A DNA stretch of 47,737 nt, taken from NCBI RefSeq assembly GCF_017982655.1, contig NZ_JABXYX010000057.1:1-47737 (forward strand), written 5' to 3'. The notes under the pieces are model-generated. The model ran no database searches. It had not been told where the DNA came from and saw nothing but the letters and a program-made list of their open reading frames with translations. This document shows, in pieces, positions 1-47,737 of the stretch (position 1 is its first letter; every line of letters starts with the position of its first letter). The translations under genes and the position numbers were made by a program. The stretch comes from Brasilonema sp. CT11 (GTDB lineage Bacteria > Cyanobacteriota > Cyanobacteriia > Cyanobacteriales > Nostocaceae).

Positions 1-308
1 TGCAAAATTCTTGTCAAGAACTTTGAGAGAACTCTAGCTAATGCCACTGCAAAGGTTAATCTTTGTTTTATTCGGCTGATGGTTAAGAGGCTTGCAGCAC
101 CTTTTTAGATGTCAAATGGGTTCTATAGAGAGAGTATCACAGCAGGTATAAACCTGACTAGAAACATCTACGTGCAAGGAAAAGTTTAAGACATTCAGTT
201 CAGGTGATCTTCAAATACGAGCTGGAAACTTTACCGTACTTTTACGTAATTTCAGATATTTAAGCCACAATGATACTAGTTATTCTATAGAGAAAAACCG
301 TGAAAGTA

Positions 309-971
309 ATGTCAGAAAAATTACATATTATTGAGACTCAACTGAAAACTCGTCTTCTTCTGGCTTTGTGGGATTTGGGAGGAACAAAGCAGGAAGTGAA
401 GAAAGGTGAACTCAATAAGCGAATTGTTACTAAGGACAAGAAGGTAGCAAATTATCAGAGCATCTTTAAGGAATTGGAGGAACAAGGGGCGATCGCCATC
501 TCCAAAAAAGGCTACTCTCTACTATCTCCTGTGGGTTTAGAAGTACTGGGTGAGGGTTTGACAAGTCCAGAGTTTAGGTTTGAAAGCAAAACTGTTGGTG
601 CTTGGGTGGTTCATGGACTGCTGAAGTGGATAAGTCAGATGAATGGTGCGGTAGCTGCATCTGTATCGGCGAATGGGGTGAACAGTGGGATTAAATCTTA
701 TGACGAGTTTAAACAAGTGACGTTGGAAGTCTATAACAAACTGAACCGCGACTATAACTTAGATGATTTGGTACCAATTTACAGGATCAGGAGAGAAATA
801 GGTGAGCGTGTCAGTCGTGAACATTTCAACGAGTGGATGCTGGAAATACAAGCTCATGACATTCTGCAACTGCAAGGTGGTAGCTTACCAGATAATGATC
901 CAGCCAAACTCGAAGACTCCATCACTACTGAAGTCAGTGGACTACGCTGCTATGCCAAGCGTTTGAACTAA
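309..971 (+). CDS. Double winged-helix protein, first gene of ATPase-nuclease module
   Basis: I do not recognise a named family. The protein is about 220 residues and mostly helical. Residues 1-85 look like a winged-helix domain: a helix-rich start, a KVANYQSIFKELEEQG recognition-type helix, then a short beta wing ending in KKGYSLLSP. The last 90 residues look like a second, similar fold (YRIRREIGERVSREHFNEWM). It probably binds DNA or acts as a protein adaptor. A GTG at 300 is in frame, but the ATG at 309 gives a more usual start; neither has a strong Shine-Dalgarno sequence. It is 74 bp upstream of the ATPase gene on the same strand, so the three genes to 4384 probably form one operon. Functional assignment is inference; the reading frame itself is secure. 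Confidence 0.75.
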   Translation: MSEKLHIIETQLKTRLLLALWDLGGTKQEVKKGELNKRIVTKDKKVANYQSIFKELEEQGAIAISKKGYSLLSPVGLEVLGEGLTSPEFRFESKTVGAWVVHGLLKWISQMNGAVAASVSANGVNSGIKSYDEFKQVTLEVYNKLNRDYNLDDLVPIYRIRREIGERVSREHFNEWMLEIQAHDILQLQGGSLPDNDPAKLEDSITTEVSGLRCYAKRLN

Positions 972-1045
972 TCTAATCCACCAATTGTTACTGATTTCCT
1001 GCTAACTCCTAGTACACCGCTACTGCAAATACTGCAAATACATCC

Positions 1046-2920
1046 ATGTCCAACGACTTAATTAATGTCATCAAAAACCATAATCCATTTGAGGGACGCT
1101 TTGTAGTTACAACACATAATGTTTGGGGACAAAGTTTTCCTGATGTTCCATCGTTAAATGCTCATGCTTCGGATGCTGTATATGAGGCAATAGAGAAAGT
1201 TCGTAACAAACAACGGCAAGTTGTGGGTATCACCATTACAGCAGAAAGAGGATTAGGTAAAAGTCATGTCATCAGCCGAATTCGACATAGATTACAGGTT
1301 GATGGTAGTGCTTTATTCGTTTACATGAGTCAGTGCAATAACTTAAACCGCATTACAGCGGAATTTTTAAGCACTCTGGCAAGTAGTCTCAAACAAATAG
1401 GTAGCCAAGGTGTTAGTCAATGGCAGGAATTAGCAACAGCTTTAGTCAATGAGGCTTATAAAAAGAATTATGCACCTCAGGAGTTAATCAAGCAATTTCG
1501 AGGAAATTTAGCTAAAAATCCCAAGGTTATTGAAATTTTCCGAGATACAATACTTGGTGTCAAGCCAGATATTGAAAATCCTGATATTTTGACTGCAATT
1601 TTATGGACACTATCTCCTGATCCAGCTTATGAAGTATTTGCCATTCGATGGCTATCTGGTCATCACTTACCACAATCAAAAGCTGATGCAATGGGGTTAG
1701 CTAATATCAGTGCAAAGGATAAAGAAGCTGAATCCTTTAACACGGTGCGGCAAATTCTCGATTTAATTAGTGATTACAAACCAATAGTGGTTTGTTTTGA
1801 TGAGATGGAGAACAATACCTGTAATGAATTAGGATACACTGCACAACAAGTTACTGCTATCTTCGCTAAAGACTTATATGACAAAATAAAACGAGGTGTT
1901 TTGCTAACATGTATTTTTCCAGATTGTTGGATAAATGAGATAAAAAGATTACCAAATGCTGAATCAGTTGTAGACAGAATTGCTCAAAAAATTATTGATT
2001 TAAAACATCTTAATTCTGATGAGGTTGTTGCATTGGTATCTGGATGGCTTAAAGACTTTTATCAAGAGAAAGGATTAACACCTCCTCATGCAGTTTATCC
2101 CTTTAATGAAGAGAAACTTAGAGCCTTGGGTAAGGAAAAACCTATTGTCAGAAAAGTTTTGCAATGGTGTGCTGAAAACTTTCAACCTCCTGTGAAAGAT
2201 GGAGAAACAGGAAAAATCGAGCAAAAAGACCCTGTAGAACCTGTTTACAATCAACAATTAGCTGCTTTAGAAACTACCATACAAGATTATATGGAGGATA
2301 AAGCAACCCTTGCTCAAGCACTACGGTTAGGCTTCACTGCTGTGATTGGAGAAACTATAGAAAAAGTACAAATTGAAAAAATAGAAGATGTTAAAGCCAA
2401 AGCTGTAGACAAAGGTTACATAGACTTCAAAGTTGTTGGCAAGGAAAATGGTAAAGGTGTCAAAATTGGCGTAGCTGTTCTTCAGGATTCTGGAGGTAAG
2501 ATAGTTGGAGCAACATTAAGACGATTAATTCGCTACAAAGATTTTGATTTAACTCGGGGCTGCTTAGTTCGCTCTAAGCAAATTAACAAAGGTGCAACAC
2601 AAGCACAACAGTGTTTAATCCAACTTTTGTCAAAAGACTTAGGAGGTGAATGGGTATTGTTAAAATCAGAGGATATTAAGCCACTTTTAGCACTGCATTT
2701 CGTTATGAAGGCTCGTGAAGATTATGAGTTAAGCGAACAGCATATTTTGGATTTTATTCGCTCGAAGCGGATAGCAATTGATAATTACCTTATCCGTGAA
2801 ATTCTCAGCGATCCATCTGGACAAGTACCTGAAGATGCTGTTGATGAAGAAAGTAATCAGGGCGTGGTAAATACGCCGGAAGTTAGCAATATGGAAGAGG
2901 TAAGCATAGACATCTTTTAA
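1046..2920 (+). CDS. P-loop ATPase of wHTH-ATPase-nuclease module
   Basis: This 624-residue protein has a clear AAA/STAND-like ATPase core. The Walker A motif is AERGLGKS at residues 66-73 and the Walker B is IVVCFDE with D252-E253. The region after the ATPase (about residues 275-370) is helical, as in ORC/Cdc6-like or BREX-type ATP-binding proteins. A C-terminal section (about 440-580) is alpha/beta, with GYIDFKVVG and VKIGVAVLQ strands; it could be a restriction-endonuclease-like or DNA-binding fold, but I cannot establish catalytic residues. The gene ends 6 bp before the nuclease gene, so the two are almost certainly co-translated. The likely role is an ATP-driven switch or loader for the nuclease. 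Family name and target are unknown. Confidence 0.8.
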   Translation: MSNDLINVIKNHNPFEGRFVVTTHNVWGQSFPDVPSLNAHASDAVYEAIEKVRNKQRQVVGITITAERGLGKSHVISRIRHRLQVDGSALFVYMSQCNNLNRITAEFLSTLASSLKQIGSQGVSQWQELATALVNEAYKKNYAPQELIKQFRGNLAKNPKVIEIFRDTILGVKPDIENPDILTAILWTLSPDPAYEVFAIRWLSGHHLPQSKADAMGLANISAKDKEAESFNTVRQILDLISDYKPIVVCFDEMENNTCNELGYTAQQVTAIFAKDLYDKIKRGVLLTCIFPDCWINEIKRLPNAESVVDRIAQKIIDLKHLNSDEVVALVSGWLKDFYQEKGLTPPHAVYPFNEEKLRALGKEKPIVRKVLQWCAENFQPPVKDGETGKIEQKDPVEPVYNQQLAALETTIQDYMEDKATLAQALRLGFTAVIGETIEKVQIEKIEDVKAKAVDKGYIDFKVVGKENGKGVKIGVAVLQDSGGKIVGATLRRLIRYKDFDLTRGCLVRSKQINKGATQAQQCLIQLLSKDLGGEWVLLKSEDIKPLLALHFVMKAREDYELSEQHILDFIRSKRIAIDNYLIREILSDPSGQVPEDAVDEESNQGVVNTPEVSNMEEVSIDIF

Positions 2921-2926
2921 TAAAGA

Positions 2927-4384
2927 ATGAGTCATTATGTTGTGATTAGTATCGCATTATGCTTGCCTACATCAGACATTGAGGCACTGTTGCAAGGTCG
3001 AATTATTGCAGCTATATCTAATAAATTTATTGCTCAAGGGCGAGAATTTGCACTTTGTCCAACAGATGAATTAATGAACGTGCTGCCAGTTGAGCGGTAC
3101 TATCACTCTAGTTTCTTATGTATTGCTCAAACAGCTTTTACTCAACTTGGTACTGAAACCGTCTCAATTAAAGCTTGGGCAAAGTGCGAATTATGCCAAA
3201 TTATTAATAGTGCTGAATCACTCGCTGGTTTATCGTCGCTAAGGATTTGGACACAAGAAGCTTTACAAGAAATACTCACGCAACGGCAAAACATCTTTCT
3301 GGCTTACCTGCGCGTGTATTACCTGCCTGAAGCAATTGAAGTCCCTGTCAAGAAAAACAGTCAATTCATTGCTTTACCTTATCCTCTGACAGTTTCTCAA
3401 GCAAACCCCGTGTTTGCGGATGGCATCTTTACCATCCGCAAACACCAACTAGAAACACGTCAACCGCCACCGCACCCAGAATTAGAAGATTTGCAAAGTG
3501 CTTTAGCCTCCTTTGCCATCACCAACCCAGCCGCTAAACAATTAGATCAAGATATCAAAGTATTTTTAGGTTGGACTACTACTGAGCAATTTATCCAGCA
3601 AAACGATCCAGATTTAGCTTGGATAAATAACATTGCAGCGTTAGGCGATCGCAGCATAGAACAAGATAAAGGCAAAAGCAACTACCAAGCTGGCACAGAC
3701 TTTGAAAATATAACACGCCGCAGCCTTGAGTTTTTAGGATTTAAGGTTGAATCTGATTACAAAGGTGGTGCTGGAGGCTTAGATTTATTTTGTTCAAAAC
3801 CGTATTCCTTAGTTTGCGAATGTAAGGCAGGTAAAAGTATTCCTGATCGTACAGTTGAGGAATTGGATAGGATTGGCAAAAGGCATCTTAAAGAAAATTA
3901 TATGAACGCTGTTCGCTTGATTATTGGTCCTGGTAAACCGACTAAACAACTTCAAGTATCGGCTGCAATATCTAAAATTAGTATCATTAATGCTATGACT
4001 TTACAGAAATTAGTTGAACTACAAGCAAAATATCCTGGTTCTGTTGACTTAATTGAACTACAAAAATATATTGCTCCTGGACAGATTGACTACAATATTG
4101 ATGAATATATTGAAAAAGTTAAAAAACATATCCAATTGCGATCGCATTTAGTGCAACTTGTCAAAAAATATCTAGAAAATACAGGTTTTGAAAGAGCCAG
4201 TGTTGATTCCCTTCATGGTGCTTTCAGCGCGACTTCACTTAATAAATTACAGCCTCAAGAAATGCACGAAATTCTTGTTGAACTTTCCTCACCATTAACA
4301 GGTTATGTCGGACGAATCAAAGGAGAAGATTGGAGACGCGATCGCTTTTACTTCCTGCGTGACTTACCAACTCCTCAAATTTAG
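2927..4384 (+). CDS. DUF1802 protein with C-terminal PD-(D/E)XK nuclease domain
   Basis: The first ~170 residues (ALCLPTSDIEALLQG, YYHSSFLCIAQTA, KAWAKCELCQI) match my memory of the cyanobacterial DUF1802 family. Residues ~250-345 form a restriction-endonuclease-like core of the Mrr/PD-(D/E)XK type: E260 in the first helix (FENITRRSLEFLGF), GGLD with D286, then VCECKAG with E298 and K300. This is the full E...D...ExK signature, so the nuclease is probably active. Residues 380-485 are helical, possibly a DNA-binding or partner-binding tail. Start: ATG right after the ATPase gene stop, with a 6-bp gap and only a weak ribosome site, suggesting translational coupling. A palindromic repeat follows the stop. 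The nuclease fold is supported by sequence; the biological role is inferred. Confidence 0.82.
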   Translation: MSHYVVISIALCLPTSDIEALLQGRIIAAISNKFIAQGREFALCPTDELMNVLPVERYYHSSFLCIAQTAFTQLGTETVSIKAWAKCELCQIINSAESLAGLSSLRIWTQEALQEILTQRQNIFLAYLRVYYLPEAIEVPVKKNSQFIALPYPLTVSQANPVFADGIFTIRKHQLETRQPPPHPELEDLQSALASFAITNPAAKQLDQDIKVFLGWTTTEQFIQQNDPDLAWINNIAALGDRSIEQDKGKSNYQAGTDFENITRRSLEFLGFKVESDYKGGAGGLDLFCSKPYSLVCECKAGKSIPDRTVEELDRIGKRHLKENYMNAVRLIIGPGKPTKQLQVSAAISKISIINAMTLQKLVELQAKYPGSVDLIELQKYIAPGQIDYNIDEYIEKVKKHIQLRSHLVQLVKKYLENTGFERASVDSLHGAFSATSLNKLQPQEMHEILVELSSPLTGYVGRIKGEDWRRDRFYFLRDLPTPQI

Positions 4385-4417
4385 CTCTTTTCTTTCTTAC
4401 CTTTGCGTCCTTTGCAC

Positions 4418-4503
4418 GGCAGTTGCTACAACGGGGGGAACCCCAACGCCAGATACCTACGGAGGGAAACCCTCCTGCAGTACTGGCTCCGCAACGCACT
4501 GCC
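4418..4503. repeat. Palindromic interspersed repeat downstream of nuclease gene
   Basis: An approximately 86-bp element begins GGCAGTTGCTAC and ends CGCAACGCACTGCC, so its ends are imperfect inverted repeats. It carries an internal hairpin, GGAGGGAAACCCTCC. The same core recurs at 11221-11252 and 47347-47384, and inverted at 47486-47510. The outer parts resemble the insert at 7595-7693. It is directly downstream of the three-gene module. Confidence 0.7.
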
Positions 4504-4618
4504 TCGTCTTAGCGGTTCGTTTATCTTAAAATTTATTATCCCAAAGTTAGTATGAAAAACACAAAAAAATTAAGGTGAGCTACTTAACCCACCCTCAATG
4601 CAACATAACCCAAACAAC

Positions 4619-5089
4619 CTATACTGGAGTCGCCCCATAATTCTTTATTTGATTTGTGATTTCCAAATTCTTCAACGCCGCTTGGGCTGCTTCTAAGTCA
4701 TAAGGAAATGGTCGTTTATGGGGTATGTAATCCCGTGGTTGAGGTGGTTTGTGACGCAGTACTGCATTCACCAAAACACACGGTTCAGAACTCAAATTAA
4801 TCGCCCCGTGCAAAACTCCCGGCGGAATTGTCACGACTACAGAATGGTCTTCACTTAAAGGAATATACTGGTATTGTTTATCCAGCAATGTCGCAAGGAC
4901 AAAGTGTCCTTTTACGACTAATAGTTGGTCTGTATGTGTTTTGTGAACAAATAAATCATCTATTGTGTTGGGTGGAATTTGTACCAGCATTGTTTCATGA
5001 CTGGCTTGAGCTGTAAAGAACTCTACCATCCCTCCCTTACTGGATTCCAGCCTACGGATTTCAATTCCCCTGAATTTAGTTTTACTCAT
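4619..5089 (-). CDS. Cupin-fold protein, epimerase-like
   Basis: A 156-residue protein with a single cupin barrel. KTHTDQLLVVKG near residues 50-61 and IPPGVLHGAIN near 88-98 fit the two cupin motifs, with H52 and H94 as the obvious candidate metal or substrate ligands. It resembles cyanobacterial proteins annotated as cupin or dTDP-4-dehydrorhamnose 3,5-epimerase-like, but it is shorter than true RmlC and its reaction is unknown. The start is supported by AGGA seven bases upstream of the ATG. Just upstream lie a bulged hairpin and a terminator-like hairpin (5104-5182), so expression may be controlled in the leader. It is separated from pgi by 336 bp of repeats, so it is probably transcribed on its own. 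Confidence 0.75.
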   Translation of the reverse strand: MSKTKFRGIEIRRLESSKGGMVEFFTAQASHETMLVQIPPNTIDDLFVHKTHTDQLLVVKGHFVLATLLDKQYQYIPLSEDHSVVVTIPPGVLHGAINLSSEPCVLVNAVLRHKPPQPRDYIPHKRPFPYDLEAAQAALKNLEITNQIKNYGATPV

Positions 5090-5103
5090 ATCAGTATCCT
5101 AAA

Positions 5104-5149
5104 AGAGCATCGTAATAATTGAAGCTTTACCTTCAATATTAGATGCTCT
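5104..5149 (-). promoter_or_regulatory. Bulged long hairpin in the leader of the cupin gene
   Basis: The arms at 5104-5124 and 5131-5149 pair as AGAGCATC, TAATA and TTGAAG blocks with two single-base bulges and a 6-nt loop. On the minus strand it is followed by TTTT, then AGGA and the cupin ATG. A possible promoter for the gene overlaps its upstream edge: TTGTTG, 17 bases, then TATGAT (5155-5150 on the minus strand). The hairpin would therefore sit at or near the 5' end of the message. Its role as a stabiliser, attenuator or operator is not determined. Confidence 0.5.
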
Positions 5150-5154
5150 ATCAT

Positions 5155-5182
5155 AAAAAATTGTTACTTCGGCAACAATTTT
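5155..5182 (-). terminator. Rho-independent-like terminator, minus strand
   Basis: A nine-base stem (5157-5165 with 5174-5182, AAAATTGTT/AACAATTTT) is capped by a C-TTCG-G tetraloop after one mismatch. On the minus strand it runs directly into six T residues. It would end transcripts coming from the pgi side before the cupin gene. It partly overlaps a possible promoter for that gene. Confidence 0.6.
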
Positions 5183-5209
5183 GCGCAAAAGTATGATATG
5201 GGAATTACA

Positions 5210-5243
5210 TCAGTTATCAGTTATCAGTCATCAGTGAACAGTT
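5210..5243. repeat. Heptameric short tandem repeats, left block
   Basis: Degenerate copies of CAGTTAT/CAGTCAT/CAGTGAA repeat every seven bases. This is the short tandem repeat class common between genes of filamentous cyanobacteria. The array resumes at 5364 after a 120-bp inverted-repeat element. Confidence 0.75.
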
Positions 5244-5363
5244 ATACCAAATCCGCTTTTCTAACCCCCTTTTAACCCAGGCGATTAGAAATCGCGACTA
5301 CACAAACAAAGTCCGCCTACGCGGACTAAATAATAAAGGGGGTATTAGATCCGGATTTGGTAT
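5244..5363. mobile_element. 120-bp MITE-like element inside heptamer array
   Basis: The terminal inverted repeats are ATACCAAATCCG and CGGATTTGGTAT, extended inward by matching ACCCCCTTT / AAAGGGGGT blocks. A perfect internal hairpin, AGTCCGC-ctac-GCGGACT, is present. TTA precedes TACCAAATC and follows GATTTGGTA, consistent with a TTA target duplication. There is no coding capacity, so movement would need a transposase elsewhere. A second element with TACCAAATC/GATTTGGTA ends lies at 11195-11283. Confidence 0.65.
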
Positions 5364-5421
5364 TACCAGTTACCAGTTACCAGTTATCAGTTATCAGTTT
5401 CACTGTTCACTGATAACTGTT
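5364..5421. repeat. Heptameric short tandem repeats, right block
   Basis: CAGTTAC and CAGTTAT units repeat in phase for about 40 bp, followed by an inverted segment (CACTGTTCACTGATAACTG). This continues the array interrupted by the element at 5244-5363 and runs to the pgi stop codon. Confidence 0.7.
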
Positions 5422-5425
5422 TTAA

Positions 5426-7012
5426 TCAGCTAACAGAAATCTTCAAACTGCTGGGTTGTGCTAGATCTCCTTGCAACACGAATCCACGCTGATTTGCGTA
5501 TAAATGACGCACAATCTTATAAATTGCCTCGATTTTGTCTGTTGCACCAGCTTTTTGAGCAATTTCCTCTATAGAAAGTGCTGTTTTTTCTGTTTGCAAA
5601 ACTTTTACAACTTGTTTTTGCAAGTCCAGAATTGCAGCCGCAGCTTTTTTACCAGCTTCAACACCTGGTTGATGGTAGGCGTTGATGTTAACTAAGTTGC
5701 CATAGAAACCTACAGCGCGATCATATAAAGCAATGAGCGCACCCACGATCCGGGCATTCACTTGGGGAATGGTCACAGTAATCGAGTCGCGCTGGTTTTC
5801 ATAAAGCGCTTCTCGGGTTCCTTGCAAAAAACCAGAGAGATAGTCGCCTGCTGTGATTCCAGGTTCAAGTTCTGAAGATGGTCCGTTGCGGTCTTCTAAA
5901 ACTTCAATGAATGTGGCAAAGAAATTCGGCACACCCTCACGCAACTGCTGAACATAAGCGTGTTGGTCGGTTGAGCCTTTGTTGCCATAAACGGCGATAC
6001 CTTGGTGAACGACGTTACCTTCTAAGTCTTTCTCCTTACCCAAGGACTCCATCACCAGCTGTTGTAAATACCGACTGAAAAGAAGTAAGCTGTCTTTGTA
6101 GGGTAGGACAACCATGTCTTTTTCGCCGCGTCCATTGCCAGCATAATACCAAGACAAAGCTAACAATGCGGCTGGGTTTTGTTTGATATCGGGGACGCGG
6201 GTGGCGTCATCCATCTGTTTTGCACCGTCTAGCATGGCGAGAATATCAACACCTTGCAACGCCGCTGGTAATAACCCGACAGCAGATAATTCTGAGGTGC
6301 GTCCTCCCACCCAGTCAAACATGGGAAATCTTGCGAGCCAGCTTTCGGATTTTGCTTGTTCGTCCAGCTTACTACCTGCCATAGTTATGGCGATCGCATA
6401 ATTAGCAAAGTCCAAATTCTGTCGAGCGTAAGCCTTTTTAACTTCAATCATGCCATTACGCGGTTCTGGCGTTCCCCCAGACTTGGAAATCACCAATACC
6501 AAAGTGCTGGCAAGACGGTTTCTCAAATGATTTATAACGCGGTCAATTCCTGCTGGATCGGAATTGTCAATGAAGTGAAGTCCCAGCGGGGGGAAGTCTG
6601 AGGCTAACGCTTCCGCAACAAATTGGGGACCTAAGGCAGAACCACCAATACCAATAGAGATAATATCAGTGAAGCGAGGCGCTTTTGGAGGATGAATTCC
6701 ACCCGTGTGGACTTTTTCGGCAAATACTTCGATTTGCTCTATGCTGTCTACGATTTCTTGTGTGAGTTCTGGCGTAGGGGCTAAATCAGGATTTCGCAGC
6801 CAGTAGTGTCCAACCATGCGGTCTTCATCTGGATTGGCGATCGCCCCCTTCTCAAGTTCCGCCATATCTGCAAAAGCTTTTTCAAACTTCGGCTGCAATT
6901 TCTCTACAAAGGCGTCGTCAAACCGCATCCGGCTCACATCTAGGTATAGTCCCAATCCTTTATGGAAATATAACCATTTCTGGTATCGTTGCCAAAGTGC
7001 CGTAGCGTCCAT
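5426..7012 (-). CDS. pgi: Glucose-6-phosphate isomerase
   Basis: This 528-residue protein interconverts glucose-6-phosphate and fructose-6-phosphate in the cytoplasm. In a cyanobacterium it links the Calvin cycle, glycogen and the oxidative pentose phosphate pathway. The diagnostic PGI stretch [15 protein letters not shown] is present. [13 protein letters not shown] and [13 protein letters not shown] are the sugar-phosphate-binding SIS segments, and [11 protein letters not shown] and [14 protein letters not shown] lie in the C-terminal half. Length and motif order match the shorter bacterial/cyanobacterial PGI class. ATG start; it appears to be a single-gene unit with repeat-rich DNA downstream. 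No defects are visible. Confidence 0.95.
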
Positions 7013-7400
7013 AGGGGAATCTCAGGTAAAGTGATTTTCAAAAACAAGTTTAAGCCAAGGTGCTAACAATCCCTGTCTACCTTATACAGTTTTAAGTGTT
7101 GGCTGAATTCTTGACCTTAAACATCTGGCATAAGTATGACCTCATCAGAATTTTCTCATCAGACAAAGGCAGATGAGCAGAAGGGGCTACTTCTCAAATA
7201 AACTACATGGGAACAGATTGTCCTGCTGCAAAGACTTGTTTTGCCGTGAGTTGCAAGTTGGGAAAGGTTAAGGAAACAAGTTGGTCGTTATTTTGAAATA
7301 ACTGTTTTTGATACTCATCCTCTAATAATGTACAAATTGTCACCGTTGGCTGCTTAGGTTTACCAATATATTCTCTGCCACCAATGCCCAGATAATCGAC

Positions 7401-7516
7401 GGACACTTGCTACCCTTCGGGAAGCCGCTTCGCGTCTACAAGCCGGGGAACCCTTTCGGCAGTTCCTCATGGGGGAAACCCCCAAGACCGGACTGCCTCA
7501 CCAACGCAGTGTCCTC
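7401..7516. mobile_element. 116-bp palindromic repeat inserted in the Uma2 gene, GAC duplication
   Basis: The insert starts GGACACTTGC and ends GCAGTGTCCTC, giving inverted GGACACT/AGTGTCC ends. GAC occurs immediately on both sides (7398-7400 and 7517-7519). Removing the insert and one GAC joins FEYWIV to DYLGIGG in frame. It has no coding capacity. Internal GGGGGAAACCCCC-like and TTCGGGAAGC-like palindromes relate it to the other repeats in this window. Confidence 0.8.
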
Positions 7517-7594
7517 GACAATCCAATACTCAAACACCCCTAGTGTGGCGTAATCTTCAACCTTACGGGCGTAGTCGTTTTGCCAATTTGTACT

Positions 7595-7693
7595 AACCCT
7601 TACGGGTTCGTCAGTTGCTACAACGCGGGGAACCCGACGCCAGGTGCTTCAAGTCGGCAAAGCCGCCCAACGCACTGGCTCCGCAACGCACTG
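7595..7693. mobile_element. 99-bp palindromic repeat inserted in the Uma2 gene, ACT duplication
   Basis: ACT flanks the insert at 7592-7594 and 7694-7696. Removing it with one ACT joins AEVVS to TNWQNDY in frame. The text TCAGTTGCTACAACG followed by GGGGAACCC and ending ACTGGCTCCGCAACGCACTG closely matches the repeat at 4418-4503, so the family is shared. Read on the gene strand it contains a TGA stop. Confidence 0.8.
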
Positions 7694-7978
7694 ACTCACG
7701 ACTTCAGCAATGAGTTTAATTGAATTTCCTAATGTAATAACAGGTTCTTTTTGCCACAACGGCTCATTGATCAGTCGAGTTTGGTCTAACACAATGAGAT
7801 CGGGACGAAATGCGGTATCTGTCCCTAACAATTTAATCAAGCATCGATGGGGAATAAAATAGGTTGCATCCTGACGGTCAATTTCTACATTCAGTTTTCG
7901 CCCAATGAAGGCGGATACCTGTTCGTGTGGTCCAGTTGGTTCCATCTCAATTAATTCACCATCAATTAACTCATAGCG

Positions 7979-8029
7979 TTCTGCTAAAAGCAGCAGCGCT
8001 AGCCCCGAAGGGGGCGCTACGCAAACGCT
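7979..8029. mobile_element. 51-bp in-frame palindromic insert in the Uma2 gene
   Basis: Seventeen extra codons lie between YGDRD and RYELIDGEL, where Uma2 proteins normally run straight through. The insert contains the palindrome AGCCCCGAAGGGGGCGCT and is bordered by inverted ATAGCGTT / AACGCTAT. It encodes SVCVAPPSGLALLLLAE without a stop. It resembles in-frame palindromic elements known from Rickettsia genes; that comparison is inference. Confidence 0.7.
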
Positions 8030-8135
8030 ATCGCGATCGCCGTAGTTGGTAATAAATTCATCAACAGTTAGAAGTTTTGGCGCTGATTTCACCATTGTGA
8101 TTGTTCCCGATAATTCTTGCCTACCCAGAGTTTTT

Positions 8136-8927
8136 TTAAACGAATTCTAAGTCAGCAGCAATGCCAAAATGGTCGGAAGGGTACAAAGTGCGGCTTTCCC
8201 GTGCAGGCTGGTTAAGAATGACTTTGCACGAACGTACCCGCAAATGTTGATTGATAAATATGTAGTCTAAGGTACCGCGCCAGGGTCGTAAAGTGCGATT
8301 AGATATTAAGTCCCGTACAAGTTGGCGCAATGCCTTTTTCCAGCTACGGCGAGCAAGAGGTGTAGGACAGGTGTATTCTGGTTCTTGTCCGTGGTACTCA
8401 GCATAAGCTGATGTAAAATGTTGTTTCATCAGCATGATAGCTGGAGTTTGGGGTGTGCCATTAAAATCACCCACTGCGACAATTGGTATGGACGATGGAA
8501 GCTTACTTAGCCAATCAATGAGTAACTGCACTTGTTTTGTACGTTCTGGATGATGACCCGGATACCAGTAATAATGTCCGTTGCAAAACACCAATGGCTG
8601 ACCATCCAAATTAACTTGTACATATTGAGCAACTCGTCCCTGAGTTTGTAAATCCAGAACTGCTTCTTCCACAAATGGGTGGCGACTGAGAATCGCATTT
8701 CCCACCCCGATGTCGCTGATACTTGTTGGACGATTGTCTGGAACTAGATGCACGTATGGCATATCAAGCTTATCAGCAAGCCAAGCAGCTGTGTTTTCTG
8801 GTAGCTTAACTTCCTGTAAAGCAATCAGGTCAGCTTGCTCTGCCTGAAGTCCATCAACTAACAGAGTTCGCCGTTGCTCCCAGTCTGCCATGTCGTACAA
8901 GATGTTGATTGTAAGAAGCTTAACCAT
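8136..8927 (-). CDS. Endonuclease/exonuclease/phosphatase-family protein
   Basis: A 263-residue metal-dependent phosphodiesterase-fold protein. Key positions of the EEP fold are visible: LQEV with E39, VGDFNGTP with D154 and N156, TLDYIFI, and PSDHFGI with D252 and H253 near the end. No signal peptide is seen, so it is probably cytoplasmic. The family spans DNases, sphingomyelinases and inositol phosphatases, and the substrate cannot be read from sequence. It is transcribed from 8927 towards the broken Uma2 gene 40 bp downstream and may once have been co-transcribed with it. ATG start. Confidence 0.88.
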   Translation of the reverse strand: MVKLLTINILYDMADWEQRRTLLVDGLQAEQADLIALQEVKLPENTAAWLADKLDMPYVHLVPDNRPTSISDIGVGNAILSRHPFVEEAVLDLQTQGRVAQYVQVNLDGQPLVFCNGHYYWYPGHHPERTKQVQLLIDWLSKLPSSIPIVAVGDFNGTPQTPAIMLMKQHFTSAYAEYHGQEPEYTCPTPLARRSWKKALRQLVRDLISNRTLRPWRGTLDYIFINQHLRVRSCKVILNQPARESRTLYPSDHFGIAADLEFV

Positions 8928-9169
8928 TTAGTAGTGCCATGAAACGTATTTTATTTGACACTCTTAGGCTCGTGAAAAATTGCTACGCTTACTTCTACAA
9001 ATTTTTGTAGAGATAAATCTTGTGTAATTATACATTTATCAATGCATAATGTCAACTAATGACTCATGACTCATTATTCCTTGATGGTACAAGCTGCCGG
9101 ATAAATTCTTTGGAACTAATCCATAAGTTAAGATCCAAAATTCCCAAAAAAGGGATCTGTCCGTGGAAT

Positions 9170-9203
9170 AAATCCAAAATCTAAAATCTAAAATCCAAAA
9201 TTG
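9170..9203. repeat. Heptameric tandem repeat AAATCYA
   Basis: Four contiguous seven-base units (AAATCCA, AAATCTA, AAATCTA, AAATCCA) are followed by a partial unit, just upstream of the amino acid permease gene. This is a typical cyanobacterial heptamer array. The rest of 8928-9218 shows no gene. Confidence 0.8.
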
Positions 9204-9218
9204 TCTGACTCATGACGT

Positions 9219-10352
9219 ATGGCTGAATATCTCATTTTCTTAACGATTTCTACTTCAATTTTTGCATTGTTTGGTTTGGGGCTGAACTTACAGTGGGGCT
9301 TTACGGGTTTGATTAACTTTGGTCATGTTGCCTTTATGACGCTGGGCGCATACACCACTGTATTGTTAACCTTAAAAGGAGTTCCTTTGGTGCTGTCAGC
9401 AATCATTGGGGCAGTTATCGCAGCGTTGTTGGGTTTGGTAATTGGTTTCTCGACTTTGCGTTTGCGAGAAGATTACCTAGGAATTGTGACTATTGGCGTT
9501 GGCGAACTGATTCGTCTGGTGGTGAATAACCAGGATTTGCCTGTTGGTAATGAGTGGAAAGCTGGAGCATTTGGTGTCCAAAGTTATCCTATACCGTTGG
9601 CAACTCTTGTCCCTAATCTGTTCATCAAACTTTTGTTGATTGGGCTGTTGACGCTACTTGCGCTGATTACTTTATGGCAGTTATGGCGGTGGGTTGGTGT
9701 TTCTAGAGTGTCAAATTCTGCGAAGTCACACAAGAAAGTCGGTAGTAAGCAAGAATTTATATCACACCTAGTTATAGGAGTTTTTTTAGCACTGTTAACA
9801 GTGGCAATTTATATATCTGGTGTTATGGGCTTGTATGACTACAAGGCCACAACAGGTTTGATGTTGGTATCACTTATAGTATTGGCTTTTGTCTTCTGGC
9901 GGTTGGAAATTTTAGTGCGATCGCCTTGGGGTCGAGTTCTCAAAGCTATCCGCGAAGATGAAGAGATTCCCAAAGCTTTAGGAAAAAACGTCTTTTGGTA
10001 TAAACTACAATCACTGATGCTCGGAGGTGCGATCGCAGGAATTGCAGGTGCTTTCATCGCATGGCAACTTAGCGCAATTTACCCAAATAATTTTGAACCG
10101 ATAGAAACTTTCACTGCTTGGATCATCGTCATTTTAGGTGGTTCTGGTAGTAATCTCGGCACAGTCTTGGGTGCAGTGCTTTACTTTATGTACTATGAAG
10201 GTACGCGCAACTTGGATAAAATTCTCCCTATTGATTCAGACCGTTTAAGTGCATTGCGGATTATGATCATCGGTCTGATCTTGATGGTACTGATGATTTG
10301 GCGTCCTCAAGGTATCTTAGGGAAAAAGGAGGAACTCACCCTTGGCAAATAA
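9219..10352 (+). CDS. Branched-chain/neutral amino acid ABC transporter permease (LivM-type)
   Basis: A 377-residue inner-membrane permease with about eight to ten hydrophobic segments. It carries LivM-family text: LNLQWGFTGLINFGHVAFM near residues 23-41, TLRLREDYLGIVTIGVGELIRL, and the ATPase-coupling loop SPWGRVLKAIREDEEIPKALG. It probably forms the channel of an importer for hydrophobic amino acids, like the Nat (N-I) system of Anabaena and Synechocystis. It is slightly longer than enteric LivM because of an insertion around residues 165-190. Its end overlaps the ATPase gene by 11 bp, so the two are translationally coupled. No binding-protein, LivH or LivF gene is adjacent; in cyanobacteria these are commonly scattered. 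Confidence 0.9.
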   Translation: MAEYLIFLTISTSIFALFGLGLNLQWGFTGLINFGHVAFMTLGAYTTVLLTLKGVPLVLSAIIGAVIAALLGLVIGFSTLRLREDYLGIVTIGVGELIRLVVNNQDLPVGNEWKAGAFGVQSYPIPLATLVPNLFIKLLLIGLLTLLALITLWQLWRWVGVSRVSNSAKSHKKVGSKQEFISHLVIGVFLALLTVAIYISGVMGLYDYKATTGLMLVSLIVLAFVFWRLEILVRSPWGRVLKAIREDEEIPKALGKNVFWYKLQSLMLGGAIAGIAGAFIAWQLSAIYPNNFEPIETFTAWIIVILGGSGSNLGTVLGAVLYFMYYEGTRNLDKILPIDSDRLSALRIMIIGLILMVLMIWRPQGILGKKEELTLGK

Positions 10353-11127
10353 CGAGTCATCCCAAATTCCTCTGTTGACTGCAACTGGAGTTTGTAAAAA
10401 CTTTGGTGGTATTAAGGCTGTAGATAACGCCGAAATTCAAGTACCAAGTGGTAGTATCACTGGATTGATTGGTCCTAACGGTGCAGGTAAAACGACATTA
10501 TTTAACTTACTCTCAAATTTCATCCGTCCAGACAAAGGACGAGTCACGTTTGACGGCGAACCGATACAGAACTTGCAGCCACACAAAATTGCCCAGAAGG
10601 GAATGGTACGTACCTTTCAGGTAGCCAGAACTCTGTCGCGGTTGTCGGTGCTAGAAAATATGCTGCTAGCGGGACAAAAACAAACGGGCGAGAAATTTTG
10701 GCAAGTCCAATTCCAACAACCCAAAATTGCCAAAGAACAAAAAGAATTCCAAGAACGAGCACTTTTCCTCTTAGAGTCAGTAGGATTAGCGCACAAAGCA
10801 TATGATTATGCTGGAGGGTTATCTGGCGGACAGCGTAAGTTGCTGGAAATGGGAAGAGCACTGATGACTGAGCCTAAGTTAATATTATTGGATGAACCAG
10901 CCGCTGGGGTAAATCCGAGACTGATTGATGAGATATGCGATCACATTACTGGCTGGAACAACAGTGGCATGACTTTTCTGATCATCGAGCACAATATGGA
11001 CGTGATCATGTCGTTGTGCGATCGCGTTTGGGTGCTAGCTGAAGGACAAAATCTCGCTGACGGAACAGCACAAGAAATTCAGAATCATCCAAAAGTTTTG
11101 GAGGCTTATCTGGGCAAGTCAGCATAG
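10342..11127 (+). CDS. Branched-chain/neutral amino acid ABC transporter ATPase (LivG-type)
   Basis: A 261-residue ATPase energising the permease encoded just upstream. Walker A is GPNGAGKT at residues 44-51, the signature LSGGQRKLLEMGRAL lies near 163, and Walker B LILLDEPAAGVNP follows. The switch histidine is in FLIIEHNMDV. The LivG-specific RTFQ sequence (GMVRTFQVARTLSRLSVLENML) is present. It starts at TTG (10342), supported by AAGGAGG about ten bases upstream inside the permease gene; no ATG or GTG fits as well. It resembles NatA of the cyanobacterial N-I neutral amino acid permease, but I assign no symbol. A hairpin at 11149-11179 may end the transcript. Confidence 0.9.
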   Translation: MANNESSQIPLLTATGVCKNFGGIKAVDNAEIQVPSGSITGLIGPNGAGKTTLFNLLSNFIRPDKGRVTFDGEPIQNLQPHKIAQKGMVRTFQVARTLSRLSVLENMLLAGQKQTGEKFWQVQFQQPKIAKEQKEFQERALFLLESVGLAHKAYDYAGGLSGGQRKLLEMGRALMTEPKLILLDEPAAGVNPRLIDEICDHITGWNNSGMTFLIIEHNMDVIMSLCDRVWVLAEGQNLADGTAQEIQNHPKVLEAYLGKSA

Positions 11128-11148
11128 GAGTATAAGTAGCAAAGTGCG

Positions 11149-11179
11149 ATCGTTCCCAGGCGTTTTGCTTGGGAACGAT
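11149..11179 (+). terminator. Hairpin downstream of amino acid transporter operon
   Basis: A ten-base perfect stem, ATCGTTCCCA (11149-11158) with TGGGAACGAT (11170-11179), sits 21 bp after the ATPase stop. No clear T run follows. The CGTTCCCAGGC core belongs to an interspersed palindrome class also seen near 12321 and 20510, so it may be a repeat serving as a transcript end. Confidence 0.45.
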
Positions 11180-11194
11180 TGTATAAGGATGTCT

Positions 11195-11283
11195 TACCAA
11201 ATCACCCTTCGGGTTCGCCAGATGCCTACGGAGGGAAACCCTCCTGCAGCACTGGACTCACTTTAAGGTTGCCAGATTTGGTA
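11195..11283. mobile_element. 89-bp element with TACCAAATC ends carrying a nested palindromic repeat
   Basis: The ends TACCAAATC (11195-11203) and GATTTGGTA (11275-11283) match those of the 120-bp element at 5244-5363. The interior differs and contains the CTACGGAGGGAAACCCTCC family repeat seen at 4418-4503. No target duplication is obvious. It looks like a MITE-type element holding another repeat. Confidence 0.5.
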
Positions 11284-11359
11284 TTACACACAGAAACTTT
11301 TTTGCCTTTGCGTTTCCGTGTGTAACTCGTCGACTTGTGCTTGAAATCACTGTGATTCT

Positions 11360-11983
11360 TCAAGCATCAACGCGCTTACCATATCTTTGAGTGAATCCCA
11401 AAGCAGATTGAGCAGAGGGTAATGTAGAAGTCGCTGTTTGTGCAGTTAATTGACTCACTGTTATTGGTTGAGTTTCATACTCCGTGCTAGTAATCACCAG
11501 CGGTTTGGTAACGGCTTGAGAAAATGTAGCTTCCTCTGGATTTTTTGTGGAAATGCGTGGCGCAGCCTGTTTAGGACTTGTATTTGCAGTAGATACTGCT
11601 GTTTGAACTTTACTCTCATCTTCGTCTAAGAACCATCTCAGTTGAGAAAGCATCGGACTGGATGGTGAAACTTTCAGCGTGTGAATTTGAGAGTCTTTTT
11701 CCGAAATTTGCTTTTGGAGATTGGACAACTGGTTTTCTAACTCAGAAGATTGACGTAAAGATTTTTGCCATGTCCACAATACAGCACCCGTAAGTCCTAG
11801 TCCAAAACTGAATGCAGCTCCCACTCCTGGAGAAACAAAATCCTTTAGTTCCCCATAGAAAAGTTCTTGCTCTTCTAGTTGGACTTTCACAGGCTTAGAC
11901 CCTTGCAGGGCTAAAAGTAACATAAAAGAGGCAAAAAGCGTGCCTGATATCACTACGGTCGGGAGTAAGATTTTTTTAAGCAT
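11360..11983 (-). CDS. Hypothetical protein with two membrane segments and a coiled coil
   Basis: I do not recognise this 207-residue protein. Residues 5-27 form a membrane segment or uncleaved signal anchor, and GVGAAFSFGLGLTGAVLWTW (about 53-72) forms a second. Between them are about 25 residues rich in charge. Residues 75-105 (SSELENQLSNLQKQISEKDSQIHTL) make a short coiled coil. The rest is Ser/Thr/Gln-rich and probably disordered. The topology suggests both ends on the same side of the membrane. It is convergent with the amino acid transporter genes and has its own ATG start. Function unknown. Confidence 0.65.
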   Translation of the reverse strand: MLKKILLPTVVISGTLFASFMLLLALQGSKPVKVQLEEQELFYGELKDFVSPGVGAAFSFGLGLTGAVLWTWQKSLRQSSELENQLSNLQKQISEKDSQIHTLKVSPSSPMLSQLRWFLDEDESKVQTAVSTANTSPKQAAPRISTKNPEEATFSQAVTKPLVITSTEYETQPITVSQLTAQTATSTLPSAQSALGFTQRYGKRVDA

Positions 11984-12320
11984 AACGAAAGCCTACTGGT
12001 ATCAACGTGTCAAAACAACTTAATCAAAAACCCGTAGCCGTGCTCAAAGGCTGTACCTGCTACCTAAAAAAATTTCAAAATCCGAAATCTAGGCAACAAA
12101 GGGATACGGATTATACTTACGTTCTCATCCAAAGTTAGTAAATTTATGTGCTATATGTTTATAAAGTTTTGATAAAGTATACCCTAATTTTATGAATTTT
12201 TTGTATTGTCAATCTTGTAAATACTTACAAATACGGATAAAGGTATAAAAACATGATTTAGCACTGATATAGGAAAGATAACGCCAATTCTTAAGAACGC
12301 GCGAAGCCTCAAGTCAGGCA

Positions 12321-12341
12321 TTCCCATGCAGAGCATAGGAA
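12321..12341. repeat. Interspersed palindrome in the gap upstream of the coiled-coil gene
   Basis: TTCCCATGC and GCATAGGAA pair across three bases with one mismatch, within text of the GTTCCCATGCAGAGCAT type that recurs in cyanobacterial intergenic DNA. The gap 11984-12358 holds this repeat and A/T-rich DNA. I see no gene in it. Confidence 0.55.
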
Positions 12342-12358
12342 CGAGAGGAGGAAATTGC

Positions 12359-15325
12359 TTACTGAACGGGACGCACAATTGGGGGAGTTGTCGGTTGATT
12401 TTTTTTAAAGATTGCAGCAAGCGCTTGTTCCAAAGTTTCTGCCATGACAATGCGGTTATTGTAGGCAACAACCACCCTTACAAGTGTTGGCAAGCTGTTT
12501 TGTTCAGCTTCTAAATAAAGAGGTTCAACATATAAAAGAGAACGTTCTATCGGAATTACTAACAAATTTCCTTGAATTGCTTTAGAACCTTGGCGATTCC
12601 ACAGAGAAATTTGCTGGGAAATCACTGGATCTTGATTAATCAAAGCTTCAATTTGCTCTGTTCCGTAAACTAACTGCTGCTTGGGAAACTCGTAAAGCAA
12701 CATCTTGCCGTATTCTTGTTTATCGGAACGTGCTGCTAACCAAGCAATTAAATTTGCGCGTTGTACAGGCTTGAAAGGTAGTAGTAGAATGAATTCTTCC
12801 GATTCTGCTTGCGGTAGTTTCATAATCAGGTAGTAAGGCTTTACCTGCTGCTGTTTGCTAGCGTAAATCTCATTGGCAATTTGCCACAAGTCTTCTTGAT
12901 TGTAGAAAACCTGTGGGTCTGTCATGTGATATGTTAGCAATCGCTCAGATTGAATACTAAAAAAGTCTTGTGGATAGCGGATATGACTGCGAAGAGCGAC
13001 TGGCATCTTATCCAAGGGTTTTAGTAATTTGGGGAAGATAGCCCCTAAAGTATGAATAATTGGATCTGTTGGATCAGAAATGTAGAAATTAACACTGCCA
13101 TTGTAGGCATCAATGACAACTTTTACAGAATTACGGATATAGTTAAATTTATTTTTGCCTGGATCAGAATATGGATAGCGATCGCTCGTGGTGTAAGCAT
13201 CAATCATCCAGTAAAGATAAGTCTTGTTACCTTTGATATCTGTTCCTTCGCCATCTGCAGCAACTAAATAAGGATCACTGTCGTAGCGTAAAAAAGGAGC
13301 GATCGCCTGCACTCGTTCTTTGATATTGCGACGAAACAGCAGCTTTGTTTGCGGTGTAAAATTGCGCGTCAACAGCATCTGCCAATCTTTAAGATATTCC
13401 GCAAACACCAATCGCCGCCATATTGCACCAATTGAGATTCCTCCACGTCCATCGTAAACGTTATAAACGTTATCATTCTCGCTGGGAAAGTCTAATTCCT
13501 GAGTTTTTGTCCCCGTCATCACATAATTATTGGTGATTTCGCCATAGTAAATGCGGGGTTGATTAATAGGAACACTTGAGCGAACTGATTCATTCGATAT
13601 CAGCAAAGAACTCTCGTTACCTGTATTAAGTCCAATATCTTTGACGTAGTAGTCAGGTAATCCGCCAGGTGCGACAACATTTACGGGGCTGAGTGTAAAA
13701 CCGTAGCCGTGAGTGTAGATCAGATGTTGGTTTACCCAAGTTTGTGCTAAATCTGGTACATCACCGTAGTCTAATTCTCGCGCTGCGATGATTGTCTGTT
13801 GCTTTTGATTTGTTTGATCTGGTTTGAGGGTGTAGCGATCAATGTCAGCGCCAGGAAACTTGTAGTAAGGTCGAATTTGTTGCAACTGACGGTTAGTTTC
13901 TAGAAGAGGGCGTGTATCCCACAACCGAATGTTGCGAATAGTCAAGTCATTTTCTTGCAAATTAGTTGCAGTTAGTTGACCTCGCGGATCAAAAATTTTT
14001 GCTTCTATTGCATCTAAATTAAAAGCTTCTCTGGTGAGGGTGATAGTACGCTCAATGTATGGGCGTTCACGACTCAATTCATTTGGTTGGACAACAAAGC
14101 GTTGTACTGCTGAGGGTAAAATTTCTCCAGAAACTGCCGCGACAAATATATATAATCCTAGTGCGTAAATGAGTTGAGGTGGATAGAGAATGAGTTTAAA
14201 ACTTGTTTTCTTTGTTCTAGATAAAAGAATTATTCGTAATAGGAGATATATGGCGATCGCCACTGCCAAAATACTCAACCCACTATAAATTGGCAACAAC
14301 ACCTTAACATCGGTGTAACTAGCACCATAGATCACCCCACGAGGGGAATACAAAAGTTTATAGTGTGCAAGCCAATAATGCAGGGCAACTGTTAACATGA
14401 ATAAGCTAGTTAAAGCGTTTAAGTGAAGTCGCTGCGGTGTAGAAAATCCTGTAAATCTTCCTTCACTGAGACTATTTGCCGAACACAAGTAAATGAGCGT
14501 TACTGCGCAGACAGCAAAGAGAAATAGTCCTACTAGCCAAAATGCTAATAATTCCCAAATAGGTAAAGAAAATACGTAAAAGCTAATATCTTTGTGAAAT
14601 AGCGGCTCTGTGCGGTTAAAACTAGTGCTATGAAAAGACTCTAGAACTGTTACCCAATGTGTTGATAACAGAAAACTCAGCAGCAAACAGATCAGGAGTG
14701 CGATCGCCCTCAAGCAAAACTTATAATTAATCACAATTGCAATTGTCAACACCAACAGCAAAATTGACTGCACAATTGGGATGTTAATCTGCTGTATTTG
14801 TATTTGCTGCAACACCTGTTGTAACGAAGGTGTCAATGGCAATTTCTTGGTGGGTAATTGAATATTTGGAAACCACAAATTTAACGCTTGCTGAGCATAG
14901 TAAATAAACACTAACCCCGCCAGCACACTCAATGTGATCACCACTGGCAAGAGCAAGCGCAATCCGAGTTGTGACTTCTCAGTGGCGAGGTGCGAAGTCG
15001 GAATTTTTATATTTGGAATTTGGAATTTTGTTAGCGCAGCGGAACGCAGTCCATTTTGAATTGTTTCGTCCCCTTGTCTGCTTGGGGAATACTTCAACCT
15101 TGAGGTGACAAGAAAATTGCTGAATAAAAAACCCACTGAGGTGAAAAAGACAACTGCCCACACTATTAGTTGCGTTAACAAGCGCAACAAAAATTCTCGT
15201 AAATATCCAACTTCACTAAACCAGAAAATTTCTGCTCCTAGGTGGCAAGTTAAATCAAAAAACAGCCATAGCCCTAATAGCAGGATAATCAGTCGATACC
15301 CTCGTTTGAATAAGCCACCAACCAT
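12359..15325 (-). CDS. UPF0182 family large membrane protein
   Basis: A 988-residue protein. The first ~390 residues hold about seven to eight membrane segments. The remainder is a large soluble, probably periplasmic, domain. UPF0182-type text is present: [67 protein letters not shown] and [15 protein letters not shown]. The family occurs in cyanobacteria and actinobacteria and has no established function. Length is close to the usual 900-1000 residues. The C-terminal end is low in complexity ([10 protein letters not shown]). A 30-nt stretch near 15000 repeats TTTTTATATTTGGAATTTGG-like text inside the cytoplasmic loop, suggesting a small in-frame repeat there. ATG start. Confidence 0.88.
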
Positions 15326-15468
15326 TAATCTATGACGAACGTCTAATAAGCGTTGATTTTGTGGAACTTAATAATTCCTATCATTTCACATCTTCAATTG
15401 ACACAAAAGCAACAAGGTTGATAAAATTCTGAAAATTTCAACCTGAAAATTAAAAAATAATTTTCTTT

Positions 15469-16143
15469 ATGAGAAAGCAAAACTGTGGTGCTTGGTTAGG
15501 TGGACTGGCATTTATCGGCCTTTCTCCCTTGGTTATTGTGGCTGGACAGACTCGCGCATCAGCTGCTTGTCCGGTTCCAGACTCCATTTCAGATCAAGCT
15601 ACCGTTATTGCGTCGTTCTTGAACTCTGAATGTACAAAACAAACCCTAACCCAAGAAACAACTTATTATCGCTATTACAATAATGATAACACCTATAAAT
15701 TTGGTAGATATTTAACAAGTAATTTTTACGATAGTAGTAATGGTAAAACGACATTAGATGTCATTCAAGAGTTGGCTTTAGCTCAATACTTCGGACCTCC
15801 TCCTAATTTAGCGCAATTGAGAGAAACAGTAACTTTACCAGCAGGCTTAGATGTCTATATCGGTATTGCTGGTCCTCAACCTCCTAATGTTTGCTACCCA
15901 GGTGGTGCCACACAAGCTTTTATAGAAAATACAAGAACTCCAGGTGTCTCATTTGTTTTTGATGGCAATGTACCTGATGGAAGTTCCTTGTCTGCAAATT
16001 GCTATAGTGCTACTGCAGCCAAACCTATTCCCGAACCTTCTCCTCTGTTTGGCATAGGTGTACTCGCAACAATTGGTTTGGCTGCTGCTTTCAATCGCAC
16101 TTTAATAGAGTCTAAAACGAAACAAATAGCAAATAGTTACTAG
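15469..16143 (+). CDS. Exported protein with PEP-CTERM-like sorting tail
   Basis: A 224-residue protein with an N-terminal signal peptide (hydrophobic residues 9-26, likely cleaved after TRASA). The C-terminal tail has the PEP-CTERM layout: PEP at about residues 188-190, a hydrophobic segment GIGVLATIGLAAAF, then a basic/polar end (NRTLIESKTK). In this family the tail is recognised by an exosortase that sends the protein to the cell surface or exopolysaccharide. Four cysteines in the mature part could form disulfides. The central domain is not recognised. No exosortase gene is in this window. ATG start. Confidence 0.75.
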   Translation: MRKQNCGAWLGGLAFIGLSPLVIVAGQTRASAACPVPDSISDQATVIASFLNSECTKQTLTQETTYYRYYNNDNTYKFGRYLTSNFYDSSNGKTTLDVIQELALAQYFGPPPNLAQLRETVTLPAGLDVYIGIAGPQPPNVCYPGGATQAFIENTRTPGVSFVFDGNVPDGSSLSANCYSATAAKPIPEPSPLFGIGVLATIGLAAAFNRTLIESKTKQIANSY

Positions 16144-16257
16144 ATGTGAGAGCGAAAAGAAAGCTACGATCTGAAATACTTAGCACCTGTATGGGTTTGT
16201 GATCTCAACTCATCGGAATGTTGCTTTATTGGCTGCTGCTTGGCACAAGATGACCAC

Positions 16258-16292
16258 AAAAAAACCCCCACAACCATATGTGATTGTAGGGG
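16258..16292 (-). terminator. Terminator-like hairpin facing the minus strand
   Basis: CCCCACAA (16266-16273) pairs with TTGT-A-GGGG (16284-16292), with one bulge. On the minus strand the hairpin is followed by seven T residues. No minus-strand gene lies just upstream of it, since the next gene at 16421 is on the plus strand. It would end an antisense or small RNA starting in 16300-16420 or beyond. Confidence 0.5.
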
Positions 16293-16420
16293 CTTACAAC
16301 TACTATGAACAAGATGTGCGAGGAATTCCCGCCCAAGGATAGCGGGTACATGCGTGCCATCTTTATTTACTTAGGGATGGGTGAACTGGTGTTATGCACT
16401 CTTTAAGGATGAAATCATAA

Positions 16421-17515
16421 ATGAGAGATGCTTTTGATAATATTGAACGCTTCCAAACGTCATTAGATATCCTTCAGCAACAGACAAACTTCCCCGGCGC
16501 TACAGCCGCCTTTATACTTGCTAACGGACAATGCATCGAATTTGCGACTGGCTATGCTGACCAAGAAAATCAAATTGCAATGACATCCGATATGCGAATG
16601 CTCTCAGGCAGTGTGGGTAAGACATTCACATCTGCTGTCGCACTTAGTTTGGTACAAGAGGGCAAGCTAAGCTTGGACATCCCGATTGCGAGATGGTTGG
16701 CACAAGAGGATTGGTTCAGCCGTCTTCCCAATGGGGATAATATCTCACTCCGTATGCTCCTCAACCATAGCAGTGGTTTACCTAACCATAATCACAACAA
16801 GCGCTTCCAAACCACACTCCGAGAAGCATTCAGTGCAGATCCTCCCAATCCTGACTTTTATTTTTCACCCCGACAGTTATTAGAGTTCGTGTTAGATGAT
16901 CAACCTTTATTCCCAGTCGGTCAAGGCTTTGCTTACAGCAATACTGGTTATATTCTCGTTGGTATGCTGATTGAGCAGGTAAGCAACAAGACATATTACG
17001 AGGAACTACAAAAACGTTTCCTCAATCCACTGTCTCTCAACCTTACAGAACCCGCTAATCACCGTGATATTCCTAACCTATCACCGGGGTATCTCAGTCC
17101 AGATAACCGTCTAGGTCTACCAGAGAAAAACATGAGAAATGGTGTATTAGTCTTCCACCCTGCCAATGAATGGACTGATGGTGGTCTGGTCACTAACCCA
17201 AAGGACATCGTTCACTGGGCAAAATGGCTCTATGAGGGCAAAGCGATGGCGGGAGCTTATCTTGACAATCTGTTGACCGCAATTCCCCGCAACGCAGCCG
17301 AGAAGATTGATTACGGGCTTGGTGTCACCATCAGTGAAACTGAGTTTGGGAAAGCTTATGGACACTCCGGCTGGACTCCCGGCTACCAAACCATATTTAA
17401 GTATTTTCCTAAATACAAAGTTGCCATTGCTATGCAGGTTAATACCTCTGAAGACCTGAATATGACAACTTGCCTGGAATTTTTAATCAGAGTTATCCTA
17501 AGAGCAAAAAATTAA
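16421..17515 (+). CDS. Serine hydrolase, class C beta-lactamase / PBP4* fold
   Basis: A 364-residue protein with all three active-site motifs: SVGK (S64, K67), YSN (Y172-N174) and HSG (H315-G317). This places it in the large family of esterases, D-aminopeptidases and carboxypeptidases related to AmpC. No signal peptide is visible, so it is either cytoplasmic or exported by another route, which argues against a periplasmic beta-lactamase role. Substrate unknown. ATG start preceded by AAGGATG, a plausible ribosome site. It stands alone, convergent with hemA. Confidence 0.87.
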   Translation: MRDAFDNIERFQTSLDILQQQTNFPGATAAFILANGQCIEFATGYADQENQIAMTSDMRMLSGSVGKTFTSAVALSLVQEGKLSLDIPIARWLAQEDWFSRLPNGDNISLRMLLNHSSGLPNHNHNKRFQTTLREAFSADPPNPDFYFSPRQLLEFVLDDQPLFPVGQGFAYSNTGYILVGMLIEQVSNKTYYEELQKRFLNPLSLNLTEPANHRDIPNLSPGYLSPDNRLGLPEKNMRNGVLVFHPANEWTDGGLVTNPKDIVHWAKWLYEGKAMAGAYLDNLLTAIPRNAAEKIDYGLGVTISETEFGKAYGHSGWTPGYQTIFKYFPKYKVAIAMQVNTSEDLNMTTCLEFLIRVILRAKN

Positions 17516-17688
17516 AAGCAGCCATACGGTTCTAAGTCATTGAGCAATAGTGCTTTGGGGCTTACTATGCCATCGATTTATGGTAATTAACTATACCTGA
17601 CAATCAGTAGGAACAGGGGTGCAAAAAAGAATTCCCTTTTAAAAGTTCCTCCGCTTCTGTGCATCCCTGTGCCTTGTCCAAGGACTGT

Positions 17689-18975
17689 TCAGCTAAACTG
17701 TTCGCCCGCCTCTAAGTTAAACAACATTTGTAAAGTTTGCATACACCGACGTCTTGCTTCGACATCTTGCTGAGCTCGCAGCTGCACCATTGGGTCGTGT
17801 AAAATTTTGTTAACAATGCCTCGTGTCAAGGCTTCGATGACTTCTTGATGTTTTTCGCCGAATTCTGAACCCAATCTCGACAATGCTTTTTCTAGTTCTT
17901 GTTCGCGGATAGTTTCAACTTTATTTCGCAAACAACTAATTGTGGTGACTGTTTCGAGCGATCGCCACCAAACATCAAAAGCTTCCGTCTCCTGTTCTAA
18001 GAGTCCTTCTGCTTCCTGCGCCATTTTGCGGCGACTTTCTTGGTTTTGTGCAACGACTGCCTTTAAATCATCCACATTAAACGCCTGTACGTTTGCCAAT
18101 CCGTTAACATCAGCATGAACGTTACGTGGTACGGAAATATCAATCAACATCAAAGGTTGGCTGGGTTCCAAAACCATCTCTAATTTAGTGCGGTCAAGAA
18201 TCGGCTCTAGAGAAGATGTGCTTGTAAACACTAAATCACTTTCGGTAATCACGCTCATCATTTCCGAAAGCAAGCAAGTTTTGATCGGTTGTCCGGGGAA
18301 GTGCTTTGCCAATTCCTGCGCTCGTCCCAGAGAGCGATTTAAGATACAAATTTGATCAGCGCCTTTGGATACTAAATGTTGTACTAGCAAGCGTGACATT
18401 TTGCCAGCACCCAAAATTGCCACCCGAGATGCCGTTAAATTTACTAATTTCATCTGCGCTAACTCCACAGCCGCCGAACTGATGGAGACTGCGCCAGTGC
18501 CAATGCTGGTTTCGGTGCGAACCCGTTTGCCTGCTGTAATGGCTTGTTTAAATAAGCGATTTAAAACTGTTTTTATACCGTTGAACTGCTGTCCTAGTTT
18601 GTGAGTGTGTTTCACTTGAGCTAGAATTTGACCTTCTCCCAAAACCAGGCTATCTAAACCAGAAGCAACACGCATCAAGTGCATGACTGCATCTTGATGG
18701 AGTAAAACAAACAAATCTTGGCGTAAAGATATGACTGGTAGTTTACTGTGTTCTGAGAGAAACTGAGTCACTTCCCGAATTCCCTGTTCGGTTTCCTGAG
18801 CAACAACGTAAATTTCCAGACGGTTACAAGTGCTTAGTATTGCGACTTCTTCAATATGAGGATAGCTGAGCAAGTGCGCGATCGCACCTTCAATTTGTGG
18901 TTCTGGAACACTCAACTTTTCCCGAACTTCTACCGGGGCTGTTTTATGGCTTAACCCCACCACTGCTATATTCAT
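17689..18975 (-). CDS. hemA: Glutamyl-tRNA reductase
   Basis: This 428-residue enzyme reduces Glu-tRNA(Glu) to glutamate-1-semialdehyde with NADPH, the committed step for haem, chlorophyll and bilins. The N-terminus [19 protein letters not shown] is diagnostic. The catalytic cysteine is C50 in [10 protein letters not shown]. The NADPH-binding segment [14 protein letters not shown] and the dimerisation helices near the C-terminus ([22 protein letters not shown]) are present. Length is normal. It lies 79 bp downstream of glpX on the same strand with a strong hairpin between them, a pairing I recall from other cyanobacteria. Confidence 0.96.
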
Positions 18976-19016
18976 TTGCTAAATCTTAATTACTAATTGG
19001 GAATAGGGAATAGGGT

Positions 19017-19046
19017 AAAGGGAAAAGGGGTTACCCTTTTCCCTTT
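19017..19046 (-). terminator. Strong hairpin between glpX and hemA
   Basis: A 13-bp perfect stem, AAAGGGAAAAGGG with CCCTTTTCCCTTT, has a 4-base loop. On the glpX-hemA strand no T tract follows; on the plus strand a TTTTT run does. It may therefore reduce read-through, stabilise the 3' end of glpX mRNA, or terminate plus-strand transcription. Being intercistronic, it probably sets the ratio of the two gene products. Confidence 0.55.
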
Positions 19047-19054
19047 TTAAAAAA

Positions 19055-20095
19055 TTAGTGCAATTCCAACACCTTGGGGTGTTTATCAAACATGTGGATA
19101 GTGTCCACAAATCGGGCAGTACGGGATTGGTTAGAAATTACCAAGCTTTGAGTTCTTGCGCCTCCTTGGAAGAAGCGGACACCTTGCATGAGGTTACCAG
19201 TCGTAATTCCACAAGCGGCGAATAAGACGGTTTCACCAGATGCTAGTTCATGAGCATCGTAGACCTTATCGGGGTCATTGATATTCATAGACTGTAGCCG
19301 CTCAAGGTTGGCTTCCTTGCTTTCGCCAATCAAACCAGTCTTGACGATAGCAGGATCGTAAATGAGTTGACCTTGGAAGTGACCACCCAAAGCACGCATT
19401 GCAGCGGCGGAAATAACGCCTTCTGGGGCAGCACCAATTCCCATCAGGGCATGAATGTTGGTTCCAGCAAAACCACAGGATATGGCTGCGCCCACGTCAC
19501 CATCAGAAATGAGTTGAACTCTTGCTCCTGCGTCTCGGATTTCTTTGATCAAGTCGTTGTGGCGTTCACGCTTCATCACCACGACAACAAGTTCGTCGAT
19601 GCCTCTATCTAGACACTCAGAGAGAATCTTCAGGTTTTCAGTGGCAGATTTGTTGATGTCCACCTTGCCCTTAGCCGCTGGGGGAGCTGCTATTTTCTTC
19701 ATGTAGAAGTCAGGAGCAGCAAACAAACCACCTTTTTGGGAAATTGCCAAAACAGCCATTGAGCCTGGTTGACCGTAAGCTACAAGGTTAGTACCTTCAC
19801 AAGGGTCAACAGCAATATCAATTTCAATCAGTTCATCGGGGTTGCAGAAATTTTTGGCATCTGGCTGGCTACAAATACCAACTTCTTCCCCGATATAAAG
19901 CATGGGCGCGTCATCGCGTTCGCCTTCCCCAATCACGATGCGACCACGCATATAAATTTTATTCATCCGTTCCCGCATGGCTTCTACAGCCACTTCGTCA
20001 GCGGTATTTTTTTCGCCTTTTCCCATCCAGCGTGCGGATGCGATCGCGGCTTGCTCAACAACTTCAATAATTTCTAACCCAAGTGTATTTTCCAC
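19055..20095 (-). CDS. glpX: Class II fructose-1,6-/sedoheptulose-1,7-bisphosphatase
   Basis: This 346-residue GlpX-type enzyme removes the C1 phosphate from fructose-1,6- and sedoheptulose-1,7-bisphosphate. In cyanobacteria this bifunctional form serves the Calvin cycle. Metal and substrate motifs include [21 protein letters not shown] (about 54-74), [12 protein letters not shown] and [13 protein letters not shown]. The C-terminal substrate region [11 protein letters not shown] is present. Length matches the family. ATG start. A long (741-bp) repeat-bearing region lies upstream, so its promoter should lie there. hemA follows. Confidence 0.95.
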
Positions 20096-20324
20096 AAACT
20101 CTGCCCTCTCGGTTGCTTGATTTTGCGTCGTTCTAGAAACCTGTTTCAGTTTTCAAGTCTACCAAAGGGCGGATACCTGTGGGGATACTTATGGAAAATA
20201 GTATCACTATCCGCTATGTTAAGTTTTGCTTCTTCTGACTTGCCATAGCACTAAACGACACATTTTCTTACTCACATCATATACCAAAAAGTTTACACAA
20301 AATTATGTTTTTTTGATAATTTCA

Positions 20325-20370
20325 CTTGACTTTTGCAATGAAGTTTATACCAAGTTGCAGTCAAAGGTAT
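20325..20370. repeat. 46-bp direct repeat, copy 1, upstream of glpX
   Basis: The segment begins CTTGACTTTTGCAA and ends TCAAAGGTAT; 38 of 46 positions match copy 2 at 20711-20756. The core AAGTTGCAGTCAAAG also occurs inverted at 24258-24280. The gap 20096-20836 otherwise holds A/T-rich DNA and the hairpins at 20503-20560, with no gene seen. Confidence 0.6.
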
Positions 20371-20502
20371 CTCTAGACCAATACAGTTGGTGATCAGTCT
20401 TTTTTCTCTCGCCCTCTAACCCAAGCACTCAATAACTGCCTGCCTCAATGCATAAATTTCTTAAGTTAACCCTATTACAGGGAAGGCTCTGCTGCAACAA
20501 AA

Positions 20503-20560
20503 AGCGATCGTTACCAGGCTCAGCTTGGTAACGAGAGTACAGAGGCTCAGCCTCTTGTTG
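20503..20560. repeat. Two adjacent interspersed palindromes
   Basis: CGTTACCAGGC and GCTTGGTAACG flank three bases. They are followed closely by AGAGGCT-CAGCCTCT. Both belong to the CGTTCCCAGGC-type repeat class seen at 11149 and 12321. No gene is near enough to assign a function. Confidence 0.6.
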
Positions 20561-20710
20561 AGAATCGTGCAATATTTAATCGCAACTTTCTTTTGAACTT
20601 TACCTAAATTTAGCTGACTTTGGTTGTATCTACATATCGCCAACTAATTTTATGACCTAGGAGTGAAAGTCTGTAAACTGAGGAGCATTTTACTGTTTGT
20701 CATGGTCTGA

Positions 20711-20756
20711 CTTGACTTTTGCAACCAAGTTTGTTCCAAATTGGATTCAAACGTAT
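20711..20756. repeat. 46-bp direct repeat, copy 2
   Basis: It shares CTTGACTTTTGCAA exactly with copy 1 at 20325, then continues with 8 mismatches in total. It lies about 80 bp upstream of the small membrane protein gene, so it could contribute to a promoter, but no clear -10 box is fixed by it. Confidence 0.6.
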
Positions 20757-20836
20757 TTTTACACTCTTACTGTCAAACAAAATACTAAAAAAGATTTCTG
20801 AAATAGAACCATTTTGAAGAACGGAGAAAAATTTAT

Positions 20837-21064
20837 ATGTCAATTGAAATATCAATCGCATTATTTTCTTATCTTTTGGGTGTTATTATTCAATGGGTTG
20901 GATTTAGACCAAAATTCAGAGAATTAGACGAATACGCAAATTTTCCCATCATTTGGACAGCAAAAAAAGTCACCATGATTGCTTGCTTTCTGGAAGCTTT
21001 GACCTGGCCTTATAGTTTGATTTTAGAGAATGAACTTATCTTAGAAAAAAACGAAACAAAGTAA
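20837..21064 (+). CDS. Small hypothetical membrane protein
   Basis: A 75-residue protein starting at ATG with GGAG eleven bases upstream. Residues 5-21 (ISIALFSYLLGVIIQWV) are hydrophobic, and a second, weaker hydrophobic stretch (TMIACFLEALTWPYSLIL) is at 46-63, so it may span the membrane twice. The tail is charged. I do not recognise a family. Codon use is A/T-rich like the surrounding intergenic DNA, so it could be young or strain-specific. Confidence 0.5.
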   Translation: MSIEISIALFSYLLGVIIQWVGFRPKFRELDEYANFPIIWTAKKVTMIACFLEALTWPYSLILENELILEKNETK

Positions 21065-21107
21065 AAAAACTCTGTAACGCTAGGCAACATAAAAAGCTCC
21101 TGCTTTC

Positions 21108-21188
21108 CTACACCCCCACCCCCCTAAGCCCTTCGGGCACGCTACGCGAACGGGGGAATTCAAAATTCAAAATTCAAAATTCAAAATT
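21108..21188. repeat. Palindromic repeat followed by AATTCAA heptamers
   Basis: A palindromic GCCCTTCGGGCACG segment with CCCCC/GGGGG flanks is followed by four exact AATTCAA units (21157-21184) and a partial fifth. GCCCTTCGGGCACG also occurs near 47690, so this is another member of the window's repeat set. Confidence 0.75.
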
Positions 21189-21329
21189 AATACTTGTTAC
21201 CTTCACTTGATACTTTTAACTTGTTTTGCCCCTATCCCCCTACACCCCTGCTCCCCTGGTCTGTTGTGCCAACCATGAATTAGGCTAAATAATAGATGGT
21301 AATGATTCACAAAAAACTTTAAAAACATT

Positions 21330-21644
21330 ATGCTGAACTCTCTTAACACTCTACTAGGTCGCCATCCTGAGCGCATAAAAGCCAATGTTGAAATCTACAC
21401 CTGGCAAACTTGCCCATATTGCATTCGCGCTAAGATGCTGTTGTGGTGGAAAGGAGTAAAATTCACGGAATACAAAATCGATGGTAACGAAGCAGCCAGA
21501 GTAAAGATGGCAGAACGTGCCAATGGACGCCGCAGCGTACCACAAATTTTTATTAACAATCAGCACATCGGTGGTTGTGATGACCTTTATCAGCTAGACA
21601 CGCAAGCTCAATTAGACCCCCTTCTTAGTCAGTCGGCTGTTTAG
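21330..21644 (+). CDS. grxC: Glutaredoxin 3 (dithiol, CPYC)
   Basis: A 104-residue thioredoxin-fold protein with the dithiol active site CPYC at residues 28-31. The downstream RRSVPQIFINNQHIGGCDDLYQLD segment carries the cis-Pro loop and GG glutathione-binding motif. It reduces disulfides and glutathione mixed disulfides in the cytoplasm. About 19 residues precede the usual first strand (VEIYTW), so the true start might be later, though no downstream ATG fits before the motif. It is 19 bp upstream of tadA on the same strand, probably co-transcribed. Confidence 0.93.
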   Translation: MLNSLNTLLGRHPERIKANVEIYTWQTCPYCIRAKMLLWWKGVKFTEYKIDGNEAARVKMAERANGRRSVPQIFINNQHIGGCDDLYQLDTQAQLDPLLSQSAV

Positions 21645-21663
21645 CTGGTTCCGCAATCAGAAT

Positions 21664-22149
21664 ATGTCTCTCGATTACTCAGAATATCTTATACATCGGC
21701 AATGGATGAGTCGCGCCTTAGACTTAGCACAAATAGCGGGTGATGCAGATGAGGTTCCTGTAGGTGCTGTTGTTATTGATTCGTCTGGAAGTTTGATTGC
21801 AGAAGGAGAAAACAGAAAAGAACGTGACAATGATCCTACCGCTCACGCAGAAATTATTGCAATTAGAGCAGCAGCTCAAAACTTACGAACTTGGCGTCTT
21901 AACCAATGCACCCTTTACGTCACTCTAGAACCGTGTCCGATGTGTGCAGGTGCCATTGTACAGGCACGTATAAAACTTTTAGTCTATGGAGTGGACGACC
22001 CCAAAACTGGTGCGATTCGTACCGTTGCGAATATCCCCGATAGCGCTGTTTCCAATCACCGCCTGCGTGTGGTTGGGGGTATTTTAGAATACTCCTGTCG
22101 TCAGCAGTTGCAAGCTTGGTTTGCTAGACGGCGACATATTTCTAACTAA
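21664..22149 (+). CDS. tadA: tRNA-specific adenosine deaminase
   Basis: A 161-residue zinc deaminase that converts A34 to inosine in the anticodon of tRNA-Arg(ACG), allowing decoding of CGN codons. The catalytic HAE motif is H61-A-E63 and the second zinc site is P90-C-P-M-C94 (PCPMCAG). DPTAHAEIIAIRAAA and VTLEPCPMCAGAIVQAR are characteristic. Length is normal. It follows grxC after 19 bp and precedes an acyltransferase gene by 111 bp; all three share a strand. Confidence 0.94.
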   Translation: MSLDYSEYLIHRQWMSRALDLAQIAGDADEVPVGAVVIDSSGSLIAEGENRKERDNDPTAHAEIIAIRAAAQNLRTWRLNQCTLYVTLEPCPMCAGAIVQARIKLLVYGVDDPKTGAIRTVANIPDSAVSNHRLRVVGGILEYSCRQQLQAWFARRRHISN

Positions 22150-22260
22150 CGGACAGAGATAAAACTGTCCAGGGGGTGCTACACAAGTCACGGAAGAAAA
22201 TCTACGGTGTAACTAGCAAAGTATTGAATGTATTCAACCTAACAGCCAGTAGCCACCGTC

Positions 22261-23034
22261 ATGATTTCCTTAAACTCTTGCTCTGATACTCCGTGTGATC
22301 ATCCTGCTACTACGCCAGAAAGTGCTAAGGTGGCTGAAATAACAACTTCTCAGATTTCTCCTTGGTTAAGTCCCCTAATGTATTTCTTGGGAGGTCACGT
22401 TGTTCTTCCATTTTTCTTCGGAAAAATTAAAGTCACTGGACAAGAAAATCTTCCTCAAACTGGTCCTGTTATTCTAGCTCCCACACATCGAACACGTTGG
22501 GATTCGCTGGTATTATCGTATGCAGCTGGTCGCTGCGTAACTGGACGAAATTTGCGATTCATGGTCACGATTACTGAATGCCAAGGGTTGCAAGGCTGGT
22601 TTGTTCGACGTTTAGGGGGGTTCTCTGTAGATCCTCAACGTCCCTCAATCACAACTCTCCGTCATAGTATTGAACTTCTTGAGTCGGGCGAAATGTTGGT
22701 TATTTTCCCAGAGGGAAATATTTTTCGCGATACGAATCTTCACCCGTTAAAGCCAGGAATTGCTCGTCTAGCTTTGAGTGCTGAATCTAGTCATTCTGGA
22801 TTAGGCATAAAAATTGTACCCATCGGCATCAATTACAGCGAATCTTGCCCTACATGGGGTACGAATGTGAGTATTCACATTGGAACCGCAATAGATGTAG
22901 CAGATTACACTAATAGTTCCTTGAAACAAGATGCCAAGCGTCTTACAGGTGATTTAACGATGGCTCTCCAAAAATTAAGCCATCAGGAATCACAAATCAC
23001 TCCTCGTGCATTTGCAGAAATTGCGAATAGTTAA
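22261..23034 (+). CDS. PlsC-type 1-acyl-glycerol-3-phosphate acyltransferase
   Basis: A 257-residue membrane-associated acyltransferase, probably making phosphatidic acid from lysophosphatidic acid. The HX4D catalytic motif is H76-RTRW-D81, preceded by Thr rather than the usual Asn. The FPEG motif is at 149-152. A hydrophobic stretch (LMYFLGGHVVLPFFFG) before the catalytic domain fits membrane anchoring. The first ~30 residues are polar and poorly conserved; an internal start is possible, but none has a clear ribosome site. Acceptor and acyl-donor preference cannot be read from sequence. Confidence 0.87.
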   Translation: MISLNSCSDTPCDHPATTPESAKVAEITTSQISPWLSPLMYFLGGHVVLPFFFGKIKVTGQENLPQTGPVILAPTHRTRWDSLVLSYAAGRCVTGRNLRFMVTITECQGLQGWFVRRLGGFSVDPQRPSITTLRHSIELLESGEMLVIFPEGNIFRDTNLHPLKPGIARLALSAESSHSGLGIKIVPIGINYSESCPTWGTNVSIHIGTAIDVADYTNSSLKQDAKRLTGDLTMALQKLSHQESQITPRAFAEIANS

Positions 23035-23336
23035 CGCTCATGTACACTTGGTGACAAAATCTGCTGAGCTTAGGGGGAATTGAGTCAATTTCTAAATCCT
23101 CTTTTAGTCCCATCAAGCAATTACCATTCCTGATTGAAAAATCAGAGGAATTTTTGCGTTTGTTCATAGGAGCAATTTAGGTACTATGCAGAAAGCTTTG
23201 GGAACCTGATTTCATTGATGTTCAGTCTAAATCAGGGAAACTGAATATGAGACTTTGTTTTGCCAAAGTTCAAAACAGAGTTAAGATACCCCAAGTTTCC
23301 ATAACTGTTTTTTTAGTTACCTCTTTAAATTACCTC

Positions 23337-24002
23337 ATGAACTCGTCTGCAACCATTCTTATATTTCGCTTCACTTCCTTAGCAGTGATAGCAACACTGG
23401 GTCTGTTATCACCTGTTCATGCTCAAGTACAGTTACCCACTGGATCTAACCAACAACAACCCATTGATCCGAACGATCCAAATAACCTTCGTCCCACAGC
23501 ACAAAATAACAGCCTTTTGAGCCTTGACGGAGGGAAGCGTCTCATGGCAGAGGCAAGTAATGCAGTTTCTTCTCAAAACTACGACACCGCAGCAAAGAAA
23601 CTTCAAGAAGCACGGGCCGTATTTAATCAGCTGTCTAATTTCTATCAAGAATTAAATTCTAGTTTTTCTGGAATTGACAATAGAGTTGCTGATGCTCAAC
23701 GAAAAAAGGCGCTAGAAACTGCCCAAATGCGAGATGAAGCTACCTACCAGCTAGCATTGGTACATAGAGCGCAAAATAAGCCAGAACTAGCTGTACCGTT
23801 ACTTGTTCAAATAGTTAAGAGTCAAAACCCCACACGTGATTTAGGTAAGAAAGCATATCAGCAGTTATTGGAATTGGGCTTTGTGGATGCTCCGTTTACT
23901 ACAGGGGCTGGTAGCGCTTCCTCCTCGCCCTCTGGTGCTTCCTCTTCTTCCCCTCAAAAAAATCCTCCAAAGAACCCTCAAAAGATCCCTCAAAAGAAAT
24001 AA
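23337..24002 (+). CDS. Secreted or periplasmic protein, TPR-like
   Basis: From the ATG at 23337 the protein is 221 residues and begins with a clean signal peptide (hydrophobic LAVIATLGLLS, cleavage after VHA). An upstream ATG at 23247 is in frame but would bury the signal under 30 residues, so the later start is preferred. The mature part has a helical pair (LMAEASNAVSSQNYDTAAKKLQEARAVF and RDEATYQLALVHRAQNKPELAVPLL) resembling TPR-type repeats. The tail is Ser-rich, then Pro/Lys-rich with NPPKNPQKIPQKK, likely disordered and able to contact polyanions or cell wall. No named family is recognised. Confidence 0.7.
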   Translation: MNSSATILIFRFTSLAVIATLGLLSPVHAQVQLPTGSNQQQPIDPNDPNNLRPTAQNNSLLSLDGGKRLMAEASNAVSSQNYDTAAKKLQEARAVFNQLSNFYQELNSSFSGIDNRVADAQRKKALETAQMRDEATYQLALVHRAQNKPELAVPLLVQIVKSQNPTRDLGKKAYQQLLELGFVDAPFTTGAGSASSSPSGASSSSPQKNPPKNPQKIPQKK

Positions 24003-24172
24003 TCGAATTACCTTTGTCCTTTGCTCACCACTGCCCCTAATCCCCACTTGTCATTCATCGAAATGATAAGATGAGATTATTGGCGATGGTGAGAAGTTTT
24101 GATGTTTGATACTGAGTTGGGTTTTGACGATGTTATTCTTTGGTCAAGCCTTACAATCTCGCCGCATGCCAA

Positions 24173-24195
24173 GCGCTAACGTGCACGTTCAGCGC
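24173..24195. promoter_or_regulatory. Palindrome in the gap before bolA, possible operator
   Basis: GCGCTAACGTG and CACGTTCAGCGC form a near-perfect dyad centred on GTGCAC, with one unpaired base. It lies 170 bp upstream of bolA. The gap 24003-24365 shows no gene; it also holds the inverted AAGTTGCAGTCAAAG copy at 24258-24280. Function is speculative. Confidence 0.3.
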
Positions 24196-24257
24196 GATTC
24201 GTAGTACCTCCTCATAAGGCACGCTTAACTGTATTTCGTTCGCTTGTCACGACAAGT

Positions 24258-24280
24258 TACCTCTTTGACTGCAACTTACT
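24258..24280 (-). repeat. Inverted copy of the AAGTTGCAGTCAAAG repeat
   Basis: On the minus strand this reads AAGTTGCAGTCAAAG followed by AGGTA, matching the core of the 46-bp repeat at 20325-20370. It lies in the bolA upstream region. Confidence 0.5.
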
Positions 24281-24365
24281 ATAAGTCTCTATTAAGATAG
24301 ATGTTAAATTGCCCAAATGCGGGAGTTACAATCCCTATTAAGCTTTGAAATGATTAGGAATTGCG

Positions 24366-24617
24366 ATGATGAGTCCGCAGCAAGTGGAAGAAATGATCAA
24401 GATACAACTGCCAGACGCCCAAGTTCAAGTCCAGGACTTGACTGGAGGCGGTGATCACTATCAAGTGACAGTCGTTTCATCGCAGTTTGCAAATAAAGGA
24501 CTAGTACAACAGCACCAGTTAGTCTATGGTGCGCTTAAGCAAGCTATGTCAAGTGAAGCGATCCATGCCTTAGCACTAAAAACATATACTCCCGATGCTT
24601 GGGAAAATAATCATTAG
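24366..24617 (+). CDS. BolA-family protein
   Basis: An 83-residue BolA-fold protein. [31 protein letters not shown] is the conserved centre, with H in the GDHY loop and in the VQQHQ helix available for Fe-S ligation. BolA proteins form [2Fe-2S]-bridged complexes with CGFS monothiol glutaredoxins and act in iron-sulfur trafficking and redox sensing. The gene for such a partner (grxD) starts 73 bp downstream on the same strand, which supports this role. A second in-frame ATG at 24369 is equally possible as start. Confidence 0.92.
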
Positions 24618-24690
24618 TTAGGACTAATGATGCAAGGCGAAAGACAACACCAGGAACTAGACTAAAAGCAAATCAGGAAACAAAAAGACC

Positions 24691-25014
24691 ATGACGCCAG
24701 AACTTAAAGAGCGAATTGATCATTTAGTAAAACAAAACAAGATTTTGGTTTTCATGAAAGGAACCAAGTTAATGCCCCAATGTGGTTTTTCTAACAACGT
24801 GGTACAAATCCTAAATACGTTGGGAGTTCCTTTCGAGACGGTGAATGTTTTGGATGACCACGAAATCCGTCAAGGAATTAAAGAGTATTCTAACTGGCCA
24901 ACAATTCCCCAAGTTTATATCAACGGTGAATTCGTTGGTGGTTCGGACGTCCTTATCGAACAGTACCAGAAAGGCGAATTGCAGCAAATAGTGGAAGTGG
25001 CACTCGCTTCATAA
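24691..25014 (+). CDS. grxD: Monothiol glutaredoxin, CGFS type (Grx4)
   Basis: A 107-residue protein with the monothiol active site CGFS at residues 31-34, in the family context [36 protein letters not shown] carries the WP insertion, cis-Pro and GG glutathione sites typical of Fe-S-carrying Grx4/Grx5. It probably ferries [2Fe-2S] clusters, alone or with the BolA protein encoded just upstream. ATG start; length normal. The following 25015-25250 gap holds heptamer-like TGAGTG repeats. Confidence 0.95.
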
Positions 25015-25250
25015 AATGAAGCATATTGCAGTTAGTTCTTAATAAAGACAGTCCTAGGTGCTGAGTGTTGAGTAATGAGTGATCTGACTCATCAGTTCAC
25101 TCATTATTCACAACTGATTACTTAGAACTGTTTTGTTCGCAATTGTAAAGAAGTATTTCCAAAAGTTCTCATCACGGCCACGCAGATAATTAAGTATGTT
25201 ACAATTACCTGCGTTAAGGTACTGGTACTATTGCTAAAAAAAGCAAGATA

Positions 25251-25493
25251 TTAATAGTAATCCAGTTGTGGTTGCGTCATTGTGAAGTTTGAAACATCGT
25301 GCAAGTAGCGATTAGCCTCCTCTTCTAAGCGATGAATCAGATACGGTTCAATAGCGTTACCGTGTTGCAGTGCGGCTATATAGCCATCCAAATACATCCG
25401 CATATCATCCATGCGATAACCGCGATTCCATAACTCGACGAAGGCGTCAGTGAGTCTTTGGTAATAGCGGATGGTTTGTGTGTCTTGGAGCAT
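25251..25493 (-). CDS. Small conserved cyanobacterial protein (probably DUF6761)
   Basis: An 80-residue acidic, helical protein. MLQDTQTIRYYQRLTDAFVELWNRGYR is text I associate with a cyanobacteria-wide small protein family (DUF6761, from memory). No catalytic motif or membrane segment is seen. It is a stand-alone minus-strand gene after the bolA-grxD pair. The region 25494-26053 upstream of it, shared with the divergent response regulator gene, is A/T-rich and holds no gene I can see. Confidence 0.75.
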   Translation of the reverse strand: MLQDTQTIRYYQRLTDAFVELWNRGYRMDDMRMYLDGYIAALQHGNAIEPYLIHRLEEEANRYLHDVSNFTMTQPQLDYY

Positions 25494-26053
25494 AACTGCT
25501 GTTGGAAAACTATCTGGAATAGAGGATTGTAATTTATTCGAGTACCTAAGGAAAGTCTCACTTTCAGTTTGGCATTAACTAAAAGACGATATCTCCCCTA
25601 ATGGAAAAATCTCGATCGGCTACAGACTATCTCGATCCTATTCCATAAAACTGGAAATATGATTATCAGGTAAGCTATTGTTATAATTGCCTCAACCAAT
25701 AACAAAACTTATCTGGGGAGTGTGAGTACCAGTCTGTAGAGCGACATCGAATGTGTTTCCACCGCAAAGCGAAAAAACTTTTTTGGCAGAGGTTAACTCA
25801 TTTAGTGAGACTTCCTCGGTAGATGGCACCCATATCGAGAGCAGAGTTTGTAATCAAAAGCGTTTTCACTAAGTCTAACAAAAATTTAAGATTATTACTA
25901 ACTTGGCTTTGGACAACGCGTTAATTAAACGCTTTTCCTGTATTGATATTAGTAAATATGAATCTAATAACAGTTGAGGTAACAAGGATTACAAAACCTA
26001 AGACATAGGCTTTGTTACCTTGAAATTTATGCACGCTAAGGGGTCTTGCCACC

Positions 26054-26821
26054 GTGGGTTCGGTTTGTATTGAAATCATTGAGGGAAATCCCCATCTGAG
26101 GTCATTGCTTGGTTGGCACCTGCAACAACTGGACTATCGGGTGCATCAAGCTGCAAGTATTTACCAAGCTAGAGAAGTGTTTTTAAGCCATCAACCGACA
26201 TTGGTTATTCTGGATGCCGACTTACCTGATGGTGATGGTATTGAATTCTGCCGTTGGTTACATCGTCAACAACAGCCTCTGATTCTAATGCTATCTGCCC
26301 GTAATAATGAGGCTGATATTGTGGCTGGTTTAAAAGCGGGAGCAGATGACTACCTCTGCAAACCTTTTGGGATGCAGGAATTTCTTGCACGGGTTGAAGC
26401 ACTTATTCGCCGTAAGCGCACACCTGTTGCACCAGCTTACTTAGACTATGGTACTTTGCAAATTGATTTGGTACAACGTCGCGTTCGCATCCTAGGGGAG
26501 TTTATCGACTTGACACCTCAGGAATTCAGTTTACTTTATGTTTTGGCGCAAGCAGGAGGAGTTCCTTTAAGTCGATCAGAACTGTTACGCCGCGCTTGGC
26601 CTGATGCTATAGATAATCCACGCACCATTGATACTCATGTTTTATCATTACGGAAAAAAGTAGAACTAGATCCCCGCCAACCTAGTTTCATTCAAACTAT
26701 CCGTAATGTAGGATACAGATTTAACACGGAAGTTTTAAATGCTAATATTCCAAACTCGTCAACAAAGTTACCTAAAGAAAGATTCAGTAATCAACGTTCT
26801 ATGCTTAGTACTCAGCGCTGA
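26054..26821 (+). CDS. OmpR/PhoB-type response regulator, possibly NrrA-like
   Basis: A 255-residue regulator with an N-terminal receiver (1-120) and a C-terminal winged-helix domain (about 135-232, ending RNVGYRFN). D54 (ILDADLPDG) is the predicted phosphoryl site, S81 the Thr/Ser switch and K103 the conserved Lys. The acidic pocket is unusual: the usual DD pair is replaced by EGN (residues 10-12), which may weaken Mg binding. The sequence resembles, from memory, the cyanobacterial NrrA/Rre37 group that controls nitrogen-starvation and glycogen-catabolism genes; I do not assign the symbol. Starts at GTG. No histidine kinase gene is adjacent, so it is an orphan regulator. Confidence 0.88.
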   Translation: MGSVCIEIIEGNPHLRSLLGWHLQQLDYRVHQAASIYQAREVFLSHQPTLVILDADLPDGDGIEFCRWLHRQQQPLILMLSARNNEADIVAGLKAGADDYLCKPFGMQEFLARVEALIRRKRTPVAPAYLDYGTLQIDLVQRRVRILGEFIDLTPQEFSLLYVLAQAGGVPLSRSELLRRAWPDAIDNPRTIDTHVLSLRKKVELDPRQPSFIQTIRNVGYRFNTEVLNANIPNSSTKLPKERFSNQRSMLSTQR

Positions 26822-26857
26822 AACACAGGAACAAGAAGAATAGAATAATTCACTTAT

Positions 26858-27661
26858 TCAAAATTCAAATTCGTTTTGGGCTTTTGCTTGGGTTAACTTT
26901 TCTCTTAAGTTAACCCAACTTATTTCAGACGCTTCTTGATTGACAAGTAAGCGACCTTGTTGTAAGCATAAAAGCCGCGTACAAAACTTATAAGCTACCT
27001 CTAGCTGGTGATTGATCATAACAACCGTTGTTTGATAATTTTGAGCCAACTGGCTCAAAATTTCCACCAGATGGTCAGCCTGATTTACATCTAGGGCAGA
27101 GGTGGGTTCATCTAACAATAAAATTTTTGGTTGAATGACTAAAGCACGGGCGATCGCCACAAGCTGTCGTTGACCCAAAGAAAGCTGCACCTCAGTGCGT
27201 GTTAACCATTCATTTGGAATTTGCAACTGTTCTATCCAGTAACTCACACGTTCCTGAATTGTTTGTTTGGGTAAACCACGCAAAACCAGGGGATAAGCCA
27301 AAGCTTCTTTTACTGTCATTCCTAATAGCTTCGGCTCTTGAGATACCAGTGTCACTATGGAGCGTAGCTGCAATACAGGAATTTGGGAATACTCCTGATT
27401 CTCCAGATAAATTTTACCGCTTGTAGGTTCACTTAAACGGTTCAGCAAGCGTAATAAATAACTTTTTCCTGCACCAGATGGTCCAACAATAGCAACGCGT
27501 TCTCCCTCAAACACCTCAAAGGAAATATCCTGTAATATTGGATATCCCAATTGGTTATCCTGACTCTGAGTTTTCAGGCTGGCAAAAAGACTGACTTGTT
27601 CTAGTCGCAGTTGTGTTTTGAGGGTAAGTTTCCCCATCTGGGTGTCTTGTTGAATTTCCAA
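26858..27661 (-). CDS. ABC transporter ATP-binding protein (FetA/YbbA-like)
   Basis: A 267-residue ATPase with Walker A GPSGAGKS (60-67), Q-loop VSQEPKLLG, a variant signature LSLGQ and Walker B ILLLDEPTSALD; the switch His is in VMINHQ. The first 20-25 residues are polar, and a start at M9 is possible. It resembles ATPases paired with FetB/YbbM-type permeases (metal or phosphate-like export), but no permease gene is next to it here, so the substrate is open. It is convergent with the response regulator gene, with a 36-bp gap. Confidence 0.85.
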   Translation of the reverse strand: MEIQQDTQMGKLTLKTQLRLEQVSLFASLKTQSQDNQLGYPILQDISFEVFEGERVAIVGPSGAGKSYLLRLLNRLSEPTSGKIYLENQEYSQIPVLQLRSIVTLVSQEPKLLGMTVKEALAYPLVLRGLPKQTIQERVSYWIEQLQIPNEWLTRTEVQLSLGQRQLVAIARALVIQPKILLLDEPTSALDVNQADHLVEILSQLAQNYQTTVVMINHQLEVAYKFCTRLLCLQQGRLLVNQEASEISWVNLREKLTQAKAQNEFEF

Positions 27662-27812
27662 ATTAAACCTTTATGTGATGATTGTCACTCCAATTTAGCA
27701 AGCCACAGATAACGGATGCAGCAAATAGTTAGTCTTTGGGTTGCGCCCTTGACAACTTATTCGTTACATCCGCCGTACTGTAGATTCTCGATTGCCTACT
27801 TTAGGTGAAACT

Positions 27813-28379
27813 CTAATTTATATTGCCTTGTGCTAACGCTGTGGTGATTGTCCAACCATCAACCAATAGCAGCAATAGCGTCAAAAAAAGTAAAATTAAA
27901 TACATCCACGGTTGTGCTAAGGGATAGACATCTGTCGTATCTACCTGTGTCTTCTGTTGCACAAATTTCACCAAACGGGCAAACCCAACCACACGCATTG
28001 GTAGCAAGTAAGCTTTTCCTTCGTGAGTCAAAAAGTAGTAAACGATTCCTCCTTGACCAGTTGTGCGGGGTTTTAACTCTTTTATTTGAGACCAAGGTAA
28101 GGACCAGCCTTTGCGGAAAAAACGTGGCACCCACTGAGGATAAGTTAGCTGAATTCCCTGGTCATCTACAATTACACGTTCACTCAACGCTGCATACAGA
28201 CCAATAAAACCGATGATAATACCCACCCATAACAACGCTGGTGGTACGGGTGCTGCTGTTACCTGCGAGAGGAAAGGTAAGGGTGTGGTAAGTGCCACAT
28301 ATAGACACAAAAGTGTGATCCTAATTAAAGGAGATAGTCGAAAAACAGAAGATGAAGTATCGGCTGAGTTTGCTGTCAC
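27813..28379 (-). CDS. Hypothetical membrane protein with PH-like domain
   Basis: A 188-residue protein with two membrane segments near residues 15-36 and 47-65, and a third at 155-178. Between them a soluble part (ERVIVDDQGIQLTYPQW, SLPWSQIKELKPR, GKAYLLPMRVVGF) resembles bacterial PH-domain proteins, where a WxxI segment follows a beta strand. Function unknown. It lies between the ABC ATPase gene and the DUF4079 gene on the same strand, with gaps of 152 and 100 bp. Confidence 0.7.
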   Translation of the reverse strand: MTANSADTSSSVFRLSPLIRITLLCLYVALTTPLPFLSQVTAAPVPPALLWVGIIIGFIGLYAALSERVIVDDQGIQLTYPQWVPRFFRKGWSLPWSQIKELKPRTTGQGGIVYYFLTHEGKAYLLPMRVVGFARLVKFVQQKTQVDTTDVYPLAQPWMYLILLFLTLLLLLVDGWTITTALAQGNIN

Positions 28380-28479
28380 GGCTCCATCATGATCGTTGTA
28401 CTTTAAATTAATATTAGCTGCTAATAACCTGAGAGTAATTTTTCATAGCCTTTTTATTAACGAACTGAATCGTGATTGA

Positions 28480-28917
28480 TCATGGTAAGTACTTTTGTAC
28501 GACACTCCAGCCTGTTAACGATACCCAAGCAAAGCCAAAAAACAGGACAATATTAGCACTTATGTGGATACGTCTAGCCCAAAGTCGTCTAGCATTGATG
28601 AGCAATGCACTTCCAGCAGACAGCAAAACCAGCACCACTGCTGTCAAACCAGAAATCAGATGTGGCGAGTGTCCCAAAGAACCAAAGTGACCTAAAGTGC
28701 CAATAATGCCAATCAGTAGCAGAAGCAGCACTAAACTTACCATGCAACTGCCAATCATATGGTGAAAAGAATGCAGCCAGCTAGGTTCTTCTTGCTGTAG
28801 TCTTCTGGCACGAAACATCCAAACACCGGTTATCGCTAACAGTAAATAAGCTAGTAGCGATAAACCCATCGACCATGCTGCTATTCTCCACAGCCAAAGA
28901 AAAGAAGGTAGGTTCAT
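28480..28917 (-). CDS. DUF4079 cytochrome b561-like membrane protein
   Basis: The ATG at 28917 (MNLPSFLWLWRIAAW) is preferred; an in-frame ATG at 28938 would add seven residues. The protein has four hydrophobic segments and histidines at the membrane ends (SFHHMIG, HSPHLIS, RRIHISAN). This layout fits b561-type haem coordination, as suggested for DUF4079 proteins of cyanobacteria. It may carry electrons across a membrane, but haem binding is inferred only. It is downstream of the DUF1830 gene's terminator, so it probably has its own promoter. Confidence 0.78.
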   Translation of the reverse strand: MNLPSFLWLWRIAAWSMGLSLLAYLLLAITGVWMFRARRLQQEEPSWLHSFHHMIGSCMVSLVLLLLLIGIIGTLGHFGSLGHSPHLISGLTAVVLVLLSAGSALLINARRLWARRIHISANIVLFFGFAWVSLTGWSVVQKYLP

Positions 28918-28985
28918 AGTAAACATTGTAGATGGCACAGTGCAGTGATGGAGGCGATGAGGACATTAGTGAACACAAAACAAAA

Positions 28986-29011
28986 GAGGGTTGCTGAACT
29001 CAGCAACCCTC
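28986..29011 (-). terminator. Rho-independent terminator of the DUF1830 gene
   Basis: A perfect 12-bp stem, GAGGGTTGCTGA with TCAGCAACCCTC, has a two-base centre. On the minus strand it is followed by TTTTGTTTTG. It lies 23 bp past the stop of the gene at 29034-29426. Confidence 0.85.
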
Positions 29012-29033
29012 AAACTAAGCAAAATTGTTTTTC

Positions 29034-29426
29034 TTAATCAACGGATACTAAACCAGCGACTTGTAAGGATTTTATGAAATCTCCGGTTATTGTATTAATT
29101 TGCACAATTGGTTTTTTATTGATAGGGTCCATAACTGGTCTTGAATCTGTGTCAAACAAAAAACTGTTAGGTTCACTGATTGCAAGGCGATCGCACGGTA
29201 TTGTATCCGATAAAATTGCACTTGCCATCATGCCGGTGTGAATTTCAAGTTGAGCTTGTTTTGGTGCTTCAAAAACTAACCTTTGTCCAGGAAAAACAAC
29301 CCGTTCAAAGTACCAGTTAGGAACATTGGAGATGCGAGCCACCTGTATTTTACTTGTGGCATTTACGTAACAACAAAACAGTTTTCCCGATTGCTCAGGA
29401 GGTAGAGGATCTAATATTTGAGCCAT
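29034..29426 (-). CDS. DUF1830 protein
   Basis: A 130-residue cyanobacterial protein of DUF1830. KLFCCYVNATSKIQVARISNV, NWYFERVVFPGQRLVFEAP and LEIHTGMMAS are the family text as I know it. A Cys pair is near the start. No membrane segment or signal peptide is seen. Function unknown. The gene ends in a strong rho-independent terminator at 28986-29011, so it is a single-gene unit. Confidence 0.85.
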   Translation of the reverse strand: MAQILDPLPPEQSGKLFCCYVNATSKIQVARISNVPNWYFERVVFPGQRLVFEAPKQAQLEIHTGMMASAILSDTIPCDRLAISEPNSFLFDTDSRPVMDPINKKPIVQINTITGDFIKSLQVAGLVSVD

Positions 29427-29845
29427 AACTGCTGAGGAATTTTACGCCACTATTTTATATTACACCAGCAAACCTAGCACTGGCTGATCCCCAGTTGCTG
29501 TAACCCCGACTACCAACTGAAGTTTTCTAGATTATTTCTATCTTAAGATGTGCGAGTTTATGAAAAATTTGTAAAAATCTATGCCTTTTACGCAATTGTA
29601 CATTATGCTCCCACAAATATAATGTTCCCTGGTTCACTAAAAAATCAAAATTTTTGTGATTGACGTGTTTTCGCTAATTTTATAAACACAAATAAGGTAT
29701 ATGGATCATCACTTACCAAAGATAACTGGTGTTGTTGTAAAGCTATATGATGTATGAAAAAAAATTATAGAATCTCACCTCAGATACTAGAAATATGACA
29801 GCAGAATGTGCTCACCTAATTTTCACTGCTTTCAAGAAATCCTGG

Positions 29846-29906
29846 GGAGTAGGGGGGATAGAAGTGTAGGGGTGTAGGGGTGTAGGGGAATAGGGGTGTA
29901 GGGGAA
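29846..29906. repeat. TGTAGGGG tandem repeats in a 742-bp gap
   Basis: About six degenerate eight-base units of TGTAGGGG/AATAGGGG type occur in succession. A further palindromic repeat (GCGCCTCCGGCAATCGCC) lies at 29985-30020. The rest of 29427-30168 is A/T-rich with no gene seen. Confidence 0.75.
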
Positions 29907-30168
29907 AAGAGTGTTTTTTCCATTCATAGCGGGTGGTGTTAATTTTAGATTCAATATGAACCCAAAAATAGAGGCGTTAAGCTAGCTGCGCCTCCGGCAA
30001 TCGCCACCCGTGGCGCTGCTTTCAATAAACACAATAGAATAATCAATAATCTGGGTGAATGTCAAGTAATATTAAGATATAGGACAAAAAACAAAATAAA
30101 CACTTCTTTAAAAGATATTGTTCTCGCCTTCCGTTGAAAACAGCAAGATAGAAGTTGGAAAATTTGTG

Positions 30169-31740
30169 ATGGACAATCGAATTCTGTATGTTCGCCTTCC
30201 TTGTAACCCGATCTTTCCTATTGGGGTAGTTTATCTTGCAGATCACGTTCACAAGCTGTTTCCCACAATTGAACAGCGGATTTTTGATTTGGGGACAGTA
30301 CCGCCTTTAGATTACGCTTGTGCTCTGGATCAGTGCATCGATGAATTCAAACCCACACTACTAGTGTATTCGTGGCGAGATATCCAAATTTATGCTCCTG
30401 TGGGTGGACGTGGTGGTAACCCATTACAATATTCCTTTGAAATTTTCTATGCCAAAAACCCCCTAGTGAAATTACACGGTGCTTTTGGCGGCTTACGGAT
30501 GCTGACAAGTTACTATGGGGAACTGTGGCGTAACCTCGGATTAATCAAACGTGGTTTGAAACGTGCCCAAAAATATCATCCAGATATCCGCGTCGTTGTG
30601 GGTGGTGGTGCTGTGAGTGTATTTTACGAACAGCTTGGTAAAAGTCTACCAAAGGGGACAATTGTTTCTGTCGGTGAGGGCGAAACCCTGCTAGAAAAAC
30701 TTTTAACTGGAACAGAGTTTAGTTCGGAGCGTTGCTATATAGTGGGAGAATCTCAACCACGTACACGCCTGATCCACGAACAACCCACTCCAGTACAAAA
30801 AACTGCTTGTAACTACGACTATATCGAAAGCATCTGGTCCGAGTTTAGTTATTACCTACAGGAAGGAGATTTCTACATCGGTGTGCAAACCAAACGTGGT
30901 TGTCCCCATAACTGCTGCTATTGCGTTTACACGGTTGTAGAAGGTAAACAGGTACGTATCAATCCTGCGGATGAAGTTGTTGCCGAAATGCGACAACTTT
31001 ACAATCGGGGCATACGTAACTTCTGGTTTACCGATGCCCAATTCATCCCCGCCCGAAAATTTATCGAAGATGCAGAGGAACTGCTACAGAAAATCGTCGA
31101 TTCCGGAATGACAGATATTCACTGGGCAGCATACATCCGCGCTGACAACCTGACACCAAAGACGTGTGAGTTGATGGTGAAAACTGGGATGAACTACTTT
31201 GAAATTGGTATTACCAGTGGTTCTCAAGAACTTGTTCGTAAGATGCGCATGGGCTATAACCTGCGAACAGTCTTACAAAACTGTCGCGACTTAAAAGCTG
31301 CTGGATTTAACGACTTAGTCTCTGTCAACTACTCCTTTAACGTTATTGACGAACGCCCCGAAACTATTCGCCAAACGATCGCCTACCACCGCGAATTAGA
31401 AAAAATTTTTGGTGCTGACAAAGTTGAACCTGCGATCTTCTTCATCGGGCTACAACCTCATACCCATTTAGAAGAGTATGCCTTTAAAGAAGGAATCGTT
31501 AAACAGGGGTACAATCCAATGAGCCATATGCCCTGGAATGCTAGAAAACTTCTCTGGAATCCCGAACCTCTCGGTTCCTTCTTTGGTGAAGTCTGCTTAG
31601 AAGCATGGCGACGCAACCCCAACGACTTCGGACGCGAAGTTATGAAAATTTTAGAGGAAAGAGTCGGCTGTGCTGATTTAGAGGAAGCACTTTGTGCACC
31701 CCTTGAGGTGAAAGAGAAAAAGTTGCTTGCAGTATCATAA
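30169..31740 (+). CDS. B12-binding-domain radical SAM protein (BchE-like class)
   Basis: The protein is 523 residues from the ATG at 30169; an upstream TTG at 30118 is less likely. Residues 1-200 form a cobalamin-binding-type Rossmann domain (LPCNPIFPIGVVYLADHV, VVVGGGAVSVFY, VGEGE). The radical SAM core carries CPHNCCYC with C245, C249 and C252, then INPADEVVAEM and WAAYIRADNLTP. C-terminal text (MSHMPWN, LEAWRRNPNDFG) is distinct. The layout is that of class B methylases and of BchE/oxidative cyclase enzymes. The substrate is unknown. It stands alone, flanked by repeats upstream and a convergent gene downstream. Confidence 0.85.
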   Translation: MDNRILYVRLPCNPIFPIGVVYLADHVHKLFPTIEQRIFDLGTVPPLDYACALDQCIDEFKPTLLVYSWRDIQIYAPVGGRGGNPLQYSFEIFYAKNPLVKLHGAFGGLRMLTSYYGELWRNLGLIKRGLKRAQKYHPDIRVVVGGGAVSVFYEQLGKSLPKGTIVSVGEGETLLEKLLTGTEFSSERCYIVGESQPRTRLIHEQPTPVQKTACNYDYIESIWSEFSYYLQEGDFYIGVQTKRGCPHNCCYCVYTVVEGKQVRINPADEVVAEMRQLYNRGIRNFWFTDAQFIPARKFIEDAEELLQKIVDSGMTDIHWAAYIRADNLTPKTCELMVKTGMNYFEIGITSGSQELVRKMRMGYNLRTVLQNCRDLKAAGFNDLVSVNYSFNVIDERPETIRQTIAYHRELEKIFGADKVEPAIFFIGLQPHTHLEEYAFKEGIVKQGYNPMSHMPWNARKLLWNPEPLGSFFGEVCLEAWRRNPNDFGREVMKILEERVGCADLEEALCAPLEVKEKKLLAVS

Positions 31741-31795
31741 CCTTTGTCCCCCGTCAACTATTCTTATTTCCAGCTTGCGGGGGAACATAGTGTTT

Positions 31796-33763
31796 TTAAA
31801 ATTTTTCTAAAACCATTACACCGCGTGCATCATTAATTGTCTTGTAAATTAAATCTTGGAATGCTGGATATTCTTCAGCACTATAAATATCATTTTTGAT
31901 CATTAAATTGCGCTGAACGCGAATGTATCCGTTGCCTGATTCATAACGGCATTTGTATTCTCCAGCAGCGTTTGAGAAGCTTCTATTTTCAGGTAAATGA
32001 CTAATTTTATATCCAGTAGGTAGTATAATTTTGTACTCCCAACTTGCATTCCCTGCTCCTACAACCAGGGGATAGGAACGCTTATTAAATCTGATAAATC
32101 CGCGCAGCGATTGTGGATTTATCGTACTAATCCCAAAGGGCGTACTGAAATAAATTTGTTTGTCTATACTTACGGCATAAGGGCTAAGCCATTTGCCCTT
32201 GACTGTCACAGGTTGATCTAGATTATTGAGATCACTAGTTTCTAGGCTACCACTGCCCCCTTCAGGAGTTGCAGCAAGAAGTTTATTGATAATTTGGTCT
32301 GGTTTATCGGAAGCAAAATAGCGCCTATATAAACTGTTAATACTTCCGAAGTATTGCACTTCACTTTGCCCGTTGATGCTTCCATCGTTAGCAATTGTGA
32401 TTGTACTAGTGATGAAATAGCGATTTTGATTAGCAATGGATTTTGGCGTGTATGCAGTCAGACCTTTTTGTGTTGCCATTACTACAAATTTATTGTGTAA
32501 AGAAACATCCAGTTGTCCAAAAGATGCATAATTATCAGTCGGATTTGCAAAAATCTTGTAATCAGGTAGATAAATGATTGCATGATTAAACTGAGAACTT
32601 GTTGGTAATGGAACTGTTTGATATATCGAACCCCAGTTAACTAACACAGGCACAGAATTAATACCTTTGGCTTTTAGCAAAGTTTGCATTAAAAGCACAT
32701 AATCTTTACAATCTCCATAACCATTTCGCAAAATTGCTGTGGAAGTATGGGGTATGTAGCCTGCAGATTCTGTCAGGTAAACGGCAACATATTTAATATT
32801 TTGAGCAACCCAGTTATAGATTAATCGTGTCGCTTCAATACCTTGTTTGTCTCCTGTAATTTTGTCTGCCAGCTTTTTCATTTCTGGTGTCACCACAACC
32901 TTGTCGTGCCAATTCCGCCAAACGATTTTACCCAATTCCTCCCAACTATCAAGATTGGAAAACACAAAGATAGAATCAACATCTGTAGGATCAACCATGT
33001 CATTTTCAGACTGACGGGCTGGCTGGTTGGCAATCACAGCCGTAATTATCCTGCGATCGCCTTGAATTTTATCACTCACCACATAAGCACCCCGTTTTTT
33101 CCAGCGCAGTTTGAGTGAAGTTGGTATGGAGATTTGCACGGTTTCCTTAACCGATGACTCTCGAAATGATGGAGTCTCCATATCACTGAAGTCAATTGAT
33201 GGCTTTTTCTGAGTCAGTTTCCATTTAACGAAGGTTTGGCTACCTACCATCAGTTTTGGAAACACCACAGTTGTTGTCATACTGTTGGAAAATCCGGGTG
33301 CATCCTGTGACTCCTGGCTTGGGCGGGTGAAAATATTTTCTTCAGTGACTTTGACTTTTTCCCCATTCGGTTGAATCACATAAGCCTCAACTAATTCCAA
33401 TGATTGAGTGTCAGGAGAATAACTCTGGTTTGCCCGCTGCCAATCTTCAATTCCCTGTGGAGTTAGCAAAGTCATCCGTTGGGCAATCACTTCTGTATAG
33501 GTGTAGTCGAGATTGACTTGGTAGTGATTCTCATAGTTGTCCATTCTGGCATTGTCAACCACTGGTTTAGCCGGTGGAGTGGTTGGCTGTTTTTCGGTGG
33601 TAGTGCCTGCTGTTTTAACTGGAGTTTGAACCTTCCCGTTAAGAGTTTGGGAACTTAAAAGCTGTCTAACCTCAGTGCCATAGGCTTTCATCGGCACTAT
33701 ACTTAAGAGTATGCCGTAAATTAAAGTAGTATTTAGTATTAGTATTTCTGTGACGAATTTCAT
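31796..33763 (-). CDS. DUF3857 / transglutaminase-like secreted protein
   Basis: A 655-residue protein. Residues 1-29 form a signal peptide (TLIYGILLSIVPMKAYG). A Pro/Thr-rich linker follows, then a DUF3857 domain (about 75-270, with LELVEAYVIQPNGEKVKV). A transglutaminase-like core is at about 295-420, with C352 in GYGDCKDYVLLM and H394 in FNHAIIY. The third triad position, usually Asp in a DPT motif, is Asn here (FANPTD), although D410 is near. The C-terminal 200 residues are beta-rich. It probably acts in the periplasm on protein or peptidoglycan partners. Single-gene unit, convergent with the radical SAM gene. Confidence 0.85.
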   Translation of the reverse strand: MKFVTEILILNTTLIYGILLSIVPMKAYGTEVRQLLSSQTLNGKVQTPVKTAGTTTEKQPTTPPAKPVVDNARMDNYENHYQVNLDYTYTEVIAQRMTLLTPQGIEDWQRANQSYSPDTQSLELVEAYVIQPNGEKVKVTEENIFTRPSQESQDAPGFSNSMTTTVVFPKLMVGSQTFVKWKLTQKKPSIDFSDMETPSFRESSVKETVQISIPTSLKLRWKKRGAYVVSDKIQGDRRIITAVIANQPARQSENDMVDPTDVDSIFVFSNLDSWEELGKIVWRNWHDKVVVTPEMKKLADKITGDKQGIEATRLIYNWVAQNIKYVAVYLTESAGYIPHTSTAILRNGYGDCKDYVLLMQTLLKAKGINSVPVLVNWGSIYQTVPLPTSSQFNHAIIYLPDYKIFANPTDNYASFGQLDVSLHNKFVVMATQKGLTAYTPKSIANQNRYFITSTITIANDGSINGQSEVQYFGSINSLYRRYFASDKPDQIINKLLAATPEGGSGSLETSDLNNLDQPVTVKGKWLSPYAVSIDKQIYFSTPFGISTINPQSLRGFIRFNKRSYPLVVGAGNASWEYKIILPTGYKISHLPENRSFSNAAGEYKCRYESGNGYIRVQRNLMIKNDIYSAEEYPAFQDLIYKTINDARGVMVLEKF

Positions 33764-33848
33764 CAGGAATTTTCGTATTTTTTATGGTGATAAACTTGTT
33801 AATAGTAATACACTACCTTCAGTTGTCTTCAATCCTGTTCTTTGTAAG

Positions 33849-33950
33849 CGCACAGCGCATAGCAATCCCTATGCCTACGGCTTGCGGCACACTGATCACA
33901 AAATCACCATTGTAGCCCTCAGTGCATTGGCGTGGCGTAGCCTTTAAACA
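33849..33950. repeat. Palindromic repeat fragments between the divergent genes
   Basis: CGCATAGC, CCTATGCCTACGGC and TTGGCGTGGCGTAGCC segments belong to the GCCTACGGC-type repeats seen at 43140-43385. The gap ends with an AGCGTCCCTAGCGTCTTTGCGGTTC-like stretch near 34020, also seen in shorter form at 4400 and 11290. No gene seen. Confidence 0.5.
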
Positions 33951-34062
33951 GTAAACTAAAAATAATCAGCGCAAACTTCAAATTCAATTCAAAACTCAAA
34001 ACTTTCTCATTTCTCTCTTCCTTAGCGTCCCTAGCGTCTTTGCGGTTCACCTAATTAAACTC

Positions 34063-35460
34063 ATGTTAGAAGGCTCAATTTTACAAAAGCTAGAAGCAGC
34101 TCATCGCCATAGTAAAAGACCAATTCAATACGGCGTTTACTACAAAAATACCTTGGTTTCCTTGTGTCATGCTCTGGAAGACCACATTTTAACTGACGAC
34201 AGTACACCTTTAGTCATCACAGCCTTCCAACAAGGAAAATGGTATTTGCAAGAAGCCGAAAGATATGCAGATATTGCTAAAAAATCCGGTCAAATCGCGA
34301 TCATGGCTTCCCTGGATACAGGCTTTGCTGAACATCCCACAAGCCAGTTGCCCAATGTGAACCTGGTAGGATTAGATTCAACTGATCCAGTGGCGGAGGA
34401 ATGGCACTTGATTATTCTCGCCCCTGGATACACAGCAATGGTAATTTGTCAAGAATTATCAGAAGCTGATTATGGTTCTAGCGGAGTACCTGCATCAGAT
34501 GTAGAGCGAAAATTCTACGGCTTGTGGACATTTGAGCCAGAGTTAGTCAAAGAAACAGCAGAATTGGCAATTTCCCACATCGGAGAATATAACCCAGAAC
34601 TGGCACAAAAACTTAAGGCACATAAACAGGCAATTCAGTCGCGTCTTGCAACACCAGAAGACTTGAGTGCAGTGGTTTCTCGGGTAGTAGATTACCTGCA
34701 AACAGGGCAAGTGAACATTTCCGTGCCTACTGCAACTCGCCATCAAGCCTTGGATGGTAACCTGGTTTCCAACGAAATCCAAGCATTTTTACGGATGGCG
34801 CAAATTATTGATGCTACTGATACTACCAATCCAATGGCAGCGGCGGAAGTGGTAGCGCTAGCAGAAACAATGGGGCAACTTTTGGATATTCCTGCATGGC
34901 AGATGAAACGTTTGCGTTTTGCAGCTTTGCTGCACCGTATAGATCCATTGCAAAGAGTAGAAAGCGTTCTTTCTCCTGGAACTTCTACACGCTACCAAGA
35001 AGATGTACCCACTTGTGCCTTGAGTTGTCCTTTGGTACCAGGAGCGCAAGTTCTGCGAACTATGCCACAATTGCGAGCGATCGCCCAAATCATCACACAT
35101 CAAACTGAGTACTGGGATGGTACAGGTGAACCAGCCGGGTTAGCTGGAGATGAAATTCCTTTGGAGTCGAGAATTCTCGCATTAGTCGCTGATTTCCAAT
35201 GGCGGCTGAATCAGAAAGAAAACTCTTTAGATAATCGCGAGGAGATATTTGCTCAAGCTTTAGAAGAGTGCAGGCAACTGCAATCCTATCGGTTTGATCC
35301 TAAACTTGTAGATACACTCGCTTTATTAGTCATGGGTTTACAACAGGGACTGGATGTACCTGTGGTGACGCCTAAAGCTAGCACTAGTATGTGGCTACTC
35401 AATAGCAGGTTAGATAGCGAAAGCAAAACTGGTGAGCAGATTCGCAGTTACGGCAAATAA
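34063..35460 (+). CDS. DICT sensory domain - HD-like signalling protein
   Basis: A 465-residue cytoplasmic protein. Residues 1-200 fit the DICT sensor domain (SKRPIQYGVYYKNTLVSLCHALED, FYGLWTFEP), found on cyanobacterial signalling proteins. Residues 240-430 resemble an HD-GYP-type phosphohydrolase: LLHRID near 288 stands where HDIGK is expected, and HQTEYWDGTGEP near 346 corresponds to the HHExxDGxGYP motif. Several metal-binding residues differ, so c-di-GMP hydrolysis is doubtful and it may be a sensor or adaptor. ATG start. It is 93 bp upstream of the pentapeptide-repeat gene. Confidence 0.8.
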   Translation: MLEGSILQKLEAAHRHSKRPIQYGVYYKNTLVSLCHALEDHILTDDSTPLVITAFQQGKWYLQEAERYADIAKKSGQIAIMASLDTGFAEHPTSQLPNVNLVGLDSTDPVAEEWHLIILAPGYTAMVICQELSEADYGSSGVPASDVERKFYGLWTFEPELVKETAELAISHIGEYNPELAQKLKAHKQAIQSRLATPEDLSAVVSRVVDYLQTGQVNISVPTATRHQALDGNLVSNEIQAFLRMAQIIDATDTTNPMAAAEVVALAETMGQLLDIPAWQMKRLRFAALLHRIDPLQRVESVLSPGTSTRYQEDVPTCALSCPLVPGAQVLRTMPQLRAIAQIITHQTEYWDGTGEPAGLAGDEIPLESRILALVADFQWRLNQKENSLDNREEIFAQALEECRQLQSYRFDPKLVDTLALLVMGLQQGLDVPVVTPKASTSMWLLNSRLDSESKTGEQIRSYGK

Positions 35461-35553
35461 TCATTTGATACAAAAGCTCACAGACGCTGAGAAAGTCTTT
35501 GTACCTTTGTGTCTGTGTGCAAAATTTAATTATCTTGATAATCCATAATTTAT

Positions 35554-36192
35554 ATGAACATAGAAGAAATTCGATTAGGAAAACTCAAAAATCTGCCAGG
35601 AACAAATTTAGAGGATGAAGATTTATCAAACGCTGATTTAAGTCGCGTTAATCTTGCTGGTGCTCACCTTGTTGGCACAATTTTTACAGGTTCAAAACTC
35701 GAAGGTGGACATTTAGAAGGTGCAAATTTGATGGGAGCCAACCTCGTAGAAACTGACTTGCGGGCGAACCTTATGGGAGCGAACTTGATGCAAGCAGATT
35801 TGACGGGTGCTGACTTACGAGGTGGGAATTTGCGTGGTGCTAATTTAATGGGAGCAAGACTGAGTGAAGTCTCGCTTGCAGGTGCTTTTTTGAGTGGTGC
35901 CAATTTGATGAATGTTAATTTGCAAGGAGTTGACTTTCGAGGTGCTGACTTGCGAGGCGCGAATTTGACTGGGGCGAATCTTAAAGGTGCAGACTTGAGT
36001 CGCGCTGATTTGCAAGGTGCGTTGTTAAGTGAGGCGAATTTGGAAGAAACTGACTTGCGCAAAGCCAATCTTGCTGGTGCGAATTTGACGGGTGCTAATT
36101 TACTTTGTGCTGAATTAGACGGTGCTAATTTGAGTGGCGTGAATTTGGAGAGGGCGTGTTTGGTAGGGACATCGGTTGAGAGAGTTTCGTAA
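35554..36192 (+). CDS. Pentapeptide-repeat protein
   Basis: A 212-residue protein, almost all of it A(D/N)LXX pentapeptides from about residue 24 to 205 (ANLMGANLMQADLTGADLRG). This predicts a right-handed quadrilateral beta helix of about eight or nine coils. Such proteins are very common in cyanobacteria, and most have no known partner. The short N-terminal cap (MNIEEIRLGKLKNLPG) is polar. It ends 10 bp before the small antitoxin-like ORF, so the two may be co-transcribed. ATG start. Confidence 0.92.
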   Translation: MNIEEIRLGKLKNLPGTNLEDEDLSNADLSRVNLAGAHLVGTIFTGSKLEGGHLEGANLMGANLVETDLRANLMGANLMQADLTGADLRGGNLRGANLMGARLSEVSLAGAFLSGANLMNVNLQGVDFRGADLRGANLTGANLKGADLSRADLQGALLSEANLEETDLRKANLAGANLTGANLLCAELDGANLSGVNLERACLVGTSVERVS

Positions 36193-36202
36193 GGAAAAAG
36201 TT

Positions 36203-36397
36203 ATGAGTCTACAGGAAGTTCTTAAGCAAGCATTGCAGCTTTCAACAGTGGACAAGGTGCGTTTGATTCAGCAAATTGCTCCTGAAATAGAACGCGAGTT
36301 AATTGACAACCCGCCTACACCCCGTAAATCATTGTGGGGTTTATGTGCCGATTTGGGACAAGCACCTTCAGAATCTGAATTAGTACTTTGTCCGTAA
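36203..36397 (+). CDS. Truncated antitoxin-like protein
   Basis: The ATG at 36203 with AAGGA upstream gives 64 residues. The N-terminal text (LQEVLKQALQLSTVDKVRLIQQIAPEIEREL) and KSLWGLCADLG match a small cyanobacterial antitoxin-like family that I recall as continuing with an acidic helix of the SAEEIDEAR type. Here it ends abruptly at SESELVLCP. No toxin gene (Uma2, PIN or RelE type) follows; the next gene is on the opposite strand. It is probably a remnant of a toxin-antitoxin pair. Confidence 0.6.
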   Translation: MSLQEVLKQALQLSTVDKVRLIQQIAPEIERELIDNPPTPRKSLWGLCADLGQAPSESELVLCP

Positions 36398-36419
36398 CCC
36401 AGCAAAACTCCATTTTTAA

Positions 36420-37247
36420 TTATTCAAATTTCACTGCCCGCCCCCTCATCCACAACGCCAGCCCACCCAAAAAAACCAACCCTATCACCCCTGCCAAAGG
36501 ATTATCATTCACTCCCGTCACCCAGTCGGGAACTTGACGAGAATATTTCATCAATCTCCCAACATTAATAATGTAGTATCCCCAAACTAAACCACCATGT
36601 AAACCAATCGATAAACCTAGGCGTCCCCTGGAACCCCGCTTTGCCCATACCAGTGTTAACCCTAGCAACAATAAGCCAAAAAATTGCGGGGAGGTGCGAA
36701 TGACTTCTGGCAGTGGTTTAATAAAGTGGGCCACAGCAAAAATGGTGGCATCTGTCCAAAGTACGACAGGGGGGGTATAATCCCGCTGCAGTTCATCCAA
36801 TATCCACCCCCGGAAAAACAATTCCTCTGCAAACGCCACACCCAAACTGGTAATTAACCCTTCTAAAACGACTCTGAGCAAAAAAATATTGGGTTTTTGC
36901 CACACCAACCAACCCAGGAGTCCTTCTAAACTAAATAGAATCAGAATGGTAATCAGCCCAATAGCCAAGCCGCGCACCAGTTCCACTTTATTGAGGCGTG
37001 TTCTTTCTAAACCATAGTGCCGAAATATCTGTCGCTGTTGGTATACATATTTGTTCCATATAGGGAGAAGCACGAAAAATCCAATTGCCAGCGGTACCAT
37101 AGTCAAGATAGTGACTAAATTGGAATCATCTACCAACAAATAAATAGGTACGGCTATGGGCAACCATATTCCCACCAAAGTTAATATAAAAGCGCCCAGC
37201 CTTATTGGGGCAGGGCGTTGGCGTAAACGGAGTAAAACTTTTTTCAA
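36420..37247 (-). CDS. CPBP family intramembrane metalloprotease
   Basis: A 275-residue protein with about seven to eight membrane segments. It has the three CPBP (Abi, formerly CAAX-protease-like) motifs: E141-E142-xxx-R146 (FAEELFFRG), F170-xxx-H174 (IFAVAHF), and H217 (GLHGG). These are the zinc or proton-relay residues, so an active intramembrane protease is plausible. Substrate unknown. It starts 14 bp after the clpS stop on the same strand, suggesting an operon. Confidence 0.87.
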   Translation of the reverse strand: MKKVLLRLRQRPAPIRLGAFILTLVGIWLPIAVPIYLLVDDSNLVTILTMVPLAIGFFVLLPIWNKYVYQQRQIFRHYGLERTRLNKVELVRGLAIGLITILILFSLEGLLGWLVWQKPNIFLLRVVLEGLITSLGVAFAEELFFRGWILDELQRDYTPPVVLWTDATIFAVAHFIKPLPEVIRTSPQFFGLLLLGLTLVWAKRGSRGRLGLSIGLHGGLVWGYYIINVGRLMKYSRQVPDWVTGVNDNPLAGVIGLVFLGGLALWMRGRAVKFE

Positions 37248-37261
37248 TTCAAATAGCCTAA

Positions 37262-37543
37262 CTATTCCTCAGGCTCAATTGTGCTGGTCAAACCATGATT
37301 TTTCAATGTTTCGCAATAGAACTCAGCGTGTTCTTGAGCGCAAGTAATCACTAAGGCAAACCCATTGCTATGCGCTTCCATCATAATGCTGACAGCCTGA
37401 GGCTGAGTAAGGTTTGGCACTGTGGTTAATAGAACTTGTACCACATACTCCATAGGGTTGTGGTCATCGTTATGGAGCAAAACGCGATACCGAGGCGCTA
37501 GCTTGCGGGATGTTGAATTCTTCTGTAAAGTTTCGACAGACAC
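37262..37543 (-). CDS. clpS: ClpS adaptor (N-recognin) for Clp protease
   Basis: A 93-residue protein. YRVLLHNDDHNPMEYVVQVLL is the diagnostic stretch: the DDHNPMEYV segment forms the N-degron pocket. ITCAQEHAEFYCETLKNHGL is the conserved C-terminal half. It hands N-end-rule substrates to ClpC/ClpP. The N-terminal ~17 residues are flexible, as usual. It is the first gene of a probable pair with the CPBP protease. Confidence 0.94.
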   Translation of the reverse strand: MSVETLQKNSTSRKLAPRYRVLLHNDDHNPMEYVVQVLLTTVPNLTQPQAVSIMMEAHSNGFALVITCAQEHAEFYCETLKNHGLTSTIEPEE

Positions 37544-37746
37544 GGCTCTTTACTCTTTTTTGGCTGAATTAGTACAGCAGAATATTTGTCAAAATATTGC
37601 TTAACACTTATTTATCTATTTTATAGCATACTCATACAAATGTGGGGTTAGTCAAAATTTTTGCGCTTCTGGGTTGATAGCTGCATGGCTTAGGTGTGTG
37701 TTGACACGTTATTCTCTTAGAATTGATAAAAATGCGCCTAAACTGC

Positions 37747-38103
37747 ATGAACATGAGTGTGGAGTTTAAAGCAGGACAAATTGTGTATTTAGAGCATAGC
37801 GACAGGAGGCTGTACGCAGAAGTCATTCAAGTAGTCGTTTCCCGTCAGTTGTGTTGGGTACGTCCTTGGCTGCTAGTCGCCTTTACTCAAGAAATCCCGC
37901 AGATCATTGATCTGCGAGATGCTTCTGATCTGCTTTGGTGTATCAATTTATTTCAACCTGCCTTAGACACAGAAGTCATAGGTTTTTTAAGTGAGGTTTT
38001 GGCAAAACAACCAAAACCAGGACAGATTTTAGATGCCAAGCAACAACTCAATCAGTTTCTTCACGAAATTTGGCAAGCACAAAAAGAAAGTTCTGAGTGT
38101 TGA
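37747..38103 (+). CDS. Small conserved cyanobacterial hypothetical protein
   Basis: From ATG 37747 the protein is 118 residues (MNMSVEFKAGQIVYLEH). In-frame starts also exist at 37732 (ATG) and 37753 (ATG), and none has a clear ribosome site. Residues 1-60 are beta-rich (GQIVYLEHSDRRLYAEVIQVV, CWVRPWLLV), an SH3- or CheW-like strand pattern. The second half is helical (DTEVIGFLSEVLAKQP, KQQLNQFLHEIWQAQ). I recall similar proteins in other cyanobacteria but no function. Divergent from clpS. Confidence 0.65.
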   Translation: MNMSVEFKAGQIVYLEHSDRRLYAEVIQVVVSRQLCWVRPWLLVAFTQEIPQIIDLRDASDLLWCINLFQPALDTEVIGFLSEVLAKQPKPGQILDAKQQLNQFLHEIWQAQKESSEC

Positions 38104-38191
38104 AGTGCAAATGAGTCAATACTCGTCTTGAGAATTCAGGACTGATAACGAATGCCTGCATCTTTCATACGTTGAATTGGTTCGTGCATCC

Positions 38192-38299
38192 GTTGTGAAG
38201 AAAGCACTCAGGACTGTCCGAAAAAAGCTTTCTCCTACAGCACTCGTTGTGAAGAAAGACTTCAAGACTGTCCGAAAAAAGCTTTCTCCTGCAGCACTC
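38192..38299. repeat. 54-bp tandem duplication (two copies)
   Basis: Copies 38192-38245 and 38246-38299 match at 49 of 54 positions, each beginning GTTGTGAAGAAAG and ending CAGCACTC. The unit length is a multiple of three, and frames on both strands stay open across both copies. Within each copy GAAAG and CTTTC blocks can pair. The gap 38104-38560 holds no gene I would support. Confidence 0.85.
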
Positions 38300-38560
38300 A
38301 ACCGTTTAAACTCACATGGTTGTAGTTCTTTGAACGGTTCAGAGGTCATGAGTATTTCTCTGCTCGACCTGTTCTTTTCTATTTTTCCACTATTCGTGCA
38401 AGAGGTGTATTTAACCTTTAGAAAAAGTATCAGTAGTGACAATATTCCACTGTGATTATTGGTACTACCGTTACTGTAGTTTCTATTTTTTCTGCTATTG
38501 AAGTTCGGTGACTACTATAGTGTTTACTTAATTTCAGTAAAAAGTAATCAATCCAAGTAC

Positions 38561-38767
38561 TTAGAATAAACAACCTGCGCTTGGAACTAATTGAACACGA
38601 CCAGCATCCATCTCTGCCATTAAGAGTTCTAAAGCTTCATAGTCAACGTCTGAAATATAACCCAGTTGTGTCAATTCTGAGTTGATTTCATTTTCTATTT
38701 CAGGAGTCAACTTTTTTATATCAAGAGCTTTTTCTACTAATCGACGAATAGAGTATTTTGTTGTCAT
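38561..38767 (-). CDS. Small acidic hypothetical protein
   Basis: From the ATG at 38767 the protein is 68 residues, helical and acidic (KKLTPEIENEINSELTQLG, YEALELLMAEMDAG). An upstream in-frame start at 38797 adds ten residues. I recall similar small proteins in cyanobacteria that behave as antitoxin-like or regulatory partners, but this is not established. No partner gene is adjacent. Confidence 0.5.
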   Translation of the reverse strand: MTTKYSIRRLVEKALDIKKLTPEIENEINSELTQLGYISDVDYEALELLMAEMDAGRVQLVPSAGCLF

Positions 38768-39046
38768 TCTGATTACACCCAGTTTATAGGTAATCATTAT
38801 CTATGGTATCATTTGATATAAAGAGTGATCTCAAACTGTCTGTGTAAGCGATCAAGATCACAAAAATCTGGAAACATAGCTCATTGCTGCTTCAACTATC
38901 TGCCAATTATCAACAGACTTCTTGCTCAAATGGGAAAGAGGCAACTAAGTAGGGTTGTACACGTCTACGTTTTAACCCACACGGCAAAATCCGGTCATGG
39001 GGGCATTTTAACGCGACTAATCGTGACGTCAAAGCAGTTAAGAAAG

Positions 39047-39212
39047 TAAAAAGGCACCGCAGTTGTTCAGTACGAGTGATCAGGCAGATAAAAATCCTGA
39101 TCTGTTGTACCACAACAGTTGCGCACCTTATGTAAAGATGCTGCTTTGAACAACCGGAGGGTTTGGATATTCCACAAAGGAACTTTTCGCTCACTGCGGG
39201 GGTTTTTTGTGT
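39047..39212 (+). ncRNA. Candidate structured non-coding RNA with T-rich end
   Basis: GATCAGG (39078-39084) pairs with CCTGATC (39096-39102), and GTAC at 39070 pairs with GTAC at 39107. The flanks (GCAGTTGTT and AACAGTTGC) extend the stem with wobbles. CCGCAGT at 39057-39063 can instead pair with ACTGCGG at 39193-39199, which runs into GGG and six T residues (39203-39208), like a terminator. Two mutually exclusive foldings around a T tract suit a small RNA, a 6S-type RNA or an attenuator. There is no open reading frame I would support. Class not identified. The remainder of 38768-39542 shows nothing else. Confidence 0.4.
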
Positions 39213-39542
39213 GTCTTATTTTTAAGATAGGTTTATCAACGAAGTGACTGTTGTAAGGTTAACGCTTCCTCTAGTAATTCAATCGAAGTATGATAAATAA
39301 AATTTCTAGGTGTAATTAGCTGTTTATCCTCGCCTCTACGGCAATTTGTGAAGATTATATTTTCCTAAATCTAAAAAAAAAGTATATTGAAACACAGTTA
39401 CACTAGGGTTTTTGAGAATCTTTAAACAGTAACTCTATAGCAATAAAGATTCAGCAAAGATAACTAAGACGAATGGTCGATGTGAGAAAAAAAAGTTTAT
39501 GGTCAAATACATCTAACCTTAAAGTTCAATAACTTTAAAACG

Positions 39543-39890
39543 ATGCAAGTACTACTAGACTATCCAAAAATAACTGTTATTAGTCCTCAAGGTTGCCTAA
39601 ATGCCACAAACGCTTTAGAATTTGAAACAAATATAACCAAAGCACTCTCACAAGACGGGGTTTCTTTGTTACTCGTAGACTTAGAGTATGTGGAATCCAT
39701 GGACAGTGCTGGCTTGATGGCATTAGTGTCTGCACTTAAGCTATCTCAGAAGCTAGGACGGGGCTTTAGCCTGTGCTCTGTTTCACCCTGCTTGAGAATT
39801 ATATTTGAAATGACTCAGTTAGATAGGGTTTTTAAGATATTTGAAGGGAAAGCGGCATTTGAGGCAGCTTGCTTTGCGATCCATAAGTGA
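39543..39890 (+). CDS. STAS-domain anti-sigma-factor antagonist
   Basis: A 115-residue single STAS domain. VESMDSAGLMALVSALKLSQ carries the conserved D54-S55 with Gly-Leu motif; S55 is the position phosphorylated by anti-sigma kinases of the SpoIIAB/RsbW type. The domain fills the whole protein. It probably works in a partner-switching pathway with a kinase and a PP2C phosphatase encoded elsewhere. ATG start at 39543. It precedes the radical SAM gene by 118 bp. Confidence 0.9.
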   Translation: MQVLLDYPKITVISPQGCLNATNALEFETNITKALSQDGVSLLLVDLEYVESMDSAGLMALVSALKLSQKLGRGFSLCSVSPCLRIIFEMTQLDRVFKIFEGKAAFEAACFAIHK

Positions 39891-40008
39891 AAACGAAGCT
39901 CATGTCAAAAAAAGTCTTAAGGAAAAATAAGTGGCTCTGTTGAAACACCATTAAAATGCTAATGTTAGAAGTGAGTAGCTGTAATTAAGGTAGCTAAAAG
40001 ATAGCACA

Positions 40009-42729
40009 GTGGATGTTGCAGTTGAAAAGTTAATCACATCGGATATAGTAAAACCAGCTCGTTACTTAGGTAACGAGCTCTTAGCAATTCATAAGCCTTG
40101 GTATACGGCAGAAATCCATTGGGTTCTAACATACCCGGAAATTTATGAAGTGGGCGCATCGAATTTAGGACACATTATCCTTTATAATATACTGAATGCT
40201 CAGCCGCGTCAGTTATGCGATCGCGCTTACCTACCAGGATCAGATCTAGCAATTAAACTACGGGCAACAAATACACCATTGTTCGCCGTAGAATCTAAGC
40301 GAACCCTAAGCGAATTTGACATTCTAGGCTTTAGCCTCAGTTATGAACTCGGAGCAACCAACATTTTAGAAATGTTGGACTTAGCTGGAATTCCCCTAAC
40401 TTGGCAAGAACGTCTAGAGGTGGAGACAAAATCAGATAACGAGGAAGTAACATCCTCGTCGTCCCCCCGTACACCCTTCTCCTTTAGTTACCCTCTGATT
40501 TTTGCAGGGGGACAGACAGCTACATCCAATCCGGAACCGTATGCTGACTTCTTCGACTTCTTCGCCTTAGGAGATGGTGAGGAACTGTTGCCAGAAATCG
40601 GCTTAGTCTTGGAAGAAGGTAAAAAAGCAGGACTGAGTCGTAAAGAATTGTTGCTAGATTTAGCGCAGATACCAGGCGTCTATGTTCCTTTGTTTTATGA
40701 TATGGCAGAGGATGGGTCAGTTCATCCTAACCACCCAGATGTCCCAAAACAAATTGTGCGGCGCATAGCAAGCCCAATGCCAGCCTATTCTATAGGATTA
40801 GTTCCCTATATCGAGACAGTACATGACCGCCTGACAATTGAAATTAGGCGTGGTTGTACTCGTGGCTGTCGCTTCTGCCAACCAGGAATGCTGACTCGAC
40901 CAGCACGAGATGTGGAACCGCAAAAGGTGGTGGAAGTAATAGATTCGGGAATGCGGCAAACAGGTTACAATGAATTCTCTTTACTGTCCCTAAGTTGTTC
41001 GGATTATTTATCCTTACCAGCAGTGGGGATGGAAATTAAAAATCTGCTAAAAGATGAGAATGTTTCTCTTACCTTACCAAGCCAACGAGTTGATAGATTT
41101 GATGAAAATATTGCCAACATCCTTGGTGGTGTACGGCAAGGAGGACTGACTTTTGCTCCAGAAGCAGGAACTCAAAGGATGCGAGATATTGTCAACAAAG
41201 GTTTGACAAATGAAGAACTGCTGCGGGGTGTAAAAACAGCTTGGGAACAAGGGTGGGACAAAATAAAGCTTTATTTTATGATTGGCTTGCCAGGTGAAAC
41301 TGATGCTGATGTTTTAGGCATAGCAGAAACGGTAAGCTGGTTACAAAGGGAGTGTCGAGCCAAAGGCAGAAGACCACTGTCATTTAACTTAACAATCTCT
41401 AACTTTACGCCCAAGCCCCATACACCTTTTCAGTGGCACTCTGTTTCCACTGCTGAGTTTAAGCGCAAGCAAGAGTTACTGCGTCAAGCATTCCGCCGTA
41501 TCAAGGACGTGAAGGTGAATTTCACTGATGTCCGCATTTCAGCAATGGAAGATTTTATCGGACGAGGCGACCGCCACCTAGGTTCAGTATTGCGCCGTGC
41601 TTGGGAATTAGGTGCAGGCATGGATTCTTGGTTTGAAAGTGTAGAAAAAGCTTTCATTGCTTGGGAACAAGCCATCAGGGAAGCTGGTTTAGATTGGAAA
41701 TATCGCCAAGTGGAGAAGGGCGAGTGGAACTTGTTTGCAACAACAGCAGACAAGGAGAAAGAAAAGGAGGAAACGAGCAAAAAAGAAAACCAAGCGTTGA
41801 CTGCCTGGATCCCCTGCCTTGATTCACCCCTGCCTTGGGACCACATTAACACTGGTATAGAGAAAAAATGGCTTAAGGAAGATTTGCAACGCGCAATAGA
41901 TGCAGCAACTGTGCCAGATTGCTCTTTTGAAAGTTGTTCTCACTGTGGCGTGTGTGGCACTGACTTTGGTCATAATGTTGTGATAGAGCCGCCTTCTATC
42001 CCAGCATTTGCGGGTGAGTTTGTCCCAAATACGACCAAAGCACAACGGCTGCGTGTCTGGTTTGGCAAGCAAGGGGGTTTGGCTTTAGTCGGACACTTGG
42101 ATTTGATGCGCTTATTTGATAGATCTGTGCGACGCGCCGGCTTGCCAATTTCTTTTACTGGTGGGTTTCATCCAACCCCTCGCATTTCTATCGCCCATGC
42201 TTTGCCTTTGGGAACCACCAGCAGTGGTGAAATTGTAGATTTTGAGCTAACACAGCCAGTTGACTTGGAGAGTTTTCGCCAAAAATTAGCTGATGCTCTG
42301 CCATTAGATATTCCCATATATCAGATTCAAGAGCTAGATTTAAAAGCAAGTGCTGCAAACCAAGCTCTGGAAGCTAGTGAGTATCTCATAACTGTGGCTT
42401 GCCTTATTTCGGCCACACCTGTACAATGGCAAGATTGGGTCGAAACCATCAAAGCCAAAAATGAGTTTTGGTGGGAACACACAACCAAGTCAGGCAAAAC
42501 TCAGTTGGTAAATCTGCGCGATCGCTTATTTGAGTTAGAATTAGTAGAGTTGCCAAAACACCGAGATCATCAGGAAGAACCTGCAGTTATCCTGCGATAT
42601 GTAGGTAGCTGTCGGCATGATGGGGTGCTGTTGCGTCCCGAACAAGTCCTGTTTATGCTAGAACAAGTAGCAGATAGAGAATTCAATCTGCTGCAAATTC
42701 ACCGGAATCGGCTGATTTTGGCAGTTTAG
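40009..42729 (+). CDS. TIGR03960-type B12/radical SAM protein fused to DUF2344 domain
   Basis: A 906-residue fusion. Residues 1-260 resemble a cobalamin-binding-type domain (YEVGASNLGHIILYNIL, FDILGFSLSYELGATN). The radical SAM core has CTRGCRFC near residue 284 (RRGCTRGCRFCQPGML) and MIGLPGETDADV. A Cys cluster (CSFESCSHCGVCGTDFG) lies near 640-655. The final ~220 residues form the DUF2344 / TIGR03936 domain (QRLRVWFGKQGGLALVGHLDLMRLFDR). The arrangement directly upstream of rne is familiar in cyanobacteria, suggesting an RNA-related role, but the reaction is not known. It starts at GTG (40009). Confidence 0.9.
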   Translation: MDVAVEKLITSDIVKPARYLGNELLAIHKPWYTAEIHWVLTYPEIYEVGASNLGHIILYNILNAQPRQLCDRAYLPGSDLAIKLRATNTPLFAVESKRTLSEFDILGFSLSYELGATNILEMLDLAGIPLTWQERLEVETKSDNEEVTSSSSPRTPFSFSYPLIFAGGQTATSNPEPYADFFDFFALGDGEELLPEIGLVLEEGKKAGLSRKELLLDLAQIPGVYVPLFYDMAEDGSVHPNHPDVPKQIVRRIASPMPAYSIGLVPYIETVHDRLTIEIRRGCTRGCRFCQPGMLTRPARDVEPQKVVEVIDSGMRQTGYNEFSLLSLSCSDYLSLPAVGMEIKNLLKDENVSLTLPSQRVDRFDENIANILGGVRQGGLTFAPEAGTQRMRDIVNKGLTNEELLRGVKTAWEQGWDKIKLYFMIGLPGETDADVLGIAETVSWLQRECRAKGRRPLSFNLTISNFTPKPHTPFQWHSVSTAEFKRKQELLRQAFRRIKDVKVNFTDVRISAMEDFIGRGDRHLGSVLRRAWELGAGMDSWFESVEKAFIAWEQAIREAGLDWKYRQVEKGEWNLFATTADKEKEKEETSKKENQALTAWIPCLDSPLPWDHINTGIEKKWLKEDLQRAIDAATVPDCSFESCSHCGVCGTDFGHNVVIEPPSIPAFAGEFVPNTTKAQRLRVWFGKQGGLALVGHLDLMRLFDRSVRRAGLPISFTGGFHPTPRISIAHALPLGTTSSGEIVDFELTQPVDLESFRQKLADALPLDIPIYQIQELDLKASAANQALEASEYLITVACLISATPVQWQDWVETIKAKNEFWWEHTTKSGKTQLVNLRDRLFELELVELPKHRDHQEEPAVILRYVGSCRHDGVLLRPEQVLFMLEQVADREFNLLQIHRNRLILAV

Positions 42730-42736
42730 TTTTTTG

Positions 42737-42759
42737 GGGCAATTTGCTAGTAATTGCCC
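42737..42759 (+). terminator. Hairpin after the radical SAM gene
   Basis: An 8-bp perfect stem, GGGCAATT with AATTGCCC, has a 7-base loop and lies 8 bp past the stop codon. It lacks a following T tract, so it may process or stabilise the 3' end rather than terminate efficiently. Confidence 0.4.
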
Positions 42760-42779
42760 GTAGTAGTACCTTTGGGTAA

Positions 42780-42807
42780 TTGATTTTTAACAAGGTTGCG
42801 TTAGAAT
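42780..42807 (+). promoter_or_regulatory. Candidate sigma-70-type promoter for rne
   Basis: TTGATT (42780-42785), a 16-base spacer and TAGAAT (42802-42807) fit -35 and -10 boxes. Initiation near 42813 would give rne a leader of about 815 nt. A long leader is characteristic of rne genes, which RNase E uses to regulate its own mRNA; that is family knowledge, not shown here. Confidence 0.4.
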
Positions 42808-43139
42808 GGAATCAAGAGAAATTTTCTGGCGCTGCATTGAGTGGACTGATTCACTACCCTGATACTCAGGGCGCAAAAGCAAAGATATTAGAGTGAAACG
42901 ATTAGCGGGTTTTTTATCTAAGACAAATACCCCATCTGATTAATAACACTCTCTTTGATCTCGGTTGTGTGAATCAGCTTTTCCCCAACAATAGGCTTGC
43001 TGGCTTCTCTGATTCTATGATTTTTAAAATTAATTGAATGCCCAATCCACAATTTAGGTAGTTCGAGTAACGAGTACCGAGTGTTGAGATAGTGTTAAGT
43101 CACGAGTGGCGAGTTGAAGTGTAAATGACCCAGAACTTA

Positions 43140-43385
43140 CCCTATGCCTACGGCACGCCAAAGGCGAACGGGTATCTCCTCCAACAGACGCGCTTTTTGT
43201 AAGTCCTAAAGGGACACGCTCTCGAACCCCCAAGGGCGCACAGGCGTAAGCAACTCATAAAACGCCGCTTGAAGCCGCGCTTACTTAAGGCAAGCCAGTT
43301 TCCAAGGGTGGGGGAAACCCTCGCACTTTCATTAGCTGCGCCCTTGGGCGTAGTGGCTCGTCAAAACTCATAACTCAGAACTTCG
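43140..43385. repeat. Cluster of palindromic repeats within the rne leader region
   Basis: GCCTACGGCACGCC, AAGGCGAACGGG, GGGGGAAACCC and GCGCCCTTGGGCG-type blocks follow one another for about 240 bp, resembling those at 33849 and 47330. They are in the 898-bp gap 42730-43627 upstream of rne, which also has CGAGTACCGAGTG/GAGTTGAAG heptamer-like text near 43070. If transcribed they would add strong structure to the leader. Confidence 0.65.
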
Positions 43386-43627
43386 CACTTTCCAGCGATT
43401 GTGTATTGCATCAAAAATTAACCACAGACGGTTCATTAAATTGCTTAAATAATTGCAACCGTTCTGGATGGATCAGGCTTGTAAACGCAGTTAAGCGCCT
43501 AAGTAGCTTTCTAAGTTTTTTGTGAGCGCAATTTTTAAGCGCAGCGCATAAGCAGGCTTGTAGCGGCCACAGGTATAACAAACTGCCAAGTCTATTAATG
43601 CTGCCAGTTTTTGAGGACTATAATTGA

Positions 43628-45721
43628 ATGCCAAAACAAATTATCATCGCGGAACAGCATCAAATTGCTGCAGTATTTTCTGAAGACCAAATACAAGAAC
43701 TCGTAGTGGCCACAGGACATCACCAAATCGGTGATATCTACTTAGGAGTAGTGGAAAATGTACTACCTGGGATAGATGCGGCTTTTGTTAATATAGGCGA
43801 TCCAGAGCGCAATGGGTTTATTCATGTCACTGACTTAGGGCCCCTACGACTGAGACGTACAGCAGCGGCTATTACAGAATTATTAACACCGCAGCAAAAA
43901 GTATTAGTACAAGTGATGAAAGAGCCAACAGGTACTAAAGGACCAAGGCTCACCGGGAACATTACCTTGCCAGGACGCTACGTTGTACTGATGCCATACG
44001 GTCGGGGAGTCAATTTATCACGGCGAATTAGGAGTGAAAGCGAGCGTAACCGTTTGCGTGCGCTAGCAATTTTGATTAAACCAGCAGGGATGGGTTTGTT
44101 AGTTCGTACCGAAGCCGAAGGCAAACCAGAAGAAGCGATTATCGAAGATTTAGAATTGCTGCAAAAGCAATGGGAAGCAATTCAGCAAGAAGCGCAATCA
44201 ACGCGTCCGCCAGCGCTCTTAAATCGGGATGATGATTTTATCCAGCGCGTGCTAAGGGATATGTACGGCGCAGATGTAAACAGAATTGTGGTAGACTCCA
44301 GTACTGGTTTGAAGCGAGTGAAACAGTACTTGCAAAACTGGAGTGGTGGACAAACACCGCAAGGGGTGTTAATAGATCATCATCGCGATCGCGCACCCAT
44401 TTTAGAGTACTTCCGTATTAATGCTGCAATTAAAGAAGCTCTCAAACCCAGAGTAGACTTACCTTCTGGAGGCTATATCATTATCGAGCCGACAGAAGCA
44501 TTAACAGTGATAGATGTCAACTCTGGTTCATTCACGCGATCGGCAACAGCGAGAGAAACTGTTTTATGGACCAACTGCGAAGCCGCCACAGAAATTGCTC
44601 GTCAGCTGCGGTTGCGAAATGTTGCAGGAGTGATTGTCGTTGATTTTATTGATATGGAATCGCGGCGTGATCAACTGCATGTTCTTGAACACTTTAACAA
44701 AGCACTCAAAGCAGACAAAGCTCGTCCCCAAATTGCCCAACTGACTGAGTTAGGTTTAGTAGAACTCACTCGCAAACGTCAAGGTCAAAATATTTACGAA
44801 TTGTTTGGTGCAGTTTGTTCCACCTGCGGCGGTTTAGGGCACATTGTCCATTTACCAGGAGAAACTGAAAGCCGACCCCTCGCCGCACCAACAGAATTAC
44901 CAGACCGCTTTGCATCTTCCTTGCCCTATAAAGAACCACGTCTGCCAGTTACTCGACCGACTGAATCACGGGAAACCTTGGAAGGATATGGGGAACCATA
45001 CGAGAGTGACAATGATTTGGCTGCTTTGAATCTAGCCAATCATCCCAGCTACCAAGAAATGACTGATAGCAGAAAGCGTCGTACCCGGCGTAGTACGCGC
45101 ATAGAAAGGCTAAATGGGGGAAATGGCAAAGATGAACCACGGGTTGGCACTAATAACCCTCTGGCGTTTTTGAACGAGCCAGACTTGGAAATAGATGATG
45201 AGCCGGAACTTCCCACCCCATCAGAGGTCTCCTCACCCAGTATTAGCAAACCTTCTTGGGGTAGTGACAGAGTCATCGAACGTAGCCATAAAGTGGTGAC
45301 AAAGGTAGAACCAATCAAGCCAGTGGTAGAACCACCAGAGATTGTAACTGTAGAAATGTCGTCTCAGGAACAGGATGTCTACGCCCAGATGGGAGTTTCT
45401 CCGTTGGAAAAATTGAGTCGGGAGGTCAGAAATCCCAAATCTGTTATTATCAACGTCACCCTGCCTGGACACAGTCCTGCAACACCAACTGAATCAACCT
45501 CAGAATCACCTGTCTCTGCTAGAGTCACCGCTGTAGTCACACCCAGTCTACCAACCGAATCAATTCCAGAAACGACATCTGATGTCTCGGGTGATGTCTC
45601 AAGTGATGTCTCGGATCTTCCCGTAATCACAGAAGATGAAAATGAAGTAACCAGCAGCCTAAGTGATAAGCGCCGCCGTCGCCGTCGTTCTTCCTCTGTG
45701 GAGACTGATACTGAAAGCTAA
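43628..45721 (+). CDS. rne: Ribonuclease E/G (cyanobacterial type)
   Basis: A 697-residue endoribonuclease that initiates mRNA decay and processes stable RNAs. The N-terminus is the S1 domain (YLGVVENVLPGIDAAFVNIG, FIHVTDLG). Then come the RNase H-like and 5'-sensor parts (NRLRALAILIKPAGMGLLVRTEAEG). The catalytic DNase I-like part has D296 (TVIDVNSGSF) and D339 (VVDFIDM). The Zn-link is C397/C400 (CSTCGG). The C-terminal ~270 residues are disordered and end in RRRRRRSSS (from 682), which matches the PNPase-binding Arg-rich peptide reported for cyanobacterial RNase E. It is shorter than E. coli RNase E, as usual. rnhB follows by 7 bp. Confidence 0.96.
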   Translation: MPKQIIIAEQHQIAAVFSEDQIQELVVATGHHQIGDIYLGVVENVLPGIDAAFVNIGDPERNGFIHVTDLGPLRLRRTAAAITELLTPQQKVLVQVMKEPTGTKGPRLTGNITLPGRYVVLMPYGRGVNLSRRIRSESERNRLRALAILIKPAGMGLLVRTEAEGKPEEAIIEDLELLQKQWEAIQQEAQSTRPPALLNRDDDFIQRVLRDMYGADVNRIVVDSSTGLKRVKQYLQNWSGGQTPQGVLIDHHRDRAPILEYFRINAAIKEALKPRVDLPSGGYIIIEPTEALTVIDVNSGSFTRSATARETVLWTNCEAATEIARQLRLRNVAGVIVVDFIDMESRRDQLHVLEHFNKALKADKARPQIAQLTELGLVELTRKRQGQNIYELFGAVCSTCGGLGHIVHLPGETESRPLAAPTELPDRFASSLPYKEPRLPVTRPTESRETLEGYGEPYESDNDLAALNLANHPSYQEMTDSRKRRTRRSTRIERLNGGNGKDEPRVGTNNPLAFLNEPDLEIDDEPELPTPSEVSSPSISKPSWGSDRVIERSHKVVTKVEPIKPVVEPPEIVTVEMSSQEQDVYAQMGVSPLEKLSREVRNPKSVIINVTLPGHSPATPTESTSESPVSARVTAVVTPSLPTESIPETTSDVSGDVSSDVSDLPVITEDENEVTSSLSDKRRRRRRSSSVETDTES

Positions 45722-45728
45722 GAAACTT

Positions 45729-46412
45729 ATGATTAAGACGGAGCAAACTGTCACTTCTACTGAGTTGTCAGCACCCAACACACAGATGAGGTGGCTAGAT
45801 TTTTCCATGCGCTCAAGTACTCAAGGGCTGATTGCAGGTGTGGATGAAGTCGGACGAGGTGCTTTATTTGGTCCTGTGGTAGCAGCAGCAGTGATACTAC
45901 CAGATAGCGCTTTATCACAACTCACAGCAGCTGAAATTAAAGATAGTAAAAAGCTATCCAGTTCTCGAAGAGTGCGGCTAGCGCAACAAATCTGTGCGCT
46001 GGCTATAGACTGGAAAATCGGTTTTGCTTCAACAGCTGAGATTGACCAGATGAATATTCTTCAAGCAACAATGCTAGCAATGAAGCGGGCTGTTCTCAAG
46101 TTAAAGGTGCAGCCTGCTTTGTGTTTAATTGATGGCAATCAGTTAGTAAAAGACTTGCCACTGGCACAACAAACGATAGTCAAGGGAGATGAGCGCTCAA
46201 TTGCTATTGCCTCTGCTAGCATTATTGCGAAAGTTTGGCGTGATGACCTTATACTTAGCCTCGCTTCTAAGTATTCTATGTATGACTTGGAACGCAACAA
46301 GGGTTATGGAAGTCAGCGACATCTGATGGCACTGCAACAGCACGGACCTTCACCATTACATCGTAAATCGTTTCGTCCTTGTCAAATCACGGTACTTAGT
46401 TGTGCTAAATAG
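45729..46412 (+). CDS. rnhB: Ribonuclease HII
   Basis: The ATG at 45729 gives 227 residues; an upstream frame to 45663 overlaps rne and is less likely. The enzyme cleaves RNA in RNA-DNA hybrids and removes misincorporated ribonucleotides. The signature GVDEVGRGALFGPVVAA carries D39 and E40. LCLIDGNQ and KGDERSIAIASASIIAKVWRD complete the active site and the substrate-binding region. It follows rne with a 7-bp gap, the usual cyanobacterial order, implying co-transcription. The first ~30 residues are a variable extension. Confidence 0.94.
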   Translation: MIKTEQTVTSTELSAPNTQMRWLDFSMRSSTQGLIAGVDEVGRGALFGPVVAAAVILPDSALSQLTAAEIKDSKKLSSSRRVRLAQQICALAIDWKIGFASTAEIDQMNILQATMLAMKRAVLKLKVQPALCLIDGNQLVKDLPLAQQTIVKGDERSIAIASASIIAKVWRDDLILSLASKYSMYDLERNKGYGSQRHLMALQQHGPSPLHRKSFRPCQITVLSCAK

Positions 46413-46490
46413 AACTTATCCATAGTTGTTCACGACAACTACTTTATCTACTTTGGTGCTTCTATCAACACAAACACCTTTTACTTGCGA

Positions 46491-46531
46491 GGCAGTGCGT
46501 TGCGGAGGTTCCCTCCGTTGTAGCAACTGCT
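46491..46531. repeat. Palindromic repeat between rnhB and the DUF1997 gene
   Basis: GGCAGTGCGTTGC and GCAACTGCTG are imperfect inverted ends, with AGG-ttc-CCT inside. Its GGCAGTGCGTTGCGGAG text recurs at 47395 and, as reverse complement, at 4490. A short hairpin, TAGTTGT/ACAACTA (46423-46441), precedes it. No gene in this gap. Confidence 0.65.
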
Positions 46532-46672
46532 GTCCCACAAACGTATATTTGGAGCTAGCCGATCCTACGAACGTATTGAGATTTCACTCAACAACGTAAC
46601 ATCTGCATAGGTCTATGTACATCTGTAGTTCATCACAATTCTATGTTCATAAATACTAAAACTTATTCATAA

Positions 46673-47302
46673 TTACTCTGGGTTGAAGAGTGGCATACTT
46701 TTATCCTCAAGCGCTTTTTCTCGCGTTTGCAATGTTACCCAACGGCAGTAATCTCCTAAAAGTTGATGTAGTAATCTTTGCTTAATTGTCAGCAAAACAC
46801 TTTTGAGCAAACCATTGCCTGTTGCTTCTAGTATTGGTTTCGGTGTATAGGAAAATGGTGGGGGGAAATCTACCAACACTTCTAAATCTGCTCTTCCTTT
46901 GATCACGGTGCTAGTAACTTGCGGTTCTGGCAATAAATACCCTTTCAAATTCAATGTAAAGCGCTCGTTGATATACTCTACACCAAGGATTTCACAATTT
47001 AGCGATCGTAGATAAATCGTTCCATTTGATTCAGCCCAGACTCTCATGTCTACAGTTGGTTGAATACTTAGTGACATAAAGTTCAGAGGACGCATTTTCA
47101 ACCGAAATACTTCGTCTGAAAGCTGTTGGATACGGCTAGGGTCAACTAAAGCGTTAACCAAGCGTTGAGGTTGACGTAAGTAGTGCTGAATTGGAATGGG
47201 CTGTTCTGGAATAGCAATTTCGATTGATTGATAGGCAGTAAATCGAGTAGACATGAGTTTTTTAAAATATCTGTTAAATAATTGTAATATTTTCTTAAAC
47301 AT
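46673..47302 (-). CDS. DUF1997 protein
   Basis: A 209-residue protein of the cyanobacterial/plastid DUF1997 family. VPIQHYLRQPQRLVNALVDPSR-like text, RPLNFMSLSIQPTVDMRVW and LEVLVDFPPPFSYTPKPILEATGN are characteristic. It is predicted to be beta-rich and START/lipid-binding-like, but function is unknown. The ATG at 47302 is used; the ATG at 47254 (MSTRFTAYQSIE) would remove 16 basic residues and is an equally good start, with no ribosome site favouring either. It is convergent with rnhB, an arrangement I recall from Nostoc relatives. Confidence 0.82.
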   Translation of the reverse strand: MFKKILQLFNRYFKKLMSTRFTAYQSIEIAIPEQPIPIQHYLRQPQRLVNALVDPSRIQQLSDEVFRLKMRPLNFMSLSIQPTVDMRVWAESNGTIYLRSLNCEILGVEYINERFTLNLKGYLLPEPQVTSTVIKGRADLEVLVDFPPPFSYTPKPILEATGNGLLKSVLLTIKQRLLHQLLGDYCRWVTLQTREKALEDKSMPLFNPE

Positions 47303-47329
47303 TTGTGTTCGTCATAAGTCATAAGTGAG

Positions 47330-47737
47330 CCAGCGCGGACGCCATATGCCTATGGAGGGAAACCCTCCTGCAGCAGTGGCTCGTCTTGGGGAGGCAGTGC
47401 GTTGCGGAGCCAGTGCTGTTCGCGCAGCGTGGCACTTTGTGCCATAGACGGGTTTCCCGTCTATGGCATCTGGTGAGACCAGCGCTGCAGGAGGGTTTCC
47501 CTCCGTAGGCGACTGGCGAACCCGAAGGGCGTTGGGGTTCCCCCGACGGTGCGACCTGCCGTGGTTTCCTCCATGAGTGACTGGTGAGACAGCGCGCATG
47601 AGGAGGGTCTCCGCTCTCGGGCGCGACTGCGGAGCGCTCCGCGGAACCGGAGGTTCTCCCCGATAGCCCTCCGGGGAAGACCTGAGCCCTTCGGGCACGG
47701 CCCCGTGCCGAACGGTCTCGCTACGCTTTAGACCTCT
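47330..47737. repeat. Dense cluster of palindromic repeats to the window edge
   Basis: At least four palindromes stand in succession. A CTATGGAGGGAAACCCTCCTGC copy is at about 47347-47384. A perfect 12-bp hairpin, GCCATAGACGGG-ttt-CCCGTCTATGGC, is at 47441-47467. An inverted CTGCAGGAGGGTTTCCCTCC copy is near 47486. GC-rich CCCTTCGGGCACG / CCCGTGCCGAACGG blocks run at 47690-47715. The composition is much more GC-rich than the genes. No credible coding sequence. Confidence 0.8.

Follow-up and report, generated by a model that had tools for sequence, protein, structure and literature searches.

The window analysed here, a stretch of 47,737 nucleotides corresponding to contig C352 of the 8.79-Mb, 411-contig draft genome of Brasilonema sp. 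CT11, is collinear over nearly its full length with three related genomes, G002 (94.4% identity), G004 (96.1%) and G001 (91.5%). It carries a disrupted gene of the Uma2 family, which lies between a phosphoglucose isomerase gene and an endonuclease/exonuclease/phosphatase gene and into which three short palindromic inserts, termed E1, E2 and E3, are set:

5426-7012: phosphoglucose isomerase gene, one neighbour of the Uma2 gene
7203-8095, minus strand: Uma2-family gene (PF05685), disrupted, recognised from the Pfam profile, homologues and the ORF list
7396-7519, minus strand: insert E1, 114 bp between two TCGAC copies, 119 bp net, a nest of hairpin units
7592-7696, minus strand: insert E2, 99 bp between two ACT copies, 102 bp net, a nest with a tail hairpin
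7976-8028, minus strand: insert E3, a HIP1-associated palindrome of 51 bp net that keeps the frame and contains no stop
8136-8927: endonuclease/exonuclease/phosphatase gene, the other neighbour of the Uma2 gene

Subtracting the three net lengths from the present gene (893 - 119 - 102 - 51) leaves 621 bp, as long as the uninterrupted G004 orthologue, which encodes 206 amino acids plus a stop. A first-pass annotation of this DNA had placed the inserts at these positions and arrived at the same restored length; the 116 and 99 bp that it gave for E1 and E2 are our values less three repeated bases. The inserts affect the reading frame in different ways: E1 shifts it, E2 adds a stop, and E3 contributes 17 open codons. 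The Uma2 ORF now terminates within E2 at 148 amino acids and, as the longest ORF remaining in the gene, matches the PF05685 profile with an E-value of 1.4e-11.

Relatives without the inserts point to the direction of this change. Among 30 matched loci, the window being one of them, we took the 14 in which the match touched the gene region, and aligned 13, omitting locus L014 of G006, where only the edges are present. These 13 comprise four same-genus orthologues with the same neighbours (G001-G004) and nine further homologues of 67-81% identity, whose homology is judged by sequence, synteny having been established for G001-G004 alone. All three sites are empty in 13 of 13, with alignment gaps of 51, 102 and 119 bp and with matching flanks. 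A wider set, the best 80 further homologues, favours intact genes, since two of the six search peptides adjoin the junctions and lower-ranking homologues were dropped. All 80 run through the E1 and E2 sites without interruption, and 79 do so at the E3 site, where the remaining one is not covered. G005 gave no match within the Uma2 gene among the matches listed. Since the sites are empty in the aligned loci and uninterrupted in the wider set, E1, E2 and E3 are gains, the window holding the derived state and the empty sites the ancestral one. The refuting check proposed in the first-pass annotation, carried out on these relatives, left the insertions standing. The first-pass annotation had spoken of excision, which we did not see. 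Short, high-copy repeats can mislead short-read assembly, and the evidence here consists of assemblies rather than reads, but an artefact of the 411-contig draft is very improbable: unique flanks on both sides of the inserts are collinear with three relatives across nearly the whole 47.7-kb contig, and other assemblies show differences of the same kind.

When the inserts are omitted, the interrupted copy differs from the four same-genus copies by nine synonymous changes, three replacements and no stop of its own, so the gene was conserved up to a recent time and its disruption is recent. Relaxed selection, suggested earlier as a reason for three hits in one gene, is thus not seen for the time before the hits and is likely for the time after them. 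The gene nevertheless seems dispensable, because its body is absent from the corresponding place in G006, a same-genus relative, and the copy in G019 (L025) has four internal stops in the alignment; damage to this gene is in itself ordinary. Within the window, five insertions of the types described here lack a counterpart in G002 and G004 (at 4415, 7396, 7592, 7976 and 46487), and three of the five lie in the Uma2 gene. A rough hand estimate that takes no account of selection, and that we do not treat as proof, puts the chance of three hits at 10 x (621/47,500)^3, or about 2e-5 for this gene, rising to about 1e-3 when some 60 genes are considered. Repeats of the GTAG type reported in filamentous cyanobacteria also lie inside genes, some of which are hit twice according to the available text (PMC3733652), so multiple hits in a single gene have precedent.

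E1 and E2 are composed of hairpin units of 44-45 bp that also occur elsewhere in the window. The positions of these units and related features are as follows (R1 denotes the covariance model described below):

4415-4505, minus strand: 90-bp intergenic insertion without counterpart in G002 and G004, a 44-bp unit (4446-4489, model seed) between the halves of another
7410-7439, minus strand: third module of E1 (30 bp, the CTAC at either end included), assigned by comparison with other units
7456-7499, minus strand: 44-bp hairpin unit inside E1 (R1 34.1 bits, E 3.7e-5; DNA fold z -4.07)
7595-7608, minus strand: tail hairpin AACCCTTACGGGTT, located at the 3' end of the outer E2 unit, with similar tails after other units
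7637-7681, minus strand: 45-bp hairpin unit inside E2, seed of the model (R1 65.0 bits; DNA fold z -2.51)
11215-11259, minus strand: 45-bp unit, intergenic, tailed (R1 match)
46487-46533, plus strand: 46-bp intergenic insertion without counterpart in G002 and G004, a single unit at 46489-46533, model seed
47339-47382, minus strand: 44-bp unit (R1 match)
47477-47518, plus strand: 42-bp unit, tailed (R1 match)

In E1, a 44-bp unit lies between the halves of another unit, and the third module interrupts this outer unit; in E2, a 45-bp unit lies between the halves of another and a small tail hairpin is added. Because two of the three inserts are nests, more than three events must be counted, and the "three independent" repeats of the first-pass annotation are too few.

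Whole-genome searches returned many partial, mosaic matches. We compiled a presence/absence set of 178 events of 18-700 bp that passed our filters, drawn from 1.82 Mb of partly collinear contigs of four genomes; gain and loss are polarised by an outgroup at the Uma2 sites, and all other events are plain presence/absence differences. Single units appear in this set as a 46-bp event at window position 46487 and as a 45-bp event within another repeat in G002, and a 52-bp insertion in the genome of strain CT11 holds a 44-bp unit within a heptamer repeat; clean unit insertions measure 45-46 bp. These events, the 90 bp at 4415 and the empty Uma2 sites support the earlier proposal to the extent that the palindromes are present or absent as whole units and have sharply defined ends. 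The covariance model R1, which has 45 positions and 13 pairs and was built on seven units, gave 108 matches at E<=0.5 in the 1.82 Mb, seeds included. It was used in place of a strict pattern search, which had returned three hits in the 1.82 Mb against eight in three Markov sets of that size and was thus at chance level.

The body of the unit consists of an outer stem and an inner GC-rich hairpin. Many copies begin with GAG at the 5' end and finish with CGT at the 3' end, both mostly constant and unpaired, and in some units, that of E2 among them, a CGAACCC-GAAGGG tail replaces CGT. In an alignment made by the model, which is fitted to the structure and includes the seeds (A2), 131 cells are changed on both sides of a pair, where shuffles average 34 and slid controls range from 9 to 44; for one of the pairs assumed in the stem, 78 of 94 cells are unpaired. 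Folded as DNA and measured against shuffles, four of the window units reach z-scores of -2.5 to -4.1, E1 as a whole -3.1 and E3 -2.2, and the whole of E2 folds just modestly better than its shuffles (-1.54). An Rfam search over positions 4000-12000 gave one sub-threshold match alone, to CRISPR-DR28 at 5305-5328 (E 0.063), probably by chance, and one or other of four unit strings of 11-14 letters occurs in 16 papers of the literature, where none of the 15 listed deals, by title, with cyanobacterial repeats.

Often, one unit separates the two halves of another, its position being just 5' of the latter's inner hairpin. Counted over the 84 of 108 R1 matches that score 26 bits or more, 11 are nested in the same orientation and five in the opposite one. 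E1, E2 and the element at 4415, whose 90 bp correspond to about two units, are three of the 11. Nine of these 11 are preceded by GCGTTG and two more letters and followed by a GGG-CCC hairpin, a neighbourhood that the nesting pattern itself required, so nesting elsewhere was missed; the unit at O 129434, within a GGAGGG-TTTCCC stretch, is an example outside the pattern. Differing composite repeats occupy very similar GTCATGAGTCAT heptamer-repeat sites in strain CT11 (L305 around 11822, O 151822) and in G004 (L068 around 10835, G4 190835), which suggests recurrent targets.

The flanks of E1 and E2 had been read in the first-pass annotation as 3-bp target duplications of GAC and ACT. The ACT of E2 stands (7592-7594 and 7694-7696; 6 bp against G002, with a mismatch tie), but the repeat around E1 is TCGAC, five letters and not just GAC (7396-7400 and 7515-7519; 6 bp when scored against G004). 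Across the 16 events of less than 300 bp that contain a whole unit match, the shortest edge repeat over the comparisons is 0 bp in nine events, 1 bp in three, 2 bp in two, 3 bp in one and 5 bp in one, and the longest is 0 bp in nine, 1 bp in two, 2 bp in three and 6 bp in two; chance at equal base frequencies gives 9.0, 4.5, 1.7, 0.6, 0.2 and 0.05 events for 0 to 5 bp. With 14 of 16 events at 0-2 bp, near chance in these contigs of four genomes, a fixed 3-bp duplication is not supported as a rule for the unit. The 45-bp unit in G002 (G2b 21678) has an edge repeat of zero. Five unit-overlapping events of 300 bp or larger (507, 437, 366, 323 and 624 bp), which were left out of this set, have repeats of 1, 5, 0, 12 and 0 bp, respectively. 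Old target duplications may have decayed in the presence/absence events away from the Uma2 sites.

The only unit events at 3 bp or more by the shortest scoring (3 and 5 bp) both lie in the Uma2 gene, each with a chance of about 5%, and a real short duplication may exist at the E1 and E2 sites. Of the five letters repeated at E1, four match the GT and GA ends of the unit, as assigned by homology, so microhomology is the simpler reading; a true 5-bp duplication may alternatively have arisen there. Outside the R1 matches, a tailed insertion at O 157601 has a 3-bp edge repeat (GTG) and other tailed or tail-like events alongside it have 0 to 4 bp; a short duplication may occur in this tailed class.

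Longer edge repeats are found among AT-rich events of 60-300 bp, 19 of 43 reaching 3 bp or more where about two are expected. As the same holds for 44 of the other 113 events, a mixed group that includes tandem repeats, this contrast shows just that our method can detect edge repeats and is not specific to transposition. One AT-rich insertion of 142 bp, without counterpart in G002 and G004, is located in the window itself (5221-5362), with an edge repeat of 3-4 bp and within CAGTTA-type heptamer repeats.

Cut-and-paste elements of the MITE type, with terminal inverted repeats (GGACACT/AGTGTCC in E1), a 3-5 bp target duplication and a DDE transposase, would account for the perfect 7-bp inverted ends that E1 shows between its two TCGAC copies, for the ACT flanks of E2 and for the AT-rich insertions with longer edge repeats in the same genomes. 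They remain an unlikely source of the units, whose edge repeats are close to chance and whose ends differ between copies yet stay self-complementary; moreover, an autonomous partner was sought by eye among large insertions, and of the 21 that measure at least 500 bp none carries the ends of the unit. The available text of PMC3733652 gives terminal inverted repeats of 15-30 bp for MITEs and names Nezha among those of cyanobacteria. Like such MITEs, the unit is short, non-coding and dispersed, but it is a single hairpin and shows no fixed duplication.

E3 belongs to a palindromic family different from the 45-bp unit and associated with HIP1 (GCGATCGC). Its flank repeat is GC or nothing, depending on the relative. 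Six events fall into the E3 class by motif, with shortest edge repeats of 0, 3, 3, 3, 6 and 6 bp; G2 97378, G4 118280 and O 79783 represent one orthologous site, at which an exact 6-bp GATCGC repeat is present in G4 only. The context of E3 is GCGAT(A/C)GC; the independent sites of this class are few, the empty site of O 148365 lacks HIP1, and O 213343 lies in another context. For SDR5, the available part of PMC4390886 describes insertion between the third and fourth letters of HIP1, which E3, likened here by description and not by sequence, fits loosely. Taking the three inserts together, we regard the disruption of the Uma2 gene as real and recent; it involves two or more families of palindromic repeats and includes nesting. 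Rickettsia palindromic elements are palindromic inserts that are retained within proteins. E3, in frame and without a stop, resembles them as a palindromic insert in a gene (a likeness drawn in part from the available text of PMC3733652), but E1 shifts the frame and E2 introduces a stop, and the Uma2 gene shows no sign of a protein being kept.

The unit is widespread in the family. At E<=0.001, R1 matches occur in 20 of 21 family genomes, that of strain CT11 included (the highest count being at least 147, with 150 candidates scored), and in two of 14 others of the order. Seven same-genus genomes hold at least 132-147 matches each among 150 scored candidates, and eight of ten genomes reached through named loci have matches; 23 matches were counted in Nostoc punctiforme NIES-2108, 48 in Calothrix PCC 7716 and 39 in Moorena bouillonii (best E 3.3e-7). 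Among plasmids, five records contain matches to the 4415 element, and a single Brasilonema strain accounts for two of these.

Five Y1-transposase genes are present in the CT11 genome, of which, on our reading, two appear to adjoin TnpB-like ORFs and one appears RAYT-like. Counts of Y1-transposase genes do not, by eye, track unit counts across the genomes with R1 counts. The RAYT-like gene (L268 1456-1992) matches its relatives over about residues 1-131 only, the remainder lying in another frame; it appears broken or frameshifted, and its neighbours are other repeats, not the 45-bp unit. The state and surroundings of this gene, the one RAYT-like gene found, speak against a REP-associated transposase, for which the first-pass annotation had proposed to look. 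Movement of the units as REP/REPIN elements by a RAYT (TnpA-REP) tyrosine transposase, which overlaps with our preferred reading as an enzyme candidate, could still be argued from the presence of this gene and from the size, hairpin form, copy number, covariation and, in many copies, internal GTAG of the unit, which resemble the GTAG repeats in the available text of PMC3733652. We consider it rather doubtful, as G001, G007, G013, G016 and G020 gave no match to our RAYT query, which represents one subfamily and may have missed others, yet hold at least 105-142 unit matches, and G001 has units without counterpart in relatives at the same sites. Neither the RAYT query nor the Y1 counts nor the 21 insertions of 500 bp or more revealed an enzyme linked to the unit. 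With GTAG REP and REPIN sequences, as far as the available texts describe them (PMC3733652, PMC3116915), the unit shares GC-rich hairpins, many copies, matched stem changes and an occasional position in genes. It differs in that the printed units have no terminal GTAG but end in GAG and in CGT or the tail, and in that no RAYT gene flanked by the unit was found (one RAYT-like gene in the genome, one subfamily searched); it may yet prove identical with GTAG-12, -15 or -16 (PMC3733652).

In general, the unit fits a known kind of element, the SDR/REP-like repeats. The small dispersed repeats (SDR) of Nostoc and its relatives, reportedly described by Elhai et al. in 2008, are said to form families of 21-27 nt that are palindromic and mobile, show compensatory stem changes, are nested in their own copies and are found in heptamer repeats. 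The 45-bp unit is likewise a short palindromic dispersed repeat of filamentous cyanobacteria, with compensatory stem changes in an alignment fitted to the structure, with insertion into its own copies (11 of 84, plus five in opposite orientation) and with an occurrence in a heptamer repeat; its 44-45 bp exceed the reported SDR length, and the two were compared by description, not by sequence. Movement in the SDR manner by way of an RNA copy, or by template switching at hairpins, would require no dedicated DNA transposase and overlaps with our preferred reading. Stem compensation, self-nesting and the lack of a fixed duplication agree with what is reportedly known of SDRs, but full-length units stand at unrelated places, which slippage alone does not give. 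SDR5 is moreover described as inserted within HIP1 (PMC4390886, available part), and we regard such a route as a possibility to be held tentatively.

The explanation that we favour, and consider probable, combines nests of a non-autonomous mobile hairpin unit with a separate HIP1-associated insert in the Uma2 gene. Three insertions are present in the gene of this Brasilonema-type lineage and in that of no compared relative. The 45-bp unit would be mobile but non-autonomous: recognition would depend on its folded single strand and unpaired ends, and mobilisation would occur in trans, with an HUH-type nuclease or an RNA-based route as candidates; the short edge repeats could arise by microhomology. 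After one insert had disabled the gene, further hits would have been free of cost. More speculatively, the 45-bp hairpin might be a complete mobile unit that is recognised by its structure and its unpaired GAG and CGT ends, makes no target duplication, prefers its own inner hairpin as a target and moves through an undescribed enzyme or process, a proposal that we put forward as conceivable and not as probable.

Empty and filled sites in close relatives define, almost to the base, the ends of one of the smallest mobile elements. They argue that it moves without duplicating a fixed length of target, and they allow plain insertion to be told apart from nesting. With its ends so defined, the 45-bp unit offers a substrate with which the old question of how tiny repeats move becomes testable.
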